A DNA stretch of 47,166 bases, from positions 1 through 47,166 of the IMG/VR virus record IMGVR_UViG_3300037069_001345; one strand, 5' to 3'. Below, one piece after another: positions 1 to 47,166 of the stretch. Every line of letters begins with the position of its first letter. Within the stretch, counting starts at the first letter, position 1. The stretch is from a virus. Position numbers and translations under genes: made by a program. Below the pieces are notes generated by a model. The model saw nothing but the letters and a program-made list of their open reading frames with translations, did not search any database and was not told the DNA's origin.

Positions 1-118
1 ACATACTTGCTCACCGACGACCCGAGTATCCGCACTTCCCGGTTCCGGTTCAACGGTGCGATTGTGGCGCACGGCGACATGATCGTCTTGACATTGCAGG
101 ATCTGTTCGCAGGTGTCG
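1..118. repeat. Terminal direct repeat, left copy (contig closure)
   Basis: Identical to 47046-47163. A reading frame runs through both copies in the same phase, so the repeat most simply marks the overlap of a circular assembly rather than a packaged terminal repeat. After base 118 the copies diverge (the right end has only three more bases). Confidence 0.95.
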
Positions 119-846
119 CACGAGACGAGTTCGACGTGCCAGGGACTGCCCCGGATTTGGCGTCTGTGTGGAGGGAGTACCAGCGGCTGACCGGGTTGCC
201 GATCACACTCACGGTGGCGGATGCTCCGATCCCCCGGTCTGTGGCGTACCAGCAGGACAAACTGCAGGCCTGCTACGACTTGGCAACAGTCCTTGATGCT
301 GTCGCATATGTGACACCGGATGGTACAGCTTCTATGCGCCCGGTTGCGTGGCCTGCCGTGGTGGATGTTTTGAAGACGGCTGACCTTGGCCCTGACGACC
401 CGAACCGAGCTGTCGCCGGCACTCTGATTGATGTGATCCCGCGGCTGTCGAACGCGGACGTGTATAACGCGGTCGTGGTGCGTGGCACTGACCCGACCGG
501 TAAGACGATTGTGCTTGCGACGGCGGAGGTGCTGGACGGGCCGTTGCGTGTTCGGAACACGGACGGGTCGTTATCCCCTTACCGGAGGGTGCCGTACTAC
601 TACTCGTCGCAGTACATCACGACTGTGGCGCAGGCTCAGGCGTATGCGACGACCTTGTTGGCGCGGGTTTCCCGGTTGCGGTCATTGACCTATGACCTTG
701 TGGAGACGTTCAACCCGCTCCGTGAGGTTGGGGATGTGCTGAAGGTCTACCGGCTCGGGCAGTCGTTCACTTGCCGAATCACGAACATCAAGCGCGCCGG
801 GACAGGCGAGCAAACACTGACCGTCTCCCTCGATCCGTTGCTTTAG
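1..846 (+). CDS. Minor tail protein (DUF5047-like), C-terminal part, partial at 5' end
   Basis: This is the 3' part of a gene that begins at 46737; joined across the contig ends it would encode about 384 residues. The frame is open from base 1 and ends in TAG just before 848. The protein resembles the DUF5047-type tail proteins that follow the distal tail protein in actinobacteriophages, probably part of the baseplate hub. Its place after tape measure and Dit-like genes supports this. Residues show no obvious catalytic motif. The next gene follows after 12 bases with a GGAGG ribosome site between. Family name is from general resemblance; the tail role is firm. Confidence 0.8.
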   Translation, partial: TYLLTDDPSIRTSRFRFNGAIVAHGDMIVLTLQDLFAGVARDEFDVPGTAPDLASVWREYQRLTGLPITLTVADAPIPRSVAYQQDKLQACYDLATVLDAVAYVTPDGTASMRPVAWPAVVDVLKTADLGPDDPNRAVAGTLIDVIPRLSNADVYNAVVVRGTDPTGKTIVLATAEVLDGPLRVRNTDGSLSPYRRVPYYYSSQYITTVAQAQAYATTLLARVSRLRSLTYDLVETFNPLREVGDVLKVYRLGQSFTCRITNIKRAGTGEQTLTVSLDPLL

Positions 847-858
847 TGGAGGTTCCCG

Positions 859-1746
859 GTGGCTGATATGAGCGCCTTCAATGCTGCTTTGCAGGCGGCG
901 ATAGCCAAGGTGGGGCCTGGGGTTCGCATCATTCAAGCCACGTTCATGGCCGGGTCGGACGGAAGCGGATGCCTGATCGACATTCAAGGTTCCCGCATCC
1001 CCGCCCTGTTGGGCACAACGTTCCTTCCCGAGGTTGGGGAGAACGTGTGGGTGTGGGTCATCAACGACATGTATTTCATCATGGGTTCCACGGCGGTGAA
1101 ACCGGATCAGGGCACGGTCGTATCGGCTAGCGGCGGCCTCGCCACTCTTACCACATCGGTGGGGACAACCATTGCGGCCCCGTATGTCGGCGCCGCCCCC
1201 TCCGCAGGTCAGGTGATGAAACTGCTGTGGCATAACGGCCCTTTCGCCATGCTCATGTCCACCAGTCCCGCCCCCGCACCACCACCCCCACCGCCTCCCT
1301 CGGGGGCCACAACTCACACCCATTACTTCGCCGCAATCGACGCAGGCTCGTACGGGTCTAGGTGGTGGACTGACCAAGTATGGGCGTCCGACAACAACTT
1401 GGGCGCATGGTTCTACGGTTCAAAAATCAGTGACACCATTCCCGCGGCTGCTGCTATCTCGTCGGTGCAAATCTATATTTCGCCGCAGCAGATCAGTGGG
1501 TCCGCACCGAACTTTGCTCTTCACCCGTATCAGGTGAAACCGGGCGGGTCGCCGTCGTATTCGCTTGTCACGGCTATCGGTGTCGGCGGGGGCGGCTGGC
1601 TGAACTTGCCCACATCGTTCGGCAACGGTTTGAAAGCTGGCGGCGGTTCCGCCGGCGTCGGTGTTGATCATGGCGGGTACAACATTTTCAACTCGTTGGC
1701 CGCTGATGGCCAGTCCGGTGCGCTCAGCATCGTCTCCATCTACTAA
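859..1746 (+). CDS. Minor tail protein with proline-rich linker
   Basis: 295 residues from a GTG, with GGAGG at 848-852 placing the start. The N-terminal ~110 residues look like a small beta-rich (OB-like) tail domain, followed by a linker around residues 138-148 that is almost pure proline, then a Gly/Ser/Trp-rich C-terminal domain typical of surface-exposed tail tips. Position between the DUF5047-like protein and the next fibre-like gene points to a baseplate or receptor-contact role. The exact function is not recognisable from sequence. Confidence 0.7.
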   Translation: MADMSAFNAALQAAIAKVGPGVRIIQATFMAGSDGSGCLIDIQGSRIPALLGTTFLPEVGENVWVWVINDMYFIMGSTAVKPDQGTVVSASGGLATLTTSVGTTIAAPYVGAAPSAGQVMKLLWHNGPFAMLMSTSPAPAPPPPPPPSGATTHTHYFAAIDAGSYGSRWWTDQVWASDNNLGAWFYGSKISDTIPAAAAISSVQIYISPQQISGSAPNFALHPYQVKPGGSPSYSLVTAIGVGGGGWLNLPTSFGNGLKAGGGSAGVGVDHGGYNIFNSLAADGQSGALSIVSIY

Positions 1747-1766
1747 CCCCCGTTCCCCCCAGTTTG

Positions 1767-1784
1767 ACGCCCCCCGTGGGGCGT
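1767..1784 (+). terminator. Hairpin between tail genes
   Basis: ACGCCCC and GGGGCGT form a 7-bp stem with a 4-base loop, followed by TTTCGTCGTT. It could act as a weak terminator or an mRNA-stabilising hairpin between two tail genes. Confidence 0.5.
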
Positions 1785-1806
1785 TTCGTCGTTAAAGGAG
1801 ACGTTT

Positions 1807-2382
1807 ATGGCGCACGACAGTCTTGGCGCAAAAAATCAGCCCCAGTATGCAACAACCGGTGCGCCGGCGTCGGCGGCGGACATGTCAGAGGTTGCGAACT
1901 ATGCCGCCAACATCGGCAACCGTCGCGCCGATACCGATGCTGTGCGCCTCGGTCTGACCGGCTCCGACTTGTGGAACGGTCTTGAGTTTGAGGCGACCGA
2001 CACAGGCAAAACATGGAAGTACGCGGGCGGTTGGGTGCTTATCTTCCAGCTCCCTACCGCGTGGACGAACTTTACTCTCACTTCCGGGTGGACGGCGACG
2101 GGTGGCGCGTGGGCGACGCCTGCGTACCGGACGAACCAGTTGGGTGAGGTTGAGATTCGTGGGCAGATGATTCCGCGCTCCGGTTACAGCACTGCGGAAG
2201 TGTTTGCCACTCTCCCGGTTGGTTCGCGTCCTTCTTCGCAGATCGTTTTGCCTGCTGTGAACAATGCCTCGTCAACGCCTGCTGTTGCGGAAATTGTGGT
2301 CACGTCGGCGGGTGCGATGACGCTCAGCCCGACCGGTGTCAGCAACGTCAACTTCGGTTCGTCATCGTTCGCCACCAACTAA
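1807..2382 (+). CDS. Minor tail / fibre-like protein
   Basis: 191 residues, ATG preceded by AAAGGAG. The N-terminus contains a short segment often seen in phage tail-tip proteins (around GDLWNGLEF-like SDLWNGLEFEATD, then WKYAGG), and the C-terminal half is beta-rich and Ser/Thr/Val-rich. I read it as a fibre or collar protein that may contact the host surface. There is no enzymatic motif. It ends 8 bases before the endolysin gene, which starts behind GGAGA. Role inferred from place and composition. Confidence 0.65.
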   Translation: MAHDSLGAKNQPQYATTGAPASAADMSEVANYAANIGNRRADTDAVRLGLTGSDLWNGLEFEATDTGKTWKYAGGWVLIFQLPTAWTNFTLTSGWTATGGAWATPAYRTNQLGEVEIRGQMIPRSGYSTAEVFATLPVGSRPSSQIVLPAVNNASSTPAVAEIVVTSAGAMTLSPTGVSNVNFGSSSFATN

Positions 2383-2390
2383 GGAGAATC

Positions 2391-3344
2391 ATGGCTGGAC
2401 TTGGAGGGGATTACTCGTACGCCCGCCCTGGTGGCGCCGCGTTGGCTGCGGCTGGTGTGCAGGCTGTCGGCCGGTATCTTGCGGACGATTCGCGGGGTAT
2501 CACTGCCGGCGAATACCAGGATCTTGTGGCGAACGGGGTTCGCGTGTGGGTGTGCAAGGAAGGCACCGCGACGCAAATGTTGAACGGGTTCGGGCAGGGT
2601 GTTGCTGATGCGCAGGCGGCGCAAGCGCAGCTCGTTGCGGCTGGTATTCCTGCTGACTCGATGATTTATGCGACCGCCGATTTTGATGTGTCCGCTAACC
2701 AGTTCCCTGCGTGCGACGGGTACATGCAAGGGTTCGCGTCGGTGTTGGGCCTATCACGGACGGGCATTTACGGCGGCGGTTACTACCTGAACCATGTCCA
2801 CGATTTGAACCTTGCGTCCGGGTATTGGTTGTCCGCTTCCACGTCGTTCGCGCATGGTGAGGCCCCCCGGTTCACCGCGAACTTCGAGCAGACCACCCTC
2901 ACGCCGCCGTTGCCGGGGATGGATCACGACTACATCTATGACCTGACCACTGTCGCCGGTAGCGGCGCTATCGCATTGGAGAACGACTTGGACGCACGAC
3001 AGGACAACCTGCTGACGCAGATTTACAACGCACTTATGGTGGGCGGCGACTCCCAGACGCTTCCCGACGGCGGCCACCCGCTGGCACGGTCCATCGCAGA
3101 TATCAAAGCGATTGTTGCCCGCCCGGTGCAGCGCGACGGCCATGAGCTTCCGCAGATTCAGGACAACGCGGACACGGGCACCCTCGTGCGCCAGTTGAAG
3201 GCGGAGCTGGCCGCGTTGCAGGCCGCGCTCGCATCCCTCCCGTCCGTTCCTGGGGCCACCGTTGACCTTGCCGCTGTGCAGGCGGCGGCGCAAGCAGGTG
3301 CGGCTGCCGCCCTGTCCGCCCTCACCCTCAAGGCAGTCGTCTGA
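2391..3344 (+). CDS. Endolysin, DUF1906 glycoside-hydrolase-like
   Basis: 317 residues. Residues about 1-205 match the DUF1906/Rv2525c-like TIM-barrel family related to GH25 lysozymes: an N-terminal GGDYSYARPG, then AVGRYLADDSRGIT, an acidic YATADFD segment and IYGGGYYL. This family serves as the cell-wall hydrolase in many actinobacteriophages. The C-terminal ~110 residues are helical and Ala/Leu-rich, probably a wall-targeting or oligomerisation part. It overlaps the next gene (TGATG), which encodes a membrane protein, giving a lysis cassette. Peptidoglycan as substrate is inferred from family and context. Confidence 0.85.
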   Translation: MAGLGGDYSYARPGGAALAAAGVQAVGRYLADDSRGITAGEYQDLVANGVRVWVCKEGTATQMLNGFGQGVADAQAAQAQLVAAGIPADSMIYATADFDVSANQFPACDGYMQGFASVLGLSRTGIYGGGYYLNHVHDLNLASGYWLSASTSFAHGEAPRFTANFEQTTLTPPLPGMDHDYIYDLTTVAGSGAIALENDLDARQDNLLTQIYNALMVGGDSQTLPDGGHPLARSIADIKAIVARPVQRDGHELPQIQDNADTGTLVRQLKAELAALQAALASLPSVPGATVDLAAVQAAAQAGAAAALSALTLKAVV

Positions 3345-3667
3345 TGGCCGACGACACCACCCAAATGAAACCGCAGGACACCGTTATTTACCTGCTCGGC
3401 CAGTTGCAGGGCGGTGTCGATTCACTGCACGCGTCAGTGAATGCGTCGAATGTGTCGCAAGCCGCAGTGAACAAAGCCAACGAGGAAGAGCACGCCAAGT
3501 TTCGGGAAACTCTCGGGGCGCACGCCACCGAACTCGCAATCATCCGTGACCAGGGGCAGACGAAAACTGCGTCGCGAATGACGCGCGTGCAGCACTGGAC
3601 ACTGTTGCTCGGCATCCCGGGCGGTGTGGCAACCGTCATCGGCCTCATCACCCTCATCCACCACTAA
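3344..3667 (+). CDS. Small membrane protein of the lysis cassette
   Basis: 107 residues; start ATG overlaps the endolysin stop. The first 80 residues are soluble and helical with a likely coiled coil around 20-65; one transmembrane segment covers roughly 85-105, followed only by HH. A soluble N-terminus with a C-terminal anchor next to a holin gene suggests a second holin, antiholin or spanin-like partner. Which of these cannot be told from sequence. Confidence 0.7.
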   Translation: MADDTTQMKPQDTVIYLLGQLQGGVDSLHASVNASNVSQAAVNKANEEEHAKFRETLGAHATELAIIRDQGQTKTASRMTRVQHWTLLLGIPGGVATVIGLITLIHH

Positions 3668-3678
3668 AGGAGAAACCC

Positions 3679-3996
3679 TTGTCTACCAAAATTTCTAGCG
3701 TCATCAAAGATGTTGTCAAACGGGACTGGAACGACCTCGAACCGAAGCTCGTTGCATGGCTGGCCACCGGCCTGACCGCTTCCGGCCTGATTGAGGCCGC
3801 GAAGTATGCCGGCATCACTTTGGACCCGGGGCAGGCCGGCCTCGCCGTTGTGATCCTGGGCACCATCGCCGGGTATATCAAGGCGTCTTCGAGCAAGGCC
3901 GCGCCCGTCGCCGCCGCGCCAGTCGTCACTCCGACCGACACCCAGGCGCCCGTGGTCGCCCCCATCGTCGTTGACTCCACGGCGCCCACCGCGTGA
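3679..3996 (+). CDS. Putative holin
   Basis: 105 residues from TTG, chosen because AAAGGAG lies 8 bases upstream and no ATG is available. Hydrophobic stretches at about 25-40 and 52-68 are joined by a short turn containing ITLDPGQAG, followed by an Ala/Pro/Val-rich soluble tail. Size, two-helix layout and place right after the endolysin fit a class II holin of actinobacteriophages that forms the membrane lesion at lysis. The neighbouring 107-residue protein may modulate it. Confidence 0.75.
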   Translation: MSTKISSVIKDVVKRDWNDLEPKLVAWLATGLTASGLIEAAKYAGITLDPGQAGLAVVILGTIAGYIKASSSKAAPVAAAPVVTPTDTQAPVVAPIVVDSTAPTA

Positions 3997-4067
3997 CCCC
4001 CGAGGACGAGGAGTATTTCGTCCCGCTGGATCCGATGGACGAATTCAACTGCGAAGCCTGCCAATGA
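3993..4067 (+). CDS. Possible 24-residue micro-ORF
   Basis: A GTG overlaps the holin stop (GTGA) and opens 24 codons, acidic, ending in ...CEACQ with a CxxC pair. Translational coupling and the lack of a gap make it plausible, but at this length it could be chance. Confidence 0.35.
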   Translation: MTPEDEEYFVPLDPMDEFNCEACQ

Positions 4068-4079
4068 AAGGGGCCTGAA

Positions 4080-4229
4080 ATGTCCGAAATGCGGTACGAG
4101 GTGAAGGTCACCGCCATTGGCGAGGTTCGCGACAAGCACGGCAATCTGCTCTCCGCCGAACCGGTGGAGTTAGTGCAAACCATGTCGGAGTCGGAACTCC
4201 GCACGTTCAGTGAAGGAGAAAGACAATGA
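4080..4229 (+). CDS. Small unknown protein, 49 residues
   Basis: ATG follows AAAGGGG and the frame runs 49 codons to a TGA that overlaps the next ATG (ATGA). The protein begins MSEMRYEVKVTAIGEV and looks like a short beta-hairpin followed by an acidic helix. Coupling to the downstream tail-fibre-type gene suggests co-expression with it. No recognised family. Confidence 0.65.
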   Translation: MSEMRYEVKVTAIGEVRDKHGNLLSAEPVELVQTMSESELRTFSEGERQ

Positions 4230-4600
4230 CAGTTGGATTCGTAGGCTCAGTCGTCAATGGCTGGCTGGACGGTACGTTCGCCACCGCAACATGCTGGGTG
4301 AAACTGCACACGGCTGACCCTGGCGCGGCCGGCACAACTGCCGCCGCTGTGGGTGACGCTACTCGTAAGCAGGCGACGATGGCTGCCGCGTCGGGTGGTT
4401 CCAAGGCCGCTTCGGCTTCGGTGGGTCCGTGGACGAACGGTGGCACGTCGGAAACGCTGTCCCACATTTCGCTGTGGACTGCATCTTCGGCGGGTTCGGT
4501 CAACGCGACGGCTGCGCTCTCGGGAACGCAGGCGTGGGTGTCTACGAACACGTTCACGCTCACAGCTCTGACGATCGCCATCACACCGATCGCCGTCTGA
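4226..4600 (+). CDS. Tail-fibre-associated protein
   Basis: 124 residues with GAAGGAG upstream. The start MTVGFVGSVVNGWLDG and the segment WVKLHTADPGAAGT belong to a family annotated as phage tail fibre or minor structural protein in actinobacterial phages and prophages. It is beta-rich with many Ala/Ser/Thr and no catalytic motif. It lies in a run of coupled genes that precede the large repeat protein, so it may be an accessory of that fibre. Function inferred from family and position. Confidence 0.6.
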   Translation: MTVGFVGSVVNGWLDGTFATATCWVKLHTADPGAAGTTAAAVGDATRKQATMAAASGGSKAASASVGPWTNGGTSETLSHISLWTASSAGSVNATAALSGTQAWVSTNTFTLTALTIAITPIAV

Positions 4601-4620
4601 TGGGTACGCCAGGAGTGCAA

Positions 4621-4908
4621 ATGTCCCCCTGGGTTTGGGAGGCGGACGACTATCAGGGGAACTCGATCATCATCACGGTCACGTTCAACAACTCGACTCG
4701 GGTGCTGTCGGGCGCGACGGTGGTCCGGCAGGCCGGGTGCGTGTACGGCACGATCTTCATCGGCGTCGGATCGGACGGAACCCCGAACACGGCCCCCGAC
4801 CAGTTCGCTGTCCCGGTCGGGTCAACGCGCGTGACCGCGAACCAGTTGAAGCGCAACGGGCTGACCACGATCGAGAACGTACTGGCGCTGCAGATCACGG
4901 CAGGCTAA
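4621..4908 (+). CDS. Small structural protein upstream of the repeat fibre
   Basis: 95 residues from the ATG at 4621, which has AGGAG 5 bases upstream; an in-frame ATG at 4600 overlapping the previous stop would add 7 residues. Beta-rich, starting MSPWVWEADDYQGNSI, with no known motif. It sits between two tail proteins and is probably a small structural or chaperone-like partner. Confidence 0.6.
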   Translation: MSPWVWEADDYQGNSIIITVTFNNSTRVLSGATVVRQAGCVYGTIFIGVGSDGTPNTAPDQFAVPVGSTRVTANQLKRNGLTTIENVLALQITAG

Positions 4909-4927
4909 CCATTCGAGCGGAGGCGTC

Positions 4928-6586
4928 ATGACGATCGCGATTGACGCCTCCTCTCCTGCCGTCGTCTCCGGGGCGGGTGCGTGGACGACCGCGAAAACCA
5001 CATCCCTGTTCTCGCCGCCTGCGAACTCGATCCTCGTTGTCGCGATCGGCGGTGATGGCGGGTCCACTGCGGCGACCGCCGCAGTCACCGATAGCGTCAA
5101 TGGTGCGACCGGGTGGACGCTCCTGAAACGGCAGAATACAGCGTCGAGTACGCCTCCCTCGGTTGGCGGCACCGCCGAAGTGTGGTGGCACCCGATGGTC
5201 GCCGGTGCTACGAACATGACCGTTTCCGTGACGGGCGCGGGGAGCGCTGCCCCAGGGTACTTGTTCAAGGTGTCGGTCTTGACGGGCGCGGACACGTCTA
5301 CGCAGGCCGGAACTACTGCCGGCGCCACCGGGCAGAACTCGACCCCGCCAGCCATGCAGGGGTCGATCACCCCCGGCGCGGCCGGCAACAAGGTCTTCGG
5401 TGCTCTCGTTGACTACCAATCCTCGATAACTCCCACGGTCCTCGCAAACACGAGCAGCCTTGCGAACCTAGCGGACTCGACCAACGGGGACACGTACGCC
5501 GCGTTCGACTCCTCATCGACCACCACCACATCCGCGACCACATACGGATACTCGACCACTGCAACGTCATGGAACCTTGCTCAGGTTGAGATCCAGGCCG
5601 CAGCGGGTGGCGCTTTTTCTGCCACTGCCACACTCTCCGGCGTCGGCTCGACAACGACGACCGGTGTTGTGGGGGCGGTAGCGACCGCAACCTTGTCCGG
5701 TGCAGGCGCGATCACCGCGACAGGCACCGTGGCTGCCTCTGGCAGCGCAACACTCAACGGTGCTGGTGCGGTCACCTCAACTGCCGCGGTCGGCACGTCC
5801 CAGAGTTCGAGCATCAGCGGTGTCGGGTCGATCACGGCGGCTGGCGTCGTCGGTACGGTCGCTTCGGCGTCTCTGAATGGTTCCGGTGCTGTGACCCCGA
5901 CCGGAGGTTACGGGGCGTCGTCGGCGGCAACGCTAGCTGGCGTGGGGACGATCACGGCTGCCGGGGTTGTCGGAGCTGTAGCGAGTGCCACGCTCAACGG
6001 GGCCGACACGATCACGACCGCCGGCTCTACTGCCGGTGCTGTAACCGCAACCCTGGCTGGCGTTGACACAATCAGCGCGGCCGGTGTTGTCGGAGAGTCC
6101 ACGTCAAGCTCACTGTCTGGTGCCGGATCGGTAACCCCGACCGGCGCCGTCGGACTCAGCCAGGCCTCCACGCTCAACGGGGCCGGAACTATCACTGCCG
6201 CGGGAAGCGTGACGGCAGGCCTGGCGCGCTCCGCTGCACTTACAGGTGTTGCCACCGTCACGGCAACAGGTGTCGTGGGCACAGCAACCGCAACCATCCT
6301 TGCCGGCACAGGCACCATCACCACTACAGGTATCGTCGGGAAGGTTACGACCGCATCCGTGGCTGGCGCCGGCGCCCTGACAGTGGTCGGTGTCGTCGGG
6401 GTGGCCACATCGTCAACGCTGGCCGGGGTCGGGTCGGTCGTCCCCACGTTCACGGCTGCGGGTCTTCGCGACCTCACCCTGGCTGCCACACCGCTGCCCG
6501 CACGTTGGGCCACAACGCCCCTGCCGAACCGGTGGGCTACCGTCCCTCTCCCGCCACGGTGGGCTGCCAAACAGGAGCAAAGATGA
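4928..6586 (+). CDS. Repeat-bearing minor tail protein
   Basis: 552 residues. Residues 1-230 form a globular domain with a jelly-roll-like pattern seen in secreted and tail proteins (VVAIGGDGG, WTLLKR, AEVWWHP). Residues about 232-513 are fourteen tandem copies of a ~20-residue unit of the form ATLxGxGxITxTGxVG, predicted to build an elongated beta-stalk. The C-terminus carries three copies of PLPxRWA. The layout suggests a fibre: head domain, stalk, terminal peptide. It follows the lysis genes and overlaps the next gene by 4 bases (ATGA). Receptor binding is inferred. Confidence 0.75.
   Translation: MTIAIDASSPAVVSGAGAWTTAKTTSLFSPPANSILVVAIGGDGGSTAATAAVTDSVNGATGWTLLKRQNTASSTPPSVGGTAEVWWHPMVAGATNMTVSVTGAGSAAPGYLFKVSVLTGADTSTQAGTTAGATGQNSTPPAMQGSITPGAAGNKVFGALVDYQSSITPTVLANTSSLANLADSTNGDTYAAFDSSSTTTTSATTYGYSTTATSWNLAQVEIQAAAGGAFSATATLSGVGSTTTTGVVGAVATATLSGAGAITATGTVAASGSATLNGAGAVTSTAAVGTSQSSSISGVGSITAAGVVGTVASASLNGSGAVTPTGGYGASSAATLAGVGTITAAGVVGAVASATLNGADTITTAGSTAGAVTATLAGVDTISAAGVVGESTSSSLSGAGSVTPTGAVGLSQASTLNGAGTITAAGSVTAGLARSAALTGVATVTATGVVGTATATILAGTGTITTTGIVGKVTTASVAGAGALTVVGVVGVATSSTLAGVGSVVPTFTAAGLRDLTLAATPLPARWATTPLPNRWATVPLPPRWAAKQEQR
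5621..6466 (+). repeat. Fourteen tandem 60-bp coding repeats
   Basis: Units begin at 5621, 5681, 5741 and so on at a 60-bp period; one unit near 6181 carries two extra codons. The DNA copies are diverged while the residue pattern is kept, which indicates selection on the protein rather than recent duplication. Confidence 0.9.
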
Positions 6587-6891
6587 TCATTTATGTGACG
6601 AACTCAGGGGAGAAAGAGTACGTCGGCGGCACGCTCACAGAGCTGACCGGGAAGGATATCACCGCGGCGAATTTTGCTGTGGCGTTGGGCCTGTCCGATA
6701 CCATCCCGCCGACCAGCGCCGGTGTAACCCCATCGGTGAATGTGCAGGGTCCGACTGTCGCGGATCGGCTGCTGAAACTGCTGGTCGATAACACCGTCTC
6801 CCCGGGAACGTATTTCATTTGGGGGAAAGTTGTCGATACCCCCGAGTCCCGCTGGATACTGTTGGACGGCGAGCCGATCATTGTAGTGTGA
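6583..6891 (+). CDS. Last gene of the rightward tail/lysis unit, unknown
   Basis: 102 residues; ATG overlaps the fibre stop and AGGAG lies 6 bases upstream. The protein starts MIIYVTNSGEKEYVGG, is mixed alpha/beta, and contains DxTPESRWILLDGEPI near the end. It resembles short proteins that accompany fibre genes, so a structural or fibre-assembly role is likely. The transcript ends at the strong hairpin at 6894. Confidence 0.6.
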   Translation: MIIYVTNSGEKEYVGGTLTELTGKDITAANFAVALGLSDTIPPTSAGVTPSVNVQGPTVADRLLKLLVDNTVSPGTYFIWGKVVDTPESRWILLDGEPIIVV

Positions 6892-6893
6892 AG

Positions 6894-6945
6894 AAGCCCC
6901 CCGCTGAAGGATGCCCGAATCCTTCAGCGGGGGGCTTCTTTTTTT
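6894..6945 (+). terminator. Strong intrinsic terminator ending the late operon
   Basis: A perfect 19-bp stem (6894-6912 with 6919-6937), 6-base loop, then seven T at 6939-6945. It separates rightward late genes from the leftward lysogeny genes. The opposite strand has only a weak T tract. Confidence 0.97.
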
Positions 6946-6953
6946 GTTGGGGA

Positions 6954-7298
6954 CTACCCAGCCTTGTACTCCGTGTAAGACTTCACCGGTTCCACAACGA
7001 CACGTCGGCGCAGAGCCGCGACGATCATAAACGCCACCAACAGCAGGGCACCCAACGCGAGCACCCCGATACCCCACCCGATCAACGTCTGATCCGCACT
7101 CATCGCAGGTGAGGTGGACGTGTCAAGGTTGACGCCGTTGTCTAAGAAGAGTGCGTGCTCAAAGGCGGCGGACGACTGGTCGTAGTTGAGTTGGTTTGAT
7201 CCGGCCGACCAGAGGATGGGTCCGAGGATTACTGCGATCAGACCGACGATGAGCAACGCGACGGCTGCCGGGTTGCGGAAGATCGAATTCTCGTTCAT
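6954..7298 (-). CDS. Two-helix membrane protein of the lysogeny module
   Basis: 114 residues with transmembrane helices at about 11-30 and 72-95, a ~40-residue outside loop and a basic C-terminal tail (LRRRV). The ATG overlaps the integrase stop (ATGA). It also has its own promoter-like signal: TACCAT 6 nt upstream of the ATG with an operator-like palindrome behind it. Membrane proteins in this position of temperate phages often act in superinfection exclusion or prophage fitness; that role is inference only. Confidence 0.75.
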   Translation of the reverse strand: MNENSIFRNPAAVALLIVGLIAVILGPILWSAGSNQLNYDQSSAAFEHALFLDNGVNLDTSTSPAMSADQTLIGWGIGVLALGALLLVAFMIVAALRRRVVVEPVKSYTEYKAG

Positions 7299-8473
7299 GT
7301 TTCGATGGTAAACCCATACGGGGTGCTAGCGCTATCAGTGTCAGCACTGACTTGGCGCATCACCTTCTGCAGGGAGTCCGCCATGCGTGTGTGTGCGTCG
7401 GGCAGGAGGTGACCGTACACGTTCACTGTCGTCTGAATGGACTCGTGCCCCAGGCGGGCACGGATGAACGCCAACGGCACACCATCTGCGATCAACCAGG
7501 ATGCGCCGGTGTGCCGCAAGTCGTGGATTCTTGGGCGTTGGCTGATCCCGGATTTGCGTACGGCGACGACCCATGCTTTGTAGAAGGTGCGGGCCGGGAT
7601 TCTGCCGCCGTCGGGGTTGTGGAACACGTAGCCTGTCCCGGGGGTTCCGAGCTGGGCGACCAGTTCGGGCCAGAGCGCGACGGTGCGGCGTGACTTCCGT
7701 GACTTAGGCGGCCCGATGACTTCGGGGCCGTGCGGGTTTCGTTTCCACGCTTTCGACACCCGCACTGTGGGCGGGATGGTGTCGGTGTTGATATCGGACC
7801 ATTCGAGGGCGGCAGCTTCGGACCATCGCAGTTGTGAGCCGATGAGGAACGCGGCTAGTGGTTTCCATTTGTCGGGGAGGGCGTCGGTGACACGACGGAA
7901 TTCTTCGAGCGACAGGAACACGGGTTCGTTGGGGACACCGCGGGACAGGCTGGCGCCGCGGGCCGGGTTGTCGGGGCGTAGCCCGTTCTTCATGGCGGCG
8001 CCGAGGATGGCGGAGAGGATACCGTGACGGTTCTTCACGGTTTTCGCTGCGACCGGTTTGCCGGTGCGGTGGTGGGGTTGTGCTTCTTGCCAGGCCACCC
8101 ATTTGCCGACGGTGGCTTGGTCGATTGCGTCTATCGGGTAGTCCCCGAGCACCGGGTACAGGTAGTTTTCTGCGACCCGGTGGTATTCGTCTCGGGTGCC
8201 GGGTTCTACGCCTGTGAGGAGGCCGCTGGCGGCGTCTAAGTATCGTTCGGTCCACTCGCGGAAGGTGGGGGTGTCGTGTACGACACTACCTCGGAGGATT
8301 TCTCTGGCCCGGTCGCCGCCGTATGATTCGACTTGCTTTTTGAATCTGAGGGCTTGGGCGCGGGTGGGGAACGTTTCTTGCCGGCTGGCCCATTTGTGTC
8401 CTTTTTTGGTGCGCCATTGGACGCGGAACACTTCGGTCCCGGACGGGTTGATGAACGGCTTGAGGCTAGCCAC
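7295..8473 (-). CDS. int: Tyrosine integrase
   Basis: 392 residues from a GTG that lies behind GGAAGGAGA; the longer frame to 8533 overlaps the upstream gene and has no ribosome site. An arm-binding type N-terminus (residues ~10-60) precedes a SAM-like core-binding domain (~70-165) and the catalytic domain. Catalytic residues are visible: R216, H317-x-x-R320, H343 and Y353. Length is usual for the family. It catalyses site-specific integration and excision. The upstream coiled-coil gene ends 4 bases before the start, so both share a promoter. Confidence 0.95.
   Translation of the reverse strand: MASLKPFINPSGTEVFRVQWRTKKGHKWASRQETFPTRAQALRFKKQVESYGGDRAREILRGSVVHDTPTFREWTERYLDAASGLLTGVEPGTRDEYHRVAENYLYPVLGDYPIDAIDQATVGKWVAWQEAQPHHRTGKPVAAKTVKNRHGILSAILGAAMKNGLRPDNPARGASLSRGVPNEPVFLSLEEFRRVTDALPDKWKPLAAFLIGSQLRWSEAAALEWSDINTDTIPPTVRVSKAWKRNPHGPEVIGPPKSRKSRRTVALWPELVAQLGTPGTGYVFHNPDGGRIPARTFYKAWVVAVRKSGISQRPRIHDLRHTGASWLIADGVPLAFIRARLGHESIQTTVNVYGHLLPDAHTRMADSLQKVMRQVSADTDSASTPYGFTIET
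7305..7324 (-). promoter_or_regulatory. Leaderless promoter with operator for the membrane protein gene
   Basis: On the reverse strand a -10 box TACCAT (7310-7305) ends 6 nt before the ATG at 7298. Directly upstream is the palindrome AACCCATACGGGGT (7311-7324), a variant of the phage operator. No good -35 box is seen. The site lies inside the integrase 3' end. Confidence 0.55.
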
Positions 8474-8477
8474 GGGG

Positions 8478-8936
8478 TCAGTCGTCTCCTTCCGGTACCA
8501 CAGTCCACGGACCCACCAAACGCTGCACAGCATTGAAAACGAAGTGCCCGCCAGGTCGAGGGATAACGGAGTCCGGGTAAATGGTCCCGTCTTTGATGAA
8601 CTCCGGCAGAGTCGCCCGCTCGACGGTCATCGCGTCCAGGCGGGCTTGCAACGCGTCACGCTGCTCTTTCCGACGGTCCGCGGATTCACGCATCAGCTTG
8701 TATGCAGTCCGCAGCTTCTCGTTCTCGGCTTGCAGAGCATCACGCTCAGCCTCGGTGTCAAGACGCGCCTCAGTGAACTCCACCAGCCGATCCATGTCGG
8801 CCTCATGGGCCGCCAGCAGAGCCTCAACAGCATCGAGAAGGTCGCCCGGAAGGTGCGACGAGCGACACACGCACCAGCCCTCATCGAACAGGGCACGGAC
8901 CTCCTCGATCAACGCCTTGTAGTCGGGGGATGTCAT
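8478..8936 (-). CDS. Coiled-coil protein, paralogue of the gene at 22757
   Basis: 152 residues from the ATG at 8936. Residues about 45-115 are a long charged coiled coil; the C-terminus RLVGPWTVVPEGDD and the segment ALQARLDAMTVE are shared almost exactly with the protein encoded at 22757-23269. The start sits 7 nt after a TATGCT box, so the mRNA may be nearly leaderless. The gene is translated just ahead of integrase and its last codons contain the integrase ribosome site. No known function. Confidence 0.75.
   Translation of the reverse strand: MTSPDYKALIEEVRALFDEGWCVCRSSHLPGDLLDAVEALLAAHEADMDRLVEFTEARLDTEAERDALQAENEKLRTAYKLMRESADRRKEQRDALQARLDAMTVERATLPEFIKDGTIYPDSVIPRPGGHFVFNAVQRLVGPWTVVPEGDD
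8485..8522 (-). repeat. 38-bp inverted repeat, left copy
   Basis: Exact reverse complement of 23225-23262. It encodes the shared C-terminal tail of two paralogues and the ribosome site of the next gene. A second shared block, 8620-8650, is the exact inverse of 23085-23115. Confidence 0.95.
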
Positions 8937-8943
8937 ACCCCCA

Positions 8944-8973
8944 AGCATACACCCATATGGGTAACCGTGTCGG
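8944..8973 (-). promoter_or_regulatory. Leftward lysogeny promoter with operator
   Basis: Reverse strand: -35 CCGACA (8973-8968), 18-bp spacer, -10 TATGCT (8949-8944). The perfect palindrome ACCCATATGGGT (8951-8962) fills the spacer. It would drive the coiled-coil gene and integrase and be blocked by the phage repressor. Confidence 0.65.
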
Positions 8974-9027
8974 CATATTTTGTCGGTATATCCGGGCGAC
9001 ACCCCCCAGTTCCCAGCGTTTATCTGT

Positions 9028-9051
9028 AGGGCGGACGGGACTTGAACCCGT
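9028..9051 (-). other. attP: tRNA 3'-end mimic, candidate attP core
   Basis: On the reverse strand there is a complete T arm, ACGGG-TTCAAGT-CCCGT, followed by CCGCCCT as in a tRNA acceptor 3' strand. The 5' half of a tRNA is absent. Tyrosine integrases commonly use a tRNA 3' end as core, and int lies 550 bp away. The host tRNA cannot be named from here. Confidence 0.5.
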
Positions 9052-9071
9052 AGACCCATATGGGGTAGACA
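9042..9071 (+). promoter_or_regulatory. Rightward promoter with operator over the att-like core
   Basis: TTGAAC (9042-9047), 18-bp spacer, TAGACA (9066-9071). The operator-like ACCCATATGGGGT (9054-9066) occupies the spacer. The -35 box is part of the T-arm mimic. It could drive the small gene at 9300. Confidence 0.45.
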
Positions 9072-9127
9072 CCCCGAATCCCTTGTAAACACTGGGCGCA
9101 GACAATTTTGTTGGAGCGGACGAGGCT

Positions 9128-9145
9128 CCCCATATGGACCATAAT
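9128..9145 (+). promoter_or_regulatory. Operator-like site next to a -10-like box
   Basis: CCCCATATGG (9128-9137) shares the operator core, with CATAAT at 9140-9145 resembling a -10 box. No matching -35 box is visible at 17-18 bp. Confidence 0.4.
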
Positions 9146-9299
9146 GGACAGGTGTGGACATATATTTGTAGGGATGCCGACACGTCCACCCACCCCCTAA
9201 AAAGGGGGGGTTGAGGAAGTATACCTTTCGGCGTAGGTCCGCTAGGGTAGGCAGAAACCGTTGCAGGGGCGCAACGGCGCTAGGGGAAGAAGCCCACCC

Positions 9300-9482
9300 G
9301 TGAACAAATCCGTAGACGACATGACCGCCGGCGAAATTCGCTCAGCCTGCTTGAGGCTCGGCATGGACCCGTACAAGACGTTAGAGCTTGTACTCACCGG
9401 ACACAAAGATTCGGTCAATCTCTCGCCATGCGTCGGGGAAGCTAACCCCCAACACTTCAAAGATCAGCCGAAGGTCGCTTGA
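9300..9482 (+). CDS. Small unknown protein overlapping the repressor gene antisense
   Basis: 60 residues from GTG at 9300, with AGGGGAAGAAG upstream. The protein has DDMTAGEIRSACLRLGMDPYKTL, which reads like a short helical domain. Its last 102 bases are antisense to the repressor 3' end. It could be a Cro- or antirepressor-like product, but there is no homology I recognise and the reading frame may be incidental. Confidence 0.45.
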   Translation: MNKSVDDMTAGEIRSACLRLGMDPYKTLELVLTGHKDSVNLSPCVGEANPQHFKDQPKVA

Positions 9483-9641
9483 CTTTGGGGCGCGCTCGCC
9501 GCGCCAATAACGACGGAAGGTGTTGACGGGGATGCCAGCGCGTCCTGCCGTCTCTTCCTGTCCCATATGCTTTTCATCTGCCACGGCGCGGATGTACGCG
9601 GCGACCGCTAGGTCAAAGTCTGATTCTGGTCGAGATGCCAC
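9381..9641 (-). CDS. HTH repressor (Cro/C1-type), likely immunity repressor
   Basis: 86 residues from GTG. Residues about 24-65 form a helix-turn-helix: MGQEETAGRAGIPVNTFRRYW, with the turn at AGI and a recognition helix NTFRRYWRG. There is no dimerisation or cleavage domain, so it is a minimal repressor. The GTG lies 7 nt after a TACCCT box and an operator variant lies immediately upstream, suggesting autoregulation from a leaderless mRNA. It is divergent from the early promoter. Role as immunity repressor follows from position. Confidence 0.75.
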   Translation of the reverse strand: MASRPESDFDLAVAAYIRAVADEKHMGQEETAGRAGIPVNTFRRYWRGERAPKSSDLRLIFEVLGVSFPDAWREIDRIFVSGEYKL

Positions 9642-9648
9642 ATTTCAG

Positions 9649-9667
9649 AGGGTATCCCATTCGGGGT
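9649..9667 (-). promoter_or_regulatory. Repressor promoter with operator
   Basis: Reverse strand -10 TACCCT (9654-9649), 7 nt before the GTG. The operator ATCCCATTCGGGGT (9654-9667) abuts it. No convincing -35 box. Confidence 0.5.
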
Positions 9668-9776
9668 GACCATAAGTCGCATTGACTCGAAGTTTGTAGT
9701 AACCGAGTCGGTTTTGTTTCGCTTTCTTCTCCGCCCTTGTAGAGGTACGCAGAATACAGAAATGTCTGTCTGTCCG

Positions 9777-9806
9777 TTGACACCTACCCATTCGGGTAGG
9801 TAAGCT
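9777..9806 (+). promoter_or_regulatory. Rightward early promoter with operator
   Basis: TTGACA (9777-9782), 18-bp spacer, TAAGCT (9801-9806). The spacer is the inverted repeat CCTACCC-ATTC-GGGTAGG (9783-9800). This is the best promoter in the window and is positioned to start the whole early operon, with repressor binding blocking polymerase. Confidence 0.8.
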
Positions 9807-9812
9807 AGCAAC

Positions 9813-9854
9813 ATGCAGCACAACGAAGCATACCGCGCAAGGGGCTTGACGTGA
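9813..9854 (+). CDS. 13-codon leaderless leader peptide
   Basis: ATG at 9813 lies 6 nt after the TAAGCT box, so the transcript probably begins at or next to it. The frame encodes MQHNEAYRARGLT and its TGA overlaps the GTG of the next gene (GTGA). This would couple translation of the excisionase-like gene to a leaderless start. Confidence 0.45.
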   Translation: MQHNEAYRARGLT

Positions 9855-10069
9855 TCCGCGAACCCTGGGTTGACACCCTGGCCGTCGCGGATCATTTCGG
9901 CAAGTCCGTGTTCACCGTTCGTCGGTGGGCGCAGGCCGGTGAGATTCCTGGGGTGAAGAAAGGGCGGAGCTGGCTGTTTCAGCTCTCCGCGATCGACGCT
10001 CACATGGGATCCACCCCGCCTCCTTCTGCGCAGTCTGCCCGTTCGAGGGGCCGGCGCAGAGCCGCCTGA
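9851..10069 (+). CDS. Putative excisionase / HTH DNA-binding protein
   Basis: 72 residues from GTG. Residues about 7-50 form a MerR-like winged HTH of the excisionase type: TLAVADHFGKSVFTVRRWAQ, then GEIPGVKKGRSWLF. The basic C-terminus (SRGRRRAA) would help bind DNA. As first gene after the early promoter, next to the integrase module, it may direct excision or act as a Cro-like switch. Which of the two is unresolved. Confidence 0.75.
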   Translation: MIREPWVDTLAVADHFGKSVFTVRRWAQAGEIPGVKKGRSWLFQLSAIDAHMGSTPPPSAQSARSRGRRRAA

Positions 10070-10086
10070 TTCTCTCTGACATTCGT

Positions 10087-10112
10087 CCGCCTCATGTAGG
10101 CGGTGTTTGTTG
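10087..10112 (+). terminator. Weak terminator after the excisionase gene
   Basis: CCGCCT (10087-10092) pairs with AGGCGG (10098-10103) around a 5-base loop, followed by TGTTTGTTG. It could reduce early read-through. The T-rich tail overlaps the next promoter's -35 box. Confidence 0.45.
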
Positions 10113-10135
10113 CGCCCAAAACTGAAAACTATAGC
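10107..10135 (+). promoter_or_regulatory. Second early promoter
   Basis: TTGTTG (10107-10112), 17-bp spacer, TATAGC (10130-10135). It would re-initiate transcription ahead of the 10403 gene. No operator palindrome is present here. Confidence 0.5.
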
Positions 10136-10402
10136 TACCGGACGACGCCAAACGCCTATGCGCCGGGATGCACATACACAGTGGCAGATACGGGCACCTG
10201 AAGACGGTGCTGCGACTTCACCTGGGGGTGGAGGGGAACTGCACCGACCACAAAGGCGTGGCCGGGTTTGAAGGATAGGTCCGAGGGAGCGTGTTGGCGG
10301 GTAGAGGTCGTGCCCCATCGCTGAAGGATCGGCTGCCCACTATTGGCTCATTACGGTGCCGGGATCGTACCCCGGGGGCAGCACGGAAAGGAGGGAGACC
10401 CA
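10136..10402 (+). other. Long leader, mostly without a gene
   Basis: About 265 bases between promoter and the next clear start. A 36-codon frame at 10168-10278 (starting MHIHSGRYGHLK) has no clear ribosome site and is uncertain. The rest is GC-rich with short dyads and may be an untranslated leader or small RNA. Confidence 0.4.
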
Positions 10403-11134
10403 ATGGCTATCTACCTAGACTCCTCCGCTAACCGGAACATCAACCGCATACTCGGGTCCGCCATAAACAAAGTGGCTCCGGAAATCTACCTACAGTCGCA
10501 GGTACGCAGCATGAGCGCCGAGCAGTTGCAGGACATTGCTCTTACGTACTTAGTGGAGCGACTGAAAGACCGCAAGCGGGCACGAGTGCTCGTAATCGAA
10601 AGAGACGCCCAACGCGGCGGTGTCGTGTCCGCCCGGGTTGACGCACCGGGCAAGCGCGTCATCATCGACATCCCCAAGGCCGAGATTGAGCGCCGCGACA
10701 ACAGCGAGACCGCCGCCCCAGATTCGGCCACAATTCACAAGATCCGTGAGGATCAGCAGGCACGCATTGATGCCGACTCGGCCGCGCGGTGGGAAGCGAT
10801 CAGGGCACAAATGGCTGACGCCATGGACGCACTTCGGGAAAGCTGGCATGTCGAGTGGACGCGCGAATTGTTGGACGCCGAGTTCGCTGTTGGCGACGGG
10901 ACAACGACGACCTGGGGCAACGCCACGCGCGAGCAGCACATGGCGCGACTCGCGCTGCACGAGCGCAATGCTGCGGCAGGCATTGAAGGCGCATTGCGAC
11001 ACCGGGAAGCACTGGACGTTTTGGACTCGTCGGGTGCCTTGTGCTTGAACGAAGCTCGGCGCGTTGGTGCAAACCCACAAACCCGGGGCGGTGAGCGGCC
11101 AGATACGGAAGCCCTCGCCGTCCTGCTGGACTAA
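10403..11134 (+). CDS. Unknown early protein, 243 residues
   Basis: ATG at 10403 stands behind GGAAAGGAGGG, which decides the start over a longer frame. The protein is largely helical and charged: an N-terminal NRNINRILGSAINKVAPEIY, a central Lys/Arg-rich part around 65-110 and long amphipathic helices to the end. No catalytic motif or known family is evident. It opens a run of small early genes whose neighbours are mostly unknown or nucleic-acid related. Confidence 0.75.
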   Translation: MAIYLDSSANRNINRILGSAINKVAPEIYLQSQVRSMSAEQLQDIALTYLVERLKDRKRARVLVIERDAQRGGVVSARVDAPGKRVIIDIPKAEIERRDNSETAAPDSATIHKIREDQQARIDADSAARWEAIRAQMADAMDALRESWHVEWTRELLDAEFAVGDGTTTTWGNATREQHMARLALHERNAAAGIEGALRHREALDVLDSSGALCLNEARRVGANPQTRGGERPDTEALAVLLD

Positions 11135-11150
11135 GAGAAAGCGAACCAAA

Positions 11151-11294
11151 ATGTTTCTTCAGCGCGCAATCCTCGCAGCCCTACAACGCAAACCAATGTA
11201 CGAAGGCACCGTCCCGGACGCCGTGGTCGCAAAGCGTCGGACAAGAAACAAAGCAGCGCGGCACTCCCGCCGCCTCAACCGGCTCAGCCGATAG
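11151..11294 (+). CDS. Small basic protein, 47 residues
   Basis: ATG follows GAGAAAGCG. The protein begins MFLQRAILAALQRKPMYEG and ends in a strongly basic tail (RRLNRLSR). This is a recurrent short protein of actinobacterial phages and prophages as far as I recall; nucleic-acid binding is suggested by charge only. Confidence 0.65.
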   Translation: MFLQRAILAALQRKPMYEGTVPDAVVAKRRTRNKAARHSRRLNRLSR

Positions 11295-11307
11295 GGGGTA
11301 ACGGAGC

Positions 11308-11916
11308 ATGACACTTCGAGCCTTCTCCCCCGAGGTTGTGGCCACCATCGAAATGGCCAAGACAGTCGGGTGGGAATACATCGGACGCAACGGCGCCGGC
11401 CATCCCAGACTCCGACACAGTTCGGGCGCAGTGGTGGATATCGCTGGCACCACATCCAACTTCAACACGATCGAGAACGACCGGCACCGTCTGTGGCGTG
11501 TCTCTGGGGCGCCCCGGCAGACCAAGAGGGCGGGCAAGTTCCGCAAGGGATCACGCGGCAGCGGCTTCTCTCTTGACGCAGCGGTGCGTGAGCAGGAAGG
11601 GGAGCACCTGTCGGCGTATACGACGGGTGTGCTGAAACCGTCCGAAGTTGCAGCGGATGAGCGGGATTCGCGGCGCCCTTGGTTGGAACGAGAGTTGGCG
11701 ACGCTGGTGGAGGCGCAGTGGCGTGCCGGGTTGCGTTTGATCGCTGCGGAGGTCGCGCTCGCTGAGGCGCAGCGCACTGAACCACAGAACGACCATCAGG
11801 AAATGGCGTTGGCCTGGAAGTTGCGGGACCGGCAGCGGCTCGTGGACAGGGCGCAGGCTGAGGCCCGTGAGGCTGCCCGCCTGGTGGATTTGAAGCGGGC
11901 TGAGATAGAGGAGTAG
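11308..11916 (+). CDS. HicA-like domain fused to a coiled coil
   Basis: 202 residues; GGGGGTAACGGAG precedes the ATG. Residues about 8-67 resemble the HicA/dsRBD-like fold: a helix (VVATIEMAKTVG), then WEYIGRNGAGHPRLRH, where H32 sits at the place of the HicA catalytic histidine, then a beta strand VVDIAGT and a second helix. Residues ~115-202 are a long charged coiled coil. No HicB antitoxin gene is adjacent. RNase or RNA-binding activity is inference from fold resemblance. Confidence 0.55.
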   Translation: MTLRAFSPEVVATIEMAKTVGWEYIGRNGAGHPRLRHSSGAVVDIAGTTSNFNTIENDRHRLWRVSGAPRQTKRAGKFRKGSRGSGFSLDAAVREQEGEHLSAYTTGVLKPSEVAADERDSRRPWLERELATLVEAQWRAGLRLIAAEVALAEAQRTEPQNDHQEMALAWKLRDRQRLVDRAQAEAREAARLVDLKRAEIEE

Positions 11917-11920
11917 GGAA

Positions 11921-12211
11921 ATGGCTTCAAGTGATAGCAGCAAGGGCAACCCGGCGTCGAAGCGGATGACGAACCCGAAGCTGAAGGAAAGACGCCAACG
12001 GTCCTGGTTGCGTGGCGAAGCGCGCAAGAAGAGGAACCGTGAGGCGAATGAGGCACGGCGGAAAGCCAACGACGCGCAGCTGGCCTTCCTGGACTTGACA
12101 CGCACGAAGACTGCGGTGGAGCGCCGACGCGGCGACAAGACCGTGATCGTGTACCGCCCGGACAGCCCGCAACGAACGATTCGCCTAGCCGGTTTGAAAG
12201 AGGCCGCATAA
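11921..12211 (+). CDS. Basic unknown protein, 96 residues
   Basis: GATAGAGGAGTAGG precedes the ATG. Residues 15-60 are very rich in Arg/Lys within one helix (KERRQRSWLRGEARKKR), then a short beta part ending GLKEAA. Likely a nucleic-acid-binding accessory of the preceding coiled-coil protein. No family recognised. Confidence 0.6.
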   Translation: MASSDSSKGNPASKRMTNPKLKERRQRSWLRGEARKKRNREANEARRKANDAQLAFLDLTRTKTAVERRRGDKTVIVYRPDSPQRTIRLAGLKEAA

Positions 12212-12234
12212 GTAAATGAGAGGTGGGACGGGTC

Positions 12235-12360
12235 ATGTCCCCAGTAGAAGAAGTGTGGCACGAACTTCAGGCGGCTTGGCGTATCGCGCAGGTGCTCCGC
12301 ATTGAGGCGGGCATTGAGGGGGCCGCGGACCATGCAGTCGGTCACGCAGTCCTCGCCTGA
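12235..12360 (+). CDS. Small unknown protein, 41 residues
   Basis: ATG behind GAGGTGGG; the frame runs 41 codons to TGA. The protein (MSPVEEVWHELQAAWRIAQV...) is one amphipathic helix with a His/Ala-rich end. It overlaps the next gene by 29 bases. Confidence 0.55.
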   Translation: MSPVEEVWHELQAAWRIAQVLRIEAGIEGAADHAVGHAVLA

Positions 12361-12598
12361 CGTGTTCGAGGTTCTTGACTGGACGGTCGAGTGTGAGTCC
12401 CTACATCACGCTTTGAACGATGCGGTGACGGTGGAGCACGGTGGGGAGGCCCGGTTTTATGTTTCCGGCCCTTGTAAGCACACGACCGGTTACCGATGTG
12501 AGCCAGCGGCTTTATCCGCGATGCTCAACGCTCGTGGGATTTGTGAGCGGTGCCGTTCGTCGTGGCCGCGGGACCGCTTCTCGTATTGGAGATTGTAG
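12332..12598 (+). CDS. Small Cys/His protein, 88 residues
   Basis: ATG at 12332. The segment GPCKHTTGYRCEP and the end ICERCRSSWPRDRF provide Cys and His residues able to hold zinc. Stop TAG overlaps the GTG of the next gene. Unknown function; one of several small putative zinc proteins in this operon. Confidence 0.6.
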   Translation: MQSVTQSSPDVFEVLDWTVECESLHHALNDAVTVEHGGEARFYVSGPCKHTTGYRCEPAALSAMLNARGICERCRSSWPRDRFSYWRL

Positions 12599-12855
12599 TG
12601 GCGCTGACTGACGAAGAGGTTCGGATCGATGTTGATATCGATTTGGAGGTTGCCTGTGAGGGTTTGACTCACCCAGCGGGCACGCATTGGCATGACGGTG
12701 GTCCTGCCAGGTGGCGGCTGATCTGCCCCGAGTGCGGCTATGTGGTGTTGCAGTGCGAGGGCCGCGCAATGAAGTTGCGGAGTGAGCCGACGATCCTTTG
12801 CAGCTGCTGCAACACGCTTTTCGCCGCTAAAAATTATGGGTTCTTTCTTCTATGA
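12598..12855 (+). CDS. Zinc-ribbon protein, 85 residues
   Basis: Starts at a GTG overlapping the previous stop, with GGAG 8 bases upstream. A CPECG and a CSCC knuckle about 30 residues apart form a probable zinc ribbon in the C-terminal half; the N-terminus is acidic (DEEVRIDVDIDLE). Possibly a DNA- or protein-binding accessory; no known family. Confidence 0.65.
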   Translation: MALTDEEVRIDVDIDLEVACEGLTHPAGTHWHDGGPARWRLICPECGYVVLQCEGRAMKLRSEPTILCSCCNTLFAAKNYGFFLL

Positions 12856-12879
12856 GCGTGTCAATGAAAGGAAAAGATC

Positions 12880-12972
12880 ATGGGTGATATTGGTGAGCCG
12901 ATCAAAACAATTGAGTTGGAGCCGGTCGAGGCACCAATTTCGGTTCCGCAGCCTGAGCAGGTGCCCGCATGA
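12880..12972 (+). CDS. 30-residue proline/glutamate-rich peptide
   Basis: ATG behind AAAGGAAAAG; begins MGDIGEPIKTIELEPVEAP and is rich in Pro/Glu/Val. Its TGA overlaps the next ATG (ATGA). I recall similarly starting short proteins (GD-GEPIR) recurring in actinobacterial phages, which supports it as a real gene. Function unknown. Confidence 0.6.
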   Translation: MGDIGEPIKTIELEPVEAPISVPQPEQVPA

Positions 12973-13754
12973 GTACGGCGCCGGCGAGGGTGACGGCGGA
13001 GTTCGAGGGTTACGAGTTCGTACCGGGTGAGGTGTTCGGCACGCGCTCTTTCCGGGTGGACAAGATGGGCCGGCTGACGGGTGTTTCGTTCCGGGTTGTG
13101 TGGCGTCCGGGTGTGAATGAGGCGACGTGTCAAAACGATGACACGCTTTTCGCCCACAGGAGGTGGGCGCCGGAGCTGTATGAGTTGCTGACGGGTGTTC
13201 CGGCCTCGCAGTCGTTGATGGAGGAAGAGGAGAGGCGCCGGATGCATTCTCATCCGGGCGCCAAGTTTTGGCCATTCGGTGCCGAGACTTACACCATCCC
13301 GACTTACGCCACCTACGTCGGGAGCAACGCGGCCGTCAACTATCCCGTACCGTCCGGGCCACCACCATTCGATGAAGCAGTCAGTGAACTCGACCGCAAG
13401 CGGGTGATGGACGTGCCGCACCGTATCGACCAGTGCAAGCACGGGTTCTACGCCTACTACGAAGGCTCAAACGACTACCACGATCAGTCGTCGGGGGTCA
13501 ACGCCGTCATCAAAGGGTTCGGGGACGCCACGATCGGCACCCGCGGGTTCCGGTGCATGAAGGCCGAAATTGTGGCCCTGCACTTCGACACAGACCGCGT
13601 GAGCCTTCCCACGCAGAGCCTGATCAGACGGAATTACCCCGGCGTCCCCATTTTCAAAACGTTTGAAGTGATGGTGGGCGAGTTCCCGCCGTCGGTGGGC
13701 GAGTCGAAGGTTGGCCCGGACGCTGACCCGGACTTTTGGACGCGCAGCGTGTGA
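12969..13754 (+). CDS. Conserved phage protein, 261 residues, unknown
   Basis: ATG overlaps the preceding stop. The protein has two beta-rich parts; the first holds EFEGYEFVPGEVFGTRSF, the second begins near residue 150 with RIDQCKHGFYAYYEGSND and includes GTRGFRCMKAEIVAL, a pattern I associate with a common actinobacterial phage protein of unknown function. No catalytic motif is recognisable. Overlaps the next gene (TGATG). Confidence 0.7.
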   Translation: MSTAPARVTAEFEGYEFVPGEVFGTRSFRVDKMGRLTGVSFRVVWRPGVNEATCQNDDTLFAHRRWAPELYELLTGVPASQSLMEEEERRRMHSHPGAKFWPFGAETYTIPTYATYVGSNAAVNYPVPSGPPPFDEAVSELDRKRVMDVPHRIDQCKHGFYAYYEGSNDYHDQSSGVNAVIKGFGDATIGTRGFRCMKAEIVALHFDTDRVSLPTQSLIRRNYPGVPIFKTFEVMVGEFPPSVGESKVGPDADPDFWTRSV

Positions 13755-13930
13755 TGGACGATGACGAAGGGGTCGGAGTTTTCGACTGTCCTTGCGGGTT
13801 CGACGGTGACGCTTCTTGGCGCGGGTCGGGTCCGCTCATTTTTTGGGATTGCCCTGGGTGTGGGGTTGAGCATTCGGGTGAGCTGGAAACGGATGACCCG
13901 GATTGGGATCCAAATGACGAATGGTTCTGA
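13754..13930 (+). CDS. Acidic zinc-knuckle protein, 58 residues
   Basis: ATG overlaps the previous stop. Two CxCG/CxxCG knuckles (DCPCG and DCPGCG) separated by ~20 residues make a probable zinc ribbon; the C-terminus is strongly acidic. Function unknown. Confidence 0.65.
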   Translation: MDDDEGVGVFDCPCGFDGDASWRGSGPLIFWDCPGCGVEHSGELETDDPDWDPNDEWF

Positions 13931-14030
13931 GCATGTGCCCGAGTTTCCGTCGGGTGTGGTTGGTCAGGTTTGGCGTGAACTGCAGACGCTGGGCCGGTTG
14001 TTTTATTCGCCGCAGCAGGAGGAGGAGTGA
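13914..14030 (+). CDS. Possible 38-residue protein
   Basis: ATG at 13914 overlaps the previous gene by 17 bases; a GTG at 13935 is an alternative. The protein includes VVGQVWRELQTLGRLFY and ends QQEEE, overlapping the next ATG. Helical, unknown. Confidence 0.5.
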   Translation: MTNGSEHVPEFPSGVVGQVWRELQTLGRLFYSPQQEEE

Positions 14031-14371
14031 TGGACGAAGAGTTCAATGAGGGTGATCTGATTGAGGCCACCCTGGGTGAGACGGTGGTGCGCGGGCGCCT
14101 GATGAAGGACGGTTCCATAAGTGTAACTCTCCGCACCCCTCGCGGTCTGAAGGAGGAGGGGTTTGTTGTCCGGGTGGTGGAGAAGGCGAAACCGCCGCTC
14201 CCCACTGAGGACGGCCTTTACACCTCCCGCGGCCGCGAGGCGGGGATCCTCCCGTTCTACCGGCGTAAAGATGGCGACTGGTACGCCTACCTCTGGCCCG
14301 AAGCCGGGCCGGTGAAGCGCACCGACGAAGACATGCGGTGGCTTGAAAATCTGGTTCGGCTCCATGCCTGA
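14030..14371 (+). CDS. Unknown protein, 113 residues
   Basis: ATG overlaps the stop of the preceding frame, with GGAGGAGGAG directly upstream. The N-terminal half is beta-rich (DLIEATLGETVVRGRLMKDG), the C-terminal half has WYAYLWPEAGPV. No family recognised. It overlaps the RusA gene by 8 bases. Confidence 0.65.
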   Translation: MDEEFNEGDLIEATLGETVVRGRLMKDGSISVTLRTPRGLKEEGFVVRVVEKAKPPLPTEDGLYTSRGREAGILPFYRRKDGDWYAYLWPEAGPVKRTDEDMRWLENLVRLHA

Positions 14372-14771
14372 ATACCTTGAACGGATCGAGTTTTGGGTTG
14401 CCGGCGTGCCGGTGCCTCAAGGCTCCCACTCAGTATTCAACGGGCATGTGACGGACGCGAACCCGAAACTGCGGGCGTGGCGCAAAACGGTGGCTGCTGC
14501 TGCGACGGTCGCGCTCGCTGGACGTGACGGGTTCGACCCGGAGGATGCCCTGTTCATCCTTCTGGACTTTTACATGCCGCGCGGGAAAACGGTTCGCCGC
14601 GCCCGCCCGAACGTGAAGCCTGATGGGGACAAGTTGCTGCGGGCGGTGTGTGATTCGCTTACCACCGCCCGTGTCTGGTTTGACGATTCGCGGCCGGTGA
14701 CGCATCACGTTGAGAAGTGGTATGCGGACGATCAGCCGGGGGTTCGTGTTGTCGTCGGCGCTTTAGCGTAA
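14364..14771 (+). CDS. rusA: RusA-like Holliday junction resolvase
   Basis: 135 residues from ATG at 14364. The RusA signature is present: KPDGDKLLRAVCDSL gives the acidic residues D87, D89 and D97, followed by VWFDDSRPV (D107/D108), matching the DxD...D...DD layout. The N-terminus GVPVPQGSH is typical too. It cleaves four-way junctions during phage recombination or resolves branched DNA before packaging. It is close to exonuclease and annealing genes, consistent with a recombination module. Confidence 0.85.
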   Translation: MPEYLERIEFWVAGVPVPQGSHSVFNGHVTDANPKLRAWRKTVAAAATVALAGRDGFDPEDALFILLDFYMPRGKTVRRARPNVKPDGDKLLRAVCDSLTTARVWFDDSRPVTHHVEKWYADDQPGVRVVVGALA

Positions 14772-14783
14772 GGGAGAACGGTG

Positions 14784-14879
14784 ATGGATGACGAGGATTG
14801 GGATCGCGTTTACGAACACGACCGGGCCAAAGAAGACCGTTGGCTGGACGAACTGCTAGGCCGGGTGGACTGTGATTGA
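14784..14879 (+). CDS. 31-residue acidic peptide
   Basis: ATG behind AAGGGAG; MDDEDWDRVYEHDRAKEDRW... is a highly charged helix. Its end overlaps the next gene's GTG by 8 bases. Unknown. Confidence 0.55.
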   Translation: MDDEDWDRVYEHDRAKEDRWLDELLGRVDCD

Positions 14880-15444
14880 CGCTTCACGGTTCCTGGTGCG
14901 CTCGACCGAACGGGAAGCCTGGTTACAGCGGCGCCTCGGCGGAGTGTCAGCTACTGAGGTTGCCCTGGCTGCCACCCCGTCCGGGTTCGAGAAAGCGGTG
15001 GAGAAACGCCGCAACCCCACTGAGGTCATCCCGAACGACTACATGCTGTTCGGGACGGAATCTGAACCGGCGATCATGCAGTTCGCCCACCGTCAGTTCG
15101 GCATTCTGCCATCTGATTGGCTGATCGCTTGCGAGGCTGACCCGCGGCATATTGCCACGCCGGACGGTCTGTCCCCCGACCACACTCTCATTGCTGAGGC
15201 GAAGACGACGGGCAAGGACTGGGACACCATTCCGGTCAATTATCGCCGGCAGGTTCAGTGGCAGTTGCATGTGACTGGTGCGGAGAGGTGCCTGTTTTTG
15301 TGGGAGTTGCGTGTCCCTGATGATAACGGCTGGTTTTATATGCCGTGGCTTGAACCTAAGTTCCGGTGGATTGATCGGGACGAGACAGAAATCCAGAAGC
15401 TTGTCGGCACAGCCGATGAGCTTCTTACGTTGGAGGCAGCATGA
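14872..15444 (+). CDS. YqaJ-like exonuclease
   Basis: 190 residues from GTG. PD-(D/E)xK nuclease of the YqaJ/lambda-exo group: GGVSATEV near residue 25, E65 in FGTESEPAI, D98 in ATPDGL, and E109-x-K111 in IAEAKT, followed by QVQWQLHVTGAE, the hallmark glutamines of this family. It degrades one strand of duplex ends to make ssDNA. The annealing-type protein two genes downstream is the natural partner. Overlaps the RNA ligase gene by 4 bases. Confidence 0.85.
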   Translation: MIDASRFLVRSTEREAWLQRRLGGVSATEVALAATPSGFEKAVEKRRNPTEVIPNDYMLFGTESEPAIMQFAHRQFGILPSDWLIACEADPRHIATPDGLSPDHTLIAEAKTTGKDWDTIPVNYRRQVQWQLHVTGAERCLFLWELRVPDDNGWFYMPWLEPKFRWIDRDETEIQKLVGTADELLTLEAA

Positions 15445-16016
15445 CTATCGAGTTCGAGGCATGGCCGAAGATTGCCCGGTTGAACCGGAGCATGGTCATC
15501 ACAGAGAAGATCGACGGAACGAACGCCGCGGTGATCATCACTGAGGACGGCGAGGTGGGCGCGCAGTCGCGCACCCGTCTGATCACCCCCGAGCAGGACA
15601 ACTACGGGTTCGCCGGGTGGGTGGACCGCAACAAGGAAGCGTTGGCGCTGAACCTCGGCCCGGGTCGCCACTTCGGTGAGTGGTGGGGTGCTGGGATCCA
15701 GCGCAAGTACGGGCTGAAGGAGAAGCGGTTTTCTCTGTTCAATACTCATCGGTGGGAGGGCACTGACCTGTCAGTGGTGCCGCAGTTGGATACGGTGCCG
15801 GTCCTGTACCGCGGCCGGTTCAGCCAGGAAGCCATCGAGGGTGTTCTCGACTATCTCCGCGACGAGGGTTCTGTGGCGGCCTCTGGGTTCCGCGACCCGG
15901 AGGGCATCGTCGTCTACCTGCCGGCAGCGCGTCAAATGTTCAAGGTCACCCTGAAGGGCGACGAAGCACCGAAGGGTGCCGATGGTCACGCGCTTGATGA
16001 GGAGGCAGCAGCATGA
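15441..16016 (+). CDS. RNA ligase family protein
   Basis: 191 residues. Covalent nucleotidyltransferase motifs are clear: motif I EKIDGTN (K23 the adenylation lysine), motif III around HFGEWWGAGI (E80), IIIa FSLFNTHRW, motif IV PEGIVVYLP (E154) and motif V MFKVTLKG (K168, K172). It is a minimal Rnl2-like catalytic domain with no C-terminal extension. Likely seals nicked RNA, such as cleaved tRNA; DNA ligation is less likely. It is embedded by 4-base overlaps between exonuclease and annealing genes. Confidence 0.85.
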   Translation: MTIEFEAWPKIARLNRSMVITEKIDGTNAAVIITEDGEVGAQSRTRLITPEQDNYGFAGWVDRNKEALALNLGPGRHFGEWWGAGIQRKYGLKEKRFSLFNTHRWEGTDLSVVPQLDTVPVLYRGRFSQEAIEGVLDYLRDEGSVAASGFRDPEGIVVYLPAARQMFKVTLKGDEAPKGADGHALDEEAAA

Positions 16017-16675
16017 CGACCGACACATTGACGGGCCTGGATCTTCTGCGGGCACCGTTCGAGCCTGCAGATATCAACAAGCTCCCCAAGCCGTACTCCG
16101 CAACCTCCGCCAAGGGGAACTGTAAGGAGTGCGGTGGATACCACGGCCTCCCTGCTGTGCACCTGGATTACGTCGGACATGCGGCGTTAACGAAACGCCT
16201 GCTCGACGCCGACCCGAAATGGTCGTGGGAACCTCTTGCCCTGGGTGAGAACGGGCTGCCCGTGTACGACGAGAACGGCGGGTTGTGGATTCGTTTGACG
16301 GTCTGCGGTATCACGCGTCTCGGTTACGGGGATGCGCAGGGGAAGCGCGGCGGTAATGCGATCAAGGAAGCGATCGGTGATGCTCTTCGCAATGCTGGCA
16401 TGAGGTTCGGTGCGGCCCTGGATTTGTGGCATAAGGGTGACTTTGCGGATGCGCAAGTTGAGCGTGGTGTGGAGGCTCCGAAGCCTGCCGCGGCCCCGTC
16501 AGTGGATCAGGTGTTGGTCAGTGAATGGTTGGAGACGATCAACGAGGCGGGGACTGTCGCGCAACTTCAGGCCGCTTGGGTTGGGGCTGGGAAGGCTGGT
16601 GTGACGAAGGATCCGAAGGTCATCGCGGCGAAGGATGCCCGGAAGAGGGAGTTGTCTGGTGCGAATCCTGGTTGA
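16013..16675 (+). CDS. Rad52-like ssDNA-annealing protein
   Basis: 220 residues. After an N-terminal CKECGG zinc-like pair, the core reads HLDYVGHAALTKRLLD, WSWEPL, WIRLTVCGITRLGYGDAQG and NAIKEAIGDALRNAGMRFG. The last segment is the helix typical of Rad52/DUF1071-type annealing proteins, which is the basis of the call. The C-terminus after ~165 is a separate helical tail. Next to a YqaJ exonuclease it would form a two-component recombinase. Confidence 0.7.
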   Translation: MTTDTLTGLDLLRAPFEPADINKLPKPYSATSAKGNCKECGGYHGLPAVHLDYVGHAALTKRLLDADPKWSWEPLALGENGLPVYDENGGLWIRLTVCGITRLGYGDAQGKRGGNAIKEAIGDALRNAGMRFGAALDLWHKGDFADAQVERGVEAPKPAAAPSVDQVLVSEWLETINEAGTVAQLQAAWVGAGKAGVTKDPKVIAAKDARKRELSGANPG

Positions 16676-17201
16676 TATGGACGGCGTGATCGCTGACTGG
16701 GGTCGCGCGTTCAATGAGTCGATGGACCTGTTCGGTGAGCAGGCTGCTGGCATCCCACGCCATGAGCAGCAGACCACGTTTGATCTGCACGCGGGCCGCA
16801 CTGGGAGGGAGCGTGCGATCATCGCGGCGGTCATGGATGAGGAGGGTTTTTACGCCCGACTCGTGCCGATCCCTGGTGCGGAGCAGGCGTTGAAAGCGAT
16901 GGTGAAGGCTGGCCATGACGTTCGCATTGTGACGAGTCCGTGGATATCTAATCCCACTTGCGCGTCGGACAAGTTCAACTGGGTGGCCAAGCATTACGGC
17001 TCCCATTGGGCGGCACGGGTGATCCTCACCGCCGACAAAACGTTGGTGGTTGGTGACTTCCTGATCGATGACAAGCCTGTGATTCGCGGGGTGGCTGTCC
17101 CGCAATGGGAGCACATCATTTTTGAGCAGCCGTACAACCTTGAAGTGCGTGACCGTCGCCGGCTGGTGGATTGGTCGGAGTGGGAGCAGGTGTTGTCGTG
17201 A
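16659..17201 (+). CDS. 5'(3')-deoxyribonucleotidase, HAD family
   Basis: 180 residues from GTG, which follows AGAGGGAG and overlaps the previous gene by 17 bases. HAD motif I is DMDGVIADW (D6 nucleophile, D8), motif II VTSP, a Lys in the middle (CASDKFNW) and motif III GDFLIDDKP. This is the NT5C/deoxyribonucleotidase subgroup, which dephosphorylates dNMPs and can skew nucleotide pools during infection. Stop overlaps the next GTG. Confidence 0.85.
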   Translation: MRILVDMDGVIADWGRAFNESMDLFGEQAAGIPRHEQQTTFDLHAGRTGRERAIIAAVMDEEGFYARLVPIPGAEQALKAMVKAGHDVRIVTSPWISNPTCASDKFNWVAKHYGSHWAARVILTADKTLVVGDFLIDDKPVIRGVAVPQWEHIIFEQPYNLEVRDRRRLVDWSEWEQVLS

Positions 17202-17530
17202 CGGAGAAGCGTGTTACCTCACCGACGGGCGGCCAGAAGGGGTCGAAGGAGCAACGGTACGACTTGATCCCGACCGAGCCGTTGCGTCTTCTGGCCACCT
17301 TGTATGGGCGTGGTGCGGAGAAGTATGACGACAACAATTGGCGCAAAGGGTATGAGTGGAAGTTCTCGTATGCGGCTGCGCAACGTCACTTGAACCAGTT
17401 TTGGGCTGGTGAGGATGTTGATGAGGAAATGAGTCTCCCGCATGTGATTGCTGCGGCGTGGCATTGCTTCACTCTGGCCCAGTTCATGATCGACCATCCC
17501 GAGTTCGACTCGCGGAAGGAGCGGCTCTGA
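17198..17530 (+). CDS. dATP/dGTP diphosphohydrolase-like (DUF5664)
   Basis: 110 residues from GTG (GTGA overlap). Typical pattern: LIPTEPLRLLATLYGRGAEKY, DDNNWRKGYEW, RHLNQFWAGEDVDEE, LPHVIAAAWHCFTL, matching the MazG-like fold family with acidic metal ligands E and D in the helices. It hydrolyses dNTPs to dNMPs and PPi and would pair with the deoxyribonucleotidase just upstream. No PurZ-like gene is present, so it does not imply a 2-aminoadenine genome. Confidence 0.8.
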   Translation: MTEKRVTSPTGGQKGSKEQRYDLIPTEPLRLLATLYGRGAEKYDDNNWRKGYEWKFSYAAAQRHLNQFWAGEDVDEEMSLPHVIAAAWHCFTLAQFMIDHPEFDSRKERL

Positions 17531-17871
17531 TGGGTGAGGTTCTGACGCCGGCGAAGGTCGCTGAAACACTGTCCGCTATCGGTCGTGAGCTGGACTCAAT
17601 GCCCGCCGTGATTGAGGCGTTGGATGAGGCTGAGGTGCAGTCGCAGCACGCAGCTAAGCAGGCGTATCGGCGGACGTTCCTGCTGGCGCAGGGGGCGATG
17701 GATTTGCGGAAGGTTCAGGCGGATGAGGCTGCTGAGGATTTGCAGTTGGAGGCTGATTTGGCGGGTGTTCGGTTGCGTGCGGCGCGCACCCAGTTGGGGG
17801 TTTTGCGGGACCGTTTGGAGGTTGGGCGGTCGGTGTCTGCGTTGGTGAAATTGGAATGGAGTGTGTCGTGA
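17530..17871 (+). CDS. Conserved helical phage protein, 113 residues
   Basis: ATG overlaps the previous stop. The protein is a long helical hairpin with LDEAEVQSQHAAKQAYRR and LRDRLEVGRSVSAL, resembling a family common in Gram-positive phages between recombination and replication genes. Function unknown. Overlaps the next ATG. Confidence 0.65.
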   Translation: MGEVLTPAKVAETLSAIGRELDSMPAVIEALDEAEVQSQHAAKQAYRRTFLLAQGAMDLRKVQADEAAEDLQLEADLAGVRLRAARTQLGVLRDRLEVGRSVSALVKLEWSVS

Positions 17872-18224
17872 TGGGCGCGGCGGAGACGATCGCAGCAGCG
17901 ATCGAGAAGCTCGAAGAGTGGAGACGCGAGGTCGATGTTCCGCCGGTGGTCCGTTGGTTCGACCAGGAGCACATCCCGGGATGGGACGGCTTCATAGTGA
18001 TCGGCGACAGCGGTGACGAAGGGGATGACTGCAACCCCGTCGCTCGCGTCTACACCGAGGAATTGGCCGACATGCTCATTGGTCTGCATCGGACCATCGA
18101 CGCGCAACTCATCCTCCTCGGGGCCGGTCGCCATGAACTTGAGCAGCCAATCCGTGACGCAGGGCCGCGAAGCATAGTCGCAGCAGCCACCACGTTCGCC
18201 CGCGCGATCCTCGGGGAGTCCTGA
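17871..18224 (+). CDS. Unknown protein, 117 residues
   Basis: ATG overlaps the previous stop (TGATG). N-terminal helix, then a beta segment WDGFIVIGDSGDEGDD and ARVYTEELADMLIGLHRTI, and a helical C-terminus. No recognised family. Confidence 0.6.
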   Translation: MGAAETIAAAIEKLEEWRREVDVPPVVRWFDQEHIPGWDGFIVIGDSGDEGDDCNPVARVYTEELADMLIGLHRTIDAQLILLGAGRHELEQPIRDAGPRSIVAAATTFARAILGES

Positions 18225-18442
18225 TGGACGCACATGTGCTGATCAACAATCTGCGCCGCGACGCCGCCACAGACCGTGCCAACGGGAACGTGTTCCGCGC
18301 CTCCTACCTAGACAACATCGCAGACCATGTGGCTGCCCTGCTGAACGAGAACGCTGGGCTGCAACGCGTGAATGTATCGCTGGTGCGGAGGCTGTTCGCC
18401 GCTGACGAACCGGAACCGATTGAAGGTGGAGAAGATGGCTGA
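18224..18442 (+). CDS. Unknown helical protein, 72 residues
   Basis: ATG overlaps the previous stop. Helical with LLNENAGLQRVNVSLVRRL in the middle and an acidic tail. It overlaps the WhiB gene by 8 bases. Unknown. Confidence 0.6.
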   Translation: MDAHVLINNLRRDAATDRANGNVFRASYLDNIADHVAALLNENAGLQRVNVSLVRRLFAADEPEPIEGGEDG

Positions 18443-18674
18443 CTGGCCCAAACGAGCCTGTAAAGGCAAAAACACTGAGTGGTGGTTCGCAGACAGAGGC
18501 ACCCAATACAGGCAGGCCAAGGAAATCTGCAACGGCTGCCCCGTCCGAAACGCCTGCCTCCACGAAGCGCTGGCTGTCCCCCACTCCGAAGACTACGGCA
18601 TCCTCGGTGGCCTGGACCGGGAGGAGCGCGAAAAGCTGAGGAAGAGAGGATCCCGCGTTGGCATGTCCGCCTGA
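18435..18674 (+). CDS. whiB: WhiB-family regulator
   Basis: 79 residues from ATG behind GGTGGAGAAG. Four cysteines in the WhiB spacing (C9, C32, C35, C41: CNGCPVRNAC) would hold a [4Fe-4S] cluster; HEAL follows. The usual G(I/V)WGG turn is GILGG here, with Leu in place of Trp. A basic C-terminus (EKLRKRGSR) binds DNA. WhiB proteins act with the principal sigma factor; phage versions are known to interfere with host WhiB control. Only actinobacteria and their phages carry them. Confidence 0.92.
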   Translation: MADWPKRACKGKNTEWWFADRGTQYRQAKEICNGCPVRNACLHEALAVPHSEDYGILGGLDREEREKLRKRGSRVGMSA

Positions 18675-19611
18675 GCACAAGCATGGCCTCACCTCCACCT
18701 GCTACGGGACGCACCTGTGCCGTTGTGACAACTGCCGTGCTGGCATGGCTGCCCGCGACCGCGACCTCCGCAGACGCAAAATCTACGGACGGTTCGACAC
18801 TGGCCTGGTTGACGCCACCCCAGCCCGTGAGCACCTGCTGATGCTGGCTGATTACGGTTTGGGGTGCAAACAGGTGGCGAAGGTTGCTGGCATTCCCGTT
18901 CGCGCCGTCGTCACTCTTGTCCACGGTCGTTCGCATTACATCCAAGGCGGGGGGAAAGGTCCACGGCATGGTGAGGTGAAGAAACGTGTGAAAAGGGAGA
19001 CTGCCGACGCGATTCTGGCTGTGCAGCCGGAGCTGCGCTTGCTGGGTGACCGGCGCCCCTACCCGGCCCGCGGAACCATCCGCCGCATTCAAGCGTTGAT
19101 GTGCGCCGGCTGGTCGATGACTGAAATTGCGGCCCGACTGGACATGTTTCCGTCCAGTGTGGCGCGTCTGCTGCGTCAGAGGGACACATGGGCGTCTGTT
19201 GCCCGCAAGGTGGAGGCCCTGTATGAGGTCATGTGGGATGAGGTTCCGGTCCCGGAGACGAAGTATCAGCAGATGAGTGTGGACGGTGCGAAACGGTACG
19301 CCGCAGCTCACGGGTTTGTTCCCGCGTTGGCCTGGGATGACATTGACGCTGACCCTTTCCCGCCTGAGCAGGAGCCGGCGCCGGAGGTGGTTGGGGTGCG
19401 GTCTGTTGAAGTGGAGTTGGCGATGAGCGGTGTTGAGGTTGAGTTGACTGCTGCGGAGCGTGAAGAGGCTGTGAGGGGGTTGCACGCCCGTTATTGGAGT
19501 GATTCTCGCATTGCGGCCGCCCTGCGTGTTGACGTTCGTACGGTAGTGCGGATTCGTGGCCGGCTTGGGTTGCCGGGGCTGACGCAGGACCAATGGAAGT
19601 CCGCGGCGTGA
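18658..19611 (+). CDS. HTH DNA-binding protein with Cys-rich N-terminus
   Basis: 317 residues from TTG at 18658, inside the WhiB 3' end; no other start keeps the conserved N-terminus. Residues 1-30 carry C-H-C-C-C (YGTHLCRCDNCR). Three HTH-like segments follow: DYGLGCKQVAKVAGIPVRAV, CAGWSMTEIAARLDMFPSSV and a last one near the C-terminus, WSDSRIAAALRVDVRTVVRI. It is probably a regulator or DNA-organising protein of the early operon; similar proteins follow WhiB genes in actinobacteriophages as far as I recall. Confidence 0.75.
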   Translation: MACPPEHKHGLTSTCYGTHLCRCDNCRAGMAARDRDLRRRKIYGRFDTGLVDATPAREHLLMLADYGLGCKQVAKVAGIPVRAVVTLVHGRSHYIQGGGKGPRHGEVKKRVKRETADAILAVQPELRLLGDRRPYPARGTIRRIQALMCAGWSMTEIAARLDMFPSSVARLLRQRDTWASVARKVEALYEVMWDEVPVPETKYQQMSVDGAKRYAAAHGFVPALAWDDIDADPFPPEQEPAPEVVGVRSVEVELAMSGVEVELTAAEREEAVRGLHARYWSDSRIAAALRVDVRTVVRIRGRLGLPGLTQDQWKSAA

Positions 19612-19982
19612 CCGCGCCGTCTGTTCCTGTCCGCCAAATCACTTACGCCCGGGATGGCTACCAGTGCATCAGTTGTGGTGCCCGGGTTGCGTTGGAGTGG
19701 AACCATCGTGTCGGGTCTGGGATGGGTGGCAGTAAGCATAAGCCGGGACCGCATGAGGGCGTGACGGCGTGCAGTGTCTGCAACACGGAGTTCGAGAGGA
19801 ACATGCTGGCGCGGGCGCGCAGGTTCGGGTGGCGGGTGCGCCGGTTCTCCCCTGTGCCGGTGCTGCTGGTGCCTGTCTACTACCCGTTTGAAATGTCGTG
19901 GTTTCTGTTGCGGGAGGACGGGTTGCGGGATCCGTTGACGGATGTTGAGGCCGCGGAGTATCGGGGCATGGCTGGAATTTGA
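19608..19982 (+). CDS. HNH-type protein
   Basis: 124 residues from GTG (GTGA overlap). CISCG and CSVCN form the zinc knuckles, with EWNHRVGSGMGG between supplying the His of the HNH centre. Short for a homing enzyme and embedded in the operon by overlaps, so it is more likely an operon-resident endonuclease than a mobile element. Activity is uncertain because the canonical final N/H is not obvious. Confidence 0.6.
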   Translation: MTAPSVPVRQITYARDGYQCISCGARVALEWNHRVGSGMGGSKHKPGPHEGVTACSVCNTEFERNMLARARRFGWRVRRFSPVPVLLVPVYYPFEMSWFLLREDGLRDPLTDVEAAEYRGMAGI

Positions 19983-19989
19983 GGGAGCA

Positions 19990-20772
19990 ATGGCGAGACG
20001 AGATAGACGGCTGTATGCGCAAATCACACTTGACTATCTGGACTCCCACAAGATAGCTATTCTGTCGGACTCGGCGGTGGTCGCTCACGTCCGAATGATC
20101 CTCTGGTGTCGGCGGATGCTGAATGACGGTGTGATCCCCGAGAAGATGGCGTTGCAGTTGTCGAGGCGCAAAAGGGTGCTCGATGAGCTGTGCACAAATG
20201 ACGAGTTCGTGCCAAGCCTTGAAAAAGTTGGCACAAACTACATATTACATGATTTCGTCGTTCATCAAGGGTCGAAACAGGAGATTGAGGAGAAGTCCCG
20301 CGTAAACACTGAGAACGGGAGGCGTGGCGGCAGACCGAGGGTGAACCGAACGGTAACCGAACCGCTAACCGAATCAAAACCGAATCAAAACACAGAGACA
20401 GAGACAGAGACAGAGACACATTCTTCTACGAAGAATGAAGCGCGTGGGACGCGCATTGATCCTGGTTTCAAGGTCGCTGATGACATGCGTTCGTGGGCTA
20501 GGGAGAACACTCCGCTGGTCAATGTGGATGCGGTTTTGCCGGCGTTCATCGATTACTGGGCGGGTGTGGCTGGTGTCAAGGGCGTAAAGCGCGATTGGCC
20601 CGCGACGTGGCGGAATTCGATGCGGAAGCAGCAGGAGTGGGCGGCGCGTGATGCGAAGCCGACGCCGATTGCGCCGAGGGATTTGGTGCCGGCTGTGCAC
20701 ACCCATAAGTGGTTGGCGGATGGGACTTGTACCCGGTGTGATGCGCGCCGGGATCGTGAGGATACGTGGTGA
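19990..20772 (+). CDS. Replication initiator / replisome organiser-like
   Basis: 260 residues. The N-terminus YAQITLDYLDSHKIAILSDSA starts a winged-helix domain seen in phage replisome organisers; a charged linker with TETETETET (hexanucleotide repeat at 20392-20415) joins a C-terminal domain with FIDYWAGVAGVKGVKRDWPATWRNSMR, the DnaT/DnaD-like motif for primosome loading. A final CTRCDARR adds a zinc knuckle. SSB follows downstream, supporting a role at the origin. Confidence 0.7.
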   Translation: MARRDRRLYAQITLDYLDSHKIAILSDSAVVAHVRMILWCRRMLNDGVIPEKMALQLSRRKRVLDELCTNDEFVPSLEKVGTNYILHDFVVHQGSKQEIEEKSRVNTENGRRGGRPRVNRTVTEPLTESKPNQNTETETETETHSSTKNEARGTRIDPGFKVADDMRSWARENTPLVNVDAVLPAFIDYWAGVAGVKGVKRDWPATWRNSMRKQQEWAARDAKPTPIAPRDLVPAVHTHKWLADGTCTRCDARRDREDTW

Positions 20773-20785
20773 GAGAGGTTTTGTG

Positions 20786-21151
20786 ATGGCGATCGTGCAA
20801 ATCAAAGATGCGACGGTGGTTCAGGTGAACCGGACTGGCTTCGGGGTCAAGGTGAAAGAGGCTGACCGTGAGGGCGCCGACGGTACGACGTACAGGGGTG
20901 ACAGGTTCACGGTGTGGTTCAAGGAGGCGCACGGCCTGTCGGAGGGTGACGTGGTTTCGGTGTCGGGGTTCTTGGGGGTGAAGCTCGGTAAGCCGTGGGC
21001 TGGCCGGGATGGGTTTGAGCGTCCGTTGATTGAGCTGTCAGTGAACCGTCCGGAGTTGGCCGACAGCTACGCCAGCAGCCAGATGGAGGCCACGACGGAG
21101 GATTCGTGGGGGTCTGAATCGTCTGGTTTTGACGGTGAGGTGCCTTTTTGA
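20786..21151 (+). CDS. ssb: Single-stranded DNA-binding protein
   Basis: 121 residues. An OB-like beta-barrel (residues ~1-95) is followed by a disordered Ser/Glu stretch and a C-terminal tip FDGEVPF, matching the acidic-hydrophobic tip with which SSB recruits partner enzymes. ATG at 20786 is used; GTG at 20783 is possible. The stop overlaps the methyltransferase TTG. Confidence 0.75.
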   Translation: MAIVQIKDATVVQVNRTGFGVKVKEADREGADGTTYRGDRFTVWFKEAHGLSEGDVVSVSGFLGVKLGKPWAGRDGFERPLIELSVNRPELADSYASSQMEATTEDSWGSESSGFDGEVPF

Positions 21152-21915
21152 AAAATCCGCCGAGCCATTTTCGGAATCCGACTGATATTTCACAGGTGCT
21201 GAGCCGGCCAAAACTGCTGGATCTGTTCTGCTGTGCGGGTGGCGCTGGGATGGGCTACAGCCGTGCGGGGTTCGACGTGGTCGGTGTCGATCTGGACCGG
21301 CAGCTGAATTACCCGTTCGCGTTCCGCCAGGATGATGCGCTACAGGCAATGCGCGATTTGCTCAGTGGTGCCTGGCTGCGGTTCCGTGAGGGTGACGAAA
21401 TTCTCAAACTCACACTGTCCGACTTCGATGCCATCCACGCCTCACCGCCCTGCCAGGGATACACGGCACTGAAGGCCGTCCATGGCAATGAGTGGCCGCT
21501 CCTGATCGAGCCGGTGCGCGAGCTGCTCGACCAGACGGGCCTGCCGTACGTCATCGAGAACGTCCAAGGCGCACCCGTCCGACGTGACCTCACACTCTGC
21601 GGGGAAATGTTCTGGCTGAAGGTGATCCGGCACCGTTTCTTCGAGCTGGGCGGTTGGACTGCAACCCAGCCGGCGCACGTCCCTCATCGGGGGCGTGTGG
21701 CTGGGTGGCGGCACGGGAAGTTCTATGACGGCCCCTACTTCGCCGTCTACGGCAACGGGGGCGGCAAAGGGACGGTAGCGCAGTGGCAGGACGCACTTGG
21801 CATCGACTGGACCACCGACCGACGCGAACTCGCAGAAGCTATCCCGCCGATGTATACGGAGTTCATCGGCGCCCAACTGATCAAAGCATTTGAGGTGGCC
21901 GATGGAACTGTATGA
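21148..21915 (+). CDS. DNA (cytosine-5) methyltransferase
   Basis: 255 residues from TTG (TTGA overlap). Motif I LLDLFCCAGGAGMGY, motif IV ASPPCQGY with catalytic C102, motif VI ENVQGA (E137), and the C-terminal motif EAIPPMYTEFIGAQL are in order. The target-recognition part is short (~70 residues). No restriction enzyme is adjacent, so it is an orphan methylase, probably protecting phage DNA from host restriction or marking it. Confidence 0.92.
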   Translation: MKNPPSHFRNPTDISQVLSRPKLLDLFCCAGGAGMGYSRAGFDVVGVDLDRQLNYPFAFRQDDALQAMRDLLSGAWLRFREGDEILKLTLSDFDAIHASPPCQGYTALKAVHGNEWPLLIEPVRELLDQTGLPYVIENVQGAPVRRDLTLCGEMFWLKVIRHRFFELGGWTATQPAHVPHRGRVAGWRHGKFYDGPYFAVYGNGGGKGTVAQWQDALGIDWTTDRRELAEAIPPMYTEFIGAQLIKAFEVADGTV

Positions 21916-22537
21916 AGCCGTGAACGACCTGACGCTCCCCAAAACCGTCAAAGTGTTGCAAGGTGCGGACATTCCCGTCGTCCTCGTACCGTGGGTGGTA
22001 TCCGTTCAAGTGCCGCCGCTGCTCGACCAACTGGACGAAGCTATCCGCTCCGACATGGGCCTCACCCAGTCGGGGGCTTCCCTGGCGCACGAGCGCAACA
22101 TTCTTGATGCTGACGCCCTGCAGAAGTTCATTCAGATCAGTTCGCAGATTCGCGACTGGTGCCGTATGGCGGGTGTGCGGAAACCGTCACGGCAGCCGGC
22201 GAGGGCGTTGCAGCAGTGGCATGTGGCTGCGATGGGTTCCCTGAATGAGGCAAGTGAGGTGTGGCATACGGAGACTTTGCAGAGGTGGGCGTCGTATGTG
22301 CGGGGGAAGTTGGATCCGCCGCGTGAGCGGGAGTTGCCGGGTGCGTGTCCTGTTTGTGGTGAGTGTGAGTGGTGGCGGGATGGTGTGAGGTTTGTGCGCC
22401 CGTTGGTGGTGAGGTATCGGGTTGGTCCGGGGTTGTTGGTGGGGGCGTCGGGGCATTGTCGGGCGTGTGCGCGGGTGTGGGGGGTTCGGGAGTTGTCGTA
22501 TTTGATTGAGCAGAAAGCGAAGGAAGGAACCCCGTGA
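21902..22537 (+). CDS. Conserved phage protein with C-terminal zinc ribbon
   Basis: 211 residues, ATG overlapping the methylase end. Helical N-terminal two thirds (MELYEAVNDLTLPKTVKVLQ; WCRMAGVRKPSRQPARALQQW), then CPVCGECEW and CRAC about 40 residues apart form a zinc ribbon. This arrangement recurs in actinobacteriophage early operons. Function unknown; nucleic-acid binding is likely. Confidence 0.65.
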   Translation: MELYEAVNDLTLPKTVKVLQGADIPVVLVPWVVSVQVPPLLDQLDEAIRSDMGLTQSGASLAHERNILDADALQKFIQISSQIRDWCRMAGVRKPSRQPARALQQWHVAAMGSLNEASEVWHTETLQRWASYVRGKLDPPRERELPGACPVCGECEWWRDGVRFVRPLVVRYRVGPGLLVGASGHCRACARVWGVRELSYLIEQKAKEGTP

Positions 22538-22767
22538 GTTTCGCAAGGTTCAGTGCCACGAGCGACGTGTACGTATACGCCGATATCGGAGGATATGTTT
22601 CGTGCTGTGGTTGCCAGCTCGGTGACCAGTGGGATTTCCATAGTGCTCCCGATATCGTCGCGCATTTGAATGAGCATGTCGCGGCTGGGCACAAGGTTCC
22701 GGCTGACCTACTCGATGAGGGCATTTACGAGGACAGCGACTTTGAGGAGTACCACAATGGAGCCTGA
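22534..22767 (+). CDS. Small conserved zinc-type protein, 77 residues
   Basis: GTG start in a GTGA overlap, GAAGGAAC upstream. DVYVYADIGGYVSCCGCQL and a HLNEHVAAGHKVP helix give Cys and His residues for one zinc. Seen as a stand-alone early gene in actinobacteriophages as far as I recall; function unknown. Confidence 0.65.
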   Translation: MSFARFSATSDVYVYADIGGYVSCCGCQLGDQWDFHSAPDIVAHLNEHVAAGHKVPADLLDEGIYEDSDFEEYHNGA

Positions 22768-23269
22768 TGAGCGTTGTGTTCATGCGGTGGATGGGCCGGA
22801 CTGGGCTGGACTGCGGGAACTATACCCAGCAGAAGTCGACTACAAAGCGCTGATCCGTGAGTTGAACTACGGGGGCCATCTGTGGTCCGGCAAGCCATCG
22901 ACGCTGTTCTTCAAGGCGGCGGACGCCGTCGAGTCGTGGCTGGCGATAGAACAGCGCCTCACGGATCACATTGTGCAACTAGCGGCTGAGCGTGATGCTC
23001 TTGCGGAGCGTGCGACCGCACTGGGTCGCGCCCTCGTTCAAGAGGCTGAGACCACACAGGCTGCACTAGATGAGCGCAACGCTCTGCAAGCCCGCCTGGA
23101 CGCGATGACCGTCGAATGGGGAACGGCGGCGGTAGCTGGTGACGACCGGACGATCCACCGCGACACATTCAGGAGCGAGGATGCAGCGCGCAACGCCAGA
23201 GGGTATGGGGAATCGATCGTCACCCGTTTGGTGGGTCCGTGGACTGTGGTACCGGAAGGAGAACGGTGA
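22757..23269 (+). CDS. Coiled-coil protein, paralogue of the gene upstream of integrase
   Basis: 170 residues. Central coiled coil from about 70 to 120, then NALQARLDAMTVEWG and the C-terminal RLVGPWTVVPEGER, both nearly identical to the protein at 8478-8936, also at DNA level. The N-terminus shares DYKALI. Its last codons contain the ribosome site GGAAGGAGA for the next gene (TGATG overlap). Unknown function; the pair may be duplicates by recombination. Confidence 0.7.
   Translation: MEPDERCVHAVDGPDWAGLRELYPAEVDYKALIRELNYGGHLWSGKPSTLFFKAADAVESWLAIEQRLTDHIVQLAAERDALAERATALGRALVQEAETTQAALDERNALQARLDAMTVEWGTAAVAGDDRTIHRDTFRSEDAARNARGYGESIVTRLVGPWTVVPEGER
23225..23262 (+). repeat. 38-bp inverted repeat, right copy
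   Basis: Exact inverse of 8485-8522; encodes the shared tail and ribosome site. The 14.7-kb early region lies between the copies. Confidence 0.95.
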
Positions 23270-23478
23270 TGGATGCTTTCGGACGCACTACACCGACGAG
23301 CGGAAGCGCCATGTGCACACTCTGCGGGTTCGCGGGGCACGTGGAAACCGACGTCGACAGGGCTGAGGGCGTCGCGACCGCGTTCGCGTTCGCTCTACAC
23401 TTCGCCACCGAGCACCCGGGGGTCAGCGGTGTGAGCCGGTATGTCGTGATGGTACCGGAAGGAGACGCGAATGCCTGA
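23269..23478 (+). CDS. Small protein, 69 residues, unknown
   Basis: ATG overlaps the previous stop. CTLCGFAGHVETD with a downstream ALHFATEH suggests a C2H2-like zinc site. The C-terminus VPEGDANA again embeds a GGAAGGAGA ribosome site for the next gene. Confidence 0.6.
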   Translation: MDAFGRTTPTSGSAMCTLCGFAGHVETDVDRAEGVATAFAFALHFATEHPGVSGVSRYVVMVPEGDANA

Positions 23479-23626
23479 AATCGACCCGTTGTTGGCTGCC
23501 GTCGAAGCCCGCTCAATTCTTGACGCGCACCGGATGAACTTTTGGGGTCGCTGCAGCAAGTGCCGATGTTGGTTCCCATGCGAGACCGTGCAACTCGTCT
23601 GGGCGCACCTCAACAAAGATTCCTGA
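23471..23626 (+). CDS. Small Cys-rich protein, 51 residues
   Basis: ATG 8 bases before the previous stop, behind GGAAGGAGA. CSKCRCWFPC with a C-terminal AHLNKD forms a probable zinc site. Last gene before a promoter/terminator leader. Unknown. Confidence 0.6.
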   Translation: MPEIDPLLAAVEARSILDAHRMNFWGRCSKCRCWFPCETVQLVWAHLNKDS

Positions 23627-23643
23627 GAAAGTCCTGGGTGGAG

Positions 23644-23673
23644 TTGCATATCCAACATTTTAAGTGCTAAGCT
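23644..23673 (+). promoter_or_regulatory. Rightward promoter
   Basis: TTGCAT (23644-23649), 18-bp spacer, TAAGCT (23668-23673): same -10 and spacing as the early promoter at 9777, but without the operator palindrome. Transcription would start near 23680. Confidence 0.6.
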
Positions 23674-23681
23674 AATTCCGT

Positions 23682-23716
23682 GCTCTAGAAGTCTGTCCAG
23701 ACTTCGGAGCCTTTTT
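23682..23716 (+). terminator. Terminator hairpin inside the leader of the 23736 gene
   Basis: GCTC-(TA)-GAAGTCT, loop GTCC, AGACTTC-(G)-GAGC, then CTTTTT. It follows the start site by a few bases, so it works either as terminator of the upstream operon or as an attenuator. Confidence 0.7.
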
Positions 23717-23735
23717 CGTTTAAGGCGGTAACCCA

Positions 23736-23963
23736 ATGAGTTTTGCCGAAAGAGCGAAAGCCAAACCCAAGCCCATCAAAACCTTGGACGAATGGCTCAC
23801 CACCCTACCCAAAGACGAACACGACGCAGTAACCGAAATGCTGACCTCACCAGACCGTTGGACGATTGTTGAAATGGTTGACGAGTTGAGGGCGGAAGGT
23901 CACAGGTTCGGTAAGGATCAGGTTTCCCGCTGGCGGAAGGCCAACAATGTCGTTCGTAAATAG
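23736..23963 (+). CDS. Small HTH-like protein, 75 residues
   Basis: ATG behind AAGGCGG. Basic N-terminus, then RWTIVEMVDELRAEGHRFGKDQVSRWRK, which reads as a helix-turn-helix with recognition helix GKDQVSRW. Overlaps the exonuclease gene by 17 bases. May regulate or assist it. Confidence 0.6.
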   Translation: MSFAERAKAKPKPIKTLDEWLTTLPKDEHDAVTEMLTSPDRWTIVEMVDELRAEGHRFGKDQVSRWRKANNVVRK

Positions 23964-24741
23964 AGCAGCAGCTCGTCTGGCGCCCGAGGCGAAGAGCGTT
24001 CGGATCCTAACCATCGATATTGAATCTCGACCCCTTCAGGTGTACGCCTGGGGTCTCTGGGATCAAAACATTTCGATAGGGCAGATCATCGAGCATGGTG
24101 GAATGATTTGTTTCGCCGCTAAGTGGATGGGTGACAAGGAAGTCATTTTCAAGTCTGTGCACCATGACGGGTACGAGGCGATGCTGGAATCCGCGTGGGG
24201 GCTGCTGTCTGAGGCCGATGTGGTGGTTACTTACAACGGCGACCGTTACGACATTAAACGGCTCAACAACGAGTTTTTCCTCGCCGGCATGACACCTCCT
24301 AAGCCGTTCAAATCCATCGACCTTTTGAAAGTGAACAAGGGCCGGTTCGACCTTCCCAGCCGTAAACTGGATTACCTTGTGCAGCGTTCCGGTGTTGGGG
24401 CGAAGGTGAAACATCAGGGTTTCGATTTGTGGATTGATTGCATGGCCGGCGATGAGAAGGCTTGGGCGCTGATGCGTCGGTATAACGAGGGTGATACGCG
24501 TATCACGGAGCGGGCTTTTGTTCGGTTGTTGCCGTGGTTGACGAATATGCCGCATTTGGCGATGTTTACGGGTGATGCTCATGCGTGTCCTTACTGTGCG
24601 TCGAAGCGCATTAAGTGGGATGGGGAGTATACGCACACGTTGAATCAGACGTATCGCTTGTATCAGTGTCTGAATTGCTCGGGTTGGATTCGTGGTATCA
24701 CGAAGTCTGGTGAGCCGATTAGGACTCGCGCGATTCGATAG
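23947..24741 (+). CDS. DnaQ-like 3'-5' exonuclease with zinc ribbon
   Basis: 264 residues. RNase H-like DEDDy exonuclease: motif I TIDIESRP (DxE), motif II VVTYNGDRYDIKRLN (Asp in NGDRYD), motif III YNEGDTRITE (Tyr and Asp). After residue ~205 a CPYCASKR...CLNC zinc ribbon follows. Likely proof-reading or end-trimming nuclease for phage replication; no phage DNA polymerase is present, so it may act with the host enzyme. Confidence 0.8.
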   Translation: MSFVNRAAARLAPEAKSVRILTIDIESRPLQVYAWGLWDQNISIGQIIEHGGMICFAAKWMGDKEVIFKSVHHDGYEAMLESAWGLLSEADVVVTYNGDRYDIKRLNNEFFLAGMTPPKPFKSIDLLKVNKGRFDLPSRKLDYLVQRSGVGAKVKHQGFDLWIDCMAGDEKAWALMRRYNEGDTRITERAFVRLLPWLTNMPHLAMFTGDAHACPYCASKRIKWDGEYTHTLNQTYRLYQCLNCSGWIRGITKSGEPIRTRAIR

Positions 24742-24777
24742 TTTTGATGGGCGCCCTCCTCCGGGATTGGCGCAGTC

Positions 24778-24811
24778 GGTGGGGTCGGTTCCGTGCCCCG
24801 CCTCCTTTTTT
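24778..24811 (+). terminator. Intrinsic terminator after the early operon
   Basis: GGTGGGG (24778-24784) pairs with CCCCGCC (24796-24802), then TCC and six T. Well placed 40 bases after the exonuclease stop. Confidence 0.75.
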
Positions 24812-25264
24812 GCCGAGCGGTTGCAAACGCGAGGAAACGGACCTAATTCTTCCTGGTGACAGCCACCCACAGACTAAATAATTCGTGGGCTTAGAGCCTC
24901 TAGCAAAGTGTGGCGAGTCGCCTGTCCCCAGGAACTACCGTAAAAATAACTCCACATCGCGTACCGGTTGGTTGGCGGGTGACTCCCTCAAGGCGTCGCC
25001 GTCGTTGAGGCGTACCTCAAGCATCCGGGGCCCGTTGCCCTATACAGGGGGTGAAAGCTCATCACCTGTACGCGATGTGGCGTTCGCCCGAGTGGCCGAT
25101 TAGCCCGCAGCCGGCCAGCGCATTGAGGACAAGGTTGCATGGGCGCGTGACCTCATCGCGCGGTATGAGCCGATGGGTTACTGATACTCCCGCTGATCAC
25201 GTCGTGTGATGCGGTGATGAGTCGCAACTGATTGCGACGAAAACGGGGACTGCGCGGCCCCCAC
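24812..25264 (+). pseudogene. Decayed or frameshifted coding stretch
   Basis: No intact gene. Protein-like pieces occur in successive frames: PRNYRKNNSTSRTGWLAGDS (about 24934-24990), then GVAVVEAYLKHPGPVALYRG ending at 25055, then from a GTG at 25052 KAHHLYAMWRSPEWPISPQP, and after a one-base shift near 25110 QRIEDKVAWARDLIARYEPM to a stop at 25184. This fits indels in one or two former small genes, or assembly errors. A GTCGCAA/TTGCGAC hairpin follows at 25213-25230. Confidence 0.4.
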
Positions 25265-25338
25265 GTCTGCGTAGCTCAATTGGTTAGAGCGGCGGTCTCC
25301 AAAACCGCAGGTTGCAGGTTCGAGTCCTGCCGCATTCG
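25265..25338 (+). tRNA. tRNA-Trp (CCA) with two acceptor mismatches
   Basis: A full cloverleaf: D stem GCTC/GAGC, anticodon stem GCGGT/ACCGC with loop CTCCAAA (anticodon CCA), T arm GCAGG-TTCGAGT-CCTGC, discriminator G. The acceptor stem GTCTGCG/CGCATTC has T-T and C-T mismatches at pairs 2 and 3. CCA is not encoded. Confidence 0.88.
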
Positions 25339-25452
25339 CTAATGGTTTATTAGGTTCGGATAAACCTTCCTAAACCTTCTAAACGGTTCTAAAACAACTC
25401 TTTGACGCCACCCCCCTCGGTGACGCCTCCCCATATAAGTTGGAGGCCCGAA

Positions 25453-25680
25453 ATGAACATCGTCGTGCCAGAGTTCCCGAAGCTCAACTCAATGAACCGG
25501 TGCGACGGTTGCGGGCACCGGGCCTATGTCGTCGTTGACATGATGTTTGGTGATGAGTTGCGTTCGTTCGAGCTGTGCAAACACCATTATGAGCGTCACG
25601 AGTTGGCTTTGGCCCCGAACGCGTTGACGGTGTGGGATGAGCGCGGCTCAATCATTGAGCGCTTGGATGTGAGCGCATGA
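25453..25680 (+). CDS. DUF7455-like zinc protein
   Basis: 75 residues from ATG behind TTGGAGG. CDGCGHRAYVVVDMMFG, then LCKHHYERHE and DERGSIIERL follow the pattern of the small actinobacterial zinc family often annotated DUF7455, with two Cys early and Cys/His later. Function unknown. Stop overlaps the next ATG. Confidence 0.75.
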   Translation: MNIVVPEFPKLNSMNRCDGCGHRAYVVVDMMFGDELRSFELCKHHYERHELALAPNALTVWDERGSIIERLDVSA

Positions 25681-25955
25681 TGCCTGTCGCTGATCTTGAG
25701 ATTATCGTGGTTCAGAAGAATGCGAATGTGTTCGAGCCACCGTGCGAGTGGGATGAGCATGGGCACCCTAAAGCGCGTGCCCGGCATGATGATGGGGCTG
25801 CGAAGTTCGATCTGATGATGCCGTGCGGGTATGTGGCGAAGGGTTGCGCGAAGTTCGCTGAATTTCTTTTGCTGAATCCGACTGCTGAGGTTTATTGCGG
25901 GCGCGTCAAAGGTATGACGCATAAGGGTCACGAGGTTATCGCGGTGCCACTGTGA
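25677..25955 (+). CDS. Unknown protein, 92 residues
   Basis: ATGATG start; ATGA overlap. Beta-rich with DLEIIVVQKNANVFEPPCEWDEHG and CGYVAKGCAKFAEFL. Possible metal-binding Cys residues, no family recognised. Overlaps a tiny zinc-finger gene at its end. Confidence 0.6.
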   Translation: MMPVADLEIIVVQKNANVFEPPCEWDEHGHPKARARHDDGAAKFDLMMPCGYVAKGCAKFAEFLLLNPTAEVYCGRVKGMTHKGHEVIAVPL

Positions 25956-26080
25956 AGCCGAATAGGACACCGGATCCGCTTGACCGGTTCGTCTGCCATC
26001 ACTGTGGGCGCCGGTTTCCGGTGCCGTCTCTTGCGCGTGACTGCGAGGCTAGGCATGACAGGCACAAGAGTAAGCACTGA
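25952..26080 (+). CDS. C2H2-type mini zinc finger, 42 residues
   Basis: GTG overlapping the previous stop (GTGA). FVCHHCGRRFPV followed by CEARHDRHKSKH gives a CxxC...H/H layout of a single zinc finger with a basic tail. A real short gene by coupling and composition. Confidence 0.65.
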   Translation: MKPNRTPDPLDRFVCHHCGRRFPVPSLARDCEARHDRHKSKH

Positions 26081-26159
26081 GTGGGGCACATTCTCCCCCT
26101 ATTGGAGGGCGCTGTATAAGCGTATCCCGACAATCCCGATAGAAGTTATAGGGGGCACG

Positions 26160-26675
26160 ATGGCCGGAAACGCTCAGCTCGCTCTCGTCGCCGGTAAAGG
26201 GTTCAACGGGTGGCTGATTCGTACTGTGCAGACGTTGGCCGGCGAACCGCCCGAGGCTGCTAAGTTTACCCATATTCTGCTGGCGGAGTCTCCTGATGTG
26301 GTGATTTCGTGCGAGCCGACTGGTGTGAAGCGGATGCCGGTTAGCGCGTTCCCTGACGCTGTGTGGTCGCATTTCAAGTTGACTCAGTGGCAGCAGGATC
26401 AGATTACCGAGTATGCCGGGGATCAGGTTGGTAAACCGTATGACAGGCTCGGATATATTTGGGCTGGTATTGCGATTCTGCTGAAGATGAAACCGGACCA
26501 GTCGCCGCCCCATTTTATTGAGCGTCGGCTTGCGCAGCATAAGTCGTGGATTTGCTCGCAGCTTTGTGATGCGGCGTACTCGCGTGCACGAATCCATTTT
26601 TTCAAGGGCCGGCTGAATGGTGCGATTGTTCCGGCGAGTTTCGCCCCGATTTGGGAGGCGAACGGATGGCTATAG
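26160..26675 (+). CDS. NlpC/P60-like (YiiX-type) cysteine hydrolase
   Basis: 171 residues from ATG behind AGGGGG; a longer frame upstream has no ribosome site. The layout is a circularly permuted papain-like fold: FTHILLAES (H38) comes first and WICSQLCDAAY (C132) late, preceded by AGDQVGKPYDRLGYIWAGI typical of NlpC/P60-type tails. Could cleave a peptide or amide bond, perhaps in the cell wall or a host conjugate. It is far from the lysis genes, so an early host-modifying role is possible. Confidence 0.65.
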   Translation: MAGNAQLALVAGKGFNGWLIRTVQTLAGEPPEAAKFTHILLAESPDVVISCEPTGVKRMPVSAFPDAVWSHFKLTQWQQDQITEYAGDQVGKPYDRLGYIWAGIAILLKMKPDQSPPHFIERRLAQHKSWICSQLCDAAYSRARIHFFKGRLNGAIVPASFAPIWEANGWL

Positions 26676-26854
26676 AGCTTGGCCCGAAGTTTGAGGCTGA
26701 CGTTGCGGCGGCGGCGGGGATCACCGGTTATGATCCGGGCAGTTTGACTATTGCGCTGTTGAATCCGAATGGTGCGACGACTTTGCGTTGGACTGTATCA
26801 ATGAATGTTGATACGGCGACGTTGAAGGCTTTAGTGCGTAAGTACGCTGCTTAG
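26666..26854 (+). CDS. Unknown protein, 62 residues
   Basis: ATG behind GGGAGG, overlapping the hydrolase end. Helical start, then ITGYDPGSLTIALLNPNG and TLKALVRKY. Ends 4 bases into the convergent HTH gene. Unknown. Confidence 0.6.
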   Translation: MAIELGPKFEADVAAAAGITGYDPGSLTIALLNPNGATTLRWTVSMNVDTATLKALVRKYAA

Positions 26855-27054
26855 GGGCGGCGCCGTTTGATCTGGTAGACGCGCTCACGGGACAGGCCGG
26901 CAGCTCTGCCAATTTCGGTGGGCATGTTCCCTTTGCTCAGCAGTTCGCGCACGAATTCGTCGCGGTTGTCTTGCGCTTGGCGGAGCGCGCGCTCTTTCTC
27001 TTCGACGTTGCGCCGGTGCAGTTCTAACGTTTCGAGATTGTACGGACTGATCAT
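26851..27054 (-). CDS. Small sigma-4-like HTH protein, leaderless
   Basis: 67 residues from the ATG at 27054, which lies 6 nt after TACGCT; a GTG at 27072 would overlap that box. A charged helix (HRRNVEEKERALRQAQ) precedes MPTEIGRAAGLSRERVYQIKRR, an HTH like sigma region 4. A lone reverse gene among forward ones suggests a regulator expressed at another phase, perhaps lysogeny. Confidence 0.65.
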   Translation of the reverse strand: MISPYNLETLELHRRNVEEKERALRQAQDNRDEFVRELLSKGNMPTEIGRAAGLSRERVYQIKRRRP

Positions 27055-27060
27055 AGGTAA

Positions 27061-27066
27061 AGCGTA
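27061..27066 (-). promoter_or_regulatory. -10 box of a leaderless promoter
   Basis: Reverse strand TACGCT, 6 nt before the ATG at 27054. No recognisable -35 box. Confidence 0.45.
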
Positions 27067-27090
27067 CACCACATTTCACAGGAGGGGAAC

Positions 27091-27372
27091 ATGGAGGATA
27101 AGACTGCACGCCGGCTGTGGCGTCCGCCTGCACTCTCTATCAAATACTTGGGGAACATCGCCCGTAGCACCGTCTACGGGGTGACGGTGACCTTCCCCAA
27201 TAGTTTCCCCAAGTATTACCAGTTCGTCGGCCCACAGCGCGGCCCTGGCCCTGTGGTGATGCTTTCTTACGGTGGGACGCACGAGAGAGACATTTTCAGG
27301 CCCGGACGGTATGGGAAGTTTGGTCCTGACTGGATCCGCAACTATTTTTCGGAACCGCGAGCATTAGAATGA
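27091..27372 (+). CDS. Unknown protein, 93 residues
   Basis: ATG behind AGGAGGGGAAC. Beta-rich with ARSTVYGVTVTFPNSFPKYY and HERDIFRPGRYGKFGPDWI. Divergent from the small HTH gene. No family recognised. Confidence 0.6.
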   Translation: MEDKTARRLWRPPALSIKYLGNIARSTVYGVTVTFPNSFPKYYQFVGPQRGPGPVVMLSYGGTHERDIFRPGRYGKFGPDWIRNYFSEPRALE

Positions 27373-27385
27373 TGGGAAGAAAACA

Positions 27386-27640
27386 ATGACCGTATTTAGT
27401 GCAGGCCAGTACATTCTCGAACTCAGTACAGGCAAGCTTTACAAGGTGTTCGCCGCCAGCAATGATGCCACGGTGATCACGGAGCACGCGGAAGTGGATG
27501 AGATTCCCGCCGGCTTGGCGAACACTCTCATTATCAAACAGCTTTCGCCGGAACACTTCCAGGAATACGTTCAGGCAGCCCCCGAGGCAGCCCCTGAAGC
27601 TCCTGCAGATCCTGCAGTAGCGGACCCCACAGTCCAGTAA
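27386..27640 (+). CDS. Unknown protein with Ala/Pro tail, 84 residues
   Basis: ATG behind GGGAAG. Residues 1-60 form a small beta domain (YILELSTGKLYKVFAA), then EAAPEAPADPA-type tail. Followed directly by a terminator. Confidence 0.6.
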   Translation: MTVFSAGQYILELSTGKLYKVFAASNDATVITEHAEVDEIPAGLANTLIIKQLSPEHFQEYVQAAPEAAPEAPADPAVADPTVQ

Positions 27641-27648
27641 CAAAGGGG

Positions 27649-27677
27649 AAGCCCCGTCGATTATGGCGGGGCTTTTT
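27649..27677 (+). terminator. Intrinsic terminator
   Basis: AAGCCCCG (27649-27656) with CGGGGCTT (27667-27674), ending in five T (27673-27677). It closes the forward unit and separates it from the leftward island. Confidence 0.85.
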
Positions 27678-27692
27678 CTATGTCCAGCTTGC

Positions 27693-27998
27693 TCAAGTTA
27701 TGCTGTGCAGCAGACGCAGAATGATCGACTTGTGTTCTCGCCGCTGGTGTTCGTTGCAGCAGGCGCGGAACGTGATCGAGTATTGCTGTAGGTGACTGGT
27801 CCTCTCCACTTGGAGACGACCTAGGGTGTTCGGCGCCATCTGGTGTGCTTGCATTTCAGCGACGATCGCACTACGGGCCACCCTGTTGATGTGTTCCCAT
27901 TGTGCGAGCTGGTCTTTCGTGCCGTCGTCGCGGGGAAAGTTTACCGTGGCGTGCCATGCGCCGGCTTGATCCTGCCATGCGCGAGTTGGGTAATCCAT
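27693..27998 (-). CDS. Unknown protein, 101 residues, end of leftward island
   Basis: ATG at 27998 behind GGGGAG. Starts MDYPTRAWQDQAGAWHATVN; a helix follows and the C-terminus has a CC pair and basic residues. It lies 15 bases after the preceding gene. Unknown. Confidence 0.6.
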   Translation of the reverse strand: MDYPTRAWQDQAGAWHATVNFPRDDGTKDQLAQWEHINRVARSAIVAEMQAHQMAPNTLGRLQVERTSHLQQYSITFRACCNEHQRREHKSIILRLLHSIT

Positions 27999-28013
27999 TG
28001 TCTTGCTCCCCTC

Positions 28014-28514
28014 TCAGACTGATGCAACGTTTGCGTGGGCGCGCTCAGCGGCCACTTGGTCGAGCATTCCGGCGAGAACTTCCGTCGGAATGGTGACGGA
28101 ACGCTTGCCCGCTGTGAGCGCCGCAGCGACAGTCTCAGTGACTGTGGCGGCCGGCTTGCGTCGGACCGTTGCCCGTGGCGTGTGATACGCGATGTTGACG
28201 GCCCGACTGATGAGCGCTTCAACGTCCCCACGGTGCACGAGTCCCCATCCGCTCGCCGGCTCCCAGTCGATGCTGTCGGCGAGTTCTGTGGGGAGCGCTG
28301 TAAGCGTCTCTGGCAGCTCGGGAGGCTGTGGTGCGCTTACCGGTGCCGCGTGCTCACCTACGCGGCGTAGCAGGCGTACAGCGTCAGTCACGGGCACTGA
28401 GACAGTCGGCGCCCCTTTCCGCTGTGCGGCGTCCAGCTTGCCCGGGAGCACGTAACGGGAAACGTGCGTACGCATGAATTCCTCAATGCGCTCTGTGACT
28501 TCGATACTTTCCAT
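28014..28514 (-). CDS. Unknown protein, 166 residues
   Basis: ATG at 28514 is preferred because GGAAAGGA lies 9 bases upstream; an ATG at 28526 sits directly on that site. Helical N-terminus with REVLPGKLDAAQ-like VSRYVLPGKLDAAQRKGA, a Pro-rich middle and ATVTETVAAALTAGKRSVTI near the end. Its own promoter carries the island dyad operator. Function unknown. Confidence 0.65.
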   Translation of the reverse strand: MESIEVTERIEEFMRTHVSRYVLPGKLDAAQRKGAPTVSVPVTDAVRLLRRVGEHAAPVSAPQPPELPETLTALPTELADSIDWEPASGWGLVHRGDVEALISRAVNIAYHTPRATVRRKPAATVTETVAAALTAGKRSVTIPTEVLAGMLDQVAAERAHANVASV

Positions 28515-28551
28515 GATCACAACCATCCTTTCCGTTTGAGGTTGTGATTAC

Positions 28552-28588
28552 AGTGTAGTGCCCTTGACACTCTAGCGTCAAGGGCACT
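28552..28588 (-). promoter_or_regulatory. Promoter with 12-bp dyad operator (copy 1)
   Basis: Reverse strand: TTGACG (28581-28576), 18-bp spacer, TACACT (28557-28552). The dyad AGTGCCCTTGAC / GTCAAGGGCACT (28557-28568, 28577-28588) spans the -35 box and spacer. A ~40-nt leader leads to the 28514 start. Confidence 0.75.
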
Positions 28589-28603
28589 GTACGAAATTGT
28601 TTG

Positions 28604-29494
28604 TCAGGCGTTGCGCCATTCGCCGTCGTCCAGCAGGCTCTTGACGGCTTTGGAAATGTTCTGTGCGGCTTGCTTCACAGTCTCCTTGTCTTTACCCTGC
28701 CAGCCGGCCACATAGCGGGCATTCGCTCCCCCAACCTCGGCGCTCATCCCGTTAGCTCGGAGCAAGACATAGCTGATACTGTCGGCTTCGACTTCCATTT
28801 GCCGGCGCTGCCCTCCGTGGCCAGTGTGGTACTCTTCTGCGCGCTCGATGTGGCCGGCTGCGATGTGCCCTAGCTCATGCGCTAGCACGCGTGCACGGGA
28901 TCCGTCGTTCAGGCCCTCCCTCACCACAACTCGCTTGCTGTCGTCGGTAGTGGTGTAACCCTCCCGGCCTCCGCTCATGGCCTCGTAGCTGACACTGAAG
29001 CCGCGGGCCATGATCGCCCCGATTAGGTCATCTATCAGCCCTTCCGGTGCATCCTCGGTAATGGTTTGCCCATCGGTCGGAATGTCTGCGCCGTCGGTCT
29101 GGGCGATATCGAAAACACTGACTGTGGTGTAACCGATCACGCGATACTTCGGCTTGCTCTCGTCGCGCTCCTCGTCAGGGACTTTCGCTGTACGCGGCGC
29201 GAGGATCGAAATGCCGTGTTCACCCTTCCGAACGTGGCGCCCCATTTCTTCCCATTTCCGGTAGCCGGCAACGCGTGTAGCGTCGGGCCGCTGGATAAGG
29301 ATCAGAAGTTGGTTCGACAGGCTGTAGTGGTGGAACTTGGCAACGAATGACAGATAGGCTAACCAATCTTCGTCATTGTCCATTGACTCGACTTTGCGGT
29401 CGAGTTCTTCCATGTACGCTTTCACTTTGTCCGCCGGCGTGGCGTAACGCGTGGTGAAAGTGTCGGGGGTCTGGGTCATGGTGTCTGTGCTCAT
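28604..29494 (-). CDS. ardC: ArdC-like antirestriction protein with metallopeptidase domain
   Basis: 296 residues. N-terminal ArdC/DUF1738-type ssDNA-binding region (~20-130) with KFHHYSLSNQLLILIQRP, GYRKWEEMGRHVRKGEHGI and ILAPR; C-terminal zincin domain with AHELGHIAAGH (HExxH at 206-210) and a downstream E-x-x-AD (EVEADSISY) for the third zinc ligand. ArdC proteins protect incoming DNA from host restriction. The ATG is 6 nt after TACACT, so the mRNA is probably leaderless and made early. Confidence 0.88.
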   Translation of the reverse strand: MSTDTMTQTPDTFTTRYATPADKVKAYMEELDRKVESMDNDEDWLAYLSFVAKFHHYSLSNQLLILIQRPDATRVAGYRKWEEMGRHVRKGEHGISILAPRTAKVPDEERDESKPKYRVIGYTTVSVFDIAQTDGADIPTDGQTITEDAPEGLIDDLIGAIMARGFSVSYEAMSGGREGYTTTDDSKRVVVREGLNDGSRARVLAHELGHIAAGHIERAEEYHTGHGGQRRQMEVEADSISYVLLRANGMSAEVGGANARYVAGWQGKDKETVKQAAQNISKAVKSLLDDGEWRNA

Positions 29495-29500
29495 ATAGAC

Positions 29501-29537
29501 AGTGTAGTGCCCTTGACTACTCTAAGTCAAGGGCACT
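29501..29537 (-). promoter_or_regulatory. Leaderless promoter with 13-bp dyad operator (copy 2)
   Basis: Reverse strand: TTGACT (29530-29525), 18-bp spacer, TACACT (29506-29501). The dyad AGTGCCCTTGACT / AGTCAAGGGCACT (29506-29518, 29525-29537) overlaps both boxes. Same design as 28552-28588. Confidence 0.8.
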
Positions 29538-29560
29538 TTACGATATTTTAGTTGGCTTGC

Positions 29561-29863
29561 TTACCGAAACTTGAGCGGACTGTACTTGTCCGCGAATGTG
29601 TAACTGCGCACGTTGCCGGCCGTGGTCTTCCCGTAGTGCGGGCCAGTGTGCCCACTCTGCAGCAGGCAACCGTATGAGCCATTCGTGACCATGCATGGTG
29701 TTGAGCCGTCAAGTGTAGAGGCGGCCACATAGGGACCGAATCCGTAGGGTTCAGCGTTGAGCCGTTCAGCTTCCGCTAAGGCCTGTGCCCGGGTGAATCC
29801 TGTCTGAACCCAAGCGTCATTGTGGGCCGTGGTGCGAACCCCCCAGCTGTATTTACTTGCCAT
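29561..29863 (-). CDS. Unknown protein, 100 residues
   Basis: ATG at 29863 behind AAAGGA. MASKYSWGVRTTAHNDAWVQ, then FTRAQALAEAERLN helix and a loop with Cys residues (TPCMVTNGSYGCLLQ, SGHTGPHYG). Beta-alpha fold of unknown type. Its leader is shared with 30833. Confidence 0.65.
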   Translation of the reverse strand: MASKYSWGVRTTAHNDAWVQTGFTRAQALAEAERLNAEPYGFGPYVAASTLDGSTPCMVTNGSYGCLLQSGHTGPHYGKTTAGNVRSYTFADKYSPLKFR

Positions 29864-29867
29864 GATG

Positions 29868-29946
29868 TTTTCGATCCTTTGCTCTAGTTGAGTGTTGCGT
29901 GCCCTAGGTCGGATCCGATCCGGCCGCATCGCGCGTTGGCTAGGGC
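29868..29946 (-). repeat. Repeated intergenic leader element, copy 1
   Basis: Reverse strand: AGCCCTAGCCA, a variable 26-base centre, then a 24-base block (29909-29886) identical to one at 30492-30515. The GCCCTAG/CTAGGGC ends can pair to form a stem. The downstream part matches the leader of 30833. Confidence 0.7.
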
Positions 29947-29956
29947 TTTACGGTTG

Positions 29957-30475
29957 TCAGGCGTCCAATGGGACGTAGGTGGTGCCGATTCCCCACGGCC
30001 TCGCATTCGCGAGCGCTGCACCCTGGTAGAACCGCTGAGGCACACTCTGACCGCTGTTAGCGCGTGTGACTGCCTCGGGGGTGGCCTCGGCGTTGAATGG
30101 GCACCAGTTCGCCGGCCGTGCGACCGCTTCAGCGTAGGCAACACTCAGCGGGTCCATATTGTCAATGTTGAGCGTCGCAGCGTCCCCCCATCGGCCTCCA
30201 ATATGTGCACTGGATCCATTGAGACGTGATGGGGTTATGGGCATGGAGTGGTCGGGCGTGCCGAATGTTTTATCTGAACCGTCGTGGAATGTTCCGTAGC
30301 ATTCGCGGCCGTCAACCGTGCGCGAGTAGTGGAACCATCCGGAGGGGACAGGCAAGCCGTCAACGCGCATCCGGGGGTTAGTGGGGCCGTAGACTGTGAA
30401 GCCGGCGGCCTGTAGCGTGCGGGCGTATTCTGCAGTCTCTGCGGTGAACAGCTGTTCAAGGGTGAATGTGCTCAT
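29957..30475 (-). CDS. Unknown protein, 172 residues
   Basis: ATG at 30475 behind TTGGAGG. Starts MSTFTLEQLFTAETAEYART; middle WFHYSRTVDGRECYGTFHDG looks like a small beta domain; C-terminus ends GIGTTYVPLDA. No family recognised. Like its neighbours it shows the pattern of early, small accessory phage proteins. Confidence 0.65.
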   Translation of the reverse strand: MSTFTLEQLFTAETAEYARTLQAAGFTVYGPTNPRMRVDGLPVPSGWFHYSRTVDGRECYGTFHDGSDKTFGTPDHSMPITPSRLNGSSAHIGGRWGDAATLNIDNMDPLSVAYAEAVARPANWCPFNAEATPEAVTRANSGQSVPQRFYQGAALANARPWGIGTTYVPLDA

Positions 30476-30486
30476 TGTTTCCTCCA

Positions 30487-30557
30487 AGGTTGGGTTGAGT
30501 GTTGCGTGCCCTAGGTCCGAATCGAGCGGACACCATACCGGGATATGGCTAGGGCTG
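30487..30557 (-). repeat. Repeated intergenic leader element, copy 2
   Basis: Same build as 29868-29946: AGCCCTAGCCA, a 28-base centre and the shared 24-base block. It sits between the stop of 30564 and the start of 30475. Confidence 0.7.
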
Positions 30558-30563
30558 TAGGCG

Positions 30564-30833
30564 TTACTCGCAGAGTGTGTAGATCGTCCAATCTCCGTTG
30601 CTGTCCCGGTAGCTGCATGGCATCGAGTCAACCGAGTCGAATTCATCCCAGAGGCGCTCAAGCTTCAGCCGAAGCCAGCCGAGGGAATCGGTCCCCATGT
30701 TCGCCGGCTCCGTCGTGAACTCGCGTTCGATGTTCTCCATGCCGGGGATGAAGCGGAAATAGCGTGTCTCGCGCGTCATGCCACGGTAGAAGCGGATTGC
30801 CAGGGTCTTGCTGTTGTGGTCGATGCTTGCCAT
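30564..30833 (-). CDS. Unknown protein, 89 residues
   Basis: ATG at 30833 behind AAAGGACCG; its leader AGCAAAGGA-x-CGAA is nearly that of 29863 and both proteins start MAS. Beta-rich with ETRYFRFIPGMENIEREF, then a helix LKLERLWDEFDSV and a CSYRD pair. Unknown. Confidence 0.65.
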   Translation of the reverse strand: MASIDHNSKTLAIRFYRGMTRETRYFRFIPGMENIEREFTTEPANMGTDSLGWLRLKLERLWDEFDSVDSMPCSYRDSNGDWTIYTLCE

Positions 30834-30851
30834 GATGTTCGGTCCTTTGCT

Positions 30852-31061
30852 TTAGTTGAGTGCGCAACGCGCGTGCTCTTGAGGGTGAATACTGATAATG
30901 CAGGCATGCGGTGCAATCGGCCCGTACAGGGTAAACATGGGCGCATGCTCCGAATCGTGGGCGTGGTCGGAGGCGATTGCTAACCCTCCGACAAATCCCA
31001 TTAGGGCGATGGCTATACCGGCGAACGCTAGGCCACCTTTAGCGGATGCTGAATCGGACAT
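30852..31061 (-). CDS. Small membrane protein, 69 residues
   Basis: ATG directly after the preceding stop (TAAATG). One hydrophobic helix at about 10-30 (LAFAGIAIALMGFVGGLAIA), then a His-rich C-terminal part with HDSEHAP and HACIISIHPQEH. Probably inserted in the membrane with the His-rich tail outside; function unknown. Confidence 0.65.
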   Translation of the reverse strand: MSDSASAKGGLAFAGIAIALMGFVGGLAIASDHAHDSEHAPMFTLYGPIAPHACIISIHPQEHARCALN

Positions 31062-31313
31062 TTAGCGGACCACCCTACCGGCGCGGATGATGCCTGACAT
31101 ATCGGAGACCGTGAACCGGGGGCCGCGCGGCATTCCTCCGCGCCACACATAGCGAAACTTCCGCTCACTGGCCTCCGCTACGCGCTCCCACAGCTGGCCG
31201 GGTGCACGGTACACCAGCGGCAGCACCGCAATCTTGTCCCCGCTAACGTTCGCATTCGAGCCAGGCACCAGCGGAATACGGGTGATCCCATCTGTGATTA
31301 CTGAGGCAGTCAT
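31062..31313 (-). CDS. Unknown protein, 83 residues
   Basis: ATG at 31313, two bases after the upstream stop. Beta-rich: ITRIPLVPGSNANVSGDKI, RKFRYVWRGGMPRGPRF. Basic. Unknown; coupled to the membrane protein. Confidence 0.65.
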   Translation of the reverse strand: MTASVITDGITRIPLVPGSNANVSGDKIAVLPLVYRAPGQLWERVAEASERKFRYVWRGGMPRGPRFTVSDMSGIIRAGRVVR

Positions 31314-31315
31314 TA

Positions 31316-31477
31316 TCAGTACGCTCCGTTCGCATAATCAGGGGTAAACGCGGTGCCGGACTCTTCAGCCCACCCGCAAAGGACGCAATACATAGCTTCG
31401 AAATACAGTGAGTACTCGCACGCCCGGTCACAGAACGTGCACCGTACCCCTGTGCTGGTGTCTGTTTCGCTGTTCAT
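31316..31477 (-). CDS. Zinc-ribbon protein, 53 residues, first gene of the leftward island
   Basis: Reverse frame from ATG at 31477 to TGA at 31316. CTFCDRACEY and CVLCGWAEE form a two-knuckle zinc ribbon 18 residues apart. It begins 6 nt after TACACT, hence leaderless. Translated ahead of the 31313 gene. Confidence 0.7.
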   Translation of the reverse strand: MNSETDTSTGVRCTFCDRACEYSLYFEAMYCVLCGWAEESGTAFTPDYANGAY

Positions 31478-31483
31478 ACTATG

Positions 31484-31512
31484 AGTGTAGCGCACACCAC
31501 ACTACATGTACA
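31484..31512 (-). promoter_or_regulatory. Leaderless promoter of the leftward island
   Basis: Reverse strand: TGTACA (31512-31507), 17-bp spacer, TACACT (31489-31484), then 6 nt to ATG. Same -10 box as the ArdC promoter, but only a fragment of its dyad. Confidence 0.6.
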
Positions 31513-31572
31513 GCACTTTACGCACGGATTAGGTAACAGACACATAACGAAACCCAGGGAGGCGCGGAAACA

Positions 31573-31743
31573 ATGACCAAGAGCCTTAGCGACGAAGACA
31601 TTCAACGCATAGCCGAAGCCCTCGCGCACAAGCTAGCCCAACTGCAACCCATATACGTGCCCTGGCAGTACGCACCCGCATGGCCGCGGCCCTACAACCC
31701 CTACACCTACCCCACAATCACATGGGGCACCACAACCCCATAA
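31573..31743 (+). CDS. Small Pro/Tyr-rich protein, 56 residues
   Basis: ATG behind GGGAGG (31557-31562). MTKSLSDEDIQRIAEALAHK forms an amphipathic helix; the rest is rich in Pro, Tyr and Trp (WPRPYNPYTYPTITWG). It precedes the terminase genes and diverges from the island. Unknown. Confidence 0.6.
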   Translation: MTKSLSDEDIQRIAEALAHKLAQLQPIYVPWQYAPAWPRPYNPYTYPTITWGTTTP

Positions 31744-31892
31744 ACCCAGTCGTGCCCGTTCCGCATTCGCTGCCGGCCTGAGCTGCTCCGACCCCGCGCG
31801 GATTGATACGTCAGCGCTTACCATCAAACATTTGTAGCGGAATTCGGACATTCTGACATAATCGTCATTATCGGCGCTTTTTTGGGGGCACA

Positions 31893-32414
31893 ATGGCTGA
31901 GCTGGTCAACCCTGACGGCACCGCCTGGATACCCAAGTTTGAGGGGCAGCGGCCGCCATTCCAGCCTGGTAACACTCTCGCGCTGAAGCATGGGGCAACG
32001 TCAGCGGCAGTCTACCAACCGATAGCACAGGCGCACATAGACGCGCTCATGCAAGATCCAGGGTTGGACTATCTGCGCGCGCCACGGTTCGCTAGGGCGT
32101 TGCAACAGTGGGCCGTCGCACAGGCGAAAGTGGACCTACTCACCCAGTGGGTGGACAGTATGACCATACGGGCAGCAGCAGACTCAACCCGTGGCAGCAC
32201 ATCCCCCCTAGAGCTGCTCCGCAAATGGATGACCACAGCAGCAGGCTACGCCCACACTCTCGGCCTAGACCCCACCAGCGCGGCACGCCTCGGCAAAGAC
32301 ATTGCAGGGGCACACCAGGCCGATGCTGCCACCCTACTCACACAAGCACGCGCTAAGGCAGAAGAAGAAGCGCGAGCTGGCAAGCAAAATAGCACACCAG
32401 CACCCAAGCAATAA
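31893..32414 (+). CDS. terS: Terminase small subunit
   Basis: 173 residues. FQPGNTLALKHGA near the N-terminus and LRKWMTTAAGYAHTLGLDPTSAARLG are typical of small terminases that precede large subunits in actinobacteriophages; the centre is helical for oligomerisation and the tail is charged. It recognises phage DNA and hands it to the motor. ATG follows a GGGGGCACA segment with weak ribosome complementarity. Confidence 0.8.
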   Translation: MAELVNPDGTAWIPKFEGQRPPFQPGNTLALKHGATSAAVYQPIAQAHIDALMQDPGLDYLRAPRFARALQQWAVAQAKVDLLTQWVDSMTIRAAADSTRGSTSPLELLRKWMTTAAGYAHTLGLDPTSAARLGKDIAGAHQADAATLLTQARAKAEEEARAGKQNSTPAPKQ

Positions 32415-32710
32415 ACGCATGCCGACAGTCCCGCACGCCACCCCCAGGCCGGCCGAGCTGCAGCAGCGCGCCGGCCCACGGCGCCGCGCACCCACCCCCA
32501 CCACCCCACCCCCCCTGTAGCGAAAACAGGACGGGCCGGCGCATGTCGTTCGGTGAGTGAGCATTTTTTGAAATATCAGAATTGGTTTTTGGAATTCGAG
32601 CGCTGTGAGCGCTGAGAGAGACGGGCGGTTGTGGGTGACGCGGGCGCGGGAGACTTCGGGTGCTCAATTGGTGGAACCCTCGTTTTGAATTTGGAGCGCT
32701 GACGCGCTGT
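32415..32710 (+). other. Non-coding stretch between terminase genes
   Basis: About 295 bases without a supported gene. A 33-codon frame at 32419-32520 is rich in Pro/Arg and doubtful. AT-rich pieces (32565-32600) resemble promoter DNA but no clear -35/-10 pair is seen. The tRNA-like gene follows. Confidence 0.5.
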
Positions 32711-32786
32711 AGCGGGGCAGGCAGTAGTGGTGCTGCGACGGTCTCATAAGCCGATACCGGTGTGGGTTCGACTCCCATCCCCGCAA
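32711..32786 (+). tRNA. tRNA-Met-like (CAT), initiator-type acceptor
   Basis: Acceptor GCGGGG/CCCCGC with an unpaired A1:A72 and A73, as in bacterial initiator tRNA (unpaired 1:72); D stem GCAG/CTGC; loop CTCATAA with anticodon CAT at 32745-32747; T arm with TTCGACT. The anticodon stem lacks the three G-C pairs of initiators and has one A-A mismatch, and three rather than two bases join acceptor and D stem. No CCA encoded. Confidence 0.65.
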
Positions 32787-32812
32787 CGTCTTTTTAGCTC
32801 CGGGGGGACACT

Positions 32813-34300
32813 ATGGTTTCGTTTGATGCGGCGACGGATCCGGGGGCGTTTGCTGAGCAGGTGTTGGGGCAGCCGTTGTGGCCGTATCAGTTGGAGTTTG
32901 CGCGGTCGAAGGCTCGGTACCGGTTTGTGTGTGCTGGCCGGCAGGTGGGTAAGTCTACGGCTTTGGCGACGATTGCCCTGTTTGAGGCGGCGACTCGGGC
33001 GAACATTTTGGTGTTGGTGGTGTCTGCTGGTGAGGATGCGGCGAAGCGTGTTTTGGCGGATTGTGTGGGGTTTGCGTCGCATTCTGCGATTTTGTCGAGT
33101 TCGACGGTGGATGAGGGTAAGAGTCTGCTGTCGTTGATCAATGGTTCGCGGATTGTTAGTGTGCCGGCGTCGATTAAGCAGATTCGTGGTAATCCGGTGG
33201 ATTTGCTGATCTTGGATGAGGCTGCGTTTATATCGAATGAGATATGGGAGTCTGCGGAGCCGTCAATTTTGGCGCGACCCGGTTCCCGGGTGATTGCTAC
33301 GTCTTCGCCGTGGGGGTCGATGGAGCATTGGTTTCGTCGTGGCTGGAATTTGGGTAAGGATTCCCGTGACGCCTGGTATGAGTCGTGGCAGTGGAGGTCG
33401 TCGGATTCGCCGTTGGCGGATGCGGAGCTGTTGCAGCGGATTCAGGCTGCGAACGGTGACGACTATTTCAACCGTGAGTACAACGGTGAGTTCCAGGACG
33501 ATTCGGGGTCGTATTTCACTGAGCGTGAGCTTGAGAGTGCGGTTGCCGATTATTCGATGACGGCGCCGGAGGATTTGGACTGGTTTTTGGATGGCCGGTA
33601 TCCGGCTGCGGGCGGCGTTGACTGGGGTTTGAATGACGCGAACGTGCTTGCGTTGGTGTCGCCGTTGGAGGATTACGGGCTGAATCGGAAGATTTTGGGC
33701 GACCATATCCCCTTCTTCATCCCGTGGTATATCAGTGGTCACAAGTGGCCGTATAGCCAGTTCATTGATGAGATTGTTCGCACGGCAGGGTTTTATCACA
33801 TGCCGGTGATTGCGGCTGAGACGAACGGTGTCGGCCAGTATCCGACGACGATGCTGGATGAGAAGATCCGGTTGAAGCATAAAGTGTCGGCGGTGGCGCC
33901 GGTGAACACGGATGCGAAACGTAAACAGTCCGGGTTTGGCATGATCAAGGGTTTGTTGCAGACGCAACGGCTGGTGTTGCCGCGTGACCCGGAAATGTTG
34001 AAGCAGCTGCGCAGTCTTGAAGTGTCGTATACGGCGCAGGGGACGATGCAGATTCGTGTGCCGGAGCGTGCAGGGCATGACGATGTGGCGATGGCGTTGA
34101 TGCAGGCGGTTTCTGCGGTGGCGCCTGAGCGTGCGGTTCGTCCGCCGGCCGGGTTTGGTCAGGTTGTGCCGGTTCCTGCCGATTTGGAGTTGGTGGAGAC
34201 GAAGAGTGGCTTGGTGGTGCCGGCGGTGCCGCGGCCTATGTCGTTTATGCGGCATGTGTTTTCTTATCCGCGCGGTTCGGAATCCGGCGAAGGCTGGTGA
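32813..34300 (+). CDS. terL: Terminase large subunit
   Basis: 495 residues. Walker A AGRQVGKST (41-49), Walker B LLILDEA (D135, E136), coupling motif ATSSPWG, then the RNase H-like nuclease with GVDWG (D270), AETNGVG (E336) and HDDVAMAL (D423/D424). It powers DNA packaging and cuts concatemers. Length is normal. Start ATG behind GGGGGGAC. Its last 37 bases overlap the convergent reverse gene. Confidence 0.95.
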   Translation: MVSFDAATDPGAFAEQVLGQPLWPYQLEFARSKARYRFVCAGRQVGKSTALATIALFEAATRANILVLVVSAGEDAAKRVLADCVGFASHSAILSSSTVDEGKSLLSLINGSRIVSVPASIKQIRGNPVDLLILDEAAFISNEIWESAEPSILARPGSRVIATSSPWGSMEHWFRRGWNLGKDSRDAWYESWQWRSSDSPLADAELLQRIQAANGDDYFNREYNGEFQDDSGSYFTERELESAVADYSMTAPEDLDWFLDGRYPAAGGVDWGLNDANVLALVSPLEDYGLNRKILGDHIPFFIPWYISGHKWPYSQFIDEIVRTAGFYHMPVIAAETNGVGQYPTTMLDEKIRLKHKVSAVAPVNTDAKRKQSGFGMIKGLLQTQRLVLPRDPEMLKQLRSLEVSYTAQGTMQIRVPERAGHDDVAMALMQAVSAVAPERAVRPPAGFGQVVPVPADLELVETKSGLVVPAVPRPMSFMRHVFSYPRGSESGEGW

Positions 34301-34641
34301 CCGGTGTTCAACTCGTTGAGGGAACGCCAGAGGTCGCCGATCAACACTTTGATCGGTTTCCCCTGCTGCTTGTAGTCAACATCTGTGGGGTTGTCGTAGT
34401 CCCACCACTCCTTACCATCGTACTCGGCACGCCACATGTGCCGGCCGTCCGAAAAGCGAACGATCAGGTCCGTGGCGACTTCGGCGGCTCCGTATCCGTC
34501 ATCGTATTCGCGGTCAGCCAGTTCCTCGAATTCTGCCCACGTGCACGAGTACTCGCCGTCCTCTGACCCGATGAAAGTCACTTGGTCCACAGTGTGGCCC
34601 GAGCGGCGAATGTCCTCACGCGTTTCGCTTAGCAGATTCAT
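34264..34641 (-). CDS. Reverse-strand moron gene, 125 residues
   Basis: Lone leftward gene between terminase and portal, overlapping the terminase end. The protein is acidic and mixed alpha/beta: ETREDIRRSGHTVDQVTFIG, CTWAEFEELADREYDDGYG, VRFSDGRHMWRAEYDGKEWW. ATG at 34641 lies 6 nt after TAGAAT, so leaderless, behind a perfect operator palindrome. A prophage-expressed accessory protein is the best reading; function unknown. Confidence 0.7.
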   Translation of the reverse strand: MNLLSETREDIRRSGHTVDQVTFIGSEDGEYSCTWAEFEELADREYDDGYGAAEVATDLIVRFSDGRHMWRAEYDGKEWWDYDNPTDVDYKQQGKPIKVLIGDLWRSLNELNTGHQPSPDSEPRG

Positions 34642-34647
34642 GTTCCG

Positions 34648-34669
34648 ATTCTACCACCCCATATGGGGT
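34648..34669 (-). promoter_or_regulatory. Leaderless moron promoter with perfect operator
   Basis: Reverse strand -10 TAGAAT (34653-34648); the 14-bp perfect palindrome ACCCCATATGGGGT (34656-34669) lies in the spacer position. The -35 region (GTCGCG) is poor. Confidence 0.7.
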
Positions 34670-34693
34670 TACGCGACCCGGAAGGGGTAACCG

Positions 34694-36403
34694 ATGGCGC
34701 TGCCCGCTTCTGATACGAAAGCCGAGTGGCCTCCGAAGAACATGCAACACATTTTCGCGTACATGCGCCAATGGTCTGCATGGTATTCGAACGATATTGC
34801 GAAGCTGCAGGAAGCGTACGGCGGCGGCGCTTCAGCGGACAGCACCGGCTTCTTCGCGTCTGACACGGGCGGATACAAGCCGACAATCGGGCAGCGCATC
34901 CAGCGGTTCTTTGTGGCGCAGCGTCCGATGGGGCCGAACCGGAACACGAAACTGCCTATGCCTGTGGCTGGGATGATCTGTCAGGCAATGGCGGACCTTC
35001 TGTACGCGGAGCCGCCCACTTTCACGGTGGCTTCCGGTAACGCCCTGGATATGCCTGATGCGCCTGACGCGACGACCGGGAACACGCCAAGCGCGAACCC
35101 GACTCAGGCGCGGCTGAATGAGCTTGCTGATGCTGGCATGTATTCGGTGCTTGCTCAGGCAACCGAACTGGCCGCAGCATTGTCTGGGTCGTTCGTTCGG
35201 GTCGCCTGGGACAAGCAGGTGGTTGACGATCGCCCATTCTTGGATGTGGTTGACGCTGACATGGCGTTGCCGGAGTTCCGGTGGGGTCGGCTGGTTGCGG
35301 TCACCTTCTGGGAGGTTGTGGCCCGGGACGAGCAGACGGTATGGCGTCACCTCGAACGTCACGAACTTTCCGGCATCACCGGCAACGGCATCATCCTCCA
35401 CGGCCTGTATAAGGGCGAGGATGACAAGCTGGGCGTCCGTGTGCAGTTGACGGATCGGCCGGAGACGGCGCCGTTGGCGGCCATGACTGCCGGGTCCACC
35501 ATCAAGGATGGTGTGGACTCGCTGACTCCGGGGCTGTGCGTCGAATATTTGCCGCATCCTGGCCCGAACCGGTTGTGGCGTGATGACCTCATCGGCCGCA
35601 ACTTGGGCCGTTCCTCACTGGACGGCATTGAGCATCTGATGGATCAGTTGGCGGAGACGCTTTCCGACTGGATGCGTGCTCGCCGTGCTGCGAAAGCTCG
35701 CGTCTGGTTCGACAAGTCTCTGCTCGGCAACCCGGGGCCTGGCGCCGGCATGGTCGCGGATTTGGACCAGGAAGTTTTCATCGGCACTGAGGAAACCGTC
35801 AAGGGTCCGAACACGACCATGGCGGACAAGATTCAGATTGTGCAACCGAAATTCGACCCTATCGGGTACGAGAAGACTGCGCAAATGCTGTTGGATGACA
35901 TTCTCCAATTGTCCGGGTTCACCCTGCAGACGTTCGGCATGAACACAACCGCGTCTCGCGGTGTTGAGACGACGGCGACTGAGGTTGAGGCGCGTGAGCG
36001 TCGCACGTTCATGACCCGTGACCGTCTGATTCGTGCGCAAATGCCGCACCTGGCCAGTGTGCTGCGGAAACTGTTGGCGGTGGACCGAGCCATTTTCAAC
36101 ACACCTAACGAGGACTCGCCTATCACGGTGGCGTTCCCGGATGGTGTGCAGGAGTCGATGCTGAAGCTTGGGCAGACCGTGTTGACCCTGTTCACGGCTG
36201 AGTCGGCGTCTGTTGAAGAGCGTGTGCGCATTCTGCACCCGGACTGGAACGACGACCAGTGGCAGGCCGAAGTGGACCGGCTCAACAAGGAGAAGGCTGC
36301 CGCGCAGGCGGTTGTTGCTGATCCTGGCGGGGATGGCGGCCAGTTGAAGGATGAGCTGCCGCCTGGCGTTGACCCGACGGGTGCGCCGGCCCGCAAATAC
36401 TGA
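34694..36403 (+). CDS. Portal protein
   Basis: 569 residues, SPP1 gp6-like portal. Typical features: N-terminal WYSNDIAKLQ, FFVAQRP, LPMPVAGMICQAMADLLYAEP, a central wing domain with WRHLERHE, and a C-terminal long helix region with GFTLQTFGM and EARERRTFMTRDRLIRAQMPHL for the tunnel. Forms the dodecameric ring for DNA entry. Directly followed by the MuF-like gene. Confidence 0.92.
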   Translation: MALPASDTKAEWPPKNMQHIFAYMRQWSAWYSNDIAKLQEAYGGGASADSTGFFASDTGGYKPTIGQRIQRFFVAQRPMGPNRNTKLPMPVAGMICQAMADLLYAEPPTFTVASGNALDMPDAPDATTGNTPSANPTQARLNELADAGMYSVLAQATELAAALSGSFVRVAWDKQVVDDRPFLDVVDADMALPEFRWGRLVAVTFWEVVARDEQTVWRHLERHELSGITGNGIILHGLYKGEDDKLGVRVQLTDRPETAPLAAMTAGSTIKDGVDSLTPGLCVEYLPHPGPNRLWRDDLIGRNLGRSSLDGIEHLMDQLAETLSDWMRARRAAKARVWFDKSLLGNPGPGAGMVADLDQEVFIGTEETVKGPNTTMADKIQIVQPKFDPIGYEKTAQMLLDDILQLSGFTLQTFGMNTTASRGVETTATEVEARERRTFMTRDRLIRAQMPHLASVLRKLLAVDRAIFNTPNEDSPITVAFPDGVQESMLKLGQTVLTLFTAESASVEERVRILHPDWNDDQWQAEVDRLNKEKAAAQAVVADPGGDGGQLKDELPPGVDPTGAPARKY

Positions 36404-36416
36404 AGGTGGGTGACGG

Positions 36417-37502
36417 GTGAGCAATCCGCAACCGCAGCAGCAGCAAAACAATGCTGCCGTGTTGCTCCCCGTCACTCTCGCCGCGGCTACCACCGTTGCC
36501 ATTGGCGCGATCACGAAAGTTCAGTTGGAACTGTTCACCGCGTTTGCGGCGCTCATCGCCCGTTACGGGGTGGGTGACCTTCTCCGGTTTGCGATGCGCA
36601 AAGCGGCCAATCAGGCTGTGGCGAAGATGCAGGCTGATATTCCGGGCCTGGTCGATCAGGTGATCAATCGGGCCGTCGCGGATGGCGCTGCTGCTGGCAG
36701 TGGTGGCCCGAATGTGCCAGAGCAGGCTGGCGGTTCTGATAGTTCGTCGTATGAGTCACATGCGGAACGTTCGGCCCGTGCGATTCGGGAGGATCTGCAA
36801 GGGAAACTGAACCAACTCGGTTACCGAATCACCCGTTACGCGGATGATGTGTACCGGGCGGTGACGGCGGATGCGTCCGTGGCTGAAGTGCTCGGGTTGA
36901 CGCCGGCGCAAGCGCAGCATGAGGCGTACCGGAAGTTGGTGTCTAAGGGCATCACCGGTTACCGGGACTCGCGGGGCCGCGACTGGGAGTTGTCCGCGTA
37001 CGTGGAAATGGCTGTGCGGTCTTCGGTGGAGCGTGCGTTCAACGTGTCCCATTTGGACCGGATGCAGTCTCTGGGAATCGAATTGTTCACGGTGACCGAT
37101 GACGGCGCCCCGTGCCCGTTGTGTGCTCCTTGGCAGGGCCAGGTTCTGTCGGCGTTGCCGGATCCGCGTGCGGCGGCGACGATCGGTGACGCTCGGGCTG
37201 CAGGCTTGTTCCATCCTCGCTGTAAGCACACGTTGGTTGCTTACTTCCCGGGCATGACGATTGCTCCTCCGGGACCGTGGACGGCGCAGGATCAGCAGCG
37301 TTACGACGACACGCAACGGCAGCGTGCGTTGGAGCGGCAGGTTCGTGCGGCGAAACGGTTTGAGGCTGCAGCGTTCACCCCTGAAATGAAGGCGCAGGCG
37401 CGTGCTGCTGTGCGGCGCGCTCAGGCACAGTTACGTGACTTTGTTGCGCAAACGGGCGGTGCCCGCAATTGGAGCAGAGAGCAGTTGAACTTGGGGGCTT
37501 GA
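36417..37502 (+). CDS. Minor capsid / MuF-like protein
   Basis: 361 residues from GTG. A hydrophobic helix near residues 15-35 is followed by charged helices. The MuF-type core carries VEMAVRSSVERAFNVSHLDRMQSLG, then DDGAPCPLCAPWQGQVL and GLFHPRCKHTLVAYFPG, with the conserved Cys/His of the phage minor capsid protein 2 family. Packaged with the head and involved in capsid assembly or early ejection. Confidence 0.85.
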   Translation: MSNPQPQQQQNNAAVLLPVTLAAATTVAIGAITKVQLELFTAFAALIARYGVGDLLRFAMRKAANQAVAKMQADIPGLVDQVINRAVADGAAAGSGGPNVPEQAGGSDSSSYESHAERSARAIREDLQGKLNQLGYRITRYADDVYRAVTADASVAEVLGLTPAQAQHEAYRKLVSKGITGYRDSRGRDWELSAYVEMAVRSSVERAFNVSHLDRMQSLGIELFTVTDDGAPCPLCAPWQGQVLSALPDPRAAATIGDARAAGLFHPRCKHTLVAYFPGMTIAPPGPWTAQDQQRYDDTQRQRALERQVRAAKRFEAAAFTPEMKAQARAAVRRAQAQLRDFVAQTGGARNWSREQLNLGA

Positions 37503-37511
37503 CCCCTCACT

Positions 37512-37531
37512 AGGCCCCTGACGGGGCCTTT
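37512..37531 (+). terminator. Hairpin before the scaffold gene
   Basis: AGGCCCC (37512-37518), loop TGAC, GGGGCCT (37523-37529), then TTTCG. A weak terminator or processing hairpin that may set expression levels of scaffold and capsid genes. A second dyad CCCGC/GCGGG follows at 37545-37557. Confidence 0.5.
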
Positions 37532-37592
37532 CGTATTTAAACGTCCCGCCAGGAGCGGGTGAAAACCGATCGGACCCAGGAGGCCCAATCTT

Positions 37593-38234
37593 ATGTCTGA
37601 TGTAATCCCCACTCCCCCGCCTGCAGCCGCTCCGACTCCCCCTGCAGCCGCTCCGACTCCTCCGGCGCCGGCAGCTCCTGAAGCTCCTGCTGCGCCACAG
37701 TCCGTTGCTGAGCTGCCCGACTGGGCGCAGAAGATTGTCCGGGACGCGAACGCTGAAGCTGCGAAGTATCGCGTTGACGCGAAGACCGCGGCAGATCAGG
37801 CGCAGAAGGATCTGGCTGAGAAGCTGTCGGTCGCTCTCGGTCTGAAACCGGATGCGGCATCGGATCCTGCAGTGCTCACCGCGTCTCTCACCCAGGCGCA
37901 GCAGAACGCGCAGAAGGCCGCCCGTGAACTGGCGATTTTCAAGGCTGCGTCCACGGTTGGAGCCGACCCGAACCGGTTGCTCGACTCCAACTCATTCATG
38001 TCTTCCGTTGCGGGTCTGGAACCCGACAACGGGGCAGCCATCACGGCTGCGATCACCGCCGCAATTACGGCGAACCAATCTCTCAAAGCAGTCCAGGCGG
38101 CGGCAGCGAGTGGCACTGAACTCGGCAGGACCGGGGAGACAGGCCTCATCACAGAGCAGCAACTCGCTGCTATGTCACCTGAGCAGACGGCCGCCGCCTT
38201 TAGAGCGGGCAAATTGGCGCATCTGCTCGCCTAA
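37593..38234 (+). CDS. Scaffolding protein
   Basis: 213 residues, ATG behind AGGAGG. N-terminal Pro/Ala tract with PAAAPTPP repeats, a central coiled coil (DANAEAAKYRVDAKTAADQAQ) and a helical C-terminus with TEQQLAAMSPEQTAAAFRAGKL, matching scaffold proteins directly upstream of major capsid genes. Expected to guide prohead assembly. Confidence 0.85.
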   Translation: MSDVIPTPPPAAAPTPPAAAPTPPAPAAPEAPAAPQSVAELPDWAQKIVRDANAEAAKYRVDAKTAADQAQKDLAEKLSVALGLKPDAASDPAVLTASLTQAQQNAQKAARELAIFKAASTVGADPNRLLDSNSFMSSVAGLEPDNGAAITAAITAAITANQSLKAVQAAAASGTELGRTGETGLITEQQLAAMSPEQTAAAFRAGKLAHLLA

Positions 38235-38255
38235 AAATTGAAAGGTAAGTGACTC

Positions 38256-39101
38256 TTGAGCATTCTCAAGTTCCGGCCTGAGATTTGGTCTGCCACGCTG
38301 CTCGTAGCGCTTCGGCAGGCCCTGATCTACACGGCCTTTGTCAACCATGACTACGAGGGTGAAATCGCTGAAATGGGCGACACCGTTCGTATCACGTCCG
38401 TTGGTCGTCCGATCATCCGTACGTATGTGCCGAACTCGACTGTGATCGTCCCCGATCAGGTCAGCGACTCGCAGCGCACACTGGTCATCGACCAGGCCGA
38501 CTACTTCGCGTTCGACGTGGACGATGTGGATGCCCGCCAGGCGCGCGGCAACGTCATCCCGCAGTCGCTCGATGAGGCGGCGTTCGCTGAGGCGAACAAG
38601 CAGGACCAGTTCATTTCGTCCTTCTACACGTCCATTCAGGCGTCCAACCAGCTCGGTGCGATCAGCATCAACTCGGCTACCTCGCCGAACGATGCGCTCG
38701 ACAAGGTTCTGACCCCGCTGAAGATCAAGCTTGACAAGGCGAACGTTGCCCTTCAGGGTCGTTCGGTTGCGGTCAGCCCTGACTTCCACGGTTGCCTGCT
38801 CCGCGACAACCGGTTCATGAAGGTCAACGAATCTGGCACGTCTGAAGGCCTCCGCAACGGTGTTGTCGGTCGCGCCGTCGGTTTCGACATTCTTCTGTCG
38901 AACCAGACGCCCACGACCGGTTCCGACTCCGTTGTGATCGCCGGCAACGACCGTGCTATCACGTTCGCCAACCAGATCAGCAAGGTTGAGGCTTACCGGC
39001 CTCAGTCGTCGTTCGCTGACGCCGTTAAGGGCCTGTTCCTTTATGGCGCGAAGGTTATCCGTCCCGATTCGCTCGCTTCGGCGAACGTTACCATCTCCTA
39101 A
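38256..39101 (+). CDS. Major capsid protein, P22-coat type
   Basis: 281 residues from TTG behind GAAAGGTAAG. The start KFRPEIWSATLLVALRQALI and GDTVRITSVGRPIIRTY are typical of the P22 gp5-like branch of the HK97 fold; FAFDVDDVDARQA and KVEAYRPQSSFADAVKGLFLYG follow. It forms the icosahedral shell. A decoration-like protein follows at once. Confidence 0.92.
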   Translation: MSILKFRPEIWSATLLVALRQALIYTAFVNHDYEGEIAEMGDTVRITSVGRPIIRTYVPNSTVIVPDQVSDSQRTLVIDQADYFAFDVDDVDARQARGNVIPQSLDEAAFAEANKQDQFISSFYTSIQASNQLGAISINSATSPNDALDKVLTPLKIKLDKANVALQGRSVAVSPDFHGCLLRDNRFMKVNESGTSEGLRNGVVGRAVGFDILLSNQTPTTGSDSVVIAGNDRAITFANQISKVEAYRPQSSFADAVKGLFLYGAKVIRPDSLASANVTIS

Positions 39102-39116
39102 GAAAGGGGATAACAC

Positions 39117-39515
39117 ATGGCTCGCGTAACTCTTACGCCTACCGCCCTCGCCCCCCTCACCGTCGGCAGCACTGTCGCCGGTGTGGCCGACCCTGCTGGC
39201 ACGGCATCCGTGGCAGGTGCTGGTAACGGTTTCACCATTGCCGCTCCGTCCACCGGTTCCAGCCAGCGGTATCTGTTCCTGCGTGTCGCGAACGCTTCGG
39301 GTGGTTCCGGCACCATTTCGGTGCTCGCCGGTACCCAGCCCCTCGCGAACGCGTCTGGTCGTGGCCCGCTCACGGTCACTGTGGCGAACACCACCACTCA
39401 GTGGGTGGGTCCGTTCGACTCGTCCATTGTGGAGCAGAACGACGGCAGCCTCTCGATTGAGACTTCCGTTGTGATGACTGTCACCGCGTTCACGCTGGAT
39501 GGTCGTCGCGTCTGA
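39117..39515 (+). CDS. Head decoration-like protein
   Basis: 132 residues, ATG behind GAAAGGGG. Small beta-rich protein with RVTLTPTALAPLTVGS, SSQRYLFLRVANAS and FDSSIVEQNDGSLSIE. Placed after the major capsid gene like stabilising or decoration proteins. TGATG overlap with the next gene. Confidence 0.7.
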   Translation: MARVTLTPTALAPLTVGSTVAGVADPAGTASVAGAGNGFTIAAPSTGSSQRYLFLRVANASGGSGTISVLAGTQPLANASGRGPLTVTVANTTTQWVGPFDSSIVEQNDGSLSIETSVVMTVTAFTLDGRRV

Positions 39516-39817
39516 TGCCGAAAACGGTCCACATTCTCGGTGAGGGAGGGGCGATCCTCTCCCTCACTGAGGAAGCCCTGACGGAACCGATTAGGGACCG
39601 TCTGCGCAAGGGGTACCTGAAGTATGTGAATGCTGACGGTACCCCTTGCAAGGAGAAGCCTCGTACTGCCCCCAAGGTCACCGACTCGAAGAGTGAGTGG
39701 GTGGGTTGGGCGGTGTACGCATCCCAGAAGACTGATAACCCGATCACCCCGGATGACGCGGATGCGTTGACGAAAACGGATCTGATCGAAATGTATGGGG
39801 TCCAGAAGAAGGGGTAA
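39515..39817 (+). CDS. Small head-region protein, 100 residues
   Basis: ATG overlaps the previous stop. Charged protein with ILSLTEEALTEPIRDRLRKG and a C-terminal helix NPITPDDADALTKTDLIEMYG, which resembles the Rho-N/SAP-like small helix found in head-proximal phage proteins. No firm function. Confidence 0.55.
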   Translation: MPKTVHILGEGGAILSLTEEALTEPIRDRLRKGYLKYVNADGTPCKEKPRTAPKVTDSKSEWVGWAVYASQKTDNPITPDDADALTKTDLIEMYGVQKKG

Positions 39818-39820
39818 CCA

Positions 39821-40273
39821 ATGCCCGCATTTTACGGTGACTTTGTGCTGCCCCCTATGTTGGCGCAGCCCACCGACCTTGCCACCTACACGGGTGCTGC
39901 GGCGCCGGCGAACGCGACGATTCTGTTGCGCTCAGCGACCTCACTGGTGCTGGATGCAACGAACCAGTCGTATTACAGCGCGGATCCGACAACCGGCTTG
40001 GCTACGGACGCGCAGATTGCGGCGGCAATGAAGACGGCGACCATCATTCAGGCCGCCGCGTGGGCGGCGACCGGGTATGACCCGCTGACTGGCGGCATTG
40101 TGACCACACAGGTTGTGAAGTCGTCCAGGGCTGGGGCTGCGTCGGATACGTTCGCTGACGCCGCACAGGCCGCGCAGTCCCGAGTGGAGGCCATGAAACA
40201 TTTGGTGCCGGAAGCGGAGCGTGTGCTGCGGTTGAACAACCTTCTGCTGCCGTTCCCGTGGGTGTTCGGATGA
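39821..40273 (+). CDS. Head-tail adaptor
   Basis: 150 residues, ATG behind AAGGGG. FVLPPMLAQPTDLATYTG, then LLRSATSLVLDATNQSYY and IIQAAAWAATGYDP are typical of the helical adaptor that binds the portal (SPP1 gp15 / HK97 gp6-like). ATGA overlap with the next gene. Confidence 0.75.
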   Translation: MPAFYGDFVLPPMLAQPTDLATYTGAAAPANATILLRSATSLVLDATNQSYYSADPTTGLATDAQIAAAMKTATIIQAAAWAATGYDPLTGGIVTTQVVKSSRAGAASDTFADAAQAAQSRVEAMKHLVPEAERVLRLNNLLLPFPWVFG

Positions 40274-40581
40274 ACAAACGATGGTTCATTGACACGGCCA
40301 AGGTTGAGACATACCAGGGCGCCGGCGCGTATGAGGACAACTTTGCGCCGCCGGTCACACACTCGGGGTTCTTTGACGGGGCGATCCGGCTGGTTCTTGA
40401 CAAGGAGGGCGACCAGGTTGTCTCGGTGAGCACATGGTTTACCGCGATTGAGAACGCCCCCGTTTACACACTCGATTCGAGAGTGACCGGTTCCGATGGT
40501 CGTGTTGGCCGGGTGATCAAGGTGAACTCGCTGAGAACCCCCACCGGCATCGAAGACCATGTGGAAGTCCATCTGCTGTAG
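40270..40581 (+). CDS. Head closure (stopper) protein
   Basis: 103 residues. Beta-rich: KVETYQGAGAYEDNF, VSTWFTAIENAPVYTLDS, VGRVIKVNSLRTP. Fits the small beta-barrel stopper between adaptor and tail terminator in siphovirus gene order. Call relies mainly on order. Confidence 0.65.
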   Translation: MNKRWFIDTAKVETYQGAGAYEDNFAPPVTHSGFFDGAIRLVLDKEGDQVVSVSTWFTAIENAPVYTLDSRVTGSDGRVGRVIKVNSLRTPTGIEDHVEVHLL

Positions 40582-40589
40582 GAGGCGTC

Positions 40590-40928
40590 ATGGGGGCTGA
40601 AGGCTTCATTGCCATGATTGACGCGGTGGATGCGCGGGTGGAAGCGGAGAAGACTCACGCTTGCGTGAAGGGTGTGGAGTTTCTGCGCCCGTTCGTGGTG
40701 GAGCAAACGCCTGTGGACACCGGCCATTTGCGTTCGTCCGAGGAGCCACGCCCCACGGCTGAGGGTGCAGAGCTGTTCATTCCCGGGCCGTACGCACGTC
40801 GGCAGCATTATGAGCTGACATGGAATCACCCCCGCGGCGGCAACGCCCTCTACCTTGAGTTGCCGTGGATGGCGCACGGTCAAGAGGCTTTGGCTGTTGT
40901 GGCTGCGGAACTGAAAAAGGTGATGTGA
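40590..40928 (+). CDS. HK97 gp10-like tail completion protein
   Basis: 112 residues, ATG behind AGGAGG. The conserved PVDTGHLRSSEEP and LFIPGPYARRQHYEL are hallmarks of the HK97-gp10-like neck family. TGATG overlap with the next gene. Confidence 0.75.
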   Translation: MGAEGFIAMIDAVDARVEAEKTHACVKGVEFLRPFVVEQTPVDTGHLRSSEEPRPTAEGAELFIPGPYARRQHYELTWNHPRGGNALYLELPWMAHGQEALAVVAAELKKVM

Positions 40929-41371
40929 TGCAGAACGATCTGCTCGACGGCATCGCCAAACTCATTGCCGCGGCCGGCATCGCCGCATATGACACGACCG
41001 GCTCATACCTGCCGACGGATACAGCCATCTATATCAAAGCTGTCCCGCCGACACCCGACCGGATTGTCACCCTGACGGCTTACGGGGTGGATGATAACGC
41101 CACGCTGCCCATGTCAAGAATGGGTGTGCAGGTGCGCGTGCGCGGCACCAAGGATGCTCGTGACGTGGATGATCTGGGGGACAGCATCTTCCAGATTTTG
41201 CACGGTCTAGTCCATACCACGTTCGGGTCGGTGTCGGCGGACCAAATCTTGCGCAAGCAGTCGGTGACGCTCGGCGTTGACGACAGCAAACGCTGGTCGC
41301 GGGCTGACACGTACTACGTGGATTTGGCCGACCCTCCCACAGTCAACCGCCCATCAGGCGGTTCCTGGTAA
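40928..41371 (+). CDS. Tail terminator
   Basis: 147 residues from ATG at 40928. LLDGIAKLIAAAGIAAYD and MGVQVRVRGTKDARDVDDLGDSIFQIL are typical of the minor capsid/tail terminator family that caps the tail tube. Followed by a terminator before the major tail gene. Confidence 0.75.
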   Translation: MQNDLLDGIAKLIAAAGIAAYDTTGSYLPTDTAIYIKAVPPTPDRIVTLTAYGVDDNATLPMSRMGVQVRVRGTKDARDVDDLGDSIFQILHGLVHTTFGSVSADQILRKQSVTLGVDDSKRWSRADTYYVDLADPPTVNRPSGGSW

Positions 41372-41392
41372 CCCAGAAAACCAGAGCAATGA

Positions 41393-41416
41393 CCCCTCCC
41401 GGTGAGGGGCTTTTTT
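41393..41416 (+). terminator. Intrinsic terminator before the major tail protein gene
   Basis: CCCCTC (41393-41398), 5-base loop, GAGGGG (41404-41409), then C and six T. Placed inside the late block, so partial read-through is implied. Confidence 0.8.
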
Positions 41417-41452
41417 CGTTAACGCCCCAACGCCTTTAGGAGGCTCAAAGAA

Positions 41453-42160
41453 ATGCCCAACTCTCTAGCTCGACGGTTCCGCGTCGATGTTTCATCCGAC
41501 AACGCCACATGGGTCAAGCTCGGCGCAATCCAGGACTTCGCAACGAGTGAGAACGCGACGACTCAGGCCGCGGACACGTACGACACGAACGGCTTCGCCG
41601 CTTTCGAGAAGACGATGACCGGCTGGAAGCTGGTCGTCAAGTTCTTCCGTCCGACGACCGCGAACCTTCCGTCCGACCCCGGCCAGGCCATCATAGAGGC
41701 TGCCCGGTTCCAGTTCGGTACTTCGGCTCGTGTGTATGTGCGCTGGTACGACAAGAACGGTTACTCGAACGGCAACTACAGCGGTTACGCCCTGGTGGAG
41801 TGGCAGCAGTCGAAGACCGCTGTGACTGACATTGAGGAAGTGACTGTCACGTTCACGGGTGATGGTGCGCTGACCTCGATCGTCAACCCGTACGCGTCGC
41901 CGGCTGTCCCGGTTATCACGTCGGTTACCCCGTCTGCTCAGACTGTCACGAACCTGATCAGCATTTCTGGTAGCGGATTCATTGGGACCGTCCCGACCAG
42001 TGGTGTCACCGTCGGTGGCGTCAACTCGACCGGTTGGACCGTCGTGTCGGACAACCTCATCGTCGCGAAGATCCCGACCGGTTCTGCCGGCTCGGCGCCG
42101 ATCATCGTCACGAACGCGGTCGGCGCTTCCGCCTCGTTCGCGTACACGCGCGGCGCGTAA
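41453..42160 (+). CDS. Major tail protein with IPT/TIG-type domain
   Basis: 235 residues, ATG behind AGGAGG. Residues 1-145 are the tube subunit (RFRVDVSSDNATWVKLGAIQ; ARVYVRWYDKNGYSNG); residues ~150-235 are an Ig-like IPT domain (PVITSVTPSAQTVTNLISIS, IGTVPTSGVTVGG), a known addition on tail tubes that may bind host surfaces. Confidence 0.88.
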   Translation: MPNSLARRFRVDVSSDNATWVKLGAIQDFATSENATTQAADTYDTNGFAAFEKTMTGWKLVVKFFRPTTANLPSDPGQAIIEAARFQFGTSARVYVRWYDKNGYSNGNYSGYALVEWQQSKTAVTDIEEVTVTFTGDGALTSIVNPYASPAVPVITSVTPSAQTVTNLISISGSGFIGTVPTSGVTVGGVNSTGWTVVSDNLIVAKIPTGSAGSAPIIVTNAVGASASFAYTRGA

Positions 42161-42166
42161 TAGACG

Positions 42167-42198
42167 GGGGTGTGGTTGGGCTGGGCCAACCACACCCC
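42167..42198 (+). terminator. 13-bp hairpin after the major tail gene
   Basis: GGGGTGTGGTTGG pairs perfectly with CCAACCACACCCC around a 6-base loop; only TCTTCCCC follows. It more likely protects or processes the abundant tail mRNA than stops polymerase. Confidence 0.65.
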
Positions 42199-42241
42199 TC
42201 TTCCCCAGTAACCCAGCAAGATTTGAAAGGCGAAACCCAGC

Positions 42242-42667
42242 ATGGCGCTTTCAGCGTACGAAGAGTTTGCTAAGGAACCGCTCGTGTTCCCTTACCGCGG
42301 CAAAGAGTATGTGCTCCCCCCGGTGAACATCCCGAATGGGCGTCTCCTCGGGAAGATTCTCGAAGGCAAAGACAAGAAGCTGAACCAGATTCGCGGCGAA
42401 GAGCTGTGGAAGATTGTGCTCGGCGGCCTTTGGGAGAAGTTCCTTGAGGATGATGTGCCGTTGGACTTCGCTGTCAGGTGCGGTTTGACGGCGTTGGCTG
42501 ATATCCAGTACGGACGCGAATATGCGGAAGTCACTTGGAAGGTTGGAGCCGACCCAAAAGCACTGCAGAAGTATATGGCGGAGGAGAAGGCGACTCAGGC
42601 GGCTCCGACTCCCAATCGGGCGCAGCGGCGCTCGACCGGTACGGCATCGGTGAAAAAGACCCAGTAA
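42242..42667 (+). CDS. Tail assembly chaperone (short form)
   Basis: 141 residues. Helical; FPYRGKEYVLPPVNIPNGRLLGK at the start is typical. Located between major tail and tape measure genes. A G-AAA-AAG string at 42652-42658 near its end lets part of the ribosomes shift -1 into the next frame. Confidence 0.85.
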   Translation: MALSAYEEFAKEPLVFPYRGKEYVLPPVNIPNGRLLGKILEGKDKKLNQIRGEELWKIVLGGLWEKFLEDDVPLDFAVRCGLTALADIQYGREYAEVTWKVGADPKALQKYMAEEKATQAAPTPNRAQRRSTGTASVKKTQ

Positions 42668-42936
42668 CAGGGCTTTACGAAGCGTACGACGTACCCGCTG
42701 AGATTACGCGGGCACAAGAGCAGATCACGTTTGACCAAATCTTTGACCAGTGGCCGCTGGTTGAGGCTGACTTCCACGAGTTCTTCGGGGTCGATTTGGA
42801 GGCCGTGTTTCATGTGAAGTCGTGGCGTTGGTTCAGTGTGCGCGTCGCCGGTTTGCTGGCGTGCGATTCCCGCGTGCACAGACATTTTTACACCCCTCCT
42901 GAAGAGGAACCGACGACCGATTTCATTGACGACTAA
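42242..42936 (+). CDS. Tail assembly chaperone (frameshift long form)
   Basis: After -1 slippage at about 42658 translation continues DPVTGLYEAYDVPAEITRAQ to a stop at 42936, adding ~93 residues (FDQIFDQWPLVEADFHEFFG, WFSVRVAGLLACD). This is the usual G/GT pair of siphoviruses needed for tape measure folding and tube growth. The long reading frame is also open alone from 42535 but has no start signal. Confidence 0.8.
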
Positions 42937-42951
42937 CTGTAGGGGGCCTCT

Positions 42952-45897
42952 GTGTCGGATTCTGGACCCACTACTGCTGGCTCGATCGTCGGCAAACTGT
43001 CGCTGGATAAGGCGCAGTGGGATGCTGATGTTGCTGCGGCGAAGCGGCAGGCTGAAGAACTGGGGAACCTGCACCCTACGGTCAAGGTTGACGCGGATGT
43101 TGCGGAAGCGTTGGCGAAGCTGGAAGAGGTTCGCGCTGCCAGCGGTCCCTCCACATCCACCGTCACCACCACTAAGGTCACCAATGTTGTGAACAGCGGC
43201 GGTGACAGTGGCGCTGCGAGCATGGATTCTGCCGGGAAGGCCGCACAACGCCTTGAGACGGCGCAGACCCGGTTGGCTAATGCGGCCAGGGCCAGTGCGA
43301 ACGCCGCCAACATGCTTGAGGTTGCGGAGCTGCGCCTGGCCGCAGTTGAGGACAAGGCTGGCAGTACCGATGTGCAGGTAGCGTCTGCGCAGGCGCAGGT
43401 TGAACGCGCCCGCATGAACGCGACCGCTACCGATCAGCGGTTCGAAGCTCAGATGCGTAAGACGGCTCAGGCTGCGGAGGATTTGGCCACCGCGCAGGAG
43501 CGCGGGGCTGGTGTCGCCGTGAAGTTGGCGGCAGCACAGGATACTGCTGCTGCTGCTACGGATAAGCAGGGGAGGGCGGCGAACAATGCCGCCGCCGGCA
43601 CTAGGAACGCTGCTACTGCCACAGGTCTCATCGCTGCCGGTATTGCTGTTGCCATTCCGCTGATCGGCGACTTGGCTGGTGCCCTTGTTGGTATCGGCGG
43701 CGGCTTCCTTGGCATGGGCGCTGCTGGCGTCCTCGCGTTCCTGGGTGTCAAGCAGGCCATGTCGGATGGCACAGCTGCTGGCGACCAGTTCGATGCGGGC
43801 CTGCAAATCCTCAAGGGTGACATGCAGCAGTTGGAGCAGACCGCCGCCAGCGGTGTGCTCGCCGGGTTTCTCCGCACGGTTGATGTTATCGACCAGGCGA
43901 TGCCGCACCTGAATGATGAGATTGGTACTTTCGCCAACCAGCTGGGTACGACCACCGCCATCATTATGGACGGCATTGTCACCGCGTTTCAGGTGATGAA
44001 CCCGCTGTTTGTGCAGGGCGCATTTTTTGTGGAGCAACTGGCGGCAGGGTTCTCCCAGTGGACTCATGATGGTGGGCTGGCACAGTTCACGCAGATGGCG
44101 ATTGGCGCCTTGCCACAGGTCACGAACGCGCTTGGGTCGCTGGTTGGTGCTGTCGTGAACTTGGTTGCCGCTTTCGCGCCGCTCGGTGGGGTCATGCTGG
44201 GTGCACTCTCGTTTGTGGGCCTTCTCGTGTCAGGAATTGCCCCATTGTTGGGGAACCTGGCCCCGCTGGCTGCCGTTGCGGGACTCGTGTATGGCGCGTT
44301 TCTGCTGTGGAAGCAACTCTCTCCCATCATCGATAACCTGCGCGCTTCTATCCGCGGGTTCGGTACGGATCTGACCCTCATTGGCGGCATCGCTGGTCTG
44401 GCTGTTGCGGCCATCGGTTACATTGCGTCGTCGTTCGTGATGGCTCGGTTGGCGTCGTCGCAGGCTGCTGATGCGTTGCAGAATTATACGGCGGCGGTGC
44501 AGCAGGACAACGGTGTTATTGGCGACAATGTGAAAGCGCAGAACGCGAAAGCGTTGGCGGATAAGAACTCGCTGGGCAGTTACAACAGCCTCGGCACGTC
44601 GGCTATTGATATTGGGCGTCGGTTGGGTATTTCGGCGACGACGGTCACGGAAGCGTCTTTGGGGCAGCATGCGGCCATCCTGAAGGTCAATCAGGCCATG
44701 ACCGACTATGCGAACAACCCTGCGAATTCGGCGTCGGAGGTGGCCGCGTTCCGGGCGAACTGGATCAACCTGACAGGCGTTATTACTGATAACCAGAAGC
44801 ATGTCCGGGATGCCATCAAGGCGTATAACGATGTGCGGGCTGCTCAAGGGTTGACGACCATTTCGACGCAGGCGCAGTTGCAGGCGCAGCAGGATTTGGC
44901 CGCCCGGTATGGGATGAGTCTGCCCGCTTTGCTGACGGCGCAGGGGGCACAGCAGACGCTTGCGGCGCAGACGAAGGCGACCACTCAGGCGATGCAGATG
45001 GAGAACGACGCCGCCGGTCTGCTGACTCAGGCATTCACTCTGCTCAATAAGGTCAACCTGGATGTGGCTCAGGCGCAGACCGCTGCGGCTGCTGCGACGA
45101 ACACGCTTACCGATTCGCTGTCGCAGAACGGTTTGACTATTGACGGCAACTCGAAAGCCGCGGTCGCGAACCAGCAGGCGTTGCAGCAGAAGGCGTTGGC
45201 CGACCAGCAGGCATCCACGGCGGTTCAGCAGCAGACGCATTCGACGGAGAAGGGTACCGAAGCATTCGCCGCGTCGAAGCAGGCGCTGATTGACCAGCTG
45301 ACAGCGACGCACCAGCTGACGCCGGCGATTCAGGCGCTCATTGACAAGTATTACGCGGTGCCTCCTGTGGTGAAAACGCAGGCGGAGTTGGATGCGGATG
45401 CGGCGATGGCGAAACTGGCGGCGTTGAAGGCTGCTATGAATGCGATCCACGACCAGACGGTGACACTAACCGTTGTGACGAACAACGTCGGTGCGCCTGC
45501 CACGATGCCGGCGAACACAACTGGTGGTCCGTACAAGTTCGCGGACGGTGGCAGTGTTCACGCCGCCACGGGTCTGACCGTTCCTGGCGCAGCTCGACCC
45601 TACGGGGACTCTGTGCACATGCTGTTGGCGCCGTCCGAGGAAGTCATTTCAAACCGGAATGGTCAAGCGGACAGGAACCGTGGGCTGCTGAAACTGGTGA
45701 ATTCGGGTGCTGATTCGCGGACCATCGCAAACTATGCAGGTGGTTCATCACATGGCACCAGCAGTGAAGCACCAATAATCGTCACCGTCGTCAACAAGAC
45801 TGGGGTAACCCTCTCCGACCTGATCGACATTCATGTGTCTCGGGACTACCAACAGTCAGCGTTGGGGTTCCGGTCTGGGAAACAGAAGGGGCAGTAA
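42952..45897 (+). CDS. Tape measure protein
   Basis: 981 residues from GTG. N-terminal coiled coil (residues ~15-210), hydrophobic segments around 215-275 and 380-510 (AIPLIGDLAGALVGIGGGFL; LGALSFVGLLVSG; AVAAIGYIASSFV), then Ala/Gln-rich helices and a C-terminal Gly/Ser part. Sets tail length and is ejected with the DNA. No lysozyme or peptidase domain is visible. Confidence 0.92.
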   Translation: MSDSGPTTAGSIVGKLSLDKAQWDADVAAAKRQAEELGNLHPTVKVDADVAEALAKLEEVRAASGPSTSTVTTTKVTNVVNSGGDSGAASMDSAGKAAQRLETAQTRLANAARASANAANMLEVAELRLAAVEDKAGSTDVQVASAQAQVERARMNATATDQRFEAQMRKTAQAAEDLATAQERGAGVAVKLAAAQDTAAAATDKQGRAANNAAAGTRNAATATGLIAAGIAVAIPLIGDLAGALVGIGGGFLGMGAAGVLAFLGVKQAMSDGTAAGDQFDAGLQILKGDMQQLEQTAASGVLAGFLRTVDVIDQAMPHLNDEIGTFANQLGTTTAIIMDGIVTAFQVMNPLFVQGAFFVEQLAAGFSQWTHDGGLAQFTQMAIGALPQVTNALGSLVGAVVNLVAAFAPLGGVMLGALSFVGLLVSGIAPLLGNLAPLAAVAGLVYGAFLLWKQLSPIIDNLRASIRGFGTDLTLIGGIAGLAVAAIGYIASSFVMARLASSQAADALQNYTAAVQQDNGVIGDNVKAQNAKALADKNSLGSYNSLGTSAIDIGRRLGISATTVTEASLGQHAAILKVNQAMTDYANNPANSASEVAAFRANWINLTGVITDNQKHVRDAIKAYNDVRAAQGLTTISTQAQLQAQQDLAARYGMSLPALLTAQGAQQTLAAQTKATTQAMQMENDAAGLLTQAFTLLNKVNLDVAQAQTAAAAATNTLTDSLSQNGLTIDGNSKAAVANQQALQQKALADQQASTAVQQQTHSTEKGTEAFAASKQALIDQLTATHQLTPAIQALIDKYYAVPPVVKTQAELDADAAMAKLAALKAAMNAIHDQTVTLTVVTNNVGAPATMPANTTGGPYKFADGGSVHAATGLTVPGAARPYGDSVHMLLAPSEEVISNRNGQADRNRGLLKLVNSGADSRTIANYAGGSSHGTSSEAPIIVTVVNKTGVTLSDLIDIHVSRDYQQSALGFRSGKQKGQ

Positions 45898-46718
45898 TGT
45901 CGTTTGCACCCACTCTCACTCCCACCATCGACCGGAACCCGTGTCCCCGTGTCCTAGTGTCGTTCCCGACACTAGCCACGGGGACACAGACCATCAACGT
46001 GTACCGCACCGCCGAAGGCCGACAATTCTTGGTCCGCGGCGGCGTCAACCTGTTCGCTGTCGGTGGCACAACGGTCATGGATTTTGAGTGCCCGTTCGGA
46101 ATCGCAGCGTCCTACCAGGCTGAACAGTTCGATATCTCCGGTGTGTCCTTGGGGTTCACAGACTCCGCATCAGTCACTTTGGCTGTCACGGATTCGTGGA
46201 TCCATCAACCATTATCGCCCACCATAGCTGTGACAGGGCATGTGATGATGGCTTCTGCGAACGACCTTATGCGGCCCTCTCCGGGGCAAGTGTTGTGGCC
46301 GGAAGGTAGCAAGGTTGGGCGTGCTGTCGGCGCGCAACGGCAGGGTCTTTCGCAGATGGCTTTGCATGTGAGGATGGCGTCGGCGGCGGACTCGGACACG
46401 TTGGGGGCCATGTTCGGCGGGTACAACGCCAACTATCCTCCCGTGTTGTGCATCCGCACCCCACCGATTATCCGCATCCCCCGTCTGCTGTTCGCAGCGT
46501 GTATGCAACCGCATGAGGTCATCGCCGGCGTGAACGCGTTGATTGTTTGGCAGATGACAGTGGACGAGGTGGCTCCGCCGTCTCCGGGGCTGCTGCTGCC
46601 CACGTTGCGGCGTAAGGATATTGACTATCCCTACGCGACCAGAGCTGCGCAGGCGGCAGCGTATGCGACCCGTTTTGCTATGGACTCGGATTACACATTG
46701 GCGGGCGTGGCGCCCTGA
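45897..46718 (+). CDS. Distal tail (Dit-like) protein
   Basis: 273 residues, ATG overlapping the tape measure stop. Beta-rich with RVLVSFPTLATGTQTINVYR and GGVNLFAVGGTTVMDFECPFG, then IRTPPIIRIPRLLFAA. Place right after the tape measure marks it as the distal tail hub protein. The next gene starts 18 bases later behind GAGGGG. Confidence 0.75.
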   Translation: MSFAPTLTPTIDRNPCPRVLVSFPTLATGTQTINVYRTAEGRQFLVRGGVNLFAVGGTTVMDFECPFGIAASYQAEQFDISGVSLGFTDSASVTLAVTDSWIHQPLSPTIAVTGHVMMASANDLMRPSPGQVLWPEGSKVGRAVGAQRQGLSQMALHVRMASAADSDTLGAMFGGYNANYPPVLCIRTPPIIRIPRLLFAACMQPHEVIAGVNALIVWQMTVDEVAPPSPGLLLPTLRRKDIDYPYATRAAQAAAYATRFAMDSDYTLAGVAP

Positions 46719-46736
46719 TATTTGAGGGGGCCGTCG

Positions 46737-47166
46737 ATGAGGTTCGGAAGCCCGGCACTCAAAGGTGCACTGACGGGGGCGTTCAACAAACGGTATGTCG
46801 CGGACGTTCTGTTCAACGGCACTCGTGTGATGAAAGACGTTCCGATCATCGACCCCACTTTCACCGATGCGGGTACGTCGAAGGTGCAGTTTACCGGGTC
46901 GTGCACACTCGTATATCAGGGGAAGTTTGCTGAGTCTGTGGCGCCCTCTGCGATCAACGACGTGCTGGCACCGTTCGGTACACAGGTTGTCATTTCGGTG
47001 CTGACCGATGTAGGCCCCGGCCTGTCCGAGCGCACCCTGTTGGGCACATACTTGCTCACCGACGACCCGAGTATCCGCACTTCCCGGTTCCGGTTCAACG
47101 GTGCGATTGTGGCGCACGGCGACATGATCGTCTTGACATTGCAGGATCTGTTCGCAGGTGTCGTTT
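46737..47166 (+). CDS. Minor tail protein (DUF5047-like), N-terminal part, partial at 3' end
   Basis: ATG behind GAGGGGG. Begins MRFGSPALKGALTGAFNKRY and continues DVLFNGTRVMKDVPIIDPTF; open to the window end. The same frame goes on at base 1 after the 118-base overlap. The last three bases (47164-47166) disagree with the left end. Confidence 0.85.
   Translation, partial: MRFGSPALKGALTGAFNKRYVADVLFNGTRVMKDVPIIDPTFTDAGTSKVQFTGSCTLVYQGKFAESVAPSAINDVLAPFGTQVVISVLTDVGPGLSERTLLGTYLLTDDPSIRTSRFRFNGAIVAHGDMIVLTLQDLFAGVV
47046..47163. repeat. Terminal direct repeat, right copy (contig closure)
   Basis: Identical to 1-118. The final TTT does not match the left copy and looks like an assembly edge. 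Confidence 0.95.

Follow-up and report, generated by a model that had tools for sequence, protein, structure and literature searches.

The window analysed here is the whole of IMG/VR record IMGVR_UViG_3300037069_001345, 47,166 bp in length. Its first 118 positions are identical to 47046–47163, with 3 mismatched bases following at the extreme end. This terminal overlap indicates that the genome is probably essentially complete and circularly closed, at ∼47.05 kb. Virion genes run from 32.8 kb through the end of the window and onward to 6.9 kb. Beyond this block lie the leftward int operon (8936–6954), attP, a leftward repressor gene, and a rightward leader/xis unit followed by early genes (Table 1). 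A terminator hairpin at 6892–6939, with a 20-bp stem and a T run, closes the virion block beside the end of the int operon. The repressor gene is a small HTH gene, divergent from the early lytic/xis unit. For the 114-aa membrane-protein gene at the end of the int operon, family searches gave no match. Elsewhere, 28604–29494 (minus strand) encodes an ArdC-like antirestriction protein with an IrrE/M78-type metallopeptidase domain. A small ORF (9300–9482, plus strand, ∼60 aa, GTG start) is convergent with the repressor gene and overlaps its 3' end. It has a counterpart (785–979, minus strand; 32% identity, E 3e-9) in a related phage, IMGVR_UViG_3300013306_000028, hereafter L128, which was found via its 58%-identical integrase. 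The convergent ORF is a possible antirepressor or antisense-coupled gene.

Table 1. Genes, attP and candidate operators of the window
Feature	Coordinates	Strand	Sequence	Remarks
Putative membrane protein, 114 aa	6954..7298	-		Start overlaps int stop
Tyrosine integrase (int)	7295..8533	-
Candidate operator	7311..7324	-	AACCCATACGGGGT	Inside int 3' end; putative promoter of membrane-protein gene
152-aa coiled-coil-like protein	8478..8936	-		First gene of int operon
Candidate operator	8951..8962	-	ACCCATATGGGT	Putative promoter of int operon
attP core	9020..9051	-		tRNA-Met (CAT) 3' end of Microbacteriaceae; 23 bp / 32 bp matches
Candidate operator	9054..9066	.	ACCCATATGGGGT	2 bp from attP core
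Candidate operator, weaker	9128..9137	+	CCCCATATGG	Before 20-codon ORF
HTH_3/HTH_31 repressor, 86 aa	9381..9641	-		Family match; predicted five-helix HTH
Candidate operator	9654..9667	-	ATCCCATTCGGGGT	Putative promoter of repressor gene
Candidate operator	9783..9800	+	CCTACCCATTCGGGTAGG	Putative leader/xis promoter
Leader ORF	9813..9854	+	MQHNEAYRARGLT	Stop overlaps xis start; from sequence
Excisionase/AlpA-like HTH protein (xis)	9851..10069	+		Pfam HTH_17, Exc; 59% identical to L128 xis
Moron-like gene, 125 aa	34264..34641	-		phrog_3972; between terminase and portal
Candidate operator	34656..34669	-	ACCCCATATGGGGT	Putative promoter of moron-like gene

A preliminary description of this DNA had reported seven near-palindromes at the positions listed in Table 1, and each was found at exactly those coordinates. 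Their expected excess over simulated sequence was also borne out: the window contains 8 matches to CCCATNNGGG or its complement, versus a mean of 1.7 in order-3 Markov simulations of the window (n = 500; P(≥8) = 0.002). Five of these matches fall within 2.6 kb, and the largest cluster in any of the 500 simulations contained three. Matches at 30997 and 42331 were rejected as operators; they lie in apparently coding DNA, lack start-codon anatomy, and are about as many as chance predicts. In a cruder, motif-blind test, a raw count of all 1,024 ten-base palindromes with one mismatch allowed, the family did not stand out. GC-rich palindromes are common, so such a count is indecisive, and the persuasive evidence lies in the position and conservation of the sites rather than in their number.

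With regard to position, five sites (7311, 8951, 9654, 9783 and 34656) share a common arrangement: the palindrome, 1–4 nt, a TANNNT box, 6–7 nt, and an ATG or GTG. With so little room between box and start codon, the mRNAs would be leaderless. At 9783, TTGACA (9777–9782, 6/6) is followed by an 18-nt spacer that the operator fills exactly, then by TAAGCT (9801–9806) and ATG at 9813. At 8951, CCGACA (4/6) and a spacer of 18 precede TATGCT (8944–8949), 7 nt, and ATG at 8936. The remaining three have TACCCT (9649–9654), 7 nt and GTG at 9641; TACCAT (7305–7310), 6 nt and ATG at 7298; and TAGAAT (34648–34653), 6 nt and ATG at 34641. The 9128 site is alike but weaker, with CATAAT (9140–9145) 6 nt before GTG 9152 of the 20-codon ORF. 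Five of nine candidate sites have the full arrangement. It is missing from both chance matches in coding DNA (30997, 42331) and is seen at only ∼0.05–0.15% of background positions per strand; the rule was framed after the sites had been inspected, yet the gap to background is very large. Four of the sites had been described as lying between –35-like and –10 boxes, with the rest abutting a –10. The –10 side of that claim holds at five sites, but a recognizable –35 is present only at 9783, where it is good, and in part at 8951. A consensus sigma-70 scan of 6880–10420 matched none of these promoters, and we therefore dropped the idea that they are strong. Because three of the five lack a recognizable –35, their promoter activity is uncertain.

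The attP core sits between the int operon and the repressor gene. A 23-bp segment of it (9029–9051) is common to at least 120 Microbacteriaceae stretches, and the best match among those listed, at locus L056, extends over 32 bp. Since the core corresponds to the 3' end of a Microbacteriaceae tRNA-Met, the host probably belongs to that family. The phage itself encodes tRNA-Met(CAT) and tRNA-Trp, at 32711–32787 and 25265–25339, respectively, and the former has the same anticodon as the tRNA targeted by attP. We considered whether the 9054 palindrome is part of the host tRNA, and ruled this out; the host tRNA-Met differs upstream of the core, and the site is phage sequence. Lying 2 bp from the core, it makes an unconvincing promoter operator, and could instead regulate integrase access or act as a storage or looping site. 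In L128, attP has a different tRNA-like core, and an operator likewise adjoins it.

The obvious candidate ligand of the family is the 86-aa HTH protein, which we infer binds these sites. Its AlphaFold model is a confident five-helix HTH (pLDDT 88.8), with ClgR, C.Esp1396I and C.BclI as the nearest solved folds (for C.Esp1396I/C.BclI, PDB 3g5g, 3ufd and 2b5a: TM ∼0.75–0.87, sequence identity ∼20%). The preliminary description had stressed that the protein has no dimerization domain. C-protein controllers dimerize without a separate domain, however, and the predicted fold, a full five-helix HTH, has two of them (C.Esp1396I and C.BclI) among its closest solved structures, so this absence is not meaningful. 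Fold and palindromic sites alike would fit a protein that acts as a dimer. That one small repressor controls both lytic and lysogenic promoters is in keeping with the occurrence of a single operator family at the repressor and xis promoters, a pairing also found in L128. The proposed regulon is broader than this, though, with further sites at the int operon, the membrane-protein gene, and the reverse-strand gene at 34.6 kb. Sequence relatives of the repressor were seen neither in the phage collection nor in the genome-contig scan, and among viral contigs only in L128.

The L128 repressor is 51% identical over 84 residues and has a similar HTH segment (IPVNTFRRYW / IPFGTFRRYW). L128 carries TGTCCCACATGGGACA-type operators of its own, in a matching layout at the repressor and xis promoters and beside attP, and a direct-repeat search of L128 to which no motif was supplied returned families with the core TCCCACATGGGA. 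Its repressor promoter reads TTGACG-16-TATGTT, 6 nt, ATG, with the operator CCCGTATGGG in the spacer and a leaderless start as in the window. Its leader promoter reads TTGACA-19-TACTGA, again with an operator in the spacer, and the leader begins MEHNEA at the position equivalent to MQHNEA in the window. Of the seven window sites, six came within the eight best window matches of a matrix built from the L128 sites only (34656, 9054, 8951 and 7311 as the top four, 9128 sixth and 9654 eighth), and the three best window scores of this matrix exceeded all of 200 simulations. The sites and their anatomy are observed in the window, and the layout of repressor, operators and promoters is kept in L128. 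The int branch is not conserved, as no operator was found by eye at the L128 int operon. L128 also has a second HTH-like protein (1180–1521), with an operator-like site at 1107 just upstream; no such gene was seen in the immunity region of the window. Remote CCAYRTGG matches in L128 (15.7, 28.3 and 41.1 kb) were discarded, since those inspected lie within apparent coding frames. Apart from L128, a scan based on xis recovered only a bacterial locus that resembles a prophage and has a single CCATGTGG ahead of its xis gene.

The most distant site precedes the phrog_3972 gene, relatives of which occur in Lactococcus, Streptococcus and Bifidobacterium phages. Its operator is the only perfect 14-bp copy of the palindrome. 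Two related phages, L123 and L124, lack the gene between terminase and portal. In a second contig (L122/L136), identical over 6.65 kb, both the gene and its operator are present. The simplest reading is that the gene is a moron under control of the immunity repressor. A single-copy moron amid virion genes would thus carry the phage's own putative immunity operator.

Taken together, these observations point to a real operator family, very probably that of the 86-aa repressor, with a proposed regulon of five putatively leaderless promoters, a probable sixth, and the attP-proximal site. In the model we favor, the repressor would bind each 12–14 bp palindrome, most likely as a dimer, with ACCCAT as the half-site. 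When bound to operators that end 1–4 nt before the –10 box, it would obstruct RNA polymerase. Its targets would be the leader/xis unit (early lytic), its own gene (autoregulation), the int operon, and the genes at 6954–7298 and 34264–34641. In a lysogen, all five promoters would be held down; upon infection, they would fire together until repressor accumulates. Repression and the regulatory logic of the five promoters are what we infer from the DNA sequence.

Some of the sites might have no function. It is unlikely, in our view, that only those in the immunity region are functional, with 7311 and/or 34656 being chance matches or relics. About 1.7 matches of the CCCATNNGGG type are indeed expected by chance, and in L128 no site beyond the immunity region is convincing, those inspected being in apparent coding frames. 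Yet 34656 is a perfect 14-bp palindrome, the –10/leaderless-start anatomy is complete at both 7311 and 34656, and the gene at 34264–34641 is an insertion that has this promoter and is missing from that position in L123/L124. It is very improbable that the palindromes act on elongation instead, as stoperators or as attenuator or terminator hairpins. A perfect 14-bp palindrome is able to form a short hairpin, and in Cluster A mycobacteriophages dispersed repressor sites do serve as stoperators (PMC9283540, PMC6550527). But the sites described here directly precede –10-like boxes and start codons rather than lying at gene ends in one orientation. They are also symmetric, unlike the asymmetric stoperators, and no T run follows them. 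On the strength of this symmetry and position, we reject both the stoperator and the terminator readings.

Alternatively, the palindromes could be bound by a protein other than the 86-aa repressor, either the AlpA/Xis-like product of 9851–10069 or a host regulator, which we regard as improbable. Several operators are indeed close to xis, int and attP, a region in which Xis could act, and TACCC-GGGTA at 9783 has what we take to be a superficial resemblance to the operators of actinobacterial copper regulators (CsoR). However, the usual targets of Xis proteins are direct repeats close to att, and one of the sites is 25 kb away, before a moron. None of the downstream genes examined appears to be a copper gene, which argues against a CsoR-type regulator. 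Moreover, CCATnTGG occurs at the starts of repressor-related HTH genes in Microbacteriaceae, pointing to the repressor itself as the ligand.

The repressor shares with C.Esp1396I and C.BclI, which bind symmetric operators as dimers and autoregulate, a predicted ∼80-aa five-helix HTH fold. It differs from them in being only ∼20% identical in sequence, in having no linked restriction system, and in showing no sign of activator function. The closest known system is that of mycobacteriophage BPs, whose working principle is alike, though we claim no membership. BPs gp33(103) is a 103-aa HTH immunity repressor with 12-bp palindromes (CGACATATGTCG) at five dispersed loci (PMC4557955). Four BPs promoters, including PR, are repressed; the early-promoter operator lies between –10 and –35, and a second operator lies by rep (PMC4557955). 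Both systems thus have a ∼100-aa HTH repressor, 12-bp palindromes with the same central CATATG, operators at several dispersed intergenic loci, an early-promoter operator between –35 and –10, and another operator by the repressor gene. Against gp33 of Hope, a cluster relative of BPs, the window repressor gave no BLASTP match and a negative profile score. The BPs sites are paired half-sites with 5–8 bp spacing, bound by a probable tetramer, and its attP lies inside the repressor gene, making immunity integration-dependent (PMC4557955). In the window, by contrast, the palindromes are single, attP lies between int and rep, and the promoters look leaderless. The Cluster A/L5 system resembles that of the window in having one repressor and sites dispersed over an actinobacteriophage genome. 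Its stoperators, however, are asymmetric 13–14 bp elements in 18–30 copies, oriented and monomer-bound (PMC9283540, PMC4557955), whereas the window sites are few, symmetric, and promoter-proximal at gene starts.

We also looked at Microbacteriaceae HTH genes more widely, using a profile (A2) built from ten small HTH proteins, of which two are the phage repressors and the other eight are Microbacteriaceae proteins picked because CCATnTGG-type sites lie near their starts. Across 30 Microbacteriaceae loci, the density of CCATnTGG near HTH starts (–160 to +30 of the HTH domain start) is 4.2/kb, versus 0.11/kb elsewhere, a difference of ∼40-fold. For the 18 loci outside the profile, the values are 2.3/kb and 0.056/kb, with a site in five loci and none in the other 13. 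The wider pattern N4-CATNYG-N4, examined beyond the window and L128 in an independent set fixed in advance, showed modest enrichment and gave 8 sites in 7 of 28 loci (∼4-fold; P ∼0.001–0.002), in a set where control cores were also enriched near starts, some of them several-fold. Hence the strict CCATnTGG core is well supported as a putative operator element in part of this repressor group, and the broad CATNYG core with complementary flanks is only suggestive. Operator-like palindromes with a CCAT..CGG core and other flanks, TATCCATACGGATA and TATCCAAACGGATA, sit between divergent HTH genes of two other IMG/VR prophages (L208 and L209, respectively). Among the papers listed in a literature search on CCATATGG and phage repressors, none deals with such an operator, to judge by title and abstract.

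The system is ordinary in principle; its anatomy and the operator rule it suggests are informative. A complete regulon can be proposed for a phage without an annotated repressor relative in the searched phage collection. Operators of small actinobacterial phage repressors are rarely known, and these sites suggest a simple core-plus-flank rule. Tentatively, a large family of ∼80–120 aa HTH repressors found in phages and integrated elements of Microbacteriaceae may share an operator grammar built on a CCAT(N)(T/C)GG core, a generalization about which we have some doubt. The core would then perhaps be invariant (in its broadest form CATNYG, which the unrelated BPs operator also has), and the 3–4 variable flanking bases per side might be what sets immunity specificity. 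If this grammar is true, operators would be readable and immunity groups predictable from sequence alone, and morons could join a regulon by bringing such an operator with them, as at 34656.
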